Of a stretch of 64,000 nt of DNA, positions 1-64,000 are shown one piece after another (position 1 is the stretch's first letter; each line of letters opens with the position of its first letter). Origin of the DNA: Clostridia bacterium (GTDB lineage Bacteria; Bacillota; Clostridia; TANB77; CAG-508); the NCBI GenBank assembly GCA_022799315.1, contig JAAWOE010000001.1, forward strand, positions 1 to 64,000, in the 5' to 3' direction. Made by a program: the position numbers and the translations under genes. The notes below the pieces were generated by a model, which was not told the DNA's origin, searched no databases, and saw nothing but the letters and a program-made list of their open reading frames with translations.

Positions 1-9
1 GTGCTTTTA

Positions 10-123
10 TTATTTGCTCAAAATTACTACTATTGCAATAATCAAGGCAAATGCTATAATAGTCATTCCTACTAAACCGTAGAAAAGTAAGTATATTATT
101 AATAACATAGCTTGTTCTACCAT
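10..123 (-). CDS. Small hydrophobic membrane peptide (37 aa, MVEQAMLLIIYLLFYGLVGMTIIAFALIIAIVVILSK), unknown function
   Basis: Read on the minus strand: strong SD ggaggtggtgct before ATG, fully hydrophobic product, plausible -35/-10 (TTGTAT-17-TATAGT) upstream on the minus strand. Not in the supplied ORF track. Confidence 0.5.
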   Translation of the reverse strand: MVEQAMLLIIYLLFYGLVGMTIIAFALIIAIVVILSK

Positions 124-348
124 ATAGCACCACCTCCATTCTCACAGTCAAAACTGTGTATGTAAAGTGGTAGCACTCACACTGCTTATTCTCATTTTCT
201 ATGTTTATAACTATACATCATTATTAAGTAAAATACAAGCGAACAAAACAAATTTTTGAAAAATATATAAATATACTTTTTTATATGCCGTGTAATTATT
301 GATTTTTCAGCTTTCTTGAAAAAATCCTATAAGAACACTCCAACCATG

Positions 349-447
349 AGTGCGACTTTTACAAGTCGCAGTGAAAAATGAATGGTGAATAGTATTTAAT
401 TAAGTGTAAAGAGCACTTATGTACTATTCACTATTCATTTTTCACTG
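349..447. repeat. Composite palindromic intergenic element: hairpin tgcgactt/aagtcgca followed by a 25-bp inverted repeat (agtgaaaaatgaatggtgaatagta / tactattcactattcatttttcact)
   Basis: Inverted arms read directly at about 370-394 and 422-446. Confidence 0.75.
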
Positions 448-574
448 TTTATACTATTGTAATATATATTAAGTTTTGATATAATCATGGTCAAATAAAT
501 GAAAAGAGTTAGAGTGATATAAACGATTTAATTGTAAAATATTACAATCTATTTATAAAAGAAGGTGTTTATAT

Positions 575-1636
575 ATGTATAGAAATACATATGTAGAAGT
601 TAATTTAAAAAATATTGAAAGTAATGTAAGAAGTTTGATAAATAAGTATTGTGGATACAAATACTACTTTGGGGTTGTAAAAGCAGATTGCTATGGACAT
701 AATGATGTGAAATCAATAGAAGCTATAATAAAAGGTGGTTGCAATTATCTAGCTGTTGCAACTTTAGAAGAAGCATTAGAAATAAGGAAGAGTATAAAAG
801 ATGTTCCAATTCTATGTTTGGGAATTGTTCCAGTAGAATTTATTGAGGAAGCTATAAATAATAACATTACAATTACGATAAGTAATGTTGAATATCTTGA
901 AAAGCTTGTTACAAAAGAACACAATAATTTGAAAGTTCATATTAAAATAAATACAGGAATGAATAGGCTAGGTACAAATAATAAAAAAGAATTTAATAAA
1001 ATGTATGAGATAATTAAAAATAGTAACTTGATACTAGAAGGTATTTATACTCATATTTACAATTCATCAAATAAAGAAGATACAATTAAGCAATTTAATA
1101 AATTTGAAGAAATGATAGCTGATGTCAATGTAAGTGAAATTCCAATTATACATTTATGTGCAAGTGATGCAATGATGTCGTATCCAAAATTAGCGTATGC
1201 AAATGGATGCAGATTAGGAATTGCTATGTATGGACTTATGGAAAATAAAGAAAATCCACTTTTTTCAACATTTAGTTTGCATAGTGAAGTAATACAAATA
1301 AACGAGGTAGAAAATGGCACAGTGGGTTATAATGGAAATTATAAAGTAGAAGGTAAGGAAAAAATAGCAGTAGTTCCAATTGGTTATGCTGATGGTATTA
1401 TAAGAAAAAACACAGGTAGAAATGTATATATTAATAATAAAGAATATAAAATTGTTGGAAATATATGTATGGATATGCTATTTGTTAAAATTGACAGCTC
1501 TGTAAAAGTTGGAGATAAAGTTACTATAATAAAAGATATAGGGCATATAGAAGAAATTGCAAAATATTTAGATACTATTCCATATGAAATCATTTGCTCT
1601 ATAGGTAAAAGGGTTCCAAGAGTATATAAATTATAA
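575..1636 (+). CDS. alr: Alanine racemase (PLP-dependent, fold type III)
   Basis: VKADCYGH lysine motif, NTGMNRLG, GNICMDM; full-length ORF. Confidence 0.88.
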   Translation: MYRNTYVEVNLKNIESNVRSLINKYCGYKYYFGVVKADCYGHNDVKSIEAIIKGGCNYLAVATLEEALEIRKSIKDVPILCLGIVPVEFIEEAINNNITITISNVEYLEKLVTKEHNNLKVHIKINTGMNRLGTNNKKEFNKMYEIIKNSNLILEGIYTHIYNSSNKEDTIKQFNKFEEMIADVNVSEIPIIHLCASDAMMSYPKLAYANGCRLGIAMYGLMENKENPLFSTFSLHSEVIQINEVENGTVGYNGNYKVEGKEKIAVVPIGYADGIIRKNTGRNVYINNKEYKIVGNICMDMLFVKIDSSVKVGDKVTIIKDIGHIEEIAKYLDTIPYEIICSIGKRVPRVYKL

Positions 1637-1647
1637 AAATACATAAA

Positions 1648-1680
1648 AACACCACCAACTAAAATGCAGTTGGTGGTGTT
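1648..1680 (+). terminator. Hairpin terminator (aacaccaccaact-loop-agttggtggtgtt), possibly bidirectional
   Basis: 13-bp perfect inverted repeat between convergent ORFs. Confidence 0.8.
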
Positions 1681-1697
1681 TGTCGGAAACAAATCCG

Positions 1698-2051
1698 TCA
1701 ATAATCTTCAACATCGAAATAAATGGAAGATGTCACATATGGCTTGTCTTCAATCATATAAACCCAATGAACTTCTACATTATCACGAATTTTCGTGAAT
1801 TGATATTCAATATGGAATATACTGTAGATATTTTTTGGATTATAATAATCAAACGCACGAACAATTGGAATTTTCGTTGATACGACATAACATCCATTTA
1901 CTACGAGCCAAATATTGTATATCCAACCAGTTTCCAATATAGGTATTGAAAAACCAGTTGTATCACTAATTCCTGTTGAAGAAGATGTCATTGGTCTGAC
2001 AAAATTTAATTTCCGAGTGTAAAGGTCTCTGAAAAATAAATAATTATTCAT
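1698..2051 (-). CDS. Hypothetical protein (117 aa; MNNYLFFRDLYTRKLNFVRP...)
   Basis: Minus ORF; internal ATG at 2051 has SD aaggagggg, preferred over the longer track start at 2138. Confidence 0.6.
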   Translation of the reverse strand: MNNYLFFRDLYTRKLNFVRPMTSSSTGISDTTGFSIPILETGWIYNIWLVVNGCYVVSTKIPIVRAFDYYNPKNIYSIFHIEYQFTKIRDNVEVHWVYMIEDKPYVTSSIYFDVEDY

Positions 2052-2360
2052 ACAAACCCCTCCTTGTAATTTACGACTTACAAGTAAAACTAATACTATT
2101 ATATATACTAAAGTATATTTGCCAACAAAATACAGCAAAATTTTACAAGATTTTACAAATTACATATTTATAAAAAATATGAATAAAAATCAAAATTTGT
2201 ATTGCATTTATTTATAAAATATAGTAATATTTTTTAGGGTGTAAGAAAAATGAGAAATTTTGTAGAAAAAACACAATTTATCATTACATTAAATAGCAAA
2301 GCAAATTTGCTAGTTTTTGTGTTTGCTACAATTATTTCTATTATATATGGTATAAATTTA

Positions 2361-2390
2361 GGTCACTAAAATTGTTTTTAGTGGCTTTTT
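2361..2390 (+). terminator. Hairpin plus T-run just upstream of the uracil permease; possible leader attenuator
   Basis: gtcactaaaattgtttttagtggcttttt. Confidence 0.5.
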
Positions 2391-2433
2391 ATATATTTTA
2401 CACACCAAAAGAAAATATTAGGAGGAACGTTTT

Positions 2434-3774
2434 ATGGAAAAAAGTAAAATGGTTTTAGACGTAAACGAAAAGCCAACACTTGCAAAATGGATTATTTTAG
2501 CAATCCAGCACGTATTTGCAATGTTTGGTGCAACAATTTTAGTACCTATTTTAGTAAATGCAGGAGCTGGAGAAACAGTACTTACAATACCAGTAGCATT
2601 AGTAACATCAGGAATAGGAACATTAATTTATATTTTATGTACAAGAGGAAAATCACCAGTATATTTAGGAAGCTCTTTTGCATTTATTGCGCCACTAGCA
2701 GCAGCTTACCTAAAAGGTGGACTAAGTGGAGCTATGACAGGAGTTATGGTAGTAGGTCTTATTTATGTAGTATTTGCTACAATTATAAGATTTACAGGAA
2801 AAGGCTGGCTTGATAAATTATTACCACCAGTTGTAATTGGACCAATGATTATGATTATAGGTTTAGGACTTGCACCATCTGCAATTTCACAAGTAGGACT
2901 TGTAAGTGGGGCAGAAGTTGAATGGAAAGCAATATTTGTTGCAGTTGTTACATTCTTAGTAACAGCAATTGTAGCAGTAAGAGGAAAAGGATTCTTAAAA
3001 ATTATTCCTTTCTTAGTAGGAATAGTAACAGGATACATTGCTGCAGTATGTGTAGGATTAGTTGATTTTACACCAGTAGCAGAAGCAGCATTCTTTAGTA
3101 TACCTCAATTTGCTGTACCATTTGTAAGCTATGTACCAAATTTCTCTGCAATTCTTACAATTGCACCAATTGCATTAGTAACAATGGCAGAACATATTGG
3201 AGATCATACATCACTATCTAACATTATAGGAAAAGATTTATTAAAAGAACCAGGGTTAGAAAGAACTTTATTAGGAGACGGTGTTGCAACATTTATAGCA
3301 GGTATACTTGGTGGACCTGCAAATACAACATATGGTGAAAACACATCTGTTGTAGGAATGACTAAAATTGCATCTGTATGGGTAATTGGACTTGCTGCTA
3401 TATTTGCAATTTGTTTAGGATTCCTAGGAAAATTCACAGCATTAGTTTCAACAATACCAAATCCAGTACTTGGAGGAGTAAGCTTACTTCTTTATGGATT
3501 TATAGCTGTTAATGGATTAAAAGTATTAATCCAAAACCAAGTAGATTTTGGAAAAACAAAAAATGTTGTTGTAGCATCTGCAATGCTTGTACTTGGACTT
3601 GGAGGAGCAGCTATTTCTATAATTAGTGGAGATGTATCTGTTACAATTTCAGGAATGAGCTTAGCAGCAATTGTTGGAATTTTAATTAATCTATTCTTAC
3701 CAGAAGAAAAAGAAGAAACTATAGAAACACCTAAAAAAGAGAAAAAAGAAGAAAAAGTAGAAGCAAACATTTAG
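2434..3774 (+). CDS. uraA: NCS2-family uracil permease
   Basis: Conserved NCS2 features ([32 protein letters not shown]); next to upp. Confidence 0.9.
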
Positions 3775-3827
3775 AAAAATGTAGGGGCAGGCTTTATGTC
3801 TGCCCAAATTTTGAGGAGGAGTACAGT

Positions 3828-4454
3828 ATGAAGGCAATAGAAGTAAATCATCCATTAATACAACATAAAGTATCAATTTTAAGAGATAAAAAAACAGGAA
3901 CAAAAGAATTTAGAGAACTTGCTGAAGAAATAGCAATGTTATTATGCTATGAAGCAATGAGAGATATAGAAACAGAAGACGTAGAAGTAGAAACACCTAT
4001 GGGAAAAACTATGGCAAAAAGAGTAAATGAAGATAAATTTACATTTGTTCCAATATTAAGAGCAGGACTTGGAATGTCTAATGGTATAACAAAAATTATT
4101 CCAAATGCAAAGATTGGAGTTATAGGATTATATCGTAATGAAGAAACATTAGAACCTGTTAGATACTATTATAAAGTTCCAAAAGATATTAAAGATAGAG
4201 AAGTAATACTTGTAGATCCAATGCTTGCAACAGGAGGATCTGCAGTAGATGCAATTAAAATGATGAAAGAAGATGGAGTTACAAAAATTAAATTCTTATG
4301 TTTAATTGCGGCACCAGAAGGTATAAAAAGAGTAGAAGAAGAATATCCTGATGTACAAATATATTGTGCAAGTATAGATGACCACTTAAATGAAATTGGT
4401 TATATTGTACCAGGACTTGGAGATGCAGGAGATAGAATATTTGGAATAAAATAA
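3828..4454 (+). CDS. upp: Uracil phosphoribosyltransferase
   Basis: [20 protein letters not shown], full-length. Confidence 0.95.
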
Positions 4455-4490
4455 ACTTAAAAAGAGTAGCCAGGCTACTCTTTTTAAGTT
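4454..4490 (+). terminator. Intrinsic terminator after upp
   Basis: aacttaaaaagagtagccaggctactctttttaagtt. Confidence 0.85.
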
Positions 4491-4519
4491 ATAGGAAAGT
4501 AGGTTGTTTTACATTAAAT

Positions 4520-4552
4520 GTTGTAGAGTCGACGTCCACGTCGATCCACAAC
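4520..4552. repeat. GTCGAC-family palindromic intergenic repeat, copy 1
   Basis: gttgtagagtcgacgtccacgtcgatccacaac; related copies at 16281, 60062 and 60111. Confidence 0.65.
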
Positions 4553-4651
4553 ATCAAAAAATACATTTGTTTTTATTAAAACTTGAAAAAACATGTAAAT
4601 ATGATATAATGAAAAAGTAATGGGCAACCATTGTTGTAGAAAGGAAACAGC

Positions 4652-4810
4652 ATGAAGAAACGGACGAAGATATTCCTTATATGTTGCGTAATTTTAGCAA
4701 TAGTACTCTTTGGCTTAGGATGTTATTTGAAAAAACTTACTTTTGTTACGACAGCTGAAGCAATCCTTGCAGGATGTATAATTGGTGCGATTAGTAAGCG
4801 CCTTGACTGA
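4652..4810 (+). CDS. Small membrane or lipoprotein-like protein (52 aa, MKKRTKIFLICCVILAIVLFGLGCYLKK...)
   Basis: Own promoter (ttgaaa-16-tataat), SD gaaaggaaac, hydrophobic N-terminus with lipobox-like LFGLGC, own terminator; missing from ORF track. Confidence 0.6.
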   Translation: MKKRTKIFLICCVILAIVLFGLGCYLKKLTFVTTAEAILAGCIIGAISKRLD

Positions 4811-4822
4811 GAAGCCAAGAAA

Positions 4823-4862
4823 GAAGCGAAAAAGAGATGGAAACATCTCTTTTTGCTTCTTC
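4823..4862 (+). terminator. Strong intrinsic terminator
   Basis: gaagcgaaaaagagatggaaacatctctttttgcttcttc. Confidence 0.85.
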
Positions 4863-4883
4863 ACAAAAAAATCACAAATATTT

Positions 4884-4910
4884 TTAGCAATTGGGGTTGA
4901 CAATTGCTAA
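4884..4910 (+). promoter_or_regulatory. CIRCE-like HrcA operator 1 (variant)
   Basis: TTAGCAATT-N9-AATTGCTAA, same 9-9-9 geometry as consensus CIRCE TTAGCACTC-N9-GAGTGCTAA. Confidence 0.75.
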
Positions 4911-4936
4911 TTTTGGTTATAATATATACAAAGAAA

Positions 4937-4963
4937 TTAGCAATCGAAACTTTTAAGTGCTAA
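4937..4963 (+). promoter_or_regulatory. CIRCE-like HrcA operator 2 (variant)
   Basis: TTAGCAATC-N9-AAGTGCTAA immediately before hrcA. Confidence 0.75.
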
Positions 4964-4978
4964 AAAGAGGTGATAAAT

Positions 4979-5989
4979 GTGCTAGATAAACGTAAAAAGG
5001 AAATTTTACAAGCAGTTATAGATGAATATATTAATACTGCAGAACCAGTTAGCTCAGCAACACTTGTAAAAAAATATGGTTTAAATTATAGTAGTGCAAC
5101 TGTTAGAAATGAACTTGCAGAACTAGAAGATATTGGCTATTTAGATAAACCACACACCTCAGCTGGACGTGTACCATCTGAAAAAGGATATAGGTTCTAT
5201 GTAGATGAACTAGTAAATGATGAAGATATATCATTAGAAGAAATTAAGTACATTCAAAACAAATTATCAACTAAAGTAAATGAAATTGAAGACTTAACCA
5301 AAATTGCAACATCAACCTTATCTGAAATTACACACTATACAACAGTCGCGATTGGTCCAAAATCAGATATGCAAATAATAGAAGAAATAAAATTTGTATT
5401 GCTTGGTTCTAGAATGCTAATGGTAGTTATTGTAACAGATAGTGGGCTTGTTAAAGAAACGATTATCAAATATGATGAAGATATTAATTTAAGTCAAGTA
5501 GAAACACTAAATAATCTATTTAATAGTAAATTAAAAGGAAAACCACTTAGTAAAATAGATAAACCAATGGAAGAATATATTTTATCTGAAATTACTTATA
5601 GTGTAGATGTAATTAAGCCAATAATAGAACAAATTAATAAAGTAATAGAAGAAGAAAACAAACTATATTTAGAAGGAACAAACAAGTCATTTGACTTACC
5701 AGAATTTAAAAGCTTAGAAATAGCTAAAAATTTTGTTAATATTCTAGATGAAAAAGAACTAATGCTAGATATGCTAAATTCAGGAATTGCAAAAGACATT
5801 AATGTATATATTGGAGACGAAAATGATAATGAACAATTAAAAGATTTTAGTATTGTAACCTTTAAACATTCAGTTGGTGACAAAGACCTAGGAACAATTG
5901 GAATTATAGGACCAAAGAGAATGGATTATTCTAAGGTAATTTCTGTTATGAAATATATTAGTAAAAAAATGAAAGAAAAAGATTTATGA
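4979..5989 (+). CDS. hrcA: Heat-inducible transcription repressor HrcA
   Basis: MLDKRKKEILQAVIDEYI..., first gene of hrcA-grpE-dnaK-dnaJ; GTG at 4979 preferred over 4970 because of SD spacing. Confidence 0.93.
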   Translation: MLDKRKKEILQAVIDEYINTAEPVSSATLVKKYGLNYSSATVRNELAELEDIGYLDKPHTSAGRVPSEKGYRFYVDELVNDEDISLEEIKYIQNKLSTKVNEIEDLTKIATSTLSEITHYTTVAIGPKSDMQIIEEIKFVLLGSRMLMVVIVTDSGLVKETIIKYDEDINLSQVETLNNLFNSKLKGKPLSKIDKPMEEYILSEITYSVDVIKPIIEQINKVIEEENKLYLEGTNKSFDLPEFKSLEIAKNFVNILDEKELMLDMLNSGIAKDINVYIGDENDNEQLKDFSIVTFKHSVGDKDLGTIGIIGPKRMDYSKVISVMKYISKKMKEKDL

Positions 5990-6006
5990 TTGTAAGGAGA
6001 ATGTAG

Positions 6007-6037
6007 TGTAGGGGCGATTTTAATCGCCCGTTCTACG
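6007..6037. repeat. GTAGGGGCG-family palindromic intergenic repeat
   Basis: tgtaggggcgattttaatcgcccgttctacg; 24-bp core identical in reverse complement to 60020-60043. Confidence 0.8.
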
Positions 6038-6066
6038 AAGAAATAACTAAATATAAGGAGGATAAA

Positions 6067-6551
6067 ATGGAAGAAAATAAAGAGGAAGTTATAGAAAAAG
6101 AAGAAGTGGTAGAAGTACAAGAAGATACTACAAAACAAGAATTAGAGGAAATGACAGATCGTTATAAAAGATTAATGGCAGAATTTGATAACTTCAAAAA
6201 AAGAAGTTCAAAAGAAAGAGAATCACTTTATAATTCTTTAATGTCAGATATTATAACATCTATTTTACCAGTAGTTGATAATTTAGAAAAAGCAGCAGCT
6301 GCTCCAACAGAAGACGAAAACTATAAACAAGGAGTAGAAATGGTACATAAACAACTAATAGATACATTATCAGGTTTAGGTGTTGAAGAAATAAAAACAG
6401 TAGGAGAAACCTTTAACCCAGAGTACCATGAAGCAGTGAGTAGTGTTGAAGATGAAACTTTAGGCGAAAAAGAAATAAAAGAAGAATTTAGAAAGGGCTA
6501 TAAGATAAAAGAAAAGGTAATACGCCACTCTATGGTTGTAGTAGCTAACTA

Positions 6552-6552
<1 letters not shown>
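6067..6552 (+). CDS. grpE: Nucleotide exchange factor GrpE
   Basis: Acidic N-terminus, ...EFDNFKKRSSKE..., ...GYKIKEKVIRHSMVVVAN; operon position. Confidence 0.93.
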
Positions 6553-8625
<2,073 letters not shown>

Positions 8626-8628
8626 TAT

Positions 8629-8730
8629 AGAAGTTAGAAGTTAGAAGTTGGATGTTGGATATTTGAGAAGATTCTTCAAAGAAATTTCTTAAAATCAAAC
8701 TTCCAACTTCCAACATCAAACTTCCAATTT
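8629..8730. repeat. Inverted repeat built from GAAGTT(A/G)GA-type short units between dnaK and dnaJ
   Basis: Left arm agaagttagaagttagaagttggatgttgga; right arm tcaaacttccaacttccaacatcaaacttccaa. Confidence 0.75.
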
Positions 8731-8741
8731 GGAGGAACAAG

Positions 8742-9896
8742 ATGGCTGAACAAAAAAGAGATTATTATGAAGTATTAGGTGTTGATAAAAATGCAAGTGA
8801 TGATGAGCTAAAAAAGGCATACCGTAAGCTTGCTAAAAAATATCACCCAGATGCTAATCCGGATAATAAAAAAGAAGCAGAAGCAAAGTTTAAGGAAGTA
8901 AATGAAGCCTATGAGACGTTATCTGATGCACAGAAAAGAAGAATGTATGACCAATTTGGACCAGATGGACCACAAGGCTTCGGTGGTGGTGGACCAGGTG
9001 GAGGTTACTACTCATATTCTACTTCTGGTTTTGATGGCTTTGACATGGGAGACTTAGGCGATATCTTCTCATCTTTCTTTGGTGGAGGTTTCAGCGGTAG
9101 AAGTTCAGGAAGAACTAACAATGGACCGATAAAAGGTGCAGACTTAAGATATAATATGGAAATTAGCTTTGAAGAAGCTTTCTTAGGAGTAGAAAAAGAA
9201 ATTAGCATTAGCCGTGAAGATACATGTGATATTTGCCATGGAAGTGGTGCAAAACCAGGAAGCAAAGTAGATACTTGTACAATGTGCCATGGAACAGGTC
9301 AAATAAAACAAGTGCAAACTACAATATTAGGACAAATGCAAACTACAAGAACTTGTCCTACATGTCATGGAGAAGGTAAAGTAATTCATGAAACTTGTGA
9401 AGCTTGCCGTGGAAAAGGAACTGTAAAAAAACAAGCAAGAATAAAAGTAAAAATTCCAGCAGGAATTGACGAGAATCAAACAGTTGTCTTAAGAGGAGAA
9501 GGAGCACCAGGACAAAAAGGCGGAGCTAAAGGTGATTTATATATTACAGTACATATTAAAAGACATAGCATTTTTACAAGACAAGATTATAATGTTCTTT
9601 GTGATATACCAATTACTTTTACACAAGCAACATTAGGTGCTGAACTTGAAATTCCTATGGTAGATGGTTCTAAAGAAAAATTCAAAATTCCAGAAGGAAC
9701 ACAAACTGGAACAAGATTTAGAATCAAAGGAAAAGGTTTTAAAGCAGTAAACAGAAGCTATGAAGGAGATTTAATTTTTACAGTAGAGGTACAAACTCCA
9801 AAACGCTTATCAAAAGAACAAAGAGATTTACTAATGCAACTTGCAAAAACAATGAACGAACAACCACCTGTAAAAAAGAGAGGAATATTTGGATAA
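8742..9896 (+). CDS. dnaJ: Chaperone DnaJ (Hsp40)
   Basis: J-domain with HPD, G-rich region, four CxxCxGxG zinc motifs. Confidence 0.97.
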
Positions 9897-9901
9897 AAGT
9901 T

Positions 9902-9931
9902 TAAAAGAATACTTGCAAAGTATTCTTTTTT
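9902..9931 (+). terminator. Intrinsic terminator after dnaJ
   Basis: aaaagaatacttgcaaagtattctttttt. Confidence 0.85.
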
Positions 9932-10076
9932 GATATAGAATTAAAACGTTCAGAAATGGGCAAAATAATAAAAAAGAAGTGAAGAGGTACTAGAAGTAAA
10001 AAGTCAGAAAATAAGATAATTATTTTAAAGTAATTACTTATCAATAAACTTATAGCTTTAAAACCTAAAACTTTAA

Positions 10077-11099
<1,023 letters not shown>

Positions 11100-11225
11100 T
11101 ACCATACAATTTACATTGTAGGGTTTGTAAGGGCAGGCCCAAAGGGTCTGCTCTTATATGTAATTAAGAATAAGAAGCAAATTATTTTTATAATAAAACA
11201 TTGTTTAGATAAAACAAAACTATAT

Positions 11226-11277
11226 AAAAGGCATATATATTAGCATAAAAGACAATATGGTAATATATATACCTTTT
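11226..11277. promoter_or_regulatory. 17-bp near-perfect inverted repeat (aaaaggcatatatatta / taatatatatacctttt) upstream of pgk
   Basis: Arms 11226-11242 and 11261-11277, adjacent to a -10 like tataat. Confidence 0.45.
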
Positions 11278-11331
11278 GTATAAAATTGGTATATAATCCA
11301 TATAATAATATGATAATAATAGGAGGTTTTT

Positions 11332-12516
11332 ATGAACAAAAAAACAGTAAAAGATATTGATGTAAAAGGAAAAAAAGTATTGGTTCGTTGTGATTTTAAC
11401 GTACCTCAAGATGAGAATGGAAATATTACAGATACAAGAAGAATTGTATCTTCATTACCAACTATAAAATATTTGATTGAAAATGGAGCAATGGTAATTC
11501 TTTGTTCACATCTAGGAAGACCAAAAGGAGAAGTTAAAAAAGAATTTTCACTAGCACCTGTTGCAAAAGAATTATCAAAAGAATTAGGAATAGAAGTAAA
11601 ATTAGCTGATGATATTGTAGGAAAAAGTGCAAAAAGCTTAACAGCTAATATGAAAGAAGGAGAAGTAGTACTACTTGAAAATGTGCGTTTTGATGCAAGA
11701 GAAGAAAAAAATGATTCAGAAATGGCTCGTGAACTTGCATCTCTTGCCCAAATATATGTAAATGATGCATTTGGAACATCACATAGAGCACATGCATCAA
11801 CTGCAGGAGTAGCAGACTATTTACCAGCAGTTTCAGGATTTTTAATTGAAAAAGAAATCGATTTTATGGGAAATGCTTTAGAAAATCCTAAAAGACCATT
11901 TGTAGCTATCTTAGGAGGTAAAAAAGTTTCAGACAAAATTGGCGTTATAAACTCATTACTTGAAAAAGTAGATACATTAATGATTGGTGGCGCTATGGCA
12001 TATACTTTCTTTAAGGCACAAGGATATGAAGTGGGAAATTCAATTTGCGAATTAGATAAACTTGATTTAGCAAAAGAATTAATGGAAAAAGCAAGTAAAA
12101 AAGGTGTTAAATTAATGCTTCCAGTAGACACAAAACTAGGAAAAGAATTTGATAAAGATACAGAAAGTAAAACAGTAAAAGCAAGTGAAATTCCAGAGGG
12201 TTGGGAAGGCTTTGATATAGGAGAAGAAACTATAAAGCTTTATAAAGAAGAATTAAAAAATGCAAAAACAATAGTATGGAATGGACCTTTAGGATTATTT
12301 GAATTTGACCAATTTGCAATAGGAACAAATGAAATTGCAAAAACACTTGCAGAAGTTGACGCAATAACAATTATTGGTGGAGGAGATTCAGCAGCAGCTA
12401 TTGAAAAAGCAGGATTAGCAGATAAAATGACACATATTTCAACAGGTGGTGGAGCAAGCTTAGAGTTCTTAGAAGGTAAAAAATTACCAGGAATTGAATG
12501 TTTACAAGACAAATAA
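11332..12516 (+). CDS. pgk: Phosphoglycerate kinase
   Basis: [23 protein letters not shown], full-length. Confidence 0.97.
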
Positions 12517-12688
12517 AATTACCACTATTATTGCGATTTTAAATAGAGTAGAGTTCGGAGTAATAGTATAAAATATTGAAGAAGAATCTCGGAGCCATAC
12601 GTGGGGAGCAATAGAATGGATTTAATTGATGTATTAGATGAGAAAAATAATTAACTGTAAAGTTAGGAGATAGAAGGAGGAAATTAGT

Positions 12689-13435
12689 ATGCGTAGAAAA
12701 GTGATTGCAGGAAATTGGAAAATGAATAAAAATCCAGAAGAGGCAAAAAAATATTTAGAAGAAATAATACCTATGGTAAAAGATGCCAAAAGTGAAGTTG
12801 TTCTTTGTGTACCATATATAGATTTAAAATGTATGGTAAAACATGCAAATGGAACTAATGTTAAAATAGGTGCGCAAAATATGCACTGGGAAGAAACAGG
12901 AGCATATACTGGAGAAGTATCTGGTTCTATGTTAAAATCAATTGGAGTAGAATATGTTATTATTGGACACTCAGAAAGAAGACAATATTTTGCAGAAACA
13001 GATGAAACTGTTAATAAAAAAGTGAAAGCCGCTTTTGCAAATAACTTAAAACCAATAGTATGCGTTGGAGAAAGTTTAGAACAAAGAGAAGAAGGAAAAA
13101 CAAAAGAAGTAATAACAACACAAACAAGACTTGCGTTAGATGGGTTAACTGCTGAACAAGTTGAAAATACAATAATTGCATATGAACCTATTTGGGCAAT
13201 TGGAACAGGGAAAACAGCAACAAGTGAAGACGCAAATAGTAGTATTAAGGAAATTCGTGACGAAATTTGTAAAATATATGGACAAAACACTGCCGAAAGA
13301 GTTATAATCCAATATGGCGGTAGCGTAAAACCAGAAAATGCAAAAGAACTATTTTCTACATCAGATATTGATGGAGCATTAGTTGGAGGAGCAAGCTTAA
13401 AGCCAGAAAGTTTTGCAGGGATCGTGAACTATTAA
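12689..13435 (+). CDS. tpiA: Triosephosphate isomerase
   Basis: [25 protein letters not shown]. Confidence 0.97.
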
Positions 13436-13439
13436 AATA

Positions 13440-14075
13440 ATGAAGTATATAAAAAAGGGGGCTAAATTTGTGAAAGAAAAGGAGAAAAAAGAAATGGATA
13501 ATTTAGCTTACAAATTAAAAAAATATACTTATGCAGACTTGCTAGAAATGGACGATGATAAAAGGTATGAACTAATTGATGGAGAACTATACCTTATGAG
13601 TTCACCCAAAATATTGCATCAAGAAATAGTAGGAGAAATATATGCACAATTACATACTTATCTAAAAGGAAAGAAATGCAAAGCGTTTGTATCACCTTTA
13701 GATGTATGTTTATCTGGATTTAAAAATCCTAAAAAAGAATATAATGTAGTTCAACCAGATATTTTAGTAGTATGTGATGAAAATAAGCTAACTGAAGATA
13801 TGGGAATACAAGGAGCACCAGATTTAGTAATTGAAGTATTATCACCTAGCACTAGAAAGCATGATATTTATAGAAAATTTAATTTATATCAACATTATGG
13901 AGTAAAAGAATATTGGATTATTGATACTGAAGTAGAAGTAATATATCAATATATTTTAAATGAAAAGAACATATACACATTGCCAAAGACTTATGAAATT
14001 ACAGAAGATATAAAAGTAAATATACTAAAGAATTGTATCATTTCATTGAAAGATATAATAGAAAATACTAAATAA
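13440..14075 (+). CDS. Uma2-family (DUF820) PD-(D/E)XK-like nuclease-fold protein
   Basis: YELIDGELYLM..., QPDILVVCD, GAPDLVIEVLSPST, KEYWIID; likely start is 13494 (SD aaggag) or 13470. Confidence 0.82.
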   Translation: MKYIKKGAKFVKEKEKKEMDNLAYKLKKYTYADLLEMDDDKRYELIDGELYLMSSPKILHQEIVGEIYAQLHTYLKGKKCKAFVSPLDVCLSGFKNPKKEYNVVQPDILVVCDENKLTEDMGIQGAPDLVIEVLSPSTRKHDIYRKFNLYQHYGVKEYWIIDTEVEVIYQYILNEKNIYTLPKTYEITEDIKVNILKNCIISLKDIIENTK

Positions 14076-14100
14076 AACTTAAAAGGAAGGTAATAAATTT

Positions 14101-15633
14101 ATGAATAACAAACTAACAATGCTAATGATTTTAGACGGATTTGGAGAAAACACAAACGAAAAAGGAAATGCAGTAAAAGTAGCAAATACACCTAATATTG
14201 ATAAACTAATGAAATTGTGTCCAACAACAGATATTTATACAAGTGGATTAAATGTAGGACTTCCAGATGGACAAATGGGAAATTCAGAAGTTGGTCATAC
14301 CAATATTGGTGCAGGAAGAATAGTATACCAAGAATTAACAAGAATAACAAAATCGATAGAAGATGGAGATTTCTTTAGTGTTAAAGAGTTTGATGAAGCA
14401 GTAGAAAACTGTAAAAAGAATAATTCTAGTTTACACATTATGGGATTATTATCAGATGGTGGGGTTCATAGCCATATTCGTCATTTATATGCATTACTAG
14501 AACTTGCTAAAAGAAAGGGAATTGAAAATGTATATGTACATGCTTTTCTAGATGGAAGAGATACACCACCAGCATCTGCAGAAAATTATATTGCAAAACT
14601 AGAAGAAAAAATGAAAGAAAAAGAAATTGGTAAAATCGCAAGTATTACTGGAAGATTCTACGCAATGGATCGTGATAAAAGATGGGAAAGAGTAAGTAAG
14701 GCTTATGATGCATTAGTAAATGGTGTTGGAGAAAAGGCTCAAAGTGCAATTACAGCTATTGAAGCATCTTACCAAAAGGAAATTTTTGATGAATTTGTTG
14801 AACCAACACTAATTTGTAATGGCGATACACCAATTGCAACAATCAAAGAAAATGACTCAGTAATTTTCTATAACTTTAGGCCAGATAGGGCAAGAGAAAT
14901 TACAAGAGCATTAGTTGATAATGAATTTGATGGATTTGAAACAAAACCATTAAACTTATACTTTGTATGTATGACACCATATGATGAGACAATGCCAAAT
15001 GTACACGTTGCATTTAAGAAAGAAGCATTAAGCAACACATTTGGAGAATATATTAGTAATCTTGGTTACACACAACTTCGTATTGCAGAAACAGAAAAAT
15101 ATGCACATGTTACATTTTTCTTTAATGGTGGAGAAGAAAAACAATATAAAGGAGAGGACAGAATTTTGGTACCATCTCCAAAAGTTGAAACATATGATTT
15201 AAAACCAGAAATGAGTGCATATGAAGTAACAGATAAAGTAGTAGATGCAATAAAATCTGAAAAATATAATGCAATAATTCTAAACTATGCAAACCCAGAT
15301 ATGGTAGGTCATACAGGAAGCTTAGAAGCGGCAGTAAAAGCAATTGAAACAATAGATGAATGTGTTGGAAAAGTAGTAGAAGAGATAGAAAAAGTAAGTG
15401 GAGTATTACTAATTACAGCAGATCATGGAAATGCAGAGCAAATGATAGATTACAAAACAGGAGAACCACACACAGCTCATACAACAAATCCTGTTCCATT
15501 AATTTTAGTTGGTATGGATGATGTGAAAATAAAACCAGGAAAATTAGCAGATCTTGCACCAACAATGTTAGATATTATGGGACTAGAAAAACCAGAAGAA
15601 ATGACTGGTGAAAGTATAATTGTAAAAGAGTAG
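14101..15633 (+). CDS. gpmI: 2,3-bisphosphoglycerate-independent phosphoglycerate mutase
   Basis: [32 protein letters not shown]. Confidence 0.96.
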
Positions 15634-15634
15634 T

Positions 15635-16363
15635 GTGGAGGCAAGTATGCTAACAACATCTGAAATAAGAAAATTATATGAGAAAATACAGAAGCAACTA
15701 TTTTATATGATTCCAGAAAAATGGGATAAAGTATTTTTGTATGCTTCTGTATTGGAACATTATAATAATGTACAAACAGGAGAAATGTTTTTTTATTACT
15801 ACCCAAAAAGTGTTTTAAAAAAGAATCCTGTTAATGTTTATGAAGTACCAAACAAATTTAATATTGATGAGCAAGCATATTTTAAATTAGCTGAAAAATT
15901 GTATGATGAATTAAAAAGTTTAAGAACTTATTTGGTAAGTATGGGCGAAAATCCATGGACAAATCTAACTATATCAATACAAAATTTTAAATTTAATGTG
16001 GAATATAGTTATGAAAATCTAGTTAATTCTAAATATACAAGTTATGATAGGCACCTTATATGGAGACATAAATATTTAGACGTTCCTTTAACTTCATATC
16101 AAAAGAAAGATAGAAAAATGATAGAAGAATACTTAAAAGAGGAAGAACATAATAAAAAGATAAGTACATATAATGAAGGGATTTATAAAAAACCAATTAG
16201 TAATATTACAGAGTATAATAAACAAGAAGAAAATGAAATACAAATAGTAGAAGATTTAAAATCAACAAATAACAACGTAAGAGTCGACACCAACGTCGAC
16301 CATGACATTAAGAAAGAACAAGAACAAAATATTAAGAGCCAAATTCTTAATATAAATAACTAA
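15635..16363 (+). CDS. Hypothetical protein (242 aa), C-terminal tail overlaps a GTCGAC-family repeat
   Basis: Continuous ORF directly after gpmI; no family recognised. Confidence 0.6.
   Translation: MEASMLTTSEIRKLYEKIQKQLFYMIPEKWDKVFLYASVLEHYNNVQTGEMFFYYYPKSVLKKNPVNVYEVPNKFNIDEQAYFKLAEKLYDELKSLRTYLVSMGENPWTNLTISIQNFKFNVEYSYENLVNSKYTSYDRHLIWRHKYLDVPLTSYQKKDRKMIEEYLKEEEHNKKISTYNEGIYKKPISNITEYNKQEENEIQIVEDLKSTNNNVRVDTNVDHDIKKEQEQNIKSQILNINN
16281..16306. repeat. GTCGAC-family palindromic repeat, copy 2, inside an ORF
   Basis: gagtcgacaccaacgtcgaccatgac. Confidence 0.55.
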
Positions 16364-16414
16364 GTTTTCAAAATTTTTAATATATATATCTAATGCTAGA
16401 AAGGAGCAATTAAA

Positions 16415-17107
16415 ATGATTTATTCAAAAGAAGTAGAAGAAATGTGTCCAGTAGCAAAAGGAGTGGACCATGGACCAGCACCAATTCCAGAAGAAGGAAA
16501 ATGGGTAAAAGCAAAAGAAATTAAAGATATATCAGGGTTAACACACGGTATTGGTTGGTGTGCACCTCAACAAGGAGCATGTAAATTAACTCTAAATATC
16601 AAAGAAGGAATTATTCAAGAAGCACTAGTAGAAACAATTGGATGTTCAGGAATGACACATTCAGCAGCAATGGCAGGAGAAATATTAGTAGGAAAAACAA
16701 TACTAGAAGCATTAAATACAGACTTAGTTTGTGATGCAATCAATACTGCTATGAGAGAATTATTCTTACAAATCGTATATGGTAGATCTCAATCTGCATT
16801 CTCAGAAGGAGGACTTACAATAGGAGCAGGACTTGAAGATTTAGGAAAAGGACATAGAAGCCAAGTTGGAACAATTTATTCAACACTTGCAAAAGGACCA
16901 AGATACTTAGAGCTTGCAGAAGGATACATAGTAGAAATAGGTCTTGATAAAGACAATCAAATTATAGGATACAAATACGTAAACCTAGGAAAAATGATGG
17001 AAAACATCAAAAAAGGAATCGAACCTATGGAAGCAATTGAAAAAGCAAGTGGAAAATATGGAAGATTTGATGAGGCAGTTAAGGTAATTGACCCACGTAA
17101 GGAATAA
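16415..17107 (+). CDS. NifU-like iron-sulfur scaffold-type protein, partner of GGGtGRT protein
   Basis: IGCSGMTHSAAMAGE motif; immediately upstream of GGGtGRT family gene. Confidence 0.7.
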   Translation: MIYSKEVEEMCPVAKGVDHGPAPIPEEGKWVKAKEIKDISGLTHGIGWCAPQQGACKLTLNIKEGIIQEALVETIGCSGMTHSAAMAGEILVGKTILEALNTDLVCDAINTAMRELFLQIVYGRSQSAFSEGGLTIGAGLEDLGKGHRSQVGTIYSTLAKGPRYLELAEGYIVEIGLDKDNQIIGYKYVNLGKMMENIKKGIEPMEAIEKASGKYGRFDEAVKVIDPRKE

Positions 17108-17111
17108 TAAA

Positions 17112-17234
17112 AAAACGAATGAAAAGCGGCATCTTGCGTTGTTAAACTTCATAAAAATTTTTTCGATGTACAAACGTACTATCTCAAAAATTTTTAATCG
17201 TTTTCCTAGCAATATACCACTTTTGCTTCGTTTT
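17112..17234. repeat. 123-bp element with imperfect terminal inverted repeats, copy 2
   Basis: aaaacgaatgaaaagcggcatcttgc... with terminus reverse complement aaaacgaagcaaaagtggtatattgc. Confidence 0.8.
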
Positions 17235-17270
17235 AAAGTATCATAAATAATATGAGGAGGAATAATAATT

Positions 17271-18272
17271 ATGGCAGTAACATTTGAAAGTTATGAAAGA
17301 AGAATAGACCAAATTAAACCAGTAATGGAAAAATACGGAATTAAAGATTTTGAAGACGCACTAAATATTTGTAAAGAAAAAGGATTTAATCCATATGATA
17401 TTACAAAAAGTGTTCAACCAATTTGTTTTGAAAATGCATGTTGGGCATATACATTAGGTGCAGCAATTGCAGTTAAAAAAGGTTGCATAAAAGCAGCAGA
17501 TGCAGCAAAAGCTATAGGAGAAGGATTACAAGCATTCTGTATCCCAGGTTCTGTTGCAGATGATAGAAAAGTTGGATTAGGACATGGAAACTTAGCATCT
17601 ATGCTATTATCAGAAGAAACAAAATGTTTTGCATTCTTAGCAGGACATGAATCATTTGCTGCTGCAGAAGGAGCAATTGGTATTGCAAAATCTGCAAATA
17701 AAGTAAGAAAAGAACCATTAAGAGTTATCTTAAATGGACTTGGAAAAGATGCAGCACAAGTTATTTCAAGAATTAATGGATTTACATATGTACAAACAGA
17801 CTTTGATTTCTTCACAGGAAAAGTAAATGTAGTTAAAGAAATTGCATACTCTGATGGAGAAAGAGCAAAAGTTAGATGTTATGGTGCAAATGATGTTAGA
17901 GAAGGTGTAGCAATAATGCACATGGAAGGCGTAGATGTATCTATTACAGGTAACTCTACAAACCCAACAAGATTCCAACATCCAGTTGCAGGTACATATA
18001 AAAAAGAATGTATTGAACAAGGTAAAAAATACTTTTCAGTAGCATCTGGTGGAGGAACAGGAAGAACACTTCACCCAGACAATATGGCAGCAGGACCTGC
18101 TTCATATGGTATGACAGATACAATGGGAAGAATGCATTCAGATGCACAATTTGCAGGATCATCATCAGTTCCAGCACACGTTGAAATGATGGGATTAATT
18201 GGTATGGGTAACAACCCAATGGTTGGATGTACTGTATCAGTAGCTGTTGCAGTAGAAGAAGCAATGAAATAA
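17271..18272 (+). CDS. GGGtGRT family protein
   Basis: Contains the name-giving motif: VASGGGTGRTLHPDNMAAGPASYG. Confidence 0.85.
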   Translation: MAVTFESYERRIDQIKPVMEKYGIKDFEDALNICKEKGFNPYDITKSVQPICFENACWAYTLGAAIAVKKGCIKAADAAKAIGEGLQAFCIPGSVADDRKVGLGHGNLASMLLSEETKCFAFLAGHESFAAAEGAIGIAKSANKVRKEPLRVILNGLGKDAAQVISRINGFTYVQTDFDFFTGKVNVVKEIAYSDGERAKVRCYGANDVREGVAIMHMEGVDVSITGNSTNPTRFQHPVAGTYKKECIEQGKKYFSVASGGGTGRTLHPDNMAAGPASYGMTDTMGRMHSDAQFAGSSSVPAHVEMMGLIGMGNNPMVGCTVSVAVAVEEAMK

Positions 18273-18303
18273 ACAAATAATTAAATAAAGGAAAGCAAAT
18301 TAA

Positions 18304-19311
18304 ATGAAAAAAATTGCTATTATTATTGATAAAACAGGTTGGGCCTTTTCAAATGCAGCAAACCAAATAAAAAAGCACCTAAGCAAATTCTACGATATTG
18401 AAATTATATCTATGGACGTATTTAAGGATAACATTGTAAAGCTTTTCATATTAGGTCTTGATTATGATTTAATGTTTTTTATGTGGAGAGGGCAGATATC
18501 ATGGCTTCAAAGTGAATATTCTAAAAAGTATATTACAGAACTTGGTTTCGAATATGAAGAATTTTTAGAAAAATTTTTATTACAAAAAAATATTGTTACA
18601 GGAGTATATGATCATCTATTTGTTAATTCAGAAAAAGAAAGAACAGATTTTATATTTAAGTATGTTAGTGATTATATTGTATGCTCAAAAAAGCTAGAAA
18701 TAATATATAACAATATGAACGAAATAAAAAAACCAAGTGCTGTAATATCAGATGGTGTAGATTTGTCAATGTTTTCAATGAAAGATACTGATAAATATAA
18801 TAAACCATCTGAAAAACTAATAATTGGTTGGTGTGGAAATAGCAAATTTACTGATGAAACAGATGATGACTTAAAAGGATTAAGAAAAATTATTATACCA
18901 GCAGTTGAAGAATTAAAAAATGAAAAATATAATGTTGAATTAAATATTGCTGATAGAAATATCAAGATGATACAACATAAGGATATGCCTGAATATTATA
19001 ATAGCATTGATGTATATGTATGTGCATCAAGAACAGAAGGACATCCAGACACTGTAATTGAAGCAATGGCATGTGGTGTCCCAGTAATTTCAACAGATGT
19101 AGGAATAATAAACGAGCTATTTAAAGAAAAGCAAAAACAATTAGTTATTGAGAGAGACAAGGAAAGTTTAAAAGAAAAAATAAAATTGCTAATTGAAAAT
19201 AGAAAAATGCTAAGTGAAATATCAAAGGAAAATGTAGAAGCAGTTAAAGATTGGACATGGGAAAAACAAGCAATGAAATACAAAGAATTCTTTGACAAAA
19301 ATTTAGTTTAG
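18304..19311 (+). CDS. Glycosyltransferase (GT4-like)
   Basis: C-terminal ...DVYVCASRTEGHPDTVIEAMACGVPVISTDVG. Confidence 0.8.
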   Translation: MKKIAIIIDKTGWAFSNAANQIKKHLSKFYDIEIISMDVFKDNIVKLFILGLDYDLMFFMWRGQISWLQSEYSKKYITELGFEYEEFLEKFLLQKNIVTGVYDHLFVNSEKERTDFIFKYVSDYIVCSKKLEIIYNNMNEIKKPSAVISDGVDLSMFSMKDTDKYNKPSEKLIIGWCGNSKFTDETDDDLKGLRKIIIPAVEELKNEKYNVELNIADRNIKMIQHKDMPEYYNSIDVYVCASRTEGHPDTVIEAMACGVPVISTDVGIINELFKEKQKQLVIERDKESLKEKIKLLIENRKMLSEISKENVEAVKDWTWEKQAMKYKEFFDKNLV

Positions 19312-19362
19312 TAGATAAAAAGGCAAAGCACATAAGTAAAGAATAATAGAAGGGAAGATATA

Positions 19363-21102
19363 ATGAAAAAAAGTGGCTATGGGAAAAATATTTTAACAAC
19401 AATATTAGCAGGAATTACAACAATTTTTGCTTGGCATAACTTTTTAATTAGTGGAAATAATGTTATTTTTGTATTTATATTTATTTCAGCAATTTTTATA
19501 ATTAAGCGCACAATGGACATTACAAATAAAAGAATGACTATAGTTACTGGAATTTTATCAATTGTATTTGCACTTATAGAATTAATTTGTAAAAGTATTA
19601 ATTATGATTATACATTAAACCATATTTTTGATAAATGGATTTTAGTAAACTTAATTGGATATTTTACAATAGCATGGTGTTTAATAACAAACTTGTTTTA
19701 TTTATTTGAAAAAGCAAATTTGGATAATGAAAAAGCAAAAAAAATATTAGATAGCAAAATAATGCACTTTTTAATATGTGCATTATTAATGCTTATTGTA
19801 TGGGCTCCAATATTTCTTAGATATTATCCAGGAATATCTACACCAGACTCATCAAGCCAAATATACCAAGCAGTGGGAATAGATAAAGTTACTGATCACC
19901 ATCCATTTGCACATACAGCGATTATATCAGTATTTATCAACATGGGAACAAAATTATTTAATAGTGTAGAAACTGGAATGGCATTATATAGCATATTTTC
20001 AATGTGCTTTCTAGCAACATGTTTTTCGTTGGTACTAAATTATTTAAAGCAGATAAAAGTGCCATCTATTGTTAGATTAGTAATATTATTGTGGTATATG
20101 TTCTATCCGATAAATGCAATATATAGTATAACAATGTGGAAAGATATTATATTTGCTGGAATTGTACCATTATTAATAATTCAATATATACGACTAATAT
20201 TTGATACAGAAAACTTCTTAAAAAATAAGTTAAATATCTTTTTATGCATTTTAATAAGTGTGTTTACAATTATTATAAGGCATAATGGATTATATATGAT
20301 ATTATTAAGTTGTCCATTTGTTATTATTGTATTACGTAAATATTGGAAAAAAGTAGTACCATTGTTTTTGGCTATATTTATTATAAATTCCGTATATAAC
20401 TTTACAATTTACAATATTTTAAAAATACCAAAAGGTTCAATTGTGGAGATGTTATCAATTCCATTGCAACAGATTGCAAGAGTGGAAAAATATCATAGAG
20501 ATGAACTTAATGAAGAAACAATGGGAAAAATCAATAAACTATTTGTAAAAGAAAATATAGGAGATTATTACAACCCTACATTATCAGACGATGTAAAATG
20601 GAGTGTTGATGAAGAATATTTGAGTAAAAACAAAGAAGAATTTATATCATTATGGTTACAACTACTAAAACCATATTTTAAAGATTATGTAGAATCTTTT
20701 ATATCTAATTCATATGGATATTATTATCCAGAAGCCAAGAATTGGGTATATTCAGAAGCAACAATGGGAGAGAAACTTGGAATAGAACAACATCCAATAA
20801 TTAAATCGGACAAGATAAGTGAATATATTGGAAAAACATCAAGTAGGGATAATCCAGTAATATCAATGCTATTTAGTGTGGGTTGTATATTTTGGGTAAT
20901 TATAGCATGCTTAGGATATAAAATTTATAAAAAGGAGTATAAATATATTTTAATATATTTACCTATTGGAATATTGTGGTTGACATTGATTGCATCACCA
21001 GTATTTTGCGAATTTAGATATGCATACCCATTGTTTACTACATTACCACTTCTAATAAGTTTAAATTTTACAAAAAAGGAAGGAATAAAATTAAATGGAT
21101 AA
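19363..21102 (+). CDS. Multispanning membrane protein (DUF6020-like / GT-C type)
   Basis: Many TM segments, YYPGISTPDSSSQIYQA, SITMWKDI. Confidence 0.65.
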   Translation: MKKSGYGKNILTTILAGITTIFAWHNFLISGNNVIFVFIFISAIFIIKRTMDITNKRMTIVTGILSIVFALIELICKSINYDYTLNHIFDKWILVNLIGYFTIAWCLITNLFYLFEKANLDNEKAKKILDSKIMHFLICALLMLIVWAPIFLRYYPGISTPDSSSQIYQAVGIDKVTDHHPFAHTAIISVFINMGTKLFNSVETGMALYSIFSMCFLATCFSLVLNYLKQIKVPSIVRLVILLWYMFYPINAIYSITMWKDIIFAGIVPLLIIQYIRLIFDTENFLKNKLNIFLCILISVFTIIIRHNGLYMILLSCPFVIIVLRKYWKKVVPLFLAIFIINSVYNFTIYNILKIPKGSIVEMLSIPLQQIARVEKYHRDELNEETMGKINKLFVKENIGDYYNPTLSDDVKWSVDEEYLSKNKEEFISLWLQLLKPYFKDYVESFISNSYGYYYPEAKNWVYSEATMGEKLGIEQHPIIKSDKISEYIGKTSSRDNPVISMLFSVGCIFWVIIACLGYKIYKKEYKYILIYLPIGILWLTLIASPVFCEFRYAYPLFTTLPLLISLNFTKKEGIKLNG

Positions 21103-22033
21103 AATAGCTGTGTTAATACCATGTTATAATGAAAGTAAAACTATTAAAAAAGTCATAGAAGACTTTAAAAGAGAACTACCAGAAGCTACAATATATGTAT
21201 ATGATAATAATTCAAGTGACAATACAGCAGAAATTGCAAAAAAGGCAGGAGCAATAGTTAGAACTGAGAGAAAGCAAGGTAAAGGCAATGTTATTAGAAC
21301 TATGTTTAGAGAAATCGATGCTGAGTGCTACATTATGACTGATGGAGATGATACTTATCCTGCAGAAGATGCAAAGAAAATGTGTAAAGAAATATTAGAG
21401 AATAATGTAGATATGGTAATTGGAGATAGACTATCATCAACATATTTTGAGGAAAACAAAAGACCATTTCATAACATTGGAAATGTAATTGTACGTTTGT
21501 TAATTAATATGATTTATAAAAGTAAAATACGTGATGTTATGACAGGGTATAGAGCATTTAGCTATAGATTTGTAAAAACATTTCCTGTGTTATCAAAAGG
21601 TTTTGAAATAGAAACAGAAATGACAATTCATTCATTAGATAAGAATTTGAATTTAGAAAATGTTACAATTGAGTATAGAGATAGACCAGAAGGAAGTTCA
21701 TCTAAATTAAACACATATGTTGATGGAGCAAAAGTAATAAAAACGATTATAAGTTTATATAAGAATTATAAACCATTATCATTTTTCTTATGGCTTGCAA
21801 TATTATTAGTAATTATTGGAACTATTTTTCTAATACCAGTATTACTAGAATTTTACAAAACAGGACTTGTTCCTAAAATGCCTACATTTATGGCAAGTAT
21901 ATTCTTTTTCATATGTGCAACTCAATCATTTTTTGGAGGACTTATTTTGCAAACAATCGTTGAGAAAGATAAAAGACAATTTGAAATTACTCTAAATGAA
22001 TATGAGGACAAGTTCAAGAAGTTAAAAGAATAA
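21095..22033 (+). CDS. GT2 family glycosyltransferase (DPM1/polyprenyl-phosphate type) with C-terminal TM segments
   Basis: LIPCYNESKTI, DNNSSDNT, MTDGDDTYPAED. Confidence 0.87.
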   Translation: MDKIAVLIPCYNESKTIKKVIEDFKRELPEATIYVYDNNSSDNTAEIAKKAGAIVRTERKQGKGNVIRTMFREIDAECYIMTDGDDTYPAEDAKKMCKEILENNVDMVIGDRLSSTYFEENKRPFHNIGNVIVRLLINMIYKSKIRDVMTGYRAFSYRFVKTFPVLSKGFEIETEMTIHSLDKNLNLENVTIEYRDRPEGSSSKLNTYVDGAKVIKTIISLYKNYKPLSFFLWLAILLVIIGTIFLIPVLLEFYKTGLVPKMPTFMASIFFFICATQSFFGGLILQTIVEKDKRQFEITLNEYEDKFKKLKE

Positions 22034-22091
22034 AAACATTAGTAATATAAATTAATGATGAATTAAAGTAATATCTATTTATACAATCAAA

Positions 22092-22117
22092 ACCGCACAT
22101 ATACGTGCGGGTTTTTG
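22092..22117 (+). terminator. Intrinsic terminator
   Basis: ccgcacatatacgtgcgggttttt. Confidence 0.8.
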
Positions 22118-22126
22118 ACACTGTAT

Positions 22127-22155
22127 TTGCAACTTTATGTAAAATATAGTATAAT
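22127..22155 (+). promoter_or_regulatory. Sigma-A type promoter with TTATGTAAAA spacer motif (cassette A)
   Basis: ttgcaa-ctttatgtaaaatatag-tataat (17-nt spacer). Confidence 0.75.
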
Positions 22156-22242
22156 ATAGCTAGATACTTGTATTTTTCTGCAAGTTTATTTAAGCAGGAA
22201 AATAATAAACAAATAATTTCATAAAAGAAAGGGAGAATTATC

Positions 22243-22944
22243 ATGAAGAAAAAAATTACATCAGCAACTATTGTACTGGCAGCTCTTTTTGCAATTGTTT
22301 GTTTTGCGGTTAGGTATGAACAAAACCAAAAATCTGCATATGAGCAAAACCAGAAGTCTGAGTACGAAGAGTGGTTAGATGCTTATGCGAAAGCTGTGTG
22401 GGAGACATCTGTAGAAGATCAGACATCCGAGGAACCTGAAGCACTAAGAGCGCAGTTCCTTGAAGAAGTAGCGGCAAACATATCACTGGCAGAATCGATG
22501 GGACTTACCTACGAGGAGTTCTTGACCAAAATGGAAAAATTAGATGAGACATATAACAACTCAAGCTATTTTTCCACAAATGCAGAGGCGATGTATGAGG
22601 CTGCTATAGAAGGAGGTTACAGAGAGACCTTGATACCAAGCATCATATGTCTTGAAACAGCGGGCGCTACAAGGATGAGAGGAGAAAACAATTCTTGGAA
22701 TGCAATAGAAAGAAGAAATCCTTTTGAGCCTACTGAGATATACGAGGAATGGAGACGGGGAATAAAATTTGTTGATTTCGACTCATCGAAAGATGCAATT
22801 GAGACCCTCTCTCATGATCTGAAGGAAACTCTTCTTACTGGCACAACGCTGAAAGACTTTGCAGAAACATGGGATTTAAGTGTTGACTCTGCAGCTTATG
22901 CAATCCATATCTACCAACAAATGCAGAGGATTGAAGATTTATAA
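22243..22944 (+). CDS. Secreted or membrane-anchored putative lysozyme/glucosaminidase-like protein (cassette A)
   Basis: Signal peptide MKKKITSATIVLAALFAIVCFAV; core ...LIPSIICLETAGAT...ENNSWNAI; paralogue of 24274 ORF. Confidence 0.6.
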   Translation: MKKKITSATIVLAALFAIVCFAVRYEQNQKSAYEQNQKSEYEEWLDAYAKAVWETSVEDQTSEEPEALRAQFLEEVAANISLAESMGLTYEEFLTKMEKLDETYNNSSYFSTNAEAMYEAAIEGGYRETLIPSIICLETAGATRMRGENNSWNAIERRNPFEPTEIYEEWRRGIKFVDFDSSKDAIETLSHDLKETLLTGTTLKDFAETWDLSVDSAAYAIHIYQQMQRIEDL

Positions 22945-22956
22945 TCGCACTTTCAT

Positions 22957-22980
22957 GGCACTGGGATTCCAGTGCCTTTG
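22957..22980 (+). terminator. Intrinsic terminator, same sequence as cassette B
   Basis: ggcactgggattccagtgcctttg. Confidence 0.8.
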
Positions 22981-23089
22981 AAGGTTTTATAGAAAAATAA
23001 AGAATAATATAACGTAAGTTACATTATTCTTATTGTTTTATTTGTAAATTTGTGATACTCTATATAAGAAATAATAATTAGGAGTAAAA

Positions 23090-23530
23090 ATGGAAGTAAT
23101 TATTGAAGATTTAAAATATGAAGACATAGCAGAATGCTATGAACTTTGCAAAGAATGTTTTAATGAAGAATATGGCTTAGAGGAAGTACAAGATTTATAT
23201 AAAGAAATAAGCAAACAAAGTAACTATAGATTTTTAGTTGCTAAGGTTAATAATAAAATAGTAGGATATACATCTGCTATTATGGCATATAATTTGTTTG
23301 ATGGGAAAAGACCATTTATGACATTATGGTGGGTATGCACGCATCCAAGTTATAGAAGACAAGGTGTTGCAACAAAATTATTTAATAGAATAGAAGAAAT
23401 AGCAATAGAAAACAATTGTGAATTGATATATTTTACATCTGAAGTAGAAAGAACAGGAGCACATAAATTTTACGAAAGTATGGGATATAAGTCTAATAGT
23501 GATAAAGCGTTTATAAAAATGCTAGATTAA
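23090..23530 (+). CDS. GNAT family N-acetyltransferase
   Basis: VCTHPSYRRQGVATKLFNRIEE; GAHKFYESMGY. Confidence 0.88.
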   Translation: MEVIIEDLKYEDIAECYELCKECFNEEYGLEEVQDLYKEISKQSNYRFLVAKVNNKIVGYTSAIMAYNLFDGKRPFMTLWWVCTHPSYRRQGVATKLFNRIEEIAIENNCELIYFTSEVERTGAHKFYESMGYKSNSDKAFIKMLD

Positions 23531-23548
23531 TATAGGAGGGAAATTAAA

Positions 23549-24100
23549 ATGGAAAATTATTTTATTATACATGGCTCATTTGGTAGCCCATATTCAAATT
23601 GGTTTAGCTGGTTACATGATTTTATTGAAAGTGATGGAAAACAATGTTATGTACCAGATTTTCCTATAGGAGTAGGATATCAAAATTACGAAAACTGGAG
23701 TAGATTATTAAAGAATTATTTAGATTTAGGGCTAATAAATGAAAGTACTACAATAATTGCTCATAGTATTGCACCAGTATTTGTTTCTAAATTCTTAGTG
23801 GAATACAAAGTAAAAGTTAAAAAATGTATATTTGTATGTGGATTTAATAATTACTTAGGAATAGATAAAGATTATGATGCAGTAAATGAATCGATGTATT
23901 TTGACAATCTTTCTGATGTTAAAAACAATAGTAAAGAAATAATTTGCTTCTATTCTGATAATGATCCATATGTAAAATATGATGCTGAAAAAGAATTTGC
24001 AGATACAGTTGCAACAGAGCAAATAGTAATTCCAGCTGCAGGACATATAAATGCAGAAAGTGGATATGATACATTTGAAGATATAGTACATTATTTATAG
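23549..24100 (+). CDS. RBBP9/YdeN-type alpha/beta hydrolase
   Basis: FIIHGSFGSPYSNWFSWL, IIAHSIAPVFVSKFL, DNDPYV, AGHINAESGY. Confidence 0.82.
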   Translation: MENYFIIHGSFGSPYSNWFSWLHDFIESDGKQCYVPDFPIGVGYQNYENWSRLLKNYLDLGLINESTTIIAHSIAPVFVSKFLVEYKVKVKKCIFVCGFNNYLGIDKDYDAVNESMYFDNLSDVKNNSKEIICFYSDNDPYVKYDAEKEFADTVATEQIVIPAAGHINAESGYDTFEDIVHYL

Positions 24101-24158
24101 AAGACTTTTAGAGTCTTCTATTTTTATACATATATACTCTCAGCTCCAACCACTCAAT

Positions 24159-24187
24159 TTGCAATTTTATGTAAAATATAGTATAAT
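24159..24187 (+). promoter_or_regulatory. Promoter with TTATGTAAAA spacer motif (cassette B)
   Basis: ttgcaa-ttttatgtaaaatatag-tataat. Confidence 0.75.
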
Positions 24188-24273
24188 GTAAGTAGATACT
24201 TGTATTTTTCTGCAGTTTTATTTAAGGCAGAAAAAATAAACAAATAGTTTCATAAAAGAAAAGGAGAATCATC

Positions 24274-24867
24274 ATGAAGAAAAGAATTACATCAGCAACT
24301 ATTGTACTGGCAGCTCTTTTTGCAATTGTTTGTTTTGCAATTATGAGTACTCCGTGGCGGTTTGTTAGCATTAAAGCTTCCACAGATGTGTCGGCGGAAG
24401 AATTCAAAAGAAAGATGGAAATGTTGGATGAAATTTATGAAACAGACAACTTCTCCAGAAATTCTGAGCAATTTTTCAGCGAAGCACAGGAAAGAGGATA
24501 CAATGAGTATCTGGTTCCCGCCATTATGTGCGTAGAAACAATGGGAGGAAAAAAAGTTAATAAAGAAGAGCATCAATACAATTACTGGAATCTGATAGGG
24601 GCGTATTTTGGAGAAGAAATACCAACTATAACAGGTAACATTAAAAACGCATATCTCGAAACAGTAGATACAACTGAATTAGAAATCGGAGTTAGAATTC
24701 TATACTTCGAAACAGAGGAAGAAGCTGTACATTACATGTTTGATTGCTTGGACAATCATTATGGAGATGTTACAATAGAAAGATTTGCTAAAATCTGGAC
24801 TTCCTATGATTCAGAAGAGTATGCAACTACTGTATACGAGAAGATACAGGAGATTGAAGATTTATAA
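24274..24867 (+). CDS. Secreted or membrane-anchored putative lysozyme/glucosaminidase-like protein (cassette B)
   Basis: Signal peptide MKKRITSATIVLAALFAIVCFAI; core LVPAIMCVETMGGKK...YNYWNLIGAY; shared flanks with 22243 gene. Confidence 0.6.
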   Translation: MKKRITSATIVLAALFAIVCFAIMSTPWRFVSIKASTDVSAEEFKRKMEMLDEIYETDNFSRNSEQFFSEAQERGYNEYLVPAIMCVETMGGKKVNKEEHQYNYWNLIGAYFGEEIPTITGNIKNAYLETVDTTELEIGVRILYFETEEEAVHYMFDCLDNHYGDVTIERFAKIWTSYDSEEYATTVYEKIQEIEDL

Positions 24868-24879
24868 CTGCACTTTCAT

Positions 24880-24903
24880 GGCACTGGGATTCCAGTGCCT
24901 TTG
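24880..24903 (+). terminator. Intrinsic terminator, same as cassette A
   Basis: ggcactgggattccagtgcct. Confidence 0.8.
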
Positions 24904-25002
24904 AAGGTTTTATAAAGGTCTTCTATTTTTTTATCCAATATACCTTGACAGATAAGGTATATTAATATATAATGTTAATAGAATAAAAAGGTAGGTGATA
25001 AT

Positions 25003-25323
25003 ATGTCAATTCGAGCAGACATTATTCGTGGACATACAGAAACAATAATTTTAGCACATTTAATGAAAGGAAATAGTTATGGATATGAAATTAATAAATC
25101 TATAAAAGAAAAAACAGACAATAGATATGAACTAAATGATGCTACATTATATTGTGCTTTTAGAAGATTAGAAGAAGCAGGCTATATTACATCTTTTTGG
25201 GGAGAGGGAAATAGTGGAGCAAGAAGAAGATATTATTCTATTACAAACCAAGGTATAGAATTTTATAAAAAAAGCATAGAGGAATGGAACTTAACAAAAG
25301 AGCTAATTGATAAGTTAATATAG
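25003..25323 (+). CDS. PadR family transcriptional regulator
   Basis: ILAHLMKGNSYGYEINKSI...LYCAFRRLEEAGYITSFW...RRRYYSIT. Confidence 0.88.
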   Translation: MSIRADIIRGHTETIILAHLMKGNSYGYEINKSIKEKTDNRYELNDATLYCAFRRLEEAGYITSFWGEGNSGARRRYYSITNQGIEFYKKSIEEWNLTKELIDKLI

Positions 25324-25338
25324 AAAGGGGAATTAGTT

Positions 25339-25533
25339 ATGCAAAAAAGATTATACAAAATTGAACAAGGAAAGAAAATAGATGGAGTATGTGGAGGAAT
25401 TGCAGAATATTTTGATATTGATCCAACACTTGTGCGTTTAGCTTGGATTTTATTTTCTTGTTGTGGTGGTAGTGGAATACTTGCATATATAATAGCAGCA
25501 ATTGTTATGCCAAGAAAATCAGATGTTGTATGA
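25339..25533 (+). CDS. PspC domain protein
   Basis: KRLYKIEQGKKIDGVCGGIAEYFDIDPTLVRLAWI. Confidence 0.9.
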   Translation: MQKRLYKIEQGKKIDGVCGGIAEYFDIDPTLVRLAWILFSCCGGSGILAYIIAAIVMPRKSDVV

Positions 25534-25554
25534 ATAGAAAGGGGAAATATAAAA

Positions 25555-26211
25555 ATGAATGAAAAAATTAGAAAAGAAGTTAATACTTTATTTGAAAATG
25601 CTCCAAATACTAAAAGAGCAAACGATTTAAAGGATGAGATTATTTCAAATGCTGAGGATAAATATGAGGATTTAATAAAACAAGGTAAAAAAGAAGCAGA
25701 AGCGCTAGAAACTGTTATGAAAGAAATTGGAGATGTAGATGAATTAATAGAAGAATTAAATAAAAGCAATCCAATTCATAAAGAATATAGAGAAGAAGCA
25801 AGAAAAAAGACAGGATTAATTGTTTCCGTTTGTGTAGGACTATACATTTTAAGTGTAATTTCTTGTGTTGTATTAGATGAATTAGGATTACCAGACTTTG
25901 TAACAGCATCAAGTTTTCTTGCTATTGCAGGATTCTCTACATGTATTTTAATATATCACTTTATGACTAAACCTAAATATATAAAATATGAGGATACAAT
26001 GGTAGAAGAATTTAAAGAATGGAAAGGCAAAAAAGATAAAAACAAAGAAATAATAAAAGCTATTGATTCAATACTATGGACATTAACAGTAATTGTTTAT
26101 TTGATTGTTAGCTTCACATTTGGAATATGGTATATTTCTTGGGTTATCTTCTTAATAGCGTCTTTAATAGAAAGTATTATTAAATTACTATTTAAATTAG
26201 GAGAGGAATAA
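25555..26211 (+). CDS. HAAS/DUF1700-like membrane protein
   Basis: N-terminal helical region plus TM segments; operon with PadR, PspC and DUF4097. Confidence 0.65.
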   Translation: MNEKIRKEVNTLFENAPNTKRANDLKDEIISNAEDKYEDLIKQGKKEAEALETVMKEIGDVDELIEELNKSNPIHKEYREEARKKTGLIVSVCVGLYILSVISCVVLDELGLPDFVTASSFLAIAGFSTCILIYHFMTKPKYIKYEDTMVEEFKEWKGKKDKNKEIIKAIDSILWTLTVIVYLIVSFTFGIWYISWVIFLIASLIESIIKLLFKLGEE

Positions 26212-26212
26212 A

Positions 26213-27169
26213 ATGAGAAAAGTAGGAATTATTGTATTAATTATTTTACTAATCATTATGATAGCAGGACTTAGTAAAGTTTTAATGTTTGCAATTAATC
26301 ATAATGATTGGAATTGGTTTATGCATTTTGGAAGTTCAGAAAATGTAAGAAAAGAAGAATATATTAGAAAACAGGAAAAGATTGGGATAAGTGATATTAG
26401 TAAATTAAAGCTTGAGTTTAAAAGCTCAGATTTAAACGTGTTTTTTACAGAAGAAAGCGATATTAGAGTTGTGCAATATTCATATAAAGAATTAAGAGAA
26501 GACCAATTATTTAGAGTAGATAAATCAAGTTCATCTGTAGAAATTTCAGAAAATCGTAAACCACAATTTTTTATATTCTACATAGGATTTATGGAACAAA
26601 TTGCATATGATGTATACATACCAAAAACATACGAAAAAGACTTAGAAATCAAATCAGTATCTGGCGATATTGAAGTAAATGAAAGCTTGAAATTTGAAGA
26701 TTTAACAATTTCTTCTACAAGCGGAGATGTTAAAATGGGAAATGTAGAAGCGCAAAATATTAAAATAGAAACTATATCAGGAGATATTAAATTACAAGAT
26801 ATAAAAAGTGATAACCTAAAATTAAAAGCTGTTTCAGGAGATATTAAGGCTTTATCAGCAATAGGAAATATAGAAGCAAAAACAACATCAGGAGAAATTG
26901 AATTTGGAAAAATAGATGGAAGAATAGATGCTACAAGTGTTTCTGGAAATGTTAAAAGTGAGGATTTTAAAGTAACAAGAGATTCGAAAATAAAGACTAC
27001 ATCAGGAGATGTAAAAATGTATTTAAACGAAGAATCAAATTGTGAGATTGGGACTAAAACTGTATCTGGAAATGTAACACTTCCAAATAGAAGAAATGTA
27101 ATGGGAATGGAGCCATATGTAGAGCTAAACATTGAAACTGTTTCTGGAAATATAAGACTAGAAAAATGA
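26213..27169 (+). CDS. DUF4097-type protein with repetitive SGD/SGN beta-structure
   Basis: Repeated [VTS]SG[DN][IV]K units; N-terminal TM. Confidence 0.8.
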   Translation: MRKVGIIVLIILLIIMIAGLSKVLMFAINHNDWNWFMHFGSSENVRKEEYIRKQEKIGISDISKLKLEFKSSDLNVFFTEESDIRVVQYSYKELREDQLFRVDKSSSSVEISENRKPQFFIFYIGFMEQIAYDVYIPKTYEKDLEIKSVSGDIEVNESLKFEDLTISSTSGDVKMGNVEAQNIKIETISGDIKLQDIKSDNLKLKAVSGDIKALSAIGNIEAKTTSGEIEFGKIDGRIDATSVSGNVKSEDFKVTRDSKIKTTSGDVKMYLNEESNCEIGTKTVSGNVTLPNRRNVMGMEPYVELNIETVSGNIRLEK

Positions 27170-27220
27170 GTCAAAAATTGGTAAAAAATGTTGTTCAATT
27201 TTCATTTATATGATAATATA

Positions 27221-27258
27221 TAAACCGTACTAAACATATAATTATAGTACGGTTTATT
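27221..27258 (+). terminator. Intrinsic terminator
   Basis: aaaccgtactaaacatataattatagtacggttt. Confidence 0.75.
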
Positions 27259-27464
27259 ATATAATAGGAAAGCTATACTTTCCTATTATATAAAATTTAC
27301 ATTGCACAGAGATTTTCAAGAGAAAATTTCGCGCTTGAACAAATTTACGCAAACTCTTTTTATTATTTAAATTCTAAATTATTTATAAATTTTTGCTATA
27401 AATATATTGTGTAGTATATATATTTATATGTTTGCGATTTGTTCTATGATTAGGGGAGTAGAAA

Positions 27465-29273
27465 TTGGAAAAGGTAGAAGAGATTGAAAAACTAGAAGAA
27501 ACTAGTGAAAATTTGAATGAAGTAATAAAAACAAATGATGAAAATAAACAATTAGAAAATGAAGAAAAAGTAGAAGTAGAACAAAGTGAAATAGAAGAAA
27601 ATAAAGTAACAGAAATTGAAGAAATAGAAGAAAAACATGAAACTGAAATTAATGAAGAAACATTAAATGCAGTAATAGGTGAAATGCAAGAAGAGCAATC
27701 AATTGATGGAACTAAAAATAGCGAAAAAAATGACATACTACATAAGTATTCCATATTAATAACTATAATATCAATGCTACTATTTATTGGACTTGCAATA
27801 TTTTCTACAATTTTTGCATTAACAAATAGAAATAGCAATAAAATTGTTTCTGGAATTTCAGTAAAAGGTATTGATGTTTCTGGGTTAACGTATAATGAGG
27901 CATATGAAAAAGTTGCTAAAGTGTATTCAGAAAAAATGAAGCATAATATCACATTAAAACATAATGAATACGAAACATCAATAACACCAGAACAAATAGA
28001 AGCAAAGTTTAAAATACAAGAAGCAATAGATACAGCATATAACTATGGGAGAAGTGGGAAAGTTTTAAAAGATAATTACTCTATTGTATATGCAGGAATT
28101 AGTAAAATAGATATTAACCCAGCATTTAGTTATAACGAAAAAGCTTTATCAGATTTTATAGATTCTACGTCTAATAACCTACCAGATGCAGTAAAACAAA
28201 GTGATTACTACGTAGATGGAGATAAACTAATTATTAATAAAGGTGAAGCTGGATTAGAAGTTAAGAAACAAGAATTAAACAGCAGTATCATAAAAAACAT
28301 TGTAGAAGTGAATAACGAAACACAAGAAATACAAATTCCAACAACTGAAAGAAAACCAGATGAAATTAATCTAGAAAATATTTATACAGAAATACGAAAA
28401 AGTCCACAAGATGCTTATTATACAAAAGAACCATTTGAGGTGCATCCACATGTAGATGGTATTGATTTTAATATTAGTATCGAAGAAGCAAAATCTTTAC
28501 TAAATACTGAGAATCAACAAGTAGTAATACCATTAAAAATAACAAAACCAAATGTGACAACAAATCAAATAGGAACAGAGGCTTTTCCAAATCTACTTGC
28601 TAGTTACTCTACTACATTTTCAACTAAGGCAGCAAATAGAACAACGAATATAAGGCTTGCATCTAACAAAATAAATGGTGTTGTTCTAATGCCAGGAGAG
28701 CAATTTTCATATAATAAAGTGGTTGGAAAAAGAACAGCTCAAGCAGGGTTTAAATCAGCACCAGCATATTCTGGTGGAAAAGTTGTAAATGATATTGGTG
28801 GAGGAATTTGCCAAGTATCATCTACACTATATAATACAGCACTACGAGCAAATTTAGAAATTATTAAAAGGTCAAATCATAGATTTGCAACAGGATATGT
28901 TCCACTAAGTACAGATGCAACAGTTTCTTGGGGAGGACCAGAATTTATATTTAAAAACTCAAGAAAATATCCTATAAAAATTGTATCAAAAGTTAATGGT
29001 GGAAAAATTACAGTAGATATATATGGATGTAAAGAAGAAACAGAATATGAAGTTGTAATAAAATCAGAAACTTTACAAACAATTCCCATGAAAACAGAAT
29101 ATAGAACAAATACATCGCTTCCACAAGGTACCACAAAGACAGTACAAAAAGGACATGGTGGTTATAAATCTAGAGCATACAGAATTTTAAAATTAAATGG
29201 AAAAGTAGTATCAAAACAATTATTATCAACAGATACATATGCACAACTACCAACAATTATTGAAAAGAATTAA
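27465..29273 (+). CDS. VanW family protein with PG-binding 4-like region
   Basis: FSYNKVVGKRTAQAGFKSAPAYSGGKVVNDIGGGICQVSSTLYN; TTG start with SD ggggag. Confidence 0.88.
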   Translation: MEKVEEIEKLEETSENLNEVIKTNDENKQLENEEKVEVEQSEIEENKVTEIEEIEEKHETEINEETLNAVIGEMQEEQSIDGTKNSEKNDILHKYSILITIISMLLFIGLAIFSTIFALTNRNSNKIVSGISVKGIDVSGLTYNEAYEKVAKVYSEKMKHNITLKHNEYETSITPEQIEAKFKIQEAIDTAYNYGRSGKVLKDNYSIVYAGISKIDINPAFSYNEKALSDFIDSTSNNLPDAVKQSDYYVDGDKLIINKGEAGLEVKKQELNSSIIKNIVEVNNETQEIQIPTTERKPDEINLENIYTEIRKSPQDAYYTKEPFEVHPHVDGIDFNISIEEAKSLLNTENQQVVIPLKITKPNVTTNQIGTEAFPNLLASYSTTFSTKAANRTTNIRLASNKINGVVLMPGEQFSYNKVVGKRTAQAGFKSAPAYSGGKVVNDIGGGICQVSSTLYNTALRANLEIIKRSNHRFATGYVPLSTDATVSWGGPEFIFKNSRKYPIKIVSKVNGGKITVDIYGCKEETEYEVVIKSETLQTIPMKTEYRTNTSLPQGTTKTVQKGHGGYKSRAYRILKLNGKVVSKQLLSTDTYAQLPTIIEKN

Positions 29274-29293
29274 TAAAGAAATAGGAGAATAAT

Positions 29294-29989
29294 ATGGATT
29301 GGAATAAAAAAACAGTACAAGAAATATCTTGGAATGGAGAAATATCTAACTACGAGGAGAAATTAAGAATAGCAAACAAAATTGCAAAAAGAGTAAAGGA
29401 TGGAGATGTTATAGGAATTGGTTCTGGTTCTACATCTTTTGTTGCTACAACTGAAATTGCAAAAAGAATGAAAGCGGAAAATCTAAATATAATAGGAATA
29501 CCCACTTCTTATGAAATTAATATGCTATGTAACCAATTAGGAATACCTACAACAAACTTAATGAGCAAAAAGCCAGATTGGAGTTTTGATGGAGCAGACG
29601 AAGTAAATGATAAAAACTGGCTTGTTAAAGGAAGAGGAGGGGCAATGTATAGGGAAAAACTAAACATTGCAAGTTCTGAAGTTTCATATATATTGGTAGA
29701 CAATTCTAAATTTGTAGATAATATTTGTGATAAATTTCCAATACCAGTTGAAACTGTACCAGAAGCCATAAATTATGTAAGGGATGAACTTTTTAAAATG
29801 GGTGCAGAGGATGTTGTACTACGTTTAGCGAAAGGAAAAGATGGACCAGTTATAACAGAACATGGCAATGTAATACTAGATGCAACATTTAGAAATGTTG
29901 ACGAAACTTTAGAAAGAAGATTAAAAGCAGTAGTAGGAGTCGTAGAAACAGGGTTATTTATTGGATATAACGTTATTATTGAAAAATAG
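29294..29989 (+). CDS. rpiA: Ribose-5-phosphate isomerase A
   Basis: GIGSGSTSFVA, SFDGADEV, KGRGGAM. Confidence 0.92.
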   Translation: MDWNKKTVQEISWNGEISNYEEKLRIANKIAKRVKDGDVIGIGSGSTSFVATTEIAKRMKAENLNIIGIPTSYEINMLCNQLGIPTTNLMSKKPDWSFDGADEVNDKNWLVKGRGGAMYREKLNIASSEVSYILVDNSKFVDNICDKFPIPVETVPEAINYVRDELFKMGAEDVVLRLAKGKDGPVITEHGNVILDATFRNVDETLERRLKAVVGVVETGLFIGYNVIIEK

Positions 29990-30007
29990 GAAAAGGATAT
30001 TTAAAGT

Positions 30008-31012
30008 ATGGAAAATGAAAACATAACTAGTCCAGAATTAGAAGGATTAGAAGAAGAAAGATTAGAAAATTCTTTAAGACCCAAAACTTTAAACGAATAC
30101 ATTGGACAAGAAAGAGTAAAAGAAAGCATGAAAATATACATAGAGGCTGCCAAAAAAAGAGGTGAGCCTCTTGACCACGTTTTATTGTATGGACCTCCAG
30201 GACTTGGAAAAACTACTCTTTCTAATATAATTTCAAATGAAATGAATTCTAATATAAAAATAACATCAGGACCAGCAATAGAAAAGCCAGGAGATTTAGC
30301 GGCGATACTTACAAATCTTTCAGAGTGTGATGTGCTATTTATAGATGAAATTCATAGATTGAATAAAAATGTGGAGGAGATTTTATATCCTGCATTAGAA
30401 GATTTTTCATTAGATATCATAATAGGTAAAGGACCAAGTGCAAGATCTATAAGACTAGATTTACCCAAATTTACACTAATTGGTGCAACAACAAAAGCAG
30501 GTTCTTTAACAACACCTTTAAGAGACAGATTTGGAATAGTTTCAAGGTTAGAATTATATACATCAAATGAATTAGAACAAATAGTAACAAGATCTGCAGA
30601 TATATTAGGCGTTACAATAGATAAATTAGCAGCAAATGAAATTGCAAGGCGTTCACGTGGAACACCAAGAATTGCAAATAGAATTTTAAAAAGAGTAAGA
30701 GATTATGCATCAGTTCTTGGAAATGGCGAAGTAACACTTGAGATTGCAAAAATTGCTTTAAACAAATTAGAAATAGATGAAATAGGATTAGATGAAATAG
30801 ATAGAAAAATCCTAGAAACTATTATATTAAAATATAATGGTGGACCAGTAGGTTTAGAAACGCTTGCTGCAACAATTGGAGAGGAAGTAGAAACAATAGA
30901 GGATGTATATGAACCATATTTAATGCAAATTGGTTTTTTATCACGTACACCAAGAGGAAGAATTGCAATGGTAGATGCATATAAGCATTTAGGAATACCT
31001 AAAAACGATTAA
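30008..31012 (+). CDS. ruvB: Holliday junction branch migration ATPase RuvB
   Basis: [32 protein letters not shown]. Confidence 0.96.
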
Positions 31013-31033
31013 CAATGAAGGGAATTAAACAAT

Positions 31034-32884
31034 ATGGGGATTATTTATGGCTTAACAGAACTAATATTATTTATTAGCTTTGTTCTTGTTAAAAAAACAG
31101 ATAAAAAGTTAAATATACTTAGCTTTATTGCAATAACTATAGGAACGTTATTTTGTTACAATACATTTGTATGTTACGTACTAACATTTTTTATAGTGCC
31201 AGTAACATTACTAAATTTATCAATTATAAATTTAGTAATATCAATGGTTTTAATGTTCTTTATAATAAGAAAAAAACAAATACAAACTTATGAAATGCAT
31301 AAAATTGATATCTTATATATTTTACTATTATTAGTCGCAGTTTTAATAGTTTCATATCTAAATTTTGGTTTTCCATTTAATATTAAATATGAAACAGGAG
31401 ATCCATCAGTACATTATTTAACTTCAGATATGTTTTCTGAAAATGATTCTTTACTAATAACAGATAAAGACGAAGTATATGGAAGTTTTGCTCAAAGAAA
31501 AACAGTTTCATATGTTAATTCTGGTCTAATTATGAAATGCTTTAGTGGTGTTATAGATTCTTATTATAATTACAATATATTTATAGTATTTGGAATATTT
31601 GTATTATTTATAACCGCTTGGGCAATGTATACTACAATTTCATCATTTTCAATAGATAAGAAAACAAGATTTTTAGCATTTATATTGAGCTTAATATATA
31701 CAATGGGATACCCATTAAATAGCTTTCTGTTCGGATTTGAATATTTAAGTATGGGAATATTACTGATATGCTTAATATTTGATATTGTACATTATTTTAA
31801 AGTAAAAGAACTAAAAATAGCATACATAGTAATAATTTTTGCATTACTAAATTTTGGGGTATTTAGTGCATATTATATGTTTGTACCATTTTTATACCCA
31901 GCATTATGGCTATACTTTTGTATACATAGTTATGAAAAAGATAAGTCAATATTTACAAAGAAAAATATATTATTACTTGTAACAACTTTATTAATACCAT
32001 TTTTCTTAGGAATTATATATTTTATAATACCTGGGATATATGGAGTTATTATAAATAGTGCTATAGACGCAGAGACATTGTTAAAGTATTCATCAAATTT
32101 AGTTGGACGTGGACTTGCAACATATGGTTACATATACGTAAATCTTTATTCTAATATGATACTACTATTACCAATGGCAATATATTTTATTGTGAAAGAA
32201 TGGAGAGAAAATAAATTTGCCATATTGAATATGATATTTTGTATAGTTTTTATAGAATTAATGTTAGTAGGATTTCTATTTGGAAAAGTATCTATATATT
32301 ATTTAACTAAAAATTACTTTGCGTTATGGTTTATAATGTTTTACTTAAATTATAAAGGATTGGTAGAATTATATAAAAAATACCCAAAAGTTAGCTTTGG
32401 ATTAGTCGGATTTTATAGTGTGTTAATAGTATTAAATTTATTATTTGTACATACTCCTTTAGAAAACAGAGAGCTAAATGAGAACGAAAGACCAACAACA
32501 GTAGTAGAAGTGTTTGGAGCAAATAAAACAATAATAAAAGATAAGAAGACAGATTTATATTTGGGAGAACTAGAAATATTAAAATATTTTGTAGATAATA
32601 TAAGTTATGATAAAAAAACAGAAGTTGTAGGAGATTTAGAACAAGGCTACTGGGCATATACACTAACAGGATATGTAAATAATAAGGATAATGTAATTAC
32701 TGGACATGGACAAAGTGGGCTTACTAAAAAAATGCTACAACTAAGAAGCGGAATAAAAGATGCAGATTATATAATTTATTTTAATAGAACTAATAGATAT
32801 AAGATATTAAAAGATGAAATACATGAACGAGGAACAACAATATTTGAAAACGAATATGGCGGAATAGTAAAATGTAATAACTAG
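31034..32884 (+). CDS. Large multispanning membrane protein (GT-C-like)
   Basis: Many TM segments, ETGDPSVHYL. Confidence 0.55.
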   Translation: MGIIYGLTELILFISFVLVKKTDKKLNILSFIAITIGTLFCYNTFVCYVLTFFIVPVTLLNLSIINLVISMVLMFFIIRKKQIQTYEMHKIDILYILLLLVAVLIVSYLNFGFPFNIKYETGDPSVHYLTSDMFSENDSLLITDKDEVYGSFAQRKTVSYVNSGLIMKCFSGVIDSYYNYNIFIVFGIFVLFITAWAMYTTISSFSIDKKTRFLAFILSLIYTMGYPLNSFLFGFEYLSMGILLICLIFDIVHYFKVKELKIAYIVIIFALLNFGVFSAYYMFVPFLYPALWLYFCIHSYEKDKSIFTKKNILLLVTTLLIPFFLGIIYFIIPGIYGVIINSAIDAETLLKYSSNLVGRGLATYGYIYVNLYSNMILLLPMAIYFIVKEWRENKFAILNMIFCIVFIELMLVGFLFGKVSIYYLTKNYFALWFIMFYLNYKGLVELYKKYPKVSFGLVGFYSVLIVLNLLFVHTPLENRELNENERPTTVVEVFGANKTIIKDKKTDLYLGELEILKYFVDNISYDKKTEVVGDLEQGYWAYTLTGYVNNKDNVITGHGQSGLTKKMLQLRSGIKDADYIIYFNRTNRYKILKDEIHERGTTIFENEYGGIVKCNN

Positions 32885-32898
32885 GAGATGAACTGAAA

Positions 32899-34008
32899 AT
32901 GAAACTATTAATGCATACATGTTGTGCACCATGTAGTGTGTATTGCATAGATGAATTAAGAGAAGAAGGAATTGAACCTACTGTATATTGGTATAATCCC
33001 AATATACACCCATATACAGAATATAAACAAAGAAGAGATACATTAAAAGAATATTCTAAAAGTATTAATGTAAAAGCAATATTTGAAGAAGATTATGGAC
33101 TAAAAGAATTTACTAAAAATGTAATATGTGATTTACAAAATAGATGTAAAAATTATTGCTATAGAGTAAGGTTAGAAAAAACAGCAAAGTTCGCTAAAGA
33201 AAATGGATATGATGCTTTTACAACAACCCTACTTGTAAGCCCATACCAAAACCACGAAGCATTAAAAGAATTAGGAGAAGAACTAGCAAATAAATATGGA
33301 ATAGAATTTGTTTATAGAGATTTTAGAATAGGATTTAGAGAAGGACAACAAAAAGCAAGAGAACTAGGCTTGTATATGCAAAAATATTGTGGATGCATTT
33401 TCTCAGAGGAAGACCGATATGCTAAACAAATTGAGAAGGATAGAAAAGAGGTGTTTAAAATAGATAACAACATATATGTTATTCCAAAGACTAAAAACAC
33501 AGGAATATTAAAATTTTCTAAGTGTAATATAGAAACAAAAGCGTATATAGGAATAAATGGATTAACAAAAGAGAAGACTGAAGGAGATGGGAAAACACCT
33601 ATAGGAGAATTTGAATTAGGAATTATTTTAGGAACACAGGATATAGTGAAAAACAATAATGGGTTACAATATAATAAAATTAATAAAAACATGTATTGGG
33701 TTGATGATTCTAAATCTAAATATTATAACAAGTTAGTGGACATATCAAAAGTAGAAAAAGATTGGGCTTCAGCAGAGCACTTAATAGATTATCCTGTACA
33801 ATATGAATACTTGGTTGAAATAAAAACAAACCCTAAAAATATTCCAGAAGATGGCAGTGCAATATTTTTACACTGTGAAGCAAACAAACCAACTGCTGGA
33901 TGTGTTGCAATAAACAAACAATGTATGAAGGAAGTAATAGAAAACATAGATAAAAATACAAAAATAGTAATATGTAAGGGCTATAATTTATATAACATAA
34001 ATGATTAA
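32899..34008 (+). CDS. queH: Epoxyqueuosine reductase QueH fused to a C-terminal YkuD-like L,D-transpeptidase domain
   Basis: [43 protein letters not shown] (QueH); then [13 protein letters not shown] ... [18 protein letters not shown] (YkuD-type), in one uninterrupted ORF. Confidence 0.82.
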
Positions 34009-34031
34009 AATTAAAAGAAAGGGTGATGGGC

Positions 34032-35264
34032 ATGATAACAATTAATGAAAACTATTTGAAATTGCAAGATAGCTATTTATTTTCAACAATAGCAAAAAAA
34101 GTGGAGGAATTTAGCAAAAATAACCTAGACAAAAAAATAATTAAACTAGGTATAGGAGATGTAACTATGCCAATAGCACCAGCGGTAATTGATGCAATTC
34201 ATACAGCAGCAAATGAAATGATGCATAAAGAAACATTTAGAGGATATGGACCAGAGCAGGGCTATGCCTTTTTAAGAGAAAAGATAGCAGAATGTGATTA
34301 CAAAAAAAGAGGAATAGATATACAAGTAGATGAAATATTTGTATCTGATGGAGCAAAATGTGATACAGGAAACATTGGAGAAATATTTGGGACAGATAAT
34401 GTTGTAGCAATTACAGATCCAGTATACCCAGTATATCTAGATACAAACATAATGGCAGGAAGAGCCGGAGAATACAATGATAAAGAAGAACAATATGAAA
34501 ATATAGTTTATTTACCAGCTACTGCAGAAAATAATTTTGTTCCAGAATTACCAAATAAAAAAGTAGATATGATTTATTTATGCTTACCAAATAACCCAAC
34601 AGGAACAGTGCTAACAAAAGACCAACTTGCAAAATGGGTTGAATATGCAAAAGTCAATAAAGCAATTATTTTATTTGATTCAGCATATGAAGTATTTATT
34701 AGTGAAGAAAATGTGCCACATAGCATTTATGAAATTGAAGGAGCAAAAGAAGTTGCAATAGAGTTTAGAAGCCTTTCTAAAACAGCAGGTTTTACAGGCG
34801 TTAGATGTGCATATACAGTAGTTCCAAAAGAATTAAAAGCATATACAAAAGAAGGTAAAGAAGTAGAGGTAAACAAGCTTTGGAATAGACGTCAATGTAC
34901 AAAATTTAATGGAGTACCATACATAACACAAAGGGCTGCAGAAGCTGTATATTCAGAAGAAGGACAAAAACAAATAAAAGAAAATATAAATTACTATATG
35001 GAAAATGCAAGAATTATCTTGGAAGGATTAAATGAAGCAGGATTTGAAGTATACGGAGGAAAAAATGCACCATATATTTGGTTAAAGGTTCCAGCAGGAT
35101 ATACTTCATGGGAATTCTTTGATTACCTATTAGAAAAAGCAAATGTAGTAGGAACACCAGGAGTTGGCTTTGGGAAATGTGGAGAAGGTTACTTTAGATT
35201 AACAGCATTTGGAAGTAAAGAAAACACAATTGAAGCTATTGAAAGAATTAAAAAATTAGTTTAA
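34032..35264 (+). CDS. dapL: LL-diaminopimelate aminotransferase
   Basis: [43 protein letters not shown] at 34032 preferred. Confidence 0.92.
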
Positions 35265-35320
35265 AAAGGTAATAAGTATTATGAATAAAGAAGTAAGAGA
35301 ATTAAATTATAGGAGAAAGT

Positions 35321-36766
35321 ATGGAAAAAGTAAGAAGTAAAAACAACTTAAAGTTAATATTTATATTACTATGTGTGGCATTTGCTACACCTTCTGTAAT
35401 GTATTTTATAACTGGAAAAAGTATATCAAATTTGGTTTCTAGTTTTACCTTTTTTTATACAAATCCTACCCTAGAAATTACACCTATAAAAATAATAAGT
35501 TCAATATTGTTTTTAGTAATATTTCTAGGAATATCGTTTGTATATTACAAAATAGTAAAAGAACATAAAAAAGTGTTTAACAACAATAAACAAATAGCAA
35601 AATTTATTATAATTGTAAGTATTATATTTTTGATAATGTTACCATTAACAAGTACAGATGTATTCTATTATATAGGAACTGGTTGGAGTGAAGCGCATTA
35701 TGGTGTAAATCCATACTATACATCTGTACAGGAATTAATGCAAGCAAACCCTAATGCAACAAGTGATGAAATACTATTAAAAATGCCAGGAGTTTGGGCA
35801 GGACAAACCATTGTATACGGACCAGTTTGGCCACTTATTTGTAAAATTCTAAGTGGACTATCAATGGGGAATTTGTCACTTGCATTACTTATTTATAAAT
35901 TATTTAATTTGATTTTACATTTATCAAATGCATATCTAATATATAAAATAACAAAAGGAAAAAAGGTATTTGTATTAGCATATGCTCTTAATCCTTTAGT
36001 ACTATTTGATGGAATAACAAATGTTCATAATGAAATGTTAGTAATATTTTTTATATTATTTGCTTTATATTTTTTTGTAAGAAAAAAGGACATGTTCTTA
36101 ACTGTAGTCTTTTTTACACTAGCAACAGCGGTTAAATATTTTGCGATATTATTAATACCATTTATAGTTCTATATTATTATAGAAAAGAAAAGCCTTTAA
36201 AGAAAATATTATATTCTAGTTTATGGGCTATTGTATTCATTATAGTGCTATGTATGTGCTATGCACTATATATGAGAGACTTTTCTATACTAAAAGGAAT
36301 TGCAACACAGCAAAGTAAATTCTCAAATTCTATGTTTATATTTTTTGCAATAAGAAATATGGACTTAGCAATTACAGTATCTAAAGGACTTATGCTAGCA
36401 TTTGTAATTATATATGTATGTACAATTATTAAACTGTTATTTACAACCAAGAATTATATCTTAAGTACATATATTAGACAATATAATTTTTTATTAATAA
36501 TATTTATATTTGGAGCAATAACAAATTTACAAAGTTGGTATATGTTATGGTTACTTCCTACTTTAATGTGGCAAAGCTCAGAAAACATAAAACAAATAAT
36601 GGCAATTACAATTATTGCAGAAATTTCAAATATAATATATTTTATATATTATGAAAGCTATATATTTGGACAATTTTATATTATTGCAACTATTCTTTTA
36701 AATGTTATAGTAAGTTATAAAAATGATTATAATATCAAGAGGAGATTAAAATGCAAAAATTATTAA
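35321..36766 (+). CDS. GT-C family membrane mannosyl/glycosyltransferase-like protein
   Basis: Multi-TM, LTSTDVFYYIGTGWSEAHYGVNPY, NPLVLFDGITNVHNEML. Confidence 0.65.
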   Translation: MEKVRSKNNLKLIFILLCVAFATPSVMYFITGKSISNLVSSFTFFYTNPTLEITPIKIISSILFLVIFLGISFVYYKIVKEHKKVFNNNKQIAKFIIIVSIIFLIMLPLTSTDVFYYIGTGWSEAHYGVNPYYTSVQELMQANPNATSDEILLKMPGVWAGQTIVYGPVWPLICKILSGLSMGNLSLALLIYKLFNLILHLSNAYLIYKITKGKKVFVLAYALNPLVLFDGITNVHNEMLVIFFILFALYFFVRKKDMFLTVVFFTLATAVKYFAILLIPFIVLYYYRKEKPLKKILYSSLWAIVFIIVLCMCYALYMRDFSILKGIATQQSKFSNSMFIFFAIRNMDLAITVSKGLMLAFVIIYVCTIIKLLFTTKNYILSTYIRQYNFLLIIFIFGAITNLQSWYMLWLLPTLMWQSSENIKQIMAITIIAEISNIIYFIYYESYIFGQFYIIATILLNVIVSYKNDYNIKRRLKCKNY

Positions 36767-38065
36767 AATACACTTGTACGATTATTTTACTAATATTAGT
36801 ATATTTTGGCACATTATATATAACATCATTAATTCCGCAAACAGCATTGAAGACAAAGGTTAGCGAAAGTGCAGAAATATTAGCAAAACAAGGAAATAAT
36901 TTCTTTATTAAAATACCAAATAAGAACAGATATATTAAATTTGATAACTATACAGATGCATTAATGATAAATACTGCATATTCAATTGATTCGAATGAAC
37001 CATTAATATCAAGCCTTGTTTGTAGGAAAAATTATATACCAGGAACTACAGTAATAGAATATCAAGATACAGTATCTGAATTAAAATCAGCTTCTAAATA
37101 TCCAGAAATAAATCAAGTTGCTGAATTAAACGATACTGTAAATGGTGATATAGGAGAATCTTTTGAATATGCAAGATATTGGCATGGCTACTTAGTACCA
37201 TTAAGAATTCTATTGTGCATATTTAACATTACAGAAATAAGGACTATGTTTATATTGTTATTCTTAGTATTAATAATTACACTTATGATACTCATAACTA
37301 AAAAACTTAATATATATTCGATGCTTGTATTTTTAGTTGCACTAATTTCAGTAGATTATTTTTACATAGGAATTTCTTTACAAGGAAGTAGTATATTTTT
37401 TATTACAATGCTTGCTAGTATAGCTTTAATATATAGATATGATAAGATAAAAGATTTTTCACTGTTATTTTTAATAATAGGTTCGCTAACAAGCTTTTTT
37501 GATTTCCTGACTGTACCAATTTTAACACTAGGAATACCTTTTACAATATTTTTCTTAATTAAACGGAAAAGAAGAATTAACAATAAAAGATACACTACTA
37601 TGGATGGTAAAAATAGGATTTGCTTGGGCAGTAGGATATTTTGTAACATGGTTTGCAAAATGGGTTATTGTAGATGTGTTGGCCGATAGAACTGTAATAA
37701 AAACAGCATTAGAACAACTAAAATATAGAACAACAGGAGGAACACAAAATGTTAGCTTTATTATGGGAATATTAGGAATATATAAAAAATATATGAGTGG
37801 TTATTTAATGTTGGAATTAATGATTGCAATAATATATATTTTTATAAATAAAAAACAATTCACTAATAAAATAGAACTAGTAAAAATTTTACCATATATA
37901 GTAGTTAGTATAATGCCAATTGTATGGTACTTTGTAACAAAACAACATTCATTTCAACATCAATTTTTTACTTATAGGAACATGGCATTAATAATGATAG
38001 GAATACCACTCATTTTAATGAATTTAGTAAAAGTAAATAAAGGAGAGAAAACAAGTTTTGAGTAG
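36751..38065 (+). pseudogene. Multispanning membrane protein interrupted by one frameshift near 37559-37568
   Basis: ORF 36751..37689 and ORF 37604..38065 join as ...FFLIK(N)GKEELTIKDTLLWMVKIGFAWAVGYF... if one A is restored at attaaacgg. Confidence 0.75.
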
Positions 38066-40775
38066 AATTTTATTAATAGATGGAAATAGTATATTAAATA
38101 GAGCGTTTTATGGAATTATGGGTAATAAAATGCTTATGACAGAAGATGGAACATATACTAATGCTGTATATGGTTTCTTAAGCATACTATTTAAAACCGA
38201 AGAAGAATTAAAACCAGAATATATAGTTGTCGCATTCGATAAAAAAGGAAAAACAAAAAGGCATGAAATGTATAAAGAGTACAAGGCAAATAGAAAAGGT
38301 ATGCCAGAAGAACTAGCTATGCAAATGCCAATAATAAAAGAGATATTACAAGCCATGAATATTAAGATTATAGAAAAAGAAGGCTATGAAGGTGATGATA
38401 TCATCGGAACATTATCTAGGTTTGGAGAAAAAAACGGACTAGATGTTACAATTCTTTCTGGAGATAGAGATAATTTTCAACTTGCAACAGACAAAGTAAC
38501 AATTGAGATACCAAGAACTAAAGGTGGAAAAACAGAAACAGATTACTACGATAGAAATAAAGTAATAGAAGAATATGGAGTAGAACCATATCAATTAATT
38601 CAAGTAAAAGGATTAATGGGAGACACATCAGATAATATTCCTGGTGTTCCAGGAGTTGGAGAAAAAACAGCTTTAGGATTAATTAAAGAATATATAGATA
38701 TTGATAAATTATATGAACAAATTGATGCAGGAACAGATAATATAAAAGGAAAACTAAGAGAAAAATTAGTAGAAAATAAAGAACTTGCATTTCTTTCAAG
38801 GGAACTTGGAAGAATAAATATAGATTCACCAATAGAAGAAAATCTAGACGAAATGAAAAAAGAGGAATGGGATAAAAGTAAAGTACTAGAACTATTTAGA
38901 AAATATAGATTTAATAGATATATAGAACGTTTTTCTTTACAAGGCGATGTAAGTGTAGGAAAAGAAGAAAGTATAAACTTTGAAATTAAAGAAATAGCAA
39001 CAAAAGAAGAATTACAGAACTTAGTAGAACTTATAAAAAAAGAATCTAAACTTATTTATTATTTAGGATTAAAAGAAGATAATAATGAGTATATTATACA
39101 AAAGAAAATAGTAAGTATTAGTGCATATGTACAAAACACAGTATACTATTATGAATTTAAAGACAATGTACAAGAATTTGTAGATAGTTTTAAAGATATT
39201 TTCGAAGATGAGAAAATAGATTTAATTGGTTATGAATTATCTAGAGACTATATATTATTAAAACAAATCGGAATTACATCAAGTAATCTAAGCTTTGATA
39301 TAAAAATTGCAGCATATCTACTAAATCCGAACTCATCAAAGTATTTATTAGATTCACTTAGTTTAGCATATGCAAATATTGATATACCACAATATTTGCA
39401 AGAAAATGGTGTAAAAGAAGAAAAACAACAATTAAACTTGTTTGAAACAGCAGAAACAGAAACTGTTTCAAAAGAAAAATATGAAAGTATAATTTTAATA
39501 TATGCAATTTCAAAACTAAAAGTTATTTTACAAGAGAAGCTAGAAAAAGAAGATTCTTTTGAACTATTCAAAAATATTGAAATGCCACTTGTAAAAGTGC
39601 TTGCAAATATACAATATGTTGGAATGAAAGTAAATAAAGAAGAACTTATTGCTTATGGAAATATTTTAAAAGAGCATTTGGAAGAGTTAACTAAGGAAAT
39701 TCATGATTTAGCAGGAGAAGAGTTTAATATAAATTCACCAAAACAACTAGGAGAAGTTTTATTTGAAAAACTAAAACTACCATATGCTAAGAAAACAAAA
39801 AGTGGATATTCTACAGATGTTGATGTCTTAGAAAAAATAAAAGATGAACATCCAGTAGTTGCTAAAATATTAGATTATCGTGCAATGGCGAAACTAAACT
39901 CTACTTATGTAGAAGGATTACTACCATATATAAATGCACGTGACCAAAAAATTCACTCTTATTTTCATCAAACAGTAACTGCAACTGGTAGAATTAGTTC
40001 TACAGAGCCAAACTTGCAAAATATTCCAACAAGAAATGATGCAGGAAAGAAAATAAGAAAAGCTTTTAAACCAAGTGAGGGATGTGTATTTTTAGATGCA
40101 GACTATTCACAAATTGAATTAAGAGTTCTTGCTCATATTTCAGAAGACGAGCATATGATAGATGCATTTATGAATGACGAGGATATTCACAAACAAGCAG
40201 CTTCTAAGGTGTTAAATATACCAATAGAAGAAGTAACACATGAACAAAGGTCAAGTGCAAAGGCTGTTAACTTTGGAATTGTTTATGGAATTAGCGATTT
40301 TGGACTTGCAGGACAACTAGGAGTATCCAGAAAACAAGCAAAGGAATATATTGAACAATACTTAGAAAAATATAGCGGAATTAAGAAATTTATGGATGAT
40401 ATAGTAGAAGATGCTAAAGAAAAAGGCTATGTAGAAACACTGTTCCATAGAAGAAGACAAATCCCAGAGTTAAAATCTTCAAACTATATGGTAAGACAGT
40501 TTGGAGCAAGAGCAGCAATGAACACACCAATACAAGGTACAGCAGCAGATATTATGAAAATTGCAATGATAGATGTGTTTAACAGATTAAATAATGCAGG
40601 ACTTAAATCAAAACTTGTTTTACAAGTGCATGATGAATTGATTATTGATACTTTAGTAGAAGAAAAAGAGCAAGTAAAAGAAATTCTAAAAACTTCAATG
40701 GAAAATGCAACGAAATTAAAGGTTCCATTAAAAGTAGAACTATCAGAAGCAAACGACTGGTATGACGCGAAATAA
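38058..40775 (+). CDS. polA: DNA polymerase I
   Basis: 5'-3' exonuclease domain plus DADYSQIELRVLAH, AVNFGIVYGIS, VHDELI. Confidence 0.97.
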   Translation: MSRILLIDGNSILNRAFYGIMGNKMLMTEDGTYTNAVYGFLSILFKTEEELKPEYIVVAFDKKGKTKRHEMYKEYKANRKGMPEELAMQMPIIKEILQAMNIKIIEKEGYEGDDIIGTLSRFGEKNGLDVTILSGDRDNFQLATDKVTIEIPRTKGGKTETDYYDRNKVIEEYGVEPYQLIQVKGLMGDTSDNIPGVPGVGEKTALGLIKEYIDIDKLYEQIDAGTDNIKGKLREKLVENKELAFLSRELGRINIDSPIEENLDEMKKEEWDKSKVLELFRKYRFNRYIERFSLQGDVSVGKEESINFEIKEIATKEELQNLVELIKKESKLIYYLGLKEDNNEYIIQKKIVSISAYVQNTVYYYEFKDNVQEFVDSFKDIFEDEKIDLIGYELSRDYILLKQIGITSSNLSFDIKIAAYLLNPNSSKYLLDSLSLAYANIDIPQYLQENGVKEEKQQLNLFETAETETVSKEKYESIILIYAISKLKVILQEKLEKEDSFELFKNIEMPLVKVLANIQYVGMKVNKEELIAYGNILKEHLEELTKEIHDLAGEEFNINSPKQLGEVLFEKLKLPYAKKTKSGYSTDVDVLEKIKDEHPVVAKILDYRAMAKLNSTYVEGLLPYINARDQKIHSYFHQTVTATGRISSTEPNLQNIPTRNDAGKKIRKAFKPSEGCVFLDADYSQIELRVLAHISEDEHMIDAFMNDEDIHKQAASKVLNIPIEEVTHEQRSSAKAVNFGIVYGISDFGLAGQLGVSRKQAKEYIEQYLEKYSGIKKFMDDIVEDAKEKGYVETLFHRRRQIPELKSSNYMVRQFGARAAMNTPIQGTAADIMKIAMIDVFNRLNNAGLKSKLVLQVHDELIIDTLVEEKEQVKEILKTSMENATKLKVPLKVELSEANDWYDAK

Positions 40776-40787
40776 TTGAAAAATGTA

Positions 40788-40850
40788 AGAACCCCCAGTC
40801 GTTCTTTGAACGACAGCCCCCTTAGATAAAGGGGCCAGTACTCTGCAAAA
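40788..40850. repeat. Dispersed repeat of 'AACCCCCAGTCG...CAGCCCCCTTA' type, copy 1
   Basis: agaacccccagtcgttctttgaacgacagcccccttagataaaggggccagtactctgcaa; homologous to 58541-58600. Confidence 0.85.
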
Positions 40851-40913
40851 TAACAAAATCTATAATTAAAAAAATCTCAACAAAATAGAAAAGAAAATAA
40901 ATGGAGGACAACA

Positions 40914-41486
40914 GTGCAAAAAAGAATAAAAAAAATATTGTTTATTACAATAATAATTGCAATTATATTGATTTTACTTCTTGGCGTTTTTAAAGTGCAA
41001 AACATTGTATTAAGAAAAATTTACCCAATAAAATATTCAGAATATGTTTATAAATATGCAGAAGAATATGAAGTGGATCCATTACTCATATTCGCAATTA
41101 TTAAAGCAGAAAGTAACTTTAATCCAAACGTTGTTTCTTCAAGCAATGCAATAGGACTTATGCAACTTATGGATACAACAGCAGAAGAACTTGCAAGAAA
41201 ACTTGATGTAACATTTATGAAAAATGCATCTTTATATAATCCGGATTTAAATATAAGATTAGGAACAAAATACTTTTCAGATTTATTAAAACAATATAAT
41301 GGAAACAAATTACTTGCACTAACAGCTTATAATGCAGGGAAAGGTACTTTAAAAAGATGGATAGAACAAGGAACAATTAAAGAAGATGGAACAGACATTG
41401 AAAATATTCCTTATAAAGAAACAAACAATTATGTAAGGAAAATTGTAAGAGACTATAAAATATACCAAGAACTTTACAAAAAGTAA
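40914..41486 (+). CDS. Lytic transglycosylase (SLT domain), membrane-anchored
   Basis: IIKAESNFNPNVVSSSNAIGLMQLM, ALTAYNAGKGTLKRWI; GTG start. Confidence 0.88.
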   Translation: MQKRIKKILFITIIIAIILILLLGVFKVQNIVLRKIYPIKYSEYVYKYAEEYEVDPLLIFAIIKAESNFNPNVVSSSNAIGLMQLMDTTAEELARKLDVTFMKNASLYNPDLNIRLGTKYFSDLLKQYNGNKLLALTAYNAGKGTLKRWIEQGTIKEDGTDIENIPYKETNNYVRKIVRDYKIYQELYKK

Positions 41487-41518
41487 ACATAAATACACGA
41501 AAAATGCATAAAATAAAA

Positions 41519-41547
41519 TTGACATATGACGAAGCATATGTTATCAT
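41519..41547 (+). promoter_or_regulatory. Promoter of the type III antitoxin RNA
   Basis: ttgaca-17 nt-tatcat, overlapping a catatg...catatg dyad. Confidence 0.7.
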
Positions 41548-41553
41548 ACTATT

Positions 41554-41656
41554 AACAAATAGGTTTCGCAACCCTACTTGCGAAGAACAAATGCGTAGGT
41601 GAACAAATAGGTTTCGCAACCCTACTTGCGAAGAACAAATGCGTAGGTGAACAAAT
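41554..41656 (+). ncRNA. Predicted type III antitoxin RNA (CptI/ToxI-like): two exact 48-nt tandem repeats plus partial third
   Basis: Unit aacaaataggtttcgcaaccctacttgcgaagaacaaatgcgtaggtg; stem TTCGCAA/TTGCGAA with loop CCTAC complementary to downstream GTAGG (H-type pseudoknot). Confidence 0.85.
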
Positions 41657-41662
41657 TGAATA

Positions 41663-41702
41663 GGGGGTTACTAATAGGGGATATTAGTGACTCCTTATTT
41701 TT
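41663..41702 (+). terminator. Terminator between antitoxin repeats and toxin gene
   Basis: ggggttactaataggggatattagtgactccttatttttt. Confidence 0.8.
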
Positions 41703-41724
41703 TATGCAAGTAGGAGGTATAATA

Positions 41725-42210
41725 ATGATTAAAATTGAAGAAGGAAAATTTTATTTTTTAAAAGATTCATTTTTTGAAAAAATGAAAGATAGTAATTTGG
41801 CTCAAAATAAGGATAATGGAAATAAGAGACCATGTTATTATTGCTTTAGAGATAAGAAGGAAGATGAATTAATTTGGTTTATGCCAATTAGCTCTAAAGT
41901 TAATAAGTACAAGAAAATTTATGAGGAAAAACTAAAGAAATATAAAAGAGTGGATACATTAGTATTTGGAAAATTAAATGGCGAAGAAAGAGTCTTTTTA
42001 ATTCAGAATATGTTTCCAACAATAGAAAAGTATATTGAAGAAATATATGTAAGAAAGAGTGAAGATGTAACCATTACATATACACTGGAGAGACAAATAA
42101 AGGAAAAAGCGAATCTTGTATTGGAAATAGCTAAAAAGTGTAAGAAAGTAATATTTCCAGATATAATGAAAATAAAAGAAACATTACTAAAAGAATTAGA
42201 AATAGAATAG
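41725..42210 (+). CDS. Type III toxin-antitoxin system endoribonuclease toxin, CptN/ToxN-like
   Basis: MIKIEEGKFYFLKDSFFEKM...NGNKRPCYYCFRDKK...WFMPISSKVNKYKKIYEEKL...VFLIQNMFP; preceded by tandem-repeat RNA and terminator. SD taggagg before 41725. Confidence 0.85.
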   Translation: MIKIEEGKFYFLKDSFFEKMKDSNLAQNKDNGNKRPCYYCFRDKKEDELIWFMPISSKVNKYKKIYEEKLKKYKRVDTLVFGKLNGEERVFLIQNMFPTIEKYIEEIYVRKSEDVTITYTLERQIKEKANLVLEIAKKCKKVIFPDIMKIKETLLKELEIE

Positions 42211-42264
42211 GTTTACAAACTAAAAGTTATGATATATAATAACAAAAACAAAGGAGGGAATATT

Positions 42265-43266
42265 ATGGCAGTATTAGTTACAGGTGGAGCAGGATTTATT
42301 GGAAGTCACACAGTAGTAGAATTATTAAATGAAGGAAAAGAAGTTGTTATTATAGATAACTTTTCAAATAGTAAACCAGAGGTTTTAGACGCAATTAGAA
42401 AAATTACAGGTAAAGATTTTAAGTTTTATGAAATTGATTATTTAGACAGACCAAGACTAGAAAAGGTATTTGAAGAAAATGAAATTGAAGCAGTTTTAAA
42501 TTTTGCAGGATTTAAAGCAGTAGGAGAATCGGTTGCAAAACCAATTGAATATTATACTAATAACATTTCAGGAGCATTAGTATTACTAGATACTATGAGA
42601 AAATATGGTATAAAAACATTTGTATTTAGTTCATCTGCAACAGTATATGGAGAACCTGAAAGGATTCCAATTACAGAAGATTGTAAAACAGGTGGAACAA
42701 CAAATCCATATGGAACTTCAAAATTATTTATAGAACAAATTTTAAAAGATATTTATACATCAGATCCAACTTGGAATATATGTATATTAAGATACTTTAA
42801 CCCAGTAGGGGCACATGAAAGCGGTTTGATTGGAGAAGAACCACAAGGAATACCAAATAATTTAATGCCATATGTAGCAAGAGTTGCTGCAGGAACACTA
42901 GAAGAATTATCTGTTTTTGGAAACGATTATGATACACCTGATGGAACAGGAGTAAGAGATTATATTCATGTAGTAGATTTAGCAAAAGGACATATAAAAG
43001 CATTACAAAAATTAGAAAAAGAGCAAAAAGGATTATATATCTATAACTTAGGTACAGGAAATGGATATAGCGTATTAGACATGGTAAAGGCATTTGAAAA
43101 AGCAACGAAAAAAGAAGTAAAATACAAAATTGTACAAAGAAGAGCAGGTGATATTGCAACATGTTATGCAGACCCTAAAAAGGCAAAAGAAGAACTAGGC
43201 TGGGAAGCAAACCTAGGAATTGATGAAATGTGCAGAGATAGTTGGAATTATATAAATCGTAAATAA
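42265..43266 (+). CDS. galE: UDP-glucose 4-epimerase
   Basis: [32 protein letters not shown]. Confidence 0.95.
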
Positions 43267-43269
43267 AAA

Positions 43270-43307
43270 TAGTAAAAAGCGGCATCTGTTAGGATGCCGC
43301 TTTTGGT
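43270..43307. terminator. Bidirectional terminator between galE and the minus-strand gene
   Basis: aaaaagcggcatctgttaggatgccgctttt. Confidence 0.85.
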
Positions 43308-43327
43308 CAGGTAATGTGAAAAGCTAC

Positions 43328-43624
43328 TTACTTCATAGAATCTTCCCAAGTTTTGGAAATATACGATAAAGGCTCTGCTATTGAATATTTTTTGCCAGTT
43401 TTCATAGTGACAATACTGGCAGCATCGCCAACAACAGAAATTTTACATCTTTCACTCTCTGGGAAAAATTTTTCCCAATTTTCACCTTTATTAAGGTCAT
43501 GAGTCTCTACTGATGAGATATCATAAGGATTTAAAGATACTGTACCAGTTAGTATGAGCTGGTTTTTTTCTGAATCACTATTGTAAGTATGTAACTCAAT
43601 AGGTTTAAAAGGTTTCATTTTCAT
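43328..43624 (-). CDS. Hypothetical protein (about 98 aa, atypical composition)
   Basis: Own promoter with TTATGTAAAA spacer motif (ttgact-17-tataat on minus at about 43733-43761), SD aaagga, terminator. Confidence 0.6.
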   Translation of the reverse strand: MKMKPFKPIELHTYNSDSEKNQLILTGTVSLNPYDISSVETHDLNKGENWEKFFPESERCKISVVGDAASIVTMKTGKKYSIAEPLSYISKTWEDSMK

Positions 43625-43903
43625 TGACATATCCTTTCATATTGAATCGATAGTTAAATTGTATGAATTAATCCCCCTGACCATAGGTTCATACAAAAGG
43701 TTACGCGGGCTGTTAAAAACAGCTATGCAATTATTATAAACTGTTTTACATAATTAGTCAATCAAATTATTAAGAATACCACATAACCGATGTGATAAAT
43801 TACAAAATTCACGAAAAATTCACAAAAACCGCCATGGAACTGGTTTACATATTGTGAAAAAATTGGTATAATGGAAGATATGGAAAATATAAGGAGAAAT
43901 TAA

Positions 43904-44791
43904 ATGGAGAAAACAATAGAAAAAGAAGAAATACTAGAAAATACCGAAGAAAAAGATGAACAAGTAAAAGAGATAAAAAGAGAAGAAAAGAACAAAAAGA
44001 TATTTGCAATTGCGGGAATTAGCATTTGGAGAATGCTTGCCTACTTTATTATATATAGTGTGGTAGGTTTTATAATTGAAACTGCATTTGGACTTATTAC
44101 AAAAGGAGTTATAGAAAGTAGACAAAGCTTTTTATATGGTCCATTTTGTGCAATATATGGAGTTGGCGCTGTAATTATGATTCCATTATTACAGCGTTTT
44201 AAGAAGAACAATTATACATTATTTTTGGGTGGATTTGTAATTGGATCAATTGTAGAATATCTAATTAGTTTAATTGGTGAAGTTATATTTCATATTAAAT
44301 GGTGGGACTATTCAAGCATGGCATTTAATATTGGAGGAAGGATTTGTATAGCTTTTTCTTTCTTTTGGGGAATTTTAGCAATTTACCTTATGAGCCATTT
44401 TAATCCAATAATTGATAAACTAATAGATAAGATAAAAGAAAAAATATCATTAAAAGCATTAAAAACAGCATGTGTATGCATGATTTTATTTCTATTTATT
44501 GATTTTTTAATTAGCAGTTTTGCACTAAAAATGTTTTTTACAAGAATTGTAGTAAAGCATAATATTGAACTTGCATCATATGATGAATATATATTTGAAT
44601 GTGCAGAGTTGTATAAAAATGAAGATATTAAAAACTTTACATTAAAATACTTTTCAGATGAAAAAATGTTAAAAACTTTTCCAAATATAAAATTAACAGG
44701 AAAAGATGGAAATGTAATATGGATGTGTGATATTTTGAAAGATATCAGACCTTATTATATAAGAGTGTTTACACCAATTCATGCAAAATAA
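43904..44791 (+). CDS. Putative ABC-transporter permease-like (CmpB/DUF1113 type) membrane protein
   Basis: YFIIYSVVGFIIETAFGLITKG..SRQSFLYGPFCAIYGVGAV; GGRICIAFSFFWG. Confidence 0.78.
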   Translation: MEKTIEKEEILENTEEKDEQVKEIKREEKNKKIFAIAGISIWRMLAYFIIYSVVGFIIETAFGLITKGVIESRQSFLYGPFCAIYGVGAVIMIPLLQRFKKNNYTLFLGGFVIGSIVEYLISLIGEVIFHIKWWDYSSMAFNIGGRICIAFSFFWGILAIYLMSHFNPIIDKLIDKIKEKISLKALKTACVCMILFLFIDFLISSFALKMFFTRIVVKHNIELASYDEYIFECAELYKNEDIKNFTLKYFSDEKMLKTFPNIKLTGKDGNVIWMCDILKDIRPYYIRVFTPIHAK

Positions 44792-44850
44792 TAAAAACTT
44801 GTAGGATTTCATAGACCCTACAAACCAAAAGAAAGGACGTTGAATTATAA

Positions 44851-47800
44851 ATGATTTCAAATTATAGTGTGAAAAAGCCATTTACAGTGTTTGTGGCAGT
44901 TATTTTAGTAATTATATTAGGATTTATTTCTTTTACAAATATGACAACAGATTTACTTCCTAAAATGGATTTACCATATGCATTAATTATTACAACATAT
45001 ATAGGAGCGAGTCCAGAAAAAGTAGAAACAGTAGTTACAAAACCGATTGAGCAATCTATGGCAACAGTTAGCGATGTTAAAAATATTTCATCAGTTTCAT
45101 CTGAGAATTCTTCTATGGTTATTCTAGAATTTTCAAATGATGTTAATATGGATTCTGCCTTAATTGAACTAAACGGAAAATTAGACTTAATTAAAGCTAA
45201 TTGGAATGATGATGGTATCGGCGCTCCAATTGTTAGTAAAATTAATCCGAATATGCTACCTGTTATGCTAACAGCAGTAGATGTTGGAGATAAGAATCAT
45301 GCAGAAATTAAAAGTTTTGTAAATAATAATATATTACCAAGCTTAGAAAGAATTTCAGGAGTTGCGTCTGTAAGTACAACAGGGATTATAGAAGAGCAAA
45401 TTGAAGTTAAATTAAATCAAGAAAAGATTGATAACATTAACACAAAATTAATGGATAGTGTTAATAGCAAATTATCTAAAGCACAAGGACAATTAAACAC
45501 AGCAAAAACACAAATAGAACAAGGCAAGAAAGAACTAAGTAAACAATCAAATGAGCAAATGGGGAAAATAATAGATGGCATAAATGCTGTTAAAACTGGA
45601 AAAGATACTATTTCAGCTACTGAAAAAGAATTAACATCAAAAGAACAAACCTTGAATTTTACTAAAACAACTTTAGTGAAAACAATAGATGGAATGGATG
45701 TATTACTTAACAAAATGAATGGAGAAAAAGCAGAACTTGTTAAATTAGGAGAAGATTTAACAGATGCACAAAAATTAAAACTAGAAACATTAAACCATTC
45801 TATTAAAAACACAGAAAAATTAAAAAGTGAAACAACTTCAAAATTAGACGAAGTAAATACAGGCTTAAATCAAATTACAGTTGGAAAAACAGAACTTACA
45901 AAACAAAAAACAAATTTACAAGCACAAGAAAAACAACTAGAAATTGCAAAATCAACCTTAACAATAGAACTAAGTAAAGCTAGTAGTAAATTAGAGCAAG
46001 GAGAAGAAGAACTAAATAAAGGAATTAAAGAATTTGAAACAGCTCGTGACCAAGCTTTAAAAAATGCATCTATTGATGGAATTATTACAAGCGATATGGT
46101 TTCTAATATTCTAATGGCAAATAACTTCTCTATGCCAGCAGGTTACATAGAAAATGAAGAAGATAAAATGCTAATTAAAGTGGGAGAAAAGTTTGGAAAC
46201 ATTGATGAAATGAAGAACTTAACAATTCTATCTTTCGACATAGCAGGGTTAGAAAATATTACACTTGGTGATTTATCGGATATCGGCAATACTGATAATT
46301 CAGACGAAATATATGCTAAAGTAAATGGAAATAATGCAATTATTTTAAGTTTTCAAAAACAAAGTACAGCATCTACTGCAGAAGTATGTAAAGATATTGA
46401 ACAAACAATGAAGAGCATAGAAAATGATAATCAAGAGGTTCGATTTACAACATTAATGAACCAAGGAATTTATATTGATTTAATTATTGGAACTGTATTA
46501 GAAAACTTATTTTACGGAGCAATTTTAGCAGTTATTATTCTATTTATCTTTTTAAAAGATTATAGACCAACAATAATTATTGCATTATCTATTCCAATTA
46601 GTTTAACATTTGCAATTGCATTAATGTACTTTACAGGTGTAACAATAAATATAATTTCATTATCAGGATTAGCACTTGGCGTAGGAATGTTAGTAGATAA
46701 CTCTATTGTTGTTATTGAAAATATATATAGATTATTAAAAGATGGTAATAGCCTTAAAGATGCATGTATTAACGGTGCATCACGTGTTGCAGGAGCAATT
46801 GCAGCATCTACGTTAACAACAGTATGTGTGTTTTTACCAATTGTATTTATACAAGGGATATCAAAACAATTATTTACAGATATGGGGTTAACAATTGGTT
46901 ATTCTCTACTTGCAAGTTTAATTGTAGCGCTTACACTAGTTCCAGCGATGGCTTCTAAGATGTTTAAAAATGCAAAACCAAAAGAAACAAAACTATTTGA
47001 TAAATTTGCAAATGTTTATGAAAAATCATTAAAAATAGCTTTAGACCATAAAGTAATTGTTGTTATTATAACAGTAGTCCTATTAGTAACAAGTATTGCA
47101 TTAGCAGGAAGTATGGGAACAGCATTTATTCCAGAAGTAGATGGAACACAAATGTCTATTACAATTATACCACCAAAGGAAGTGACTTCAAACGAAGCAA
47201 AAGCTAAGGCAAATGAAATAATAGATAGTCTACTTGAAAATATAAAAGACATTGAAACTATTGGTGTAGTCGATTCTAGTGTGATGGGAAGTATGTCAAT
47301 GTCAAGTGGCAGTGGAACTTCAATTAATATGTATGCAATACTAAAAGAGAAAAAAGAATTATCAAATAAAGAAATTGAAACAAAAATTTATGAATTAACA
47401 AAGGACTTAGGCTATGAAATTTCTGTAAGTACTTCTAATATGGATATGTCCTCTATGATGTCTTCTGGAATTCAAGTTGTAGTAAAAGGAAAAGAAATAG
47501 ATAAACTAAAAGAGATTTCACAAGAAGTAGCAAGCCTTCTAGAAGGAATTACTGGAATAGAAAAAGTGGATTCAGGAATTAGTGAGATGCAAAAAGAACA
47601 AAGAGTTATTGTTAATAAAAATAAAGCAATGGAATATGGACTAACAGTTGCGCAGGTTTATCAAAAAATAGCAGGAACAGTTTCGAATGAGAAAGAAGCA
47701 ACAGAAGTTACAATTGATAATAAAGATTACCCAGTTGTTGTTGTAAAACAAGAAGAAAAGAAAATAACAACTGATAATTTAGCAGATATTAAGTTAAGCG

Positions 47801-48567
47801 GTAAAAAGAATAATGAAGATGTAGAAGTAAAATTATCTGAAATTGCGGAAATTGAAGAAACAGATGGGTTAGCATCAATTTCACGTGATAACCAAGAAAG
47901 ATATATTACAGTATCTGCAAGTATTACAGCGGATAGTAATATAGGAATTGTTGGAAGAGAAGTAGAAAACAAATTAAAAGATTATCAAACACCAACAGGA
48001 TATAATGTTGAATTACAAGGAGAAAGCGAAACAATTAACGAATCATTAAGAGACTTAGGACTTATGATTTTGGTTGCAGTTATATTTATCTATTTAATTA
48101 TGGTAGCACAATTTCAATCTTTAAAATCACCATTCATTGTAATGTTTACTATACCACTTGCTTTTACAGGAGGATTACTTGCATTATGGATTTGTGGATG
48201 TGAAATTAGTTTAATTGCAATGTTAGGTTTCTTGATGCTTGCAGGAATTGTTGTAAACAACGGTATTGTATTTATAGACTATGCAAATCAATTACGTAAT
48301 GATAAAGGCATGAAAGTAAAAGAAGCACTACTTGAAACTGGTAAAACAAGATTAAAACCAATTTTAATGACAGCACTTACAACTGTTTTAGGATTATCTA
48401 CAATGGCATTAGGAATGGGGCAAGGAGCAGAAATGCTCCAACCTTTAGGAATAGTGACAATAGGTGGACTTGTATATGCGACAATATTAACCTTGTATCT
48501 TGTACCAGCATTATATATGATGATGAATAGAGATAAAGAAACAAAGAAAAAGAAAGAGAAAAAATAA
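44851..48567 (+). CDS. RND-family efflux transporter permease with coiled-coil rich extracytoplasmic insert
   Basis: TTDLLPKMDLPYA, GVGMLVDNSIVVIENI, MLAGIVVNNGIVFIDYANQLR. Confidence 0.92.
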   Translation: MISNYSVKKPFTVFVAVILVIILGFISFTNMTTDLLPKMDLPYALIITTYIGASPEKVETVVTKPIEQSMATVSDVKNISSVSSENSSMVILEFSNDVNMDSALIELNGKLDLIKANWNDDGIGAPIVSKINPNMLPVMLTAVDVGDKNHAEIKSFVNNNILPSLERISGVASVSTTGIIEEQIEVKLNQEKIDNINTKLMDSVNSKLSKAQGQLNTAKTQIEQGKKELSKQSNEQMGKIIDGINAVKTGKDTISATEKELTSKEQTLNFTKTTLVKTIDGMDVLLNKMNGEKAELVKLGEDLTDAQKLKLETLNHSIKNTEKLKSETTSKLDEVNTGLNQITVGKTELTKQKTNLQAQEKQLEIAKSTLTIELSKASSKLEQGEEELNKGIKEFETARDQALKNASIDGIITSDMVSNILMANNFSMPAGYIENEEDKMLIKVGEKFGNIDEMKNLTILSFDIAGLENITLGDLSDIGNTDNSDEIYAKVNGNNAIILSFQKQSTASTAEVCKDIEQTMKSIENDNQEVRFTTLMNQGIYIDLIIGTVLENLFYGAILAVIILFIFLKDYRPTIIIALSIPISLTFAIALMYFTGVTINIISLSGLALGVGMLVDNSIVVIENIYRLLKDGNSLKDACINGASRVAGAIAASTLTTVCVFLPIVFIQGISKQLFTDMGLTIGYSLLASLIVALTLVPAMASKMFKNAKPKETKLFDKFANVYEKSLKIALDHKVIVVIITVVLLVTSIALAGSMGTAFIPEVDGTQMSITIIPPKEVTSNEAKAKANEIIDSLLENIKDIETIGVVDSSVMGSMSMSSGSGTSINMYAILKEKKELSNKEIETKIYELTKDLGYEISVSTSNMDMSSMMSSGIQVVVKGKEIDKLKEISQEVASLLEGITGIEKVDSGISEMQKEQRVIVNKNKAMEYGLTVAQVYQKIAGTVSNEKEATEVTIDNKDYPVVVVKQEEKKITTDNLADIKLSGKKNNEDVEVKLSEIAEIEETDGLASISRDNQERYITVSASITADSNIGIVGREVENKLKDYQTPTGYNVELQGESETINESLRDLGLMILVAVIFIYLIMVAQFQSLKSPFIVMFTIPLAFTGGLLALWICGCEISLIAMLGFLMLAGIVVNNGIVFIDYANQLRNDKGMKVKEALLETGKTRLKPILMTALTTVLGLSTMALGMGQGAEMLQPLGIVTIGGLVYATILTLYLVPALYMMMNRDKETKKKKEKK

Positions 48568-48678
48568 TATGAGAAACAAGCAAAGAATTCTAAGTATTTA
48601 CACTGAGAATTCTTTGCTTGTTATTGGTTGCGAAAATAGCTGATTTATGCTAATATAAAATCTAGAAAGGATGAAAAA

Positions 48679-49362
48679 ATGAAGATAGGAATTGATGTAG
48701 ATAATACAATAATAGATACATTACCAGTTTTAAAGAAATATTGTAGAGAGTATAATGAAAAAGTTATAAAAAGAAATTTGAAAATGAATGAAGAAGGATT
48801 TGCAGTTGCTAATTTATATGAATGGACACAAGAAGAAAAAACAGATTTTTTAATAAAATACATAGATGAAGTAAGAGAACAAGCCCCAATAAAGAAAAAT
48901 GCACAAGAGATTATTCAAAAATTAAAACAAGAAGGAAATACAATATATATAATAACAGCCAGAAAACAGATTGGAGATAGAAGTCCATATGAAGCAACAC
49001 AAAAATTTTTAAAAAAGAATGATTTTCAATATGATGAATTAGTAGTGCAAAAAGATAAAAAGCAATTTTGTATTGATAACAATATAGATGTTTTAATAGA
49101 TGATGAACCACAAAATATAGAATCAGTATCTAAATTTATACCAGTAATTGTATTTGAAGCAATACATAATAAAAAATTTAATGGAAAGAACATTATAAAA
49201 GTAAATACATGGGATGAAGTATATAATATAATAAAGGAATATCAAAAAAGAAAATCAAAACTTAAAGAAGCAATAGAACAAATGATATTAGAGGCAGACA
49301 AAGTTTCAAAAGAAGAGGAAAACTATACAGTATTAGAAGATTTATTTTCAGAAGAGGATTAA
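48679..49362 (+). CDS. HAD-like 5'-nucleotidase/NT5C-type phosphatase
   Basis: IGIDVDNTIIDT, ITARK, DVLIDDEPQNIE. Confidence 0.75.
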   Translation: MKIGIDVDNTIIDTLPVLKKYCREYNEKVIKRNLKMNEEGFAVANLYEWTQEEKTDFLIKYIDEVREQAPIKKNAQEIIQKLKQEGNTIYIITARKQIGDRSPYEATQKFLKKNDFQYDELVVQKDKKQFCIDNNIDVLIDDEPQNIESVSKFIPVIVFEAIHNKKFNGKNIIKVNTWDEVYNIIKEYQKRKSKLKEAIEQMILEADKVSKEEENYTVLEDLFSEED

Positions 49363-49437
49363 ATATGTACTAAAAGAGGAATCATAGAGATATGATTCCT
49401 TTTTAGTATACTGGGAAATTACGGCAAATTACATTAA

Positions 49438-49481
49438 ACGTAGGGGCGAGCATTGCTCGTCCGAGAGGCGAAGCCTCTTTT
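49438..49481. repeat. GTAGGGGCG-family palindromic repeat plus gaggcgaagcctc hairpin
   Basis: cgtaggggcgagcattgctcgtccgagaggcgaagcctctttt. Confidence 0.7.
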
Positions 49482-49512
49482 GTTCTAAAATTTAGAATTT
49501 TCACAAAATATA

Positions 49513-49565
49513 TTGACAAAGCATATCATATATTATATATTAACATATGAACATACGTGCATATG
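49513..49565 (+). promoter_or_regulatory. Promoter with downstream ArsR-type operator
   Basis: ttgaca-17-tatatt; dyad catatgaacatacgtgcatatg at 49544-49565. Confidence 0.7.
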
Positions 49566-49577
49566 AAAGGGGAAAAT

Positions 49578-49946
49578 ATGGAAGAAAAAGATCTAGTATG
49601 TGGTGAGAAATGCCCACATTATCAAAAAATAAATAAAGTAAAACTAGAAGAACCAAATAATGAGGAAATAGAGAGCTTATCAAATATGTTTAAGTTATTT
49701 GCAGACAACACAAGACTTCGCATTATTTGTAGTATTTTAAATACAGAATTATGTGTTTGTGACTTGTGCGAATTATTAGATTTAAACCAATCTACAGTGT
49801 CACATCAATTACAAATATTAAGAAACGCAAAACTTGTAAAATATAGACGTGAGGGAAAACAAATTTATTATAGTTTACAAGATGAACATATTGAACAAAT
49901 CATTTCAACAAGCTTAGCTCACATTTTAGAAGAGGAGGGAAAATAA
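49578..49946 (+). CDS. ArsR/SmtB (CadC-type) metal-responsive repressor
   Basis: ELCVCDLCELLDLNQSTVSHQLQILRNAKLVKYRREGKQIYYSL; next to a metal P-type ATPase. Confidence 0.9.
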   Translation: MEEKDLVCGEKCPHYQKINKVKLEEPNNEEIESLSNMFKLFADNTRLRIICSILNTELCVCDLCELLDLNQSTVSHQLQILRNAKLVKYRREGKQIYYSLQDEHIEQIISTSLAHILEEEGK

Positions 49947-49947
49947 T

Positions 49948-51813
49948 ATGGCTTGTCATCATTGTCACCATGAACATTGTGGAGTAGAAGAAGAACACAA
50001 TGAAAAAGAAGAGAAATCATCAATATATTTATACTGCATTGGAATTTTATTTTTAGTGCTATCATTTATTCCAATGCTTGCAGAATTTAGACTAGAGTTA
50101 GTATTTTTAGCAATTCTATTTTCTGGTTATGAATTACTTTGGAATGGAATAAAAAACATATTTCATTTTAATTTTGAAGAAGAAACTCTTATGACAATTG
50201 CAGTTATTGCAGCATTTATTCTTGGAGAATATACAGAAAGTTGTTTAGTTATTTTATTATATCGTTTAGGAGAATTTTTAGAAGAAAGAGCAAGCGATAA
50301 ATCTGAAGAAAGTATTAAAGAAATTGTTAAAATTAAAGCAGATACAGCAAATCGCGTAATAGAAAATACAATTGAAACTGTAGATGTAAAAGAAATAAAA
50401 GTAGGAGATACTATTTTAATTAAACCAGGAGAAAAAGTTCCAGTAGATTGTAAAATAGTTTATGGCGAATCTGAAATTGATACCTCTAGCTTAACAGGAG
50501 AAAGTAATCCAGTGTATGTAAAAAAAGGAGAAGAGCTTTTATCAGGAGGAGTTAATCTAACAGGGGCAATTACCTGTAAAGTTTTAAGAGATGTAGAAAA
50601 TTCTGCAGCTTCTCAAATTGTGGATTTGGTTTATGAAGCAACTAACAATAAAGGAAAAACAGAAAAATTTATCACAAGATTTTCTAAAATATATACACCA
50701 ATTGTTATTGTAATTTCTATATTAATTGCAATAGTTCCATTTATATTTAAACTAGATGTAAAAGAATGGATTATGAGAGCACTTATATTTTTGGTTGCAT
50801 CTTGTCCATGTAGTTTGGTAATATCTGTACCATTATCATTCTTTACGTCATTAGGTAAGATATCTAAAAAAGGAATGATTATAAAAGGAACAAAACATAT
50901 TGAAAATTTAGCAAAAGCAGACGTAATTGCCTTTGATAAAACAGGAACACTAACTACAGGTGACATGAAAATAGAAGAAATAAAAGCATTTGAACCATAC
51001 GATAAAAATACAATTCTTTCTTATATGTATAGCTTAGAATTATTATCTAACCACCCAATTGGAACAGCGATTAAGAACTATGATGAAGAAATAGAAGAAA
51101 AACACGTAGAAGATTATAAGGAAATTGCAGGACATGGTTTATATGGGAAGATAGAAGAAAAAGAGATACTATTTGGAAATAGCAAATTATTAGAACAGTA
51201 TAATATTGTAAAAAACGAAGATATACCACAAAATGCAATTATTATTGTAGTAGATAAACAAATTGCAGGCTTTATTACACTTGTAGAAGAGGTTAGAAAA
51301 GAAGTAAAAGGACTTGTAGCAAGCTTGAAAATTACAGGAATTAAAAAGATTATGATGCTTACAGGAGATAATGAAAAGAGTGCTAAAAATATAGGAGATA
51401 AGCTGAAATTAGATGAAGTAAAAGCATCTTTATTACCACAAGATAAGCTTGCAGTAATAGAAGAATTAAAGAAAGAAGGGCAAAAAGTAATTTTTGTTGG
51501 AGATGGAATTAATGATAGCCCAGTCTTAGCAAGTAGTAATTTTGGAATTGCAATGGGTGCAGGGACAAATATTGCAAGCATAACAGCGGATGGAATTTTA
51601 ATCTCAAACAACTTAAGTAGTTTACCAAGTATAATAAAAACTGCAAAACGAGCTATGCAAGTTGTAAAATTTAATATAGTATTTTCATTAATTGTTAAAT
51701 TAATTGTACTAATCTTAGGAGCAATAGGAATTGCACCAATATGGCTTGCAATTTTAGCAGATACAGGAGTAACATTCTTAACAGTAGTAAATGCAGTGAA
51801 AAACATAAAATAG
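49948..51813 (+). CDS. Heavy-metal (Cd/Zn-type) P1B ATPase with short His/Cys-rich N-terminus
   Basis: SCPCSLVISVP, DKTGTLTTG, GDGINDSPVLA; N-term MACHHCHHEHCG. Confidence 0.93.
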   Translation: MACHHCHHEHCGVEEEHNEKEEKSSIYLYCIGILFLVLSFIPMLAEFRLELVFLAILFSGYELLWNGIKNIFHFNFEEETLMTIAVIAAFILGEYTESCLVILLYRLGEFLEERASDKSEESIKEIVKIKADTANRVIENTIETVDVKEIKVGDTILIKPGEKVPVDCKIVYGESEIDTSSLTGESNPVYVKKGEELLSGGVNLTGAITCKVLRDVENSAASQIVDLVYEATNNKGKTEKFITRFSKIYTPIVIVISILIAIVPFIFKLDVKEWIMRALIFLVASCPCSLVISVPLSFFTSLGKISKKGMIIKGTKHIENLAKADVIAFDKTGTLTTGDMKIEEIKAFEPYDKNTILSYMYSLELLSNHPIGTAIKNYDEEIEEKHVEDYKEIAGHGLYGKIEEKEILFGNSKLLEQYNIVKNEDIPQNAIIIVVDKQIAGFITLVEEVRKEVKGLVASLKITGIKKIMMLTGDNEKSAKNIGDKLKLDEVKASLLPQDKLAVIEELKKEGQKVIFVGDGINDSPVLASSNFGIAMGAGTNIASITADGILISNNLSSLPSIIKTAKRAMQVVKFNIVFSLIVKLIVLILGAIGIAPIWLAILADTGVTFLTVVNAVKNIK

Positions 51814-51814
51814 A

Positions 51815-51877
51815 ATAAAATAAGAATAGAACGGAATCTATAATTTTAATATAGGTTCCGTTCTATTCTTATTTTAT
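51815..51877. terminator. Bidirectional terminator, about 25-bp inverted repeat
   Basis: aaaataagaatagaacggaatctat...ataggttccgttctattcttatttt. Confidence 0.85.
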
Positions 51878-51881
51878 AAAA

Positions 51882-52163
51882 TTATTTCATTTCTTTAATC
51901 TCAAACTTATATTCATTTATAGGTATACTATTAAAATATATTTTTTCTGGTGCAATATCCTCACCAGTTTCCCATTTTAATGTAATACCAAAAGGTTTGA
52001 CTGTTTTAAATATTTCCTTTTTTCTTAAATTTTTATAATAATCAAATTTTAACATCTCATTCATATCATAAATTTTTTCTTCCCCATTTTTAAACTTAAT
52101 ATATAACAAAAATCCTTCAAGTGCTTTAACTTCTTCTGGCATCGGTTCTATTTGTTTAGTCAT
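51882..52163 (-). CDS. DUF2442-type protein
   Basis: LLYIKFKNGEEKIYDMNEML...; downstream of DUF4160 gene. Confidence 0.7.
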   Translation of the reverse strand: MTKQIEPMPEEVKALEGFLLYIKFKNGEEKIYDMNEMLKFDYYKNLRKKEIFKTVKPFGITLKWETGEDIAPEKIYFNSIPINEYKFEIKEMK

Positions 52164-52185
52164 ATTTTCATACCCCCAATTAGTT

Positions 52186-52452
52186 TTATTTTAGTGGTTC
52201 TATTTTAAATGTATCTTTTCCATCTTGAACAAGATACCACAACTTATATAATTCTTCTTTATGTATTTCTATCCAAGCTTCTACTAGTTTTCTTTGTTTA
52301 ATTGGTATGTTACCAATTATAAGATTACCTTCTAAATCAAAGGTAGAGTTATTACCAGAATACTCTACATGAATATGAGGTAAATGGTGTTGCTCGTTGT
52401 CGTTAAAAAACATGCTAATAGCAATACCATAAAATTGTGAAATAGTTGGCAA
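52186..52452 (-). CDS. DUF4160-type protein
   Basis: MPTISQFYGIAISMFFNDNEQHHLPHIHVEYSG. Confidence 0.85.
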   Translation of the reverse strand: MPTISQFYGIAISMFFNDNEQHHLPHIHVEYSGNNSTFDLEGNLIIGNIPIKQRKLVEAWIEIHKEELYKLWYLVQDGKDTFKIEPLK

Positions 52453-52732
52453 AAAGTATCATCCATTATTATAACAGTAAAGATGTTAATTATCAATTAT
52501 TTATTGGAAATTTAAAACTAAGAATATAGTTTTATAAAGATAAAATAATTGAACTTATAATATCTGATATTAGCAGTACTGTCAATAAAAAATGATATAT
52601 TTTTTCATAAAAATAGCTAAATACAGTAAATATCTTGTGTTGAAACGTAGCAACAATTGACACATTATGTAAAATGATATATAATATATGATGTATTAAA
52701 AGCAATCAAGCAAAAGACAGGAGGATTATTCT

Positions 52733-53101
52733 ATGGAAGGAAAAGTAATGACATTTGTGGAACTTATCAACTATGCAAGCGAGGCAAGGAATGAGTTCGA
52801 GGAAGGACAAAAAGAAAAGCACTGCAAAAAAGATGAAGAGATTCGGAGCATTATTAAAGCTATTATTGATAATGTAAAAAAATATAGTGCAGTGCAGGTC
52901 AAGATTCATGCTGGAGTACTATACATAAAGTGCGGAAGTGAAAAAAACGATAAGAAAATCCAAAAAATAAAGGATATAACCCTTGCAGATATTAAAGAGG
53001 CTATCGACCGTATCCCCGCACTGTATGCAGAAATGCCTGATTGCAAACGGAATCCGATATATGTCACCTTCCGTTGTAGTGAAACTGACAGCGAAGAGTA
53101 A
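52733..53101 (+). CDS. Hypothetical protein (122 aa, atypical composition)
   Basis: Own promoter ttgaca-cattatgtaaaatgata-tataat, SD caggagg, own terminator; GC-richer codons than neighbours. Confidence 0.65.
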   Translation: MEGKVMTFVELINYASEARNEFEEGQKEKHCKKDEEIRSIIKAIIDNVKKYSAVQVKIHAGVLYIKCGSEKNDKKIQKIKDITLADIKEAIDRIPALYAEMPDCKRNPIYVTFRCSETDSEE

Positions 53102-53133
53102 TGTGATTTTTCCAAAACTGAATAATGAGCGAG

Positions 53134-53165
53134 ATGGGAAGCGTATGCTTCCCGTTTTGCGTTTT
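53134..53165 (+). terminator. Intrinsic terminator
   Basis: gggaagcgtatgcttcccgttttgcgtttt. Confidence 0.8.
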
Positions 53166-53253
53166 GAGAAAAGAATATAAATAATTTTTTCGAAAAATAC
53201 CTTGCATAGAAAACAGAATTTTGGTACAATACTATTGTCAAGGAGGCGATAAA

Positions 53254-53448
53254 ATGATAAAAGTAACAAATTTACAACCAATATATGGATTAAGAAAGAA
53301 AACATTTGTAAGACCTAACATGATGCTAGAAGAAGATATTTTAAGTATAGTAAGAGCAATTAGAGCATCAGAAGATGATATTAGAAACGGAAGAGTTTAT
53401 GATGGAATAGAAGTACTAAAGGAGTTAAGAGAACAATATGGTTATTAA
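53254..53448 (+). CDS. Putative antitoxin of a RelE/ParE-type TA pair
   Basis: 64-aa ORF with SD aaggagg, overlaps the downstream RelE-like ORF by about 10 nt. Confidence 0.65.
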   Translation: MIKVTNLQPIYGLRKKTFVRPNMMLEEDILSIVRAIRASEDDIRNGRVYDGIEVLKELREQYGY

Positions 53449-53770
53449 TAATTCTTATAAGATAATATTTACCAAACGCTTTATAAGAGAATTGGAAAAA
53501 GTTTATAAGTATTTAGCAGAAGAATTGTATTTTATTCATTTTACTAAGTATTTAATGAACAAAATAGATGATGTTTTAATACAAATTTCTATATTTCCTA
53601 AATCTCATGAACGAATAGAAAACACACAGTATCGTAAAGTATTAGTAAAGAAATATATTATTATATATACAGTAAATGAAAAGAAAAAGACAGTTTACAT
53701 TTTACATATTTTTCATTCAAAAAGTGATTATCAAAGAAAGTTAAATTCTAAATTTTTTAAATCTAAATAA
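53438..53770 (+). CDS. RelE/ParE-superfamily toxin-like protein
   Basis: YKIIFTKRFIRELEKVYKYLAEEL...RKVLVKKYIIIYTVNEKKKTVYILHIFHSKSDY. Confidence 0.75.
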   Translation: MVINNSYKIIFTKRFIRELEKVYKYLAEELYFIHFTKYLMNKIDDVLIQISIFPKSHERIENTQYRKVLVKKYIIIYTVNEKKKTVYILHIFHSKSDYQRKLNSKFFKSK

Positions 53771-53963
53771 AATCAAATAAAATAAAAACAACTAAATAAA
53801 GCAAAAGTAATGGCGTGAAGATACAGACCGCTATTAATAGTATAATTAAAAAGAGTATTATTTTAAAAATATAAATTTTTCCATAAAAATAGCCAAATCC
53901 CTTTTAAAATCTTAATAAATAGTGTACAATTATATACAAATTGTATTACTAGGAGAATAAAGG

Positions 53964-64000: not shown

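Follow-up and report, generated by a model that had tools for sequence, protein, structure and literature searches.

A CptIN-family toxin–antitoxin locus with pseudoknotted repeats in a Clostridia genome, flanked by lytic transglycosylase and galE genes

The window analyzed here is a stretch of 64,000 nucleotides from a Clostridia bacterium (assembly GCA_022799315.1, contig JAAWOE010000001.1, positions 1 to 64,000; the genome is called G000 below). On its plus strand a promoter, a repeat array, a terminator hairpin, a ribosome-binding site and a toxin open reading frame follow each other in this order (Table 1). The locus lies where a preliminary description, made from the sequence alone, had placed it. 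It had called the promoter, two exact 48-nt repeats with the start of a third, and an intrinsic terminator, and had noted that the architecture matches that of known type III loci. The promoter call is confirmed by the consensus matches. The repeats were recovered exactly by TRF, which gives the array at 41554–41656 a score of 206 with 100% matches and 2.1 copies, the best array in the window. The terminator folds with −23.1 kcal/mol (z = −7.3), and repeats, terminator and toxin come in the CptIN order. A consensus terminator scan did not detect the hairpin at 41658–41700. The preliminary description had further held that the open reading frame caller chose a wrong start at GTG 41647. We agree, since this frame crosses the terminator, homology to CptN begins at residue 7–8 of the frame starting with ATG 41725, and a ribosome-binding site is found 7 nt before this ATG.

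Table 1. Features of the locus and of its borders (positions in the window)
Feature	Position	Strand	Evidence or remarks
Lytic transglycosylase gene (SLT domain), left border of insertion site	40914..41486	+	Pfam SLT, 1.7e-36
Antitoxin–toxin operon promoter, sigma-70-type, TTGACA-17-TATCAT	41519..41547	+	11/12 consensus matches
Inverted repeat ACATATG-ACGAAG-CATATGT inside promoter	41522..41541	.	Sequence; same arms but a different loop in G008
Repeat 1 (48 nt)	41554..41601	+	S1 41565-41571/41578-41584, L1 41572, S2 41573-41577/41595-41599, L2 41585-41594
Repeat 2 (48 nt), identical to repeat 1	41602..41649	+	TRF; covariation; S1 41613-41619/41626-41632, L1 41620, S2 41621-41625/41643-41647, L2 41633-41642
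Start of third repeat, AACAAAT (7 nt)	41650..41656	+	TRF, 2.1 copies
Rho-independent terminator between antitoxin and toxin	41658..41705	+	19-bp stem (41658-41700) plus T tract
Ribosome-binding site AGGAGG	41712..41717	+	Sequence; 7 nt before ATG 41725
cptN, 161-aa predicted endoribonuclease toxin	41725..42210	+	NF047359; 4RMO; fold; dN/dS
galE promoter TTTACA-17-TATAAT	42212..42240	+	Retained directly behind toxin stop codon
galE-like NAD-dependent epimerase gene, right border of insertion site	42265..43266	+	Pfam Epimerase, 7.3e-59

The −10 element of the operon promoter is preceded by TG, and the promoter is conserved in the sister genome G008 (see below). As the −10 element ends 7 nt upstream of the array, transcription probably begins at or near the first base of repeat 1. 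The inverted repeat within the promoter is possibly an operator. Downstream of galE, a 100-aa open reading frame on the opposite strand (43328–43630) has no Pfam or NCBIfam match.

The toxin matches the NCBIfam CptIN equivalog NF047359 (E = 8.6e-55) with 184.7 bits, the family cut-off being 90. By sequence, its best match among solved structures is CptN of Eubacterium rectale (4RMO, E = 2.3e-25). An AlphaFold model built from 13 relatives reached a pLDDT of 88.9, and the first fold match of this model is again 4RMO (TM 0.82/0.85), followed by MazF and AbiQ. The model thus has the CptN fold, in which helices accompany a twisted antiparallel sheet. In CptN_Er the conserved ribonuclease site is Ser-Ser-Arg, and Asp81, Ser85 and Tyr104 hold the scissile adenine (PMC4627078). 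Residues S56-S57-K58 of the toxin align with the former, the exchange of Arg for Lys being conservative, and are predicted to form the catalytic site; among the 13 relatives P54 and S56 never vary, and K58 hardly does. Of the adenine cage the tyrosine is kept (Y108), Asp81 falls into a gap and Ser85 is replaced by Arg. The exact cleavage position is therefore uncertain. No CptN was found in the GenBank phage records, the plasmid search returned six distant matches, and IMG/VR contains four relatives of the toxin, the best being 53% identical.

The locus is inserted between the SLT gene and galE. The SLT gene is present in 21 of the 23 genomes of the genus, and in 12 other relatives the gap between it and galE measures 16–120 nt. 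In G000 and in G008, a metagenome-assembled genome of an uncultured Clostridium (contig CANAZY010000006.1, loci L013/L028/L047), the same gap is filled by CptIN. At the empty sites which we read, the galE promoter resembles the promoter behind the toxin of the window. In two relatives the gap harbors unrelated small open reading frames of 141 and 155 aa (L034:986–1411 and L035:851–1318, both on the minus strand), which match neither Pfam nor NCBIfam. Thus, this spot tolerates insertions.

The comparison with G008 also bears on whether the locus is still active. Damaged copies of CptN or ToxN are frequent both in this genome and across the genus (a frameshift in C45, broken copies in G016, G018 and G019, fragments in C10 and C11), and the locus could likewise be a decaying remnant in which the toxin is inactive and the array a passenger. 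However, the open reading frame is intact and its catalytic residues are conserved. The toxins of G000 and G008 are 81% identical with a dN/dS of 0.15 (0.07 for the flanking genes), and while their synonymous sites differ by 45% (pS = 0.455), the two repeats are identical at 95 of 96 bases. In G008 the terminator has changed its sequence and kept its stem (z = −5.8). These observations indicate that both the RNA and the toxin are under selection, and we regard decay as very unlikely. The locus is complete, intact and under selection and most likely works like the described CptIN members.

Each repeat contains a stem S1 (TTCGCAA/TTGCGAA), a loop L1 of 1 nt (C), a second stem S2 (CCTAC/GTAGG) and an A-rich loop L2 of 10 nt (GAACAAATGC). 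A plain secondary-structure fold recovers S1 and cannot show S2; a single repeat unit alone has a folding z-score of only −1.1. As plain folding is blind to the pseudoknot we used covariation in its place. CptN loci found in the genus and on named genome contigs served as the source, and repeat units were cut by the L2 sequence motif and at least 50% identity to the unit of the window, not by pairing. The resulting 55 distinct units align without any gap. Standard pairs occupy 90% of the S1/S2 cells, compared with 78% in column shuffles, which take no account of sequence relatedness, and 35–45% when the partners are slid by 1–3 columns, a control that keeps relatedness. Cells changed on both sides number 97 against 34 in the shuffles. 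S2 is paired in 97% of the cells and has such changes at all five pairs, its variants including CCTAC/GTAGG, CCTAT/ATAGG, CCTGT/ACAGG and CCTGC/GCAGG. S1 has them at five of seven pairs, and its outermost pair (columns 12/31) is not conserved across the family. In the more distant loci L012 and L003 two repeats of one array differ by compensating changes in S2. Energy folding finds S1 only; given the compensatory changes in both stems, we consider the pseudoknot well supported by comparison. In three further loci (L052, L098 and L119) the CptI-like repeats measure about 63 nt, the pseudoknot loop being extended by a AACTTTGAAATA-type insert that lies between S1 and the AAATG portion of L2.

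In the collections searched the exact 48-nt repeat occurs in the genome of the window and in G008 only. Neither the exact repeat nor a generalised repeat pattern is present in the viral contigs, which were searched for phage-borne decoy antitoxins. CptI antitoxins tested so far gave no cross-neutralisation among toxins of 35–44% identity (PMC4627078). With a repeat limited to two genomes, a separate specificity is therefore likely, and the proposal of the preliminary description that the repeat may represent a new one is plausible.

Since array and terminator lie in the 5′ leader of a ribonuclease gene, and since a terminator upstream of an open reading frame resembles an attenuator, one could think of a cis-acting leader, an attenuator or a riboswitch-like element, which controls the gene instead of an antitoxin which acts on the protein. 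Rfam matches no family either way: nothing relevant was found in the window at the gathering threshold, nor in the three CptIN loci of the genome in a permissive search. Annotation relying on Rfam will thus miss this RNA. Tandem repeats with phase-conserved pseudoknots are, however, the architecture of the CptI antitoxin, which has been solved together with its toxin (PMC4627078), and the fold showed no anti-terminator pairing. Moreover, L015 (about 2000–2130, minus strand) and L025 (about 1400–1450) have upstream of CptN the exact 45-nt repeat of the experimentally validated CptI_Er, a sequence which we obtained by reverse-complementing the CptI-WT primer given in PMC4627078. In our view a mere regulatory leader is extremely improbable. 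The identity of the repeat in L015 and L025 with that of E. rectale also suggests horizontal transfer of that locus.

A ToxIN member, which would form a triangle of three toxins and three RNAs, shares its fold with AbiQ as does our toxin and could explain the weak match to the ToxN Pfam (E = 0.0031, 18.1 bits), but this match is below the cut-off of 25 bits whereas the CptIN cut-off is far exceeded, and a unit of 48 nt instead of 34–36 nt with a 1-nt L1 and a 10-nt A-rich L2 is that of CptI, so that we give this assignment hardly any credence. Attenuating leader, decayed remnant and ToxIN membership are hence all rejected on the evidence discussed with each.

We are highly confident that the locus is a functional type III toxin–antitoxin system of the CptIN family, for which toxicity and neutralisation are predicted. 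It adds a new member to a known family and is not a new kind of system; PADLOC gave no match for it. The gene order, the toxin family and the covariation uphold the preliminary description, which had proposed a type III locus with a pseudoknotted repeat RNA. The two stems which it had combined into an H-type pseudoknot are present in each repeat and both are supported by covariation, and the profile search of 41725–42210 which it had suggested returned the CptIN equivalog. Its toxin label "CptN/ToxN-like" stands for CptN and falls for ToxN. The NF047359 match, 4RMO as best solved match, the sub-threshold ToxN score and the L1 and L2 of CptI type together narrow the assignment to CptIN.

We suggest that the system operates in the following steps. 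The promoter would drive synthesis of a short RNA of two-and-a-bit 48-nt repeats. Most transcripts would end at the terminator, and a minority would read through and yield CptN, which has the MazF/Kid-like fold and is presumably an endoribonuclease. It could then cleave the precursor RNA once per repeat after ..GUGA. By analogy to A45 of CptI_Er (PMC4627078), the start of the third repeat would supply the downstream side of the last cleavage site, between ..GUGA and ACAAAU... Each freed repeat might fold as an H-type pseudoknot, sit between toxin molecules and block their active sites; the geometry of CptIN_Er would suggest a ring built from two toxin and two RNA molecules. Should the supply of RNA stop upon loss of the locus, and perhaps also during some phage infections, free CptN would cut cellular RNA and growth would halt. 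The benefit for the host is most likely self-maintenance of the locus and possibly phage defence. In E. coli, CptIN_Er stabilised plasmids and, with more than 200 coliphages, conferred no resistance on this host (PMC4627078). Given the latter result phage defence is unsupported for the CptIN family and should not be assumed.

The locus is not alone in its genome, which has unusually many type III loci. The G000 assembly of 1.57 Mb in 47 contigs, with an estimated contamination of 7.8%, contains three CptN loci (the one of the window, one fused to a methyltransferase in C17 and one frameshifted in C45) as well as two intact ToxN loci and two ToxN fragments (C10 and C11); its type III toxin–antitoxin contigs are C12, C16, C17, C45, C10 and C11. 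All five non-fragment loci have a repeat array of their own, found by TRF in four and by eye as three diverged copies in L009. CptN above the cut-off is present in 9 of the 23 genomes of the genus and ToxN in 16 of them; among 398 other genomes sampled across the phylum the respective counts are 4 and 15. The genus is thus strongly enriched in both toxins relative to the phylum. A broken toxin together with a surviving terminator and one or more surviving repeats is seen at four damaged CptIN loci (C45 of G000, G016/L021, G018/L025 and G019/L180), the damage in L003, L021, L025 and L180 being a frameshift, an internal deletion or a stop in the toxin gene. L020 is an exception among the decayed loci, as part of its toxin is left while the array is missing. 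Loss of the toxin first is the order expected if free toxin is harmful. Tentatively, the locus could be seen as one of several type III pairs that coexist without interfering with each other, each having a pseudoknot sequence of its own and ours an undescribed specificity, in a changing and perhaps anti-phage repertoire whose loci are gained in the genus, fused to neighbours and lost toxin-first; we would rather doubt than assert this wider picture.

Several fusions were seen along the way. In L002:886–1992 (minus strand; C17, about 82827–83940) the frame of CptN, the second one of this genome, continues into the start codon of an O-methyltransferase, giving an open reading frame of 368 aa. 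The fusion sits between typA/bipA and the methyltransferase, which retains the RBS-like sequence AAGGAG, and CptN is absent at the methyltransferase in all 18 other genomes of the genus having that gene. In two genomes of the genus, clearly different ToxN toxins (L137:907–2061, minus strand; L139:1492–2568, plus strand) each continue in frame into one and the same conserved domain, which measures about 190 aa and has no Pfam match. G020 has an open frame similar in length to these ToxN fusions.

The window thus contributes a well-supported CptIN locus whose repeat sequence, in the collections searched, recurs only in G008. The locus itself is of modest interest, and specialists may be drawn more to the genus-wide pattern, the fusions and the toxin-first decay. 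Through the 55 distinct units with their toxins, the CptI pseudoknot is supported by covariation in more than the one crystallised case, and the matched toxin–antitoxin pairs of graded divergence are a resource for experimental specificity mapping.

Among the known systems CptIN_Er (4RMO) has in common with our locus the gene order, the toxin fold and the S-S-[K/R] site, and also the H-type pseudoknot, a 1-nt L1, an A-rich L2 with AAAUG (9 nt in CptI_Er; PMC4627078) and about two repeats. The toxin of the window is, however, only about 35% identical to CptN_Er and does not conserve the equivalents of Asp81 and Ser85. Its unit of 48 nt, not 45, has a longer 5′ tail, other S1 and S2 sequences and a C instead of a U at the kink position of L2, and the locus is inserted between SLT and galE. 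The CptIN of G008 shares the insertion site, the palindromic promoter, the repeats but for one base and much of the toxin sequence, whereas its terminator sequence and toxin have diverged and its toxin–galE spacer is longer. Within the same genome, the CptIN in C17 (L002) likewise has a CptN above the cut-off, two exact repeats, here of 46 nt, and a terminator, but differs in a toxin of 46% identity, in its stem sequences and in the methyltransferase fusion. ToxIN and AbiQ finally share the type III logic, the toxin fold and the locus layout, but differ in their shorter repeats, their heterohexameric complex and a ToxN family whose Pfam cut-off our toxin does not reach.
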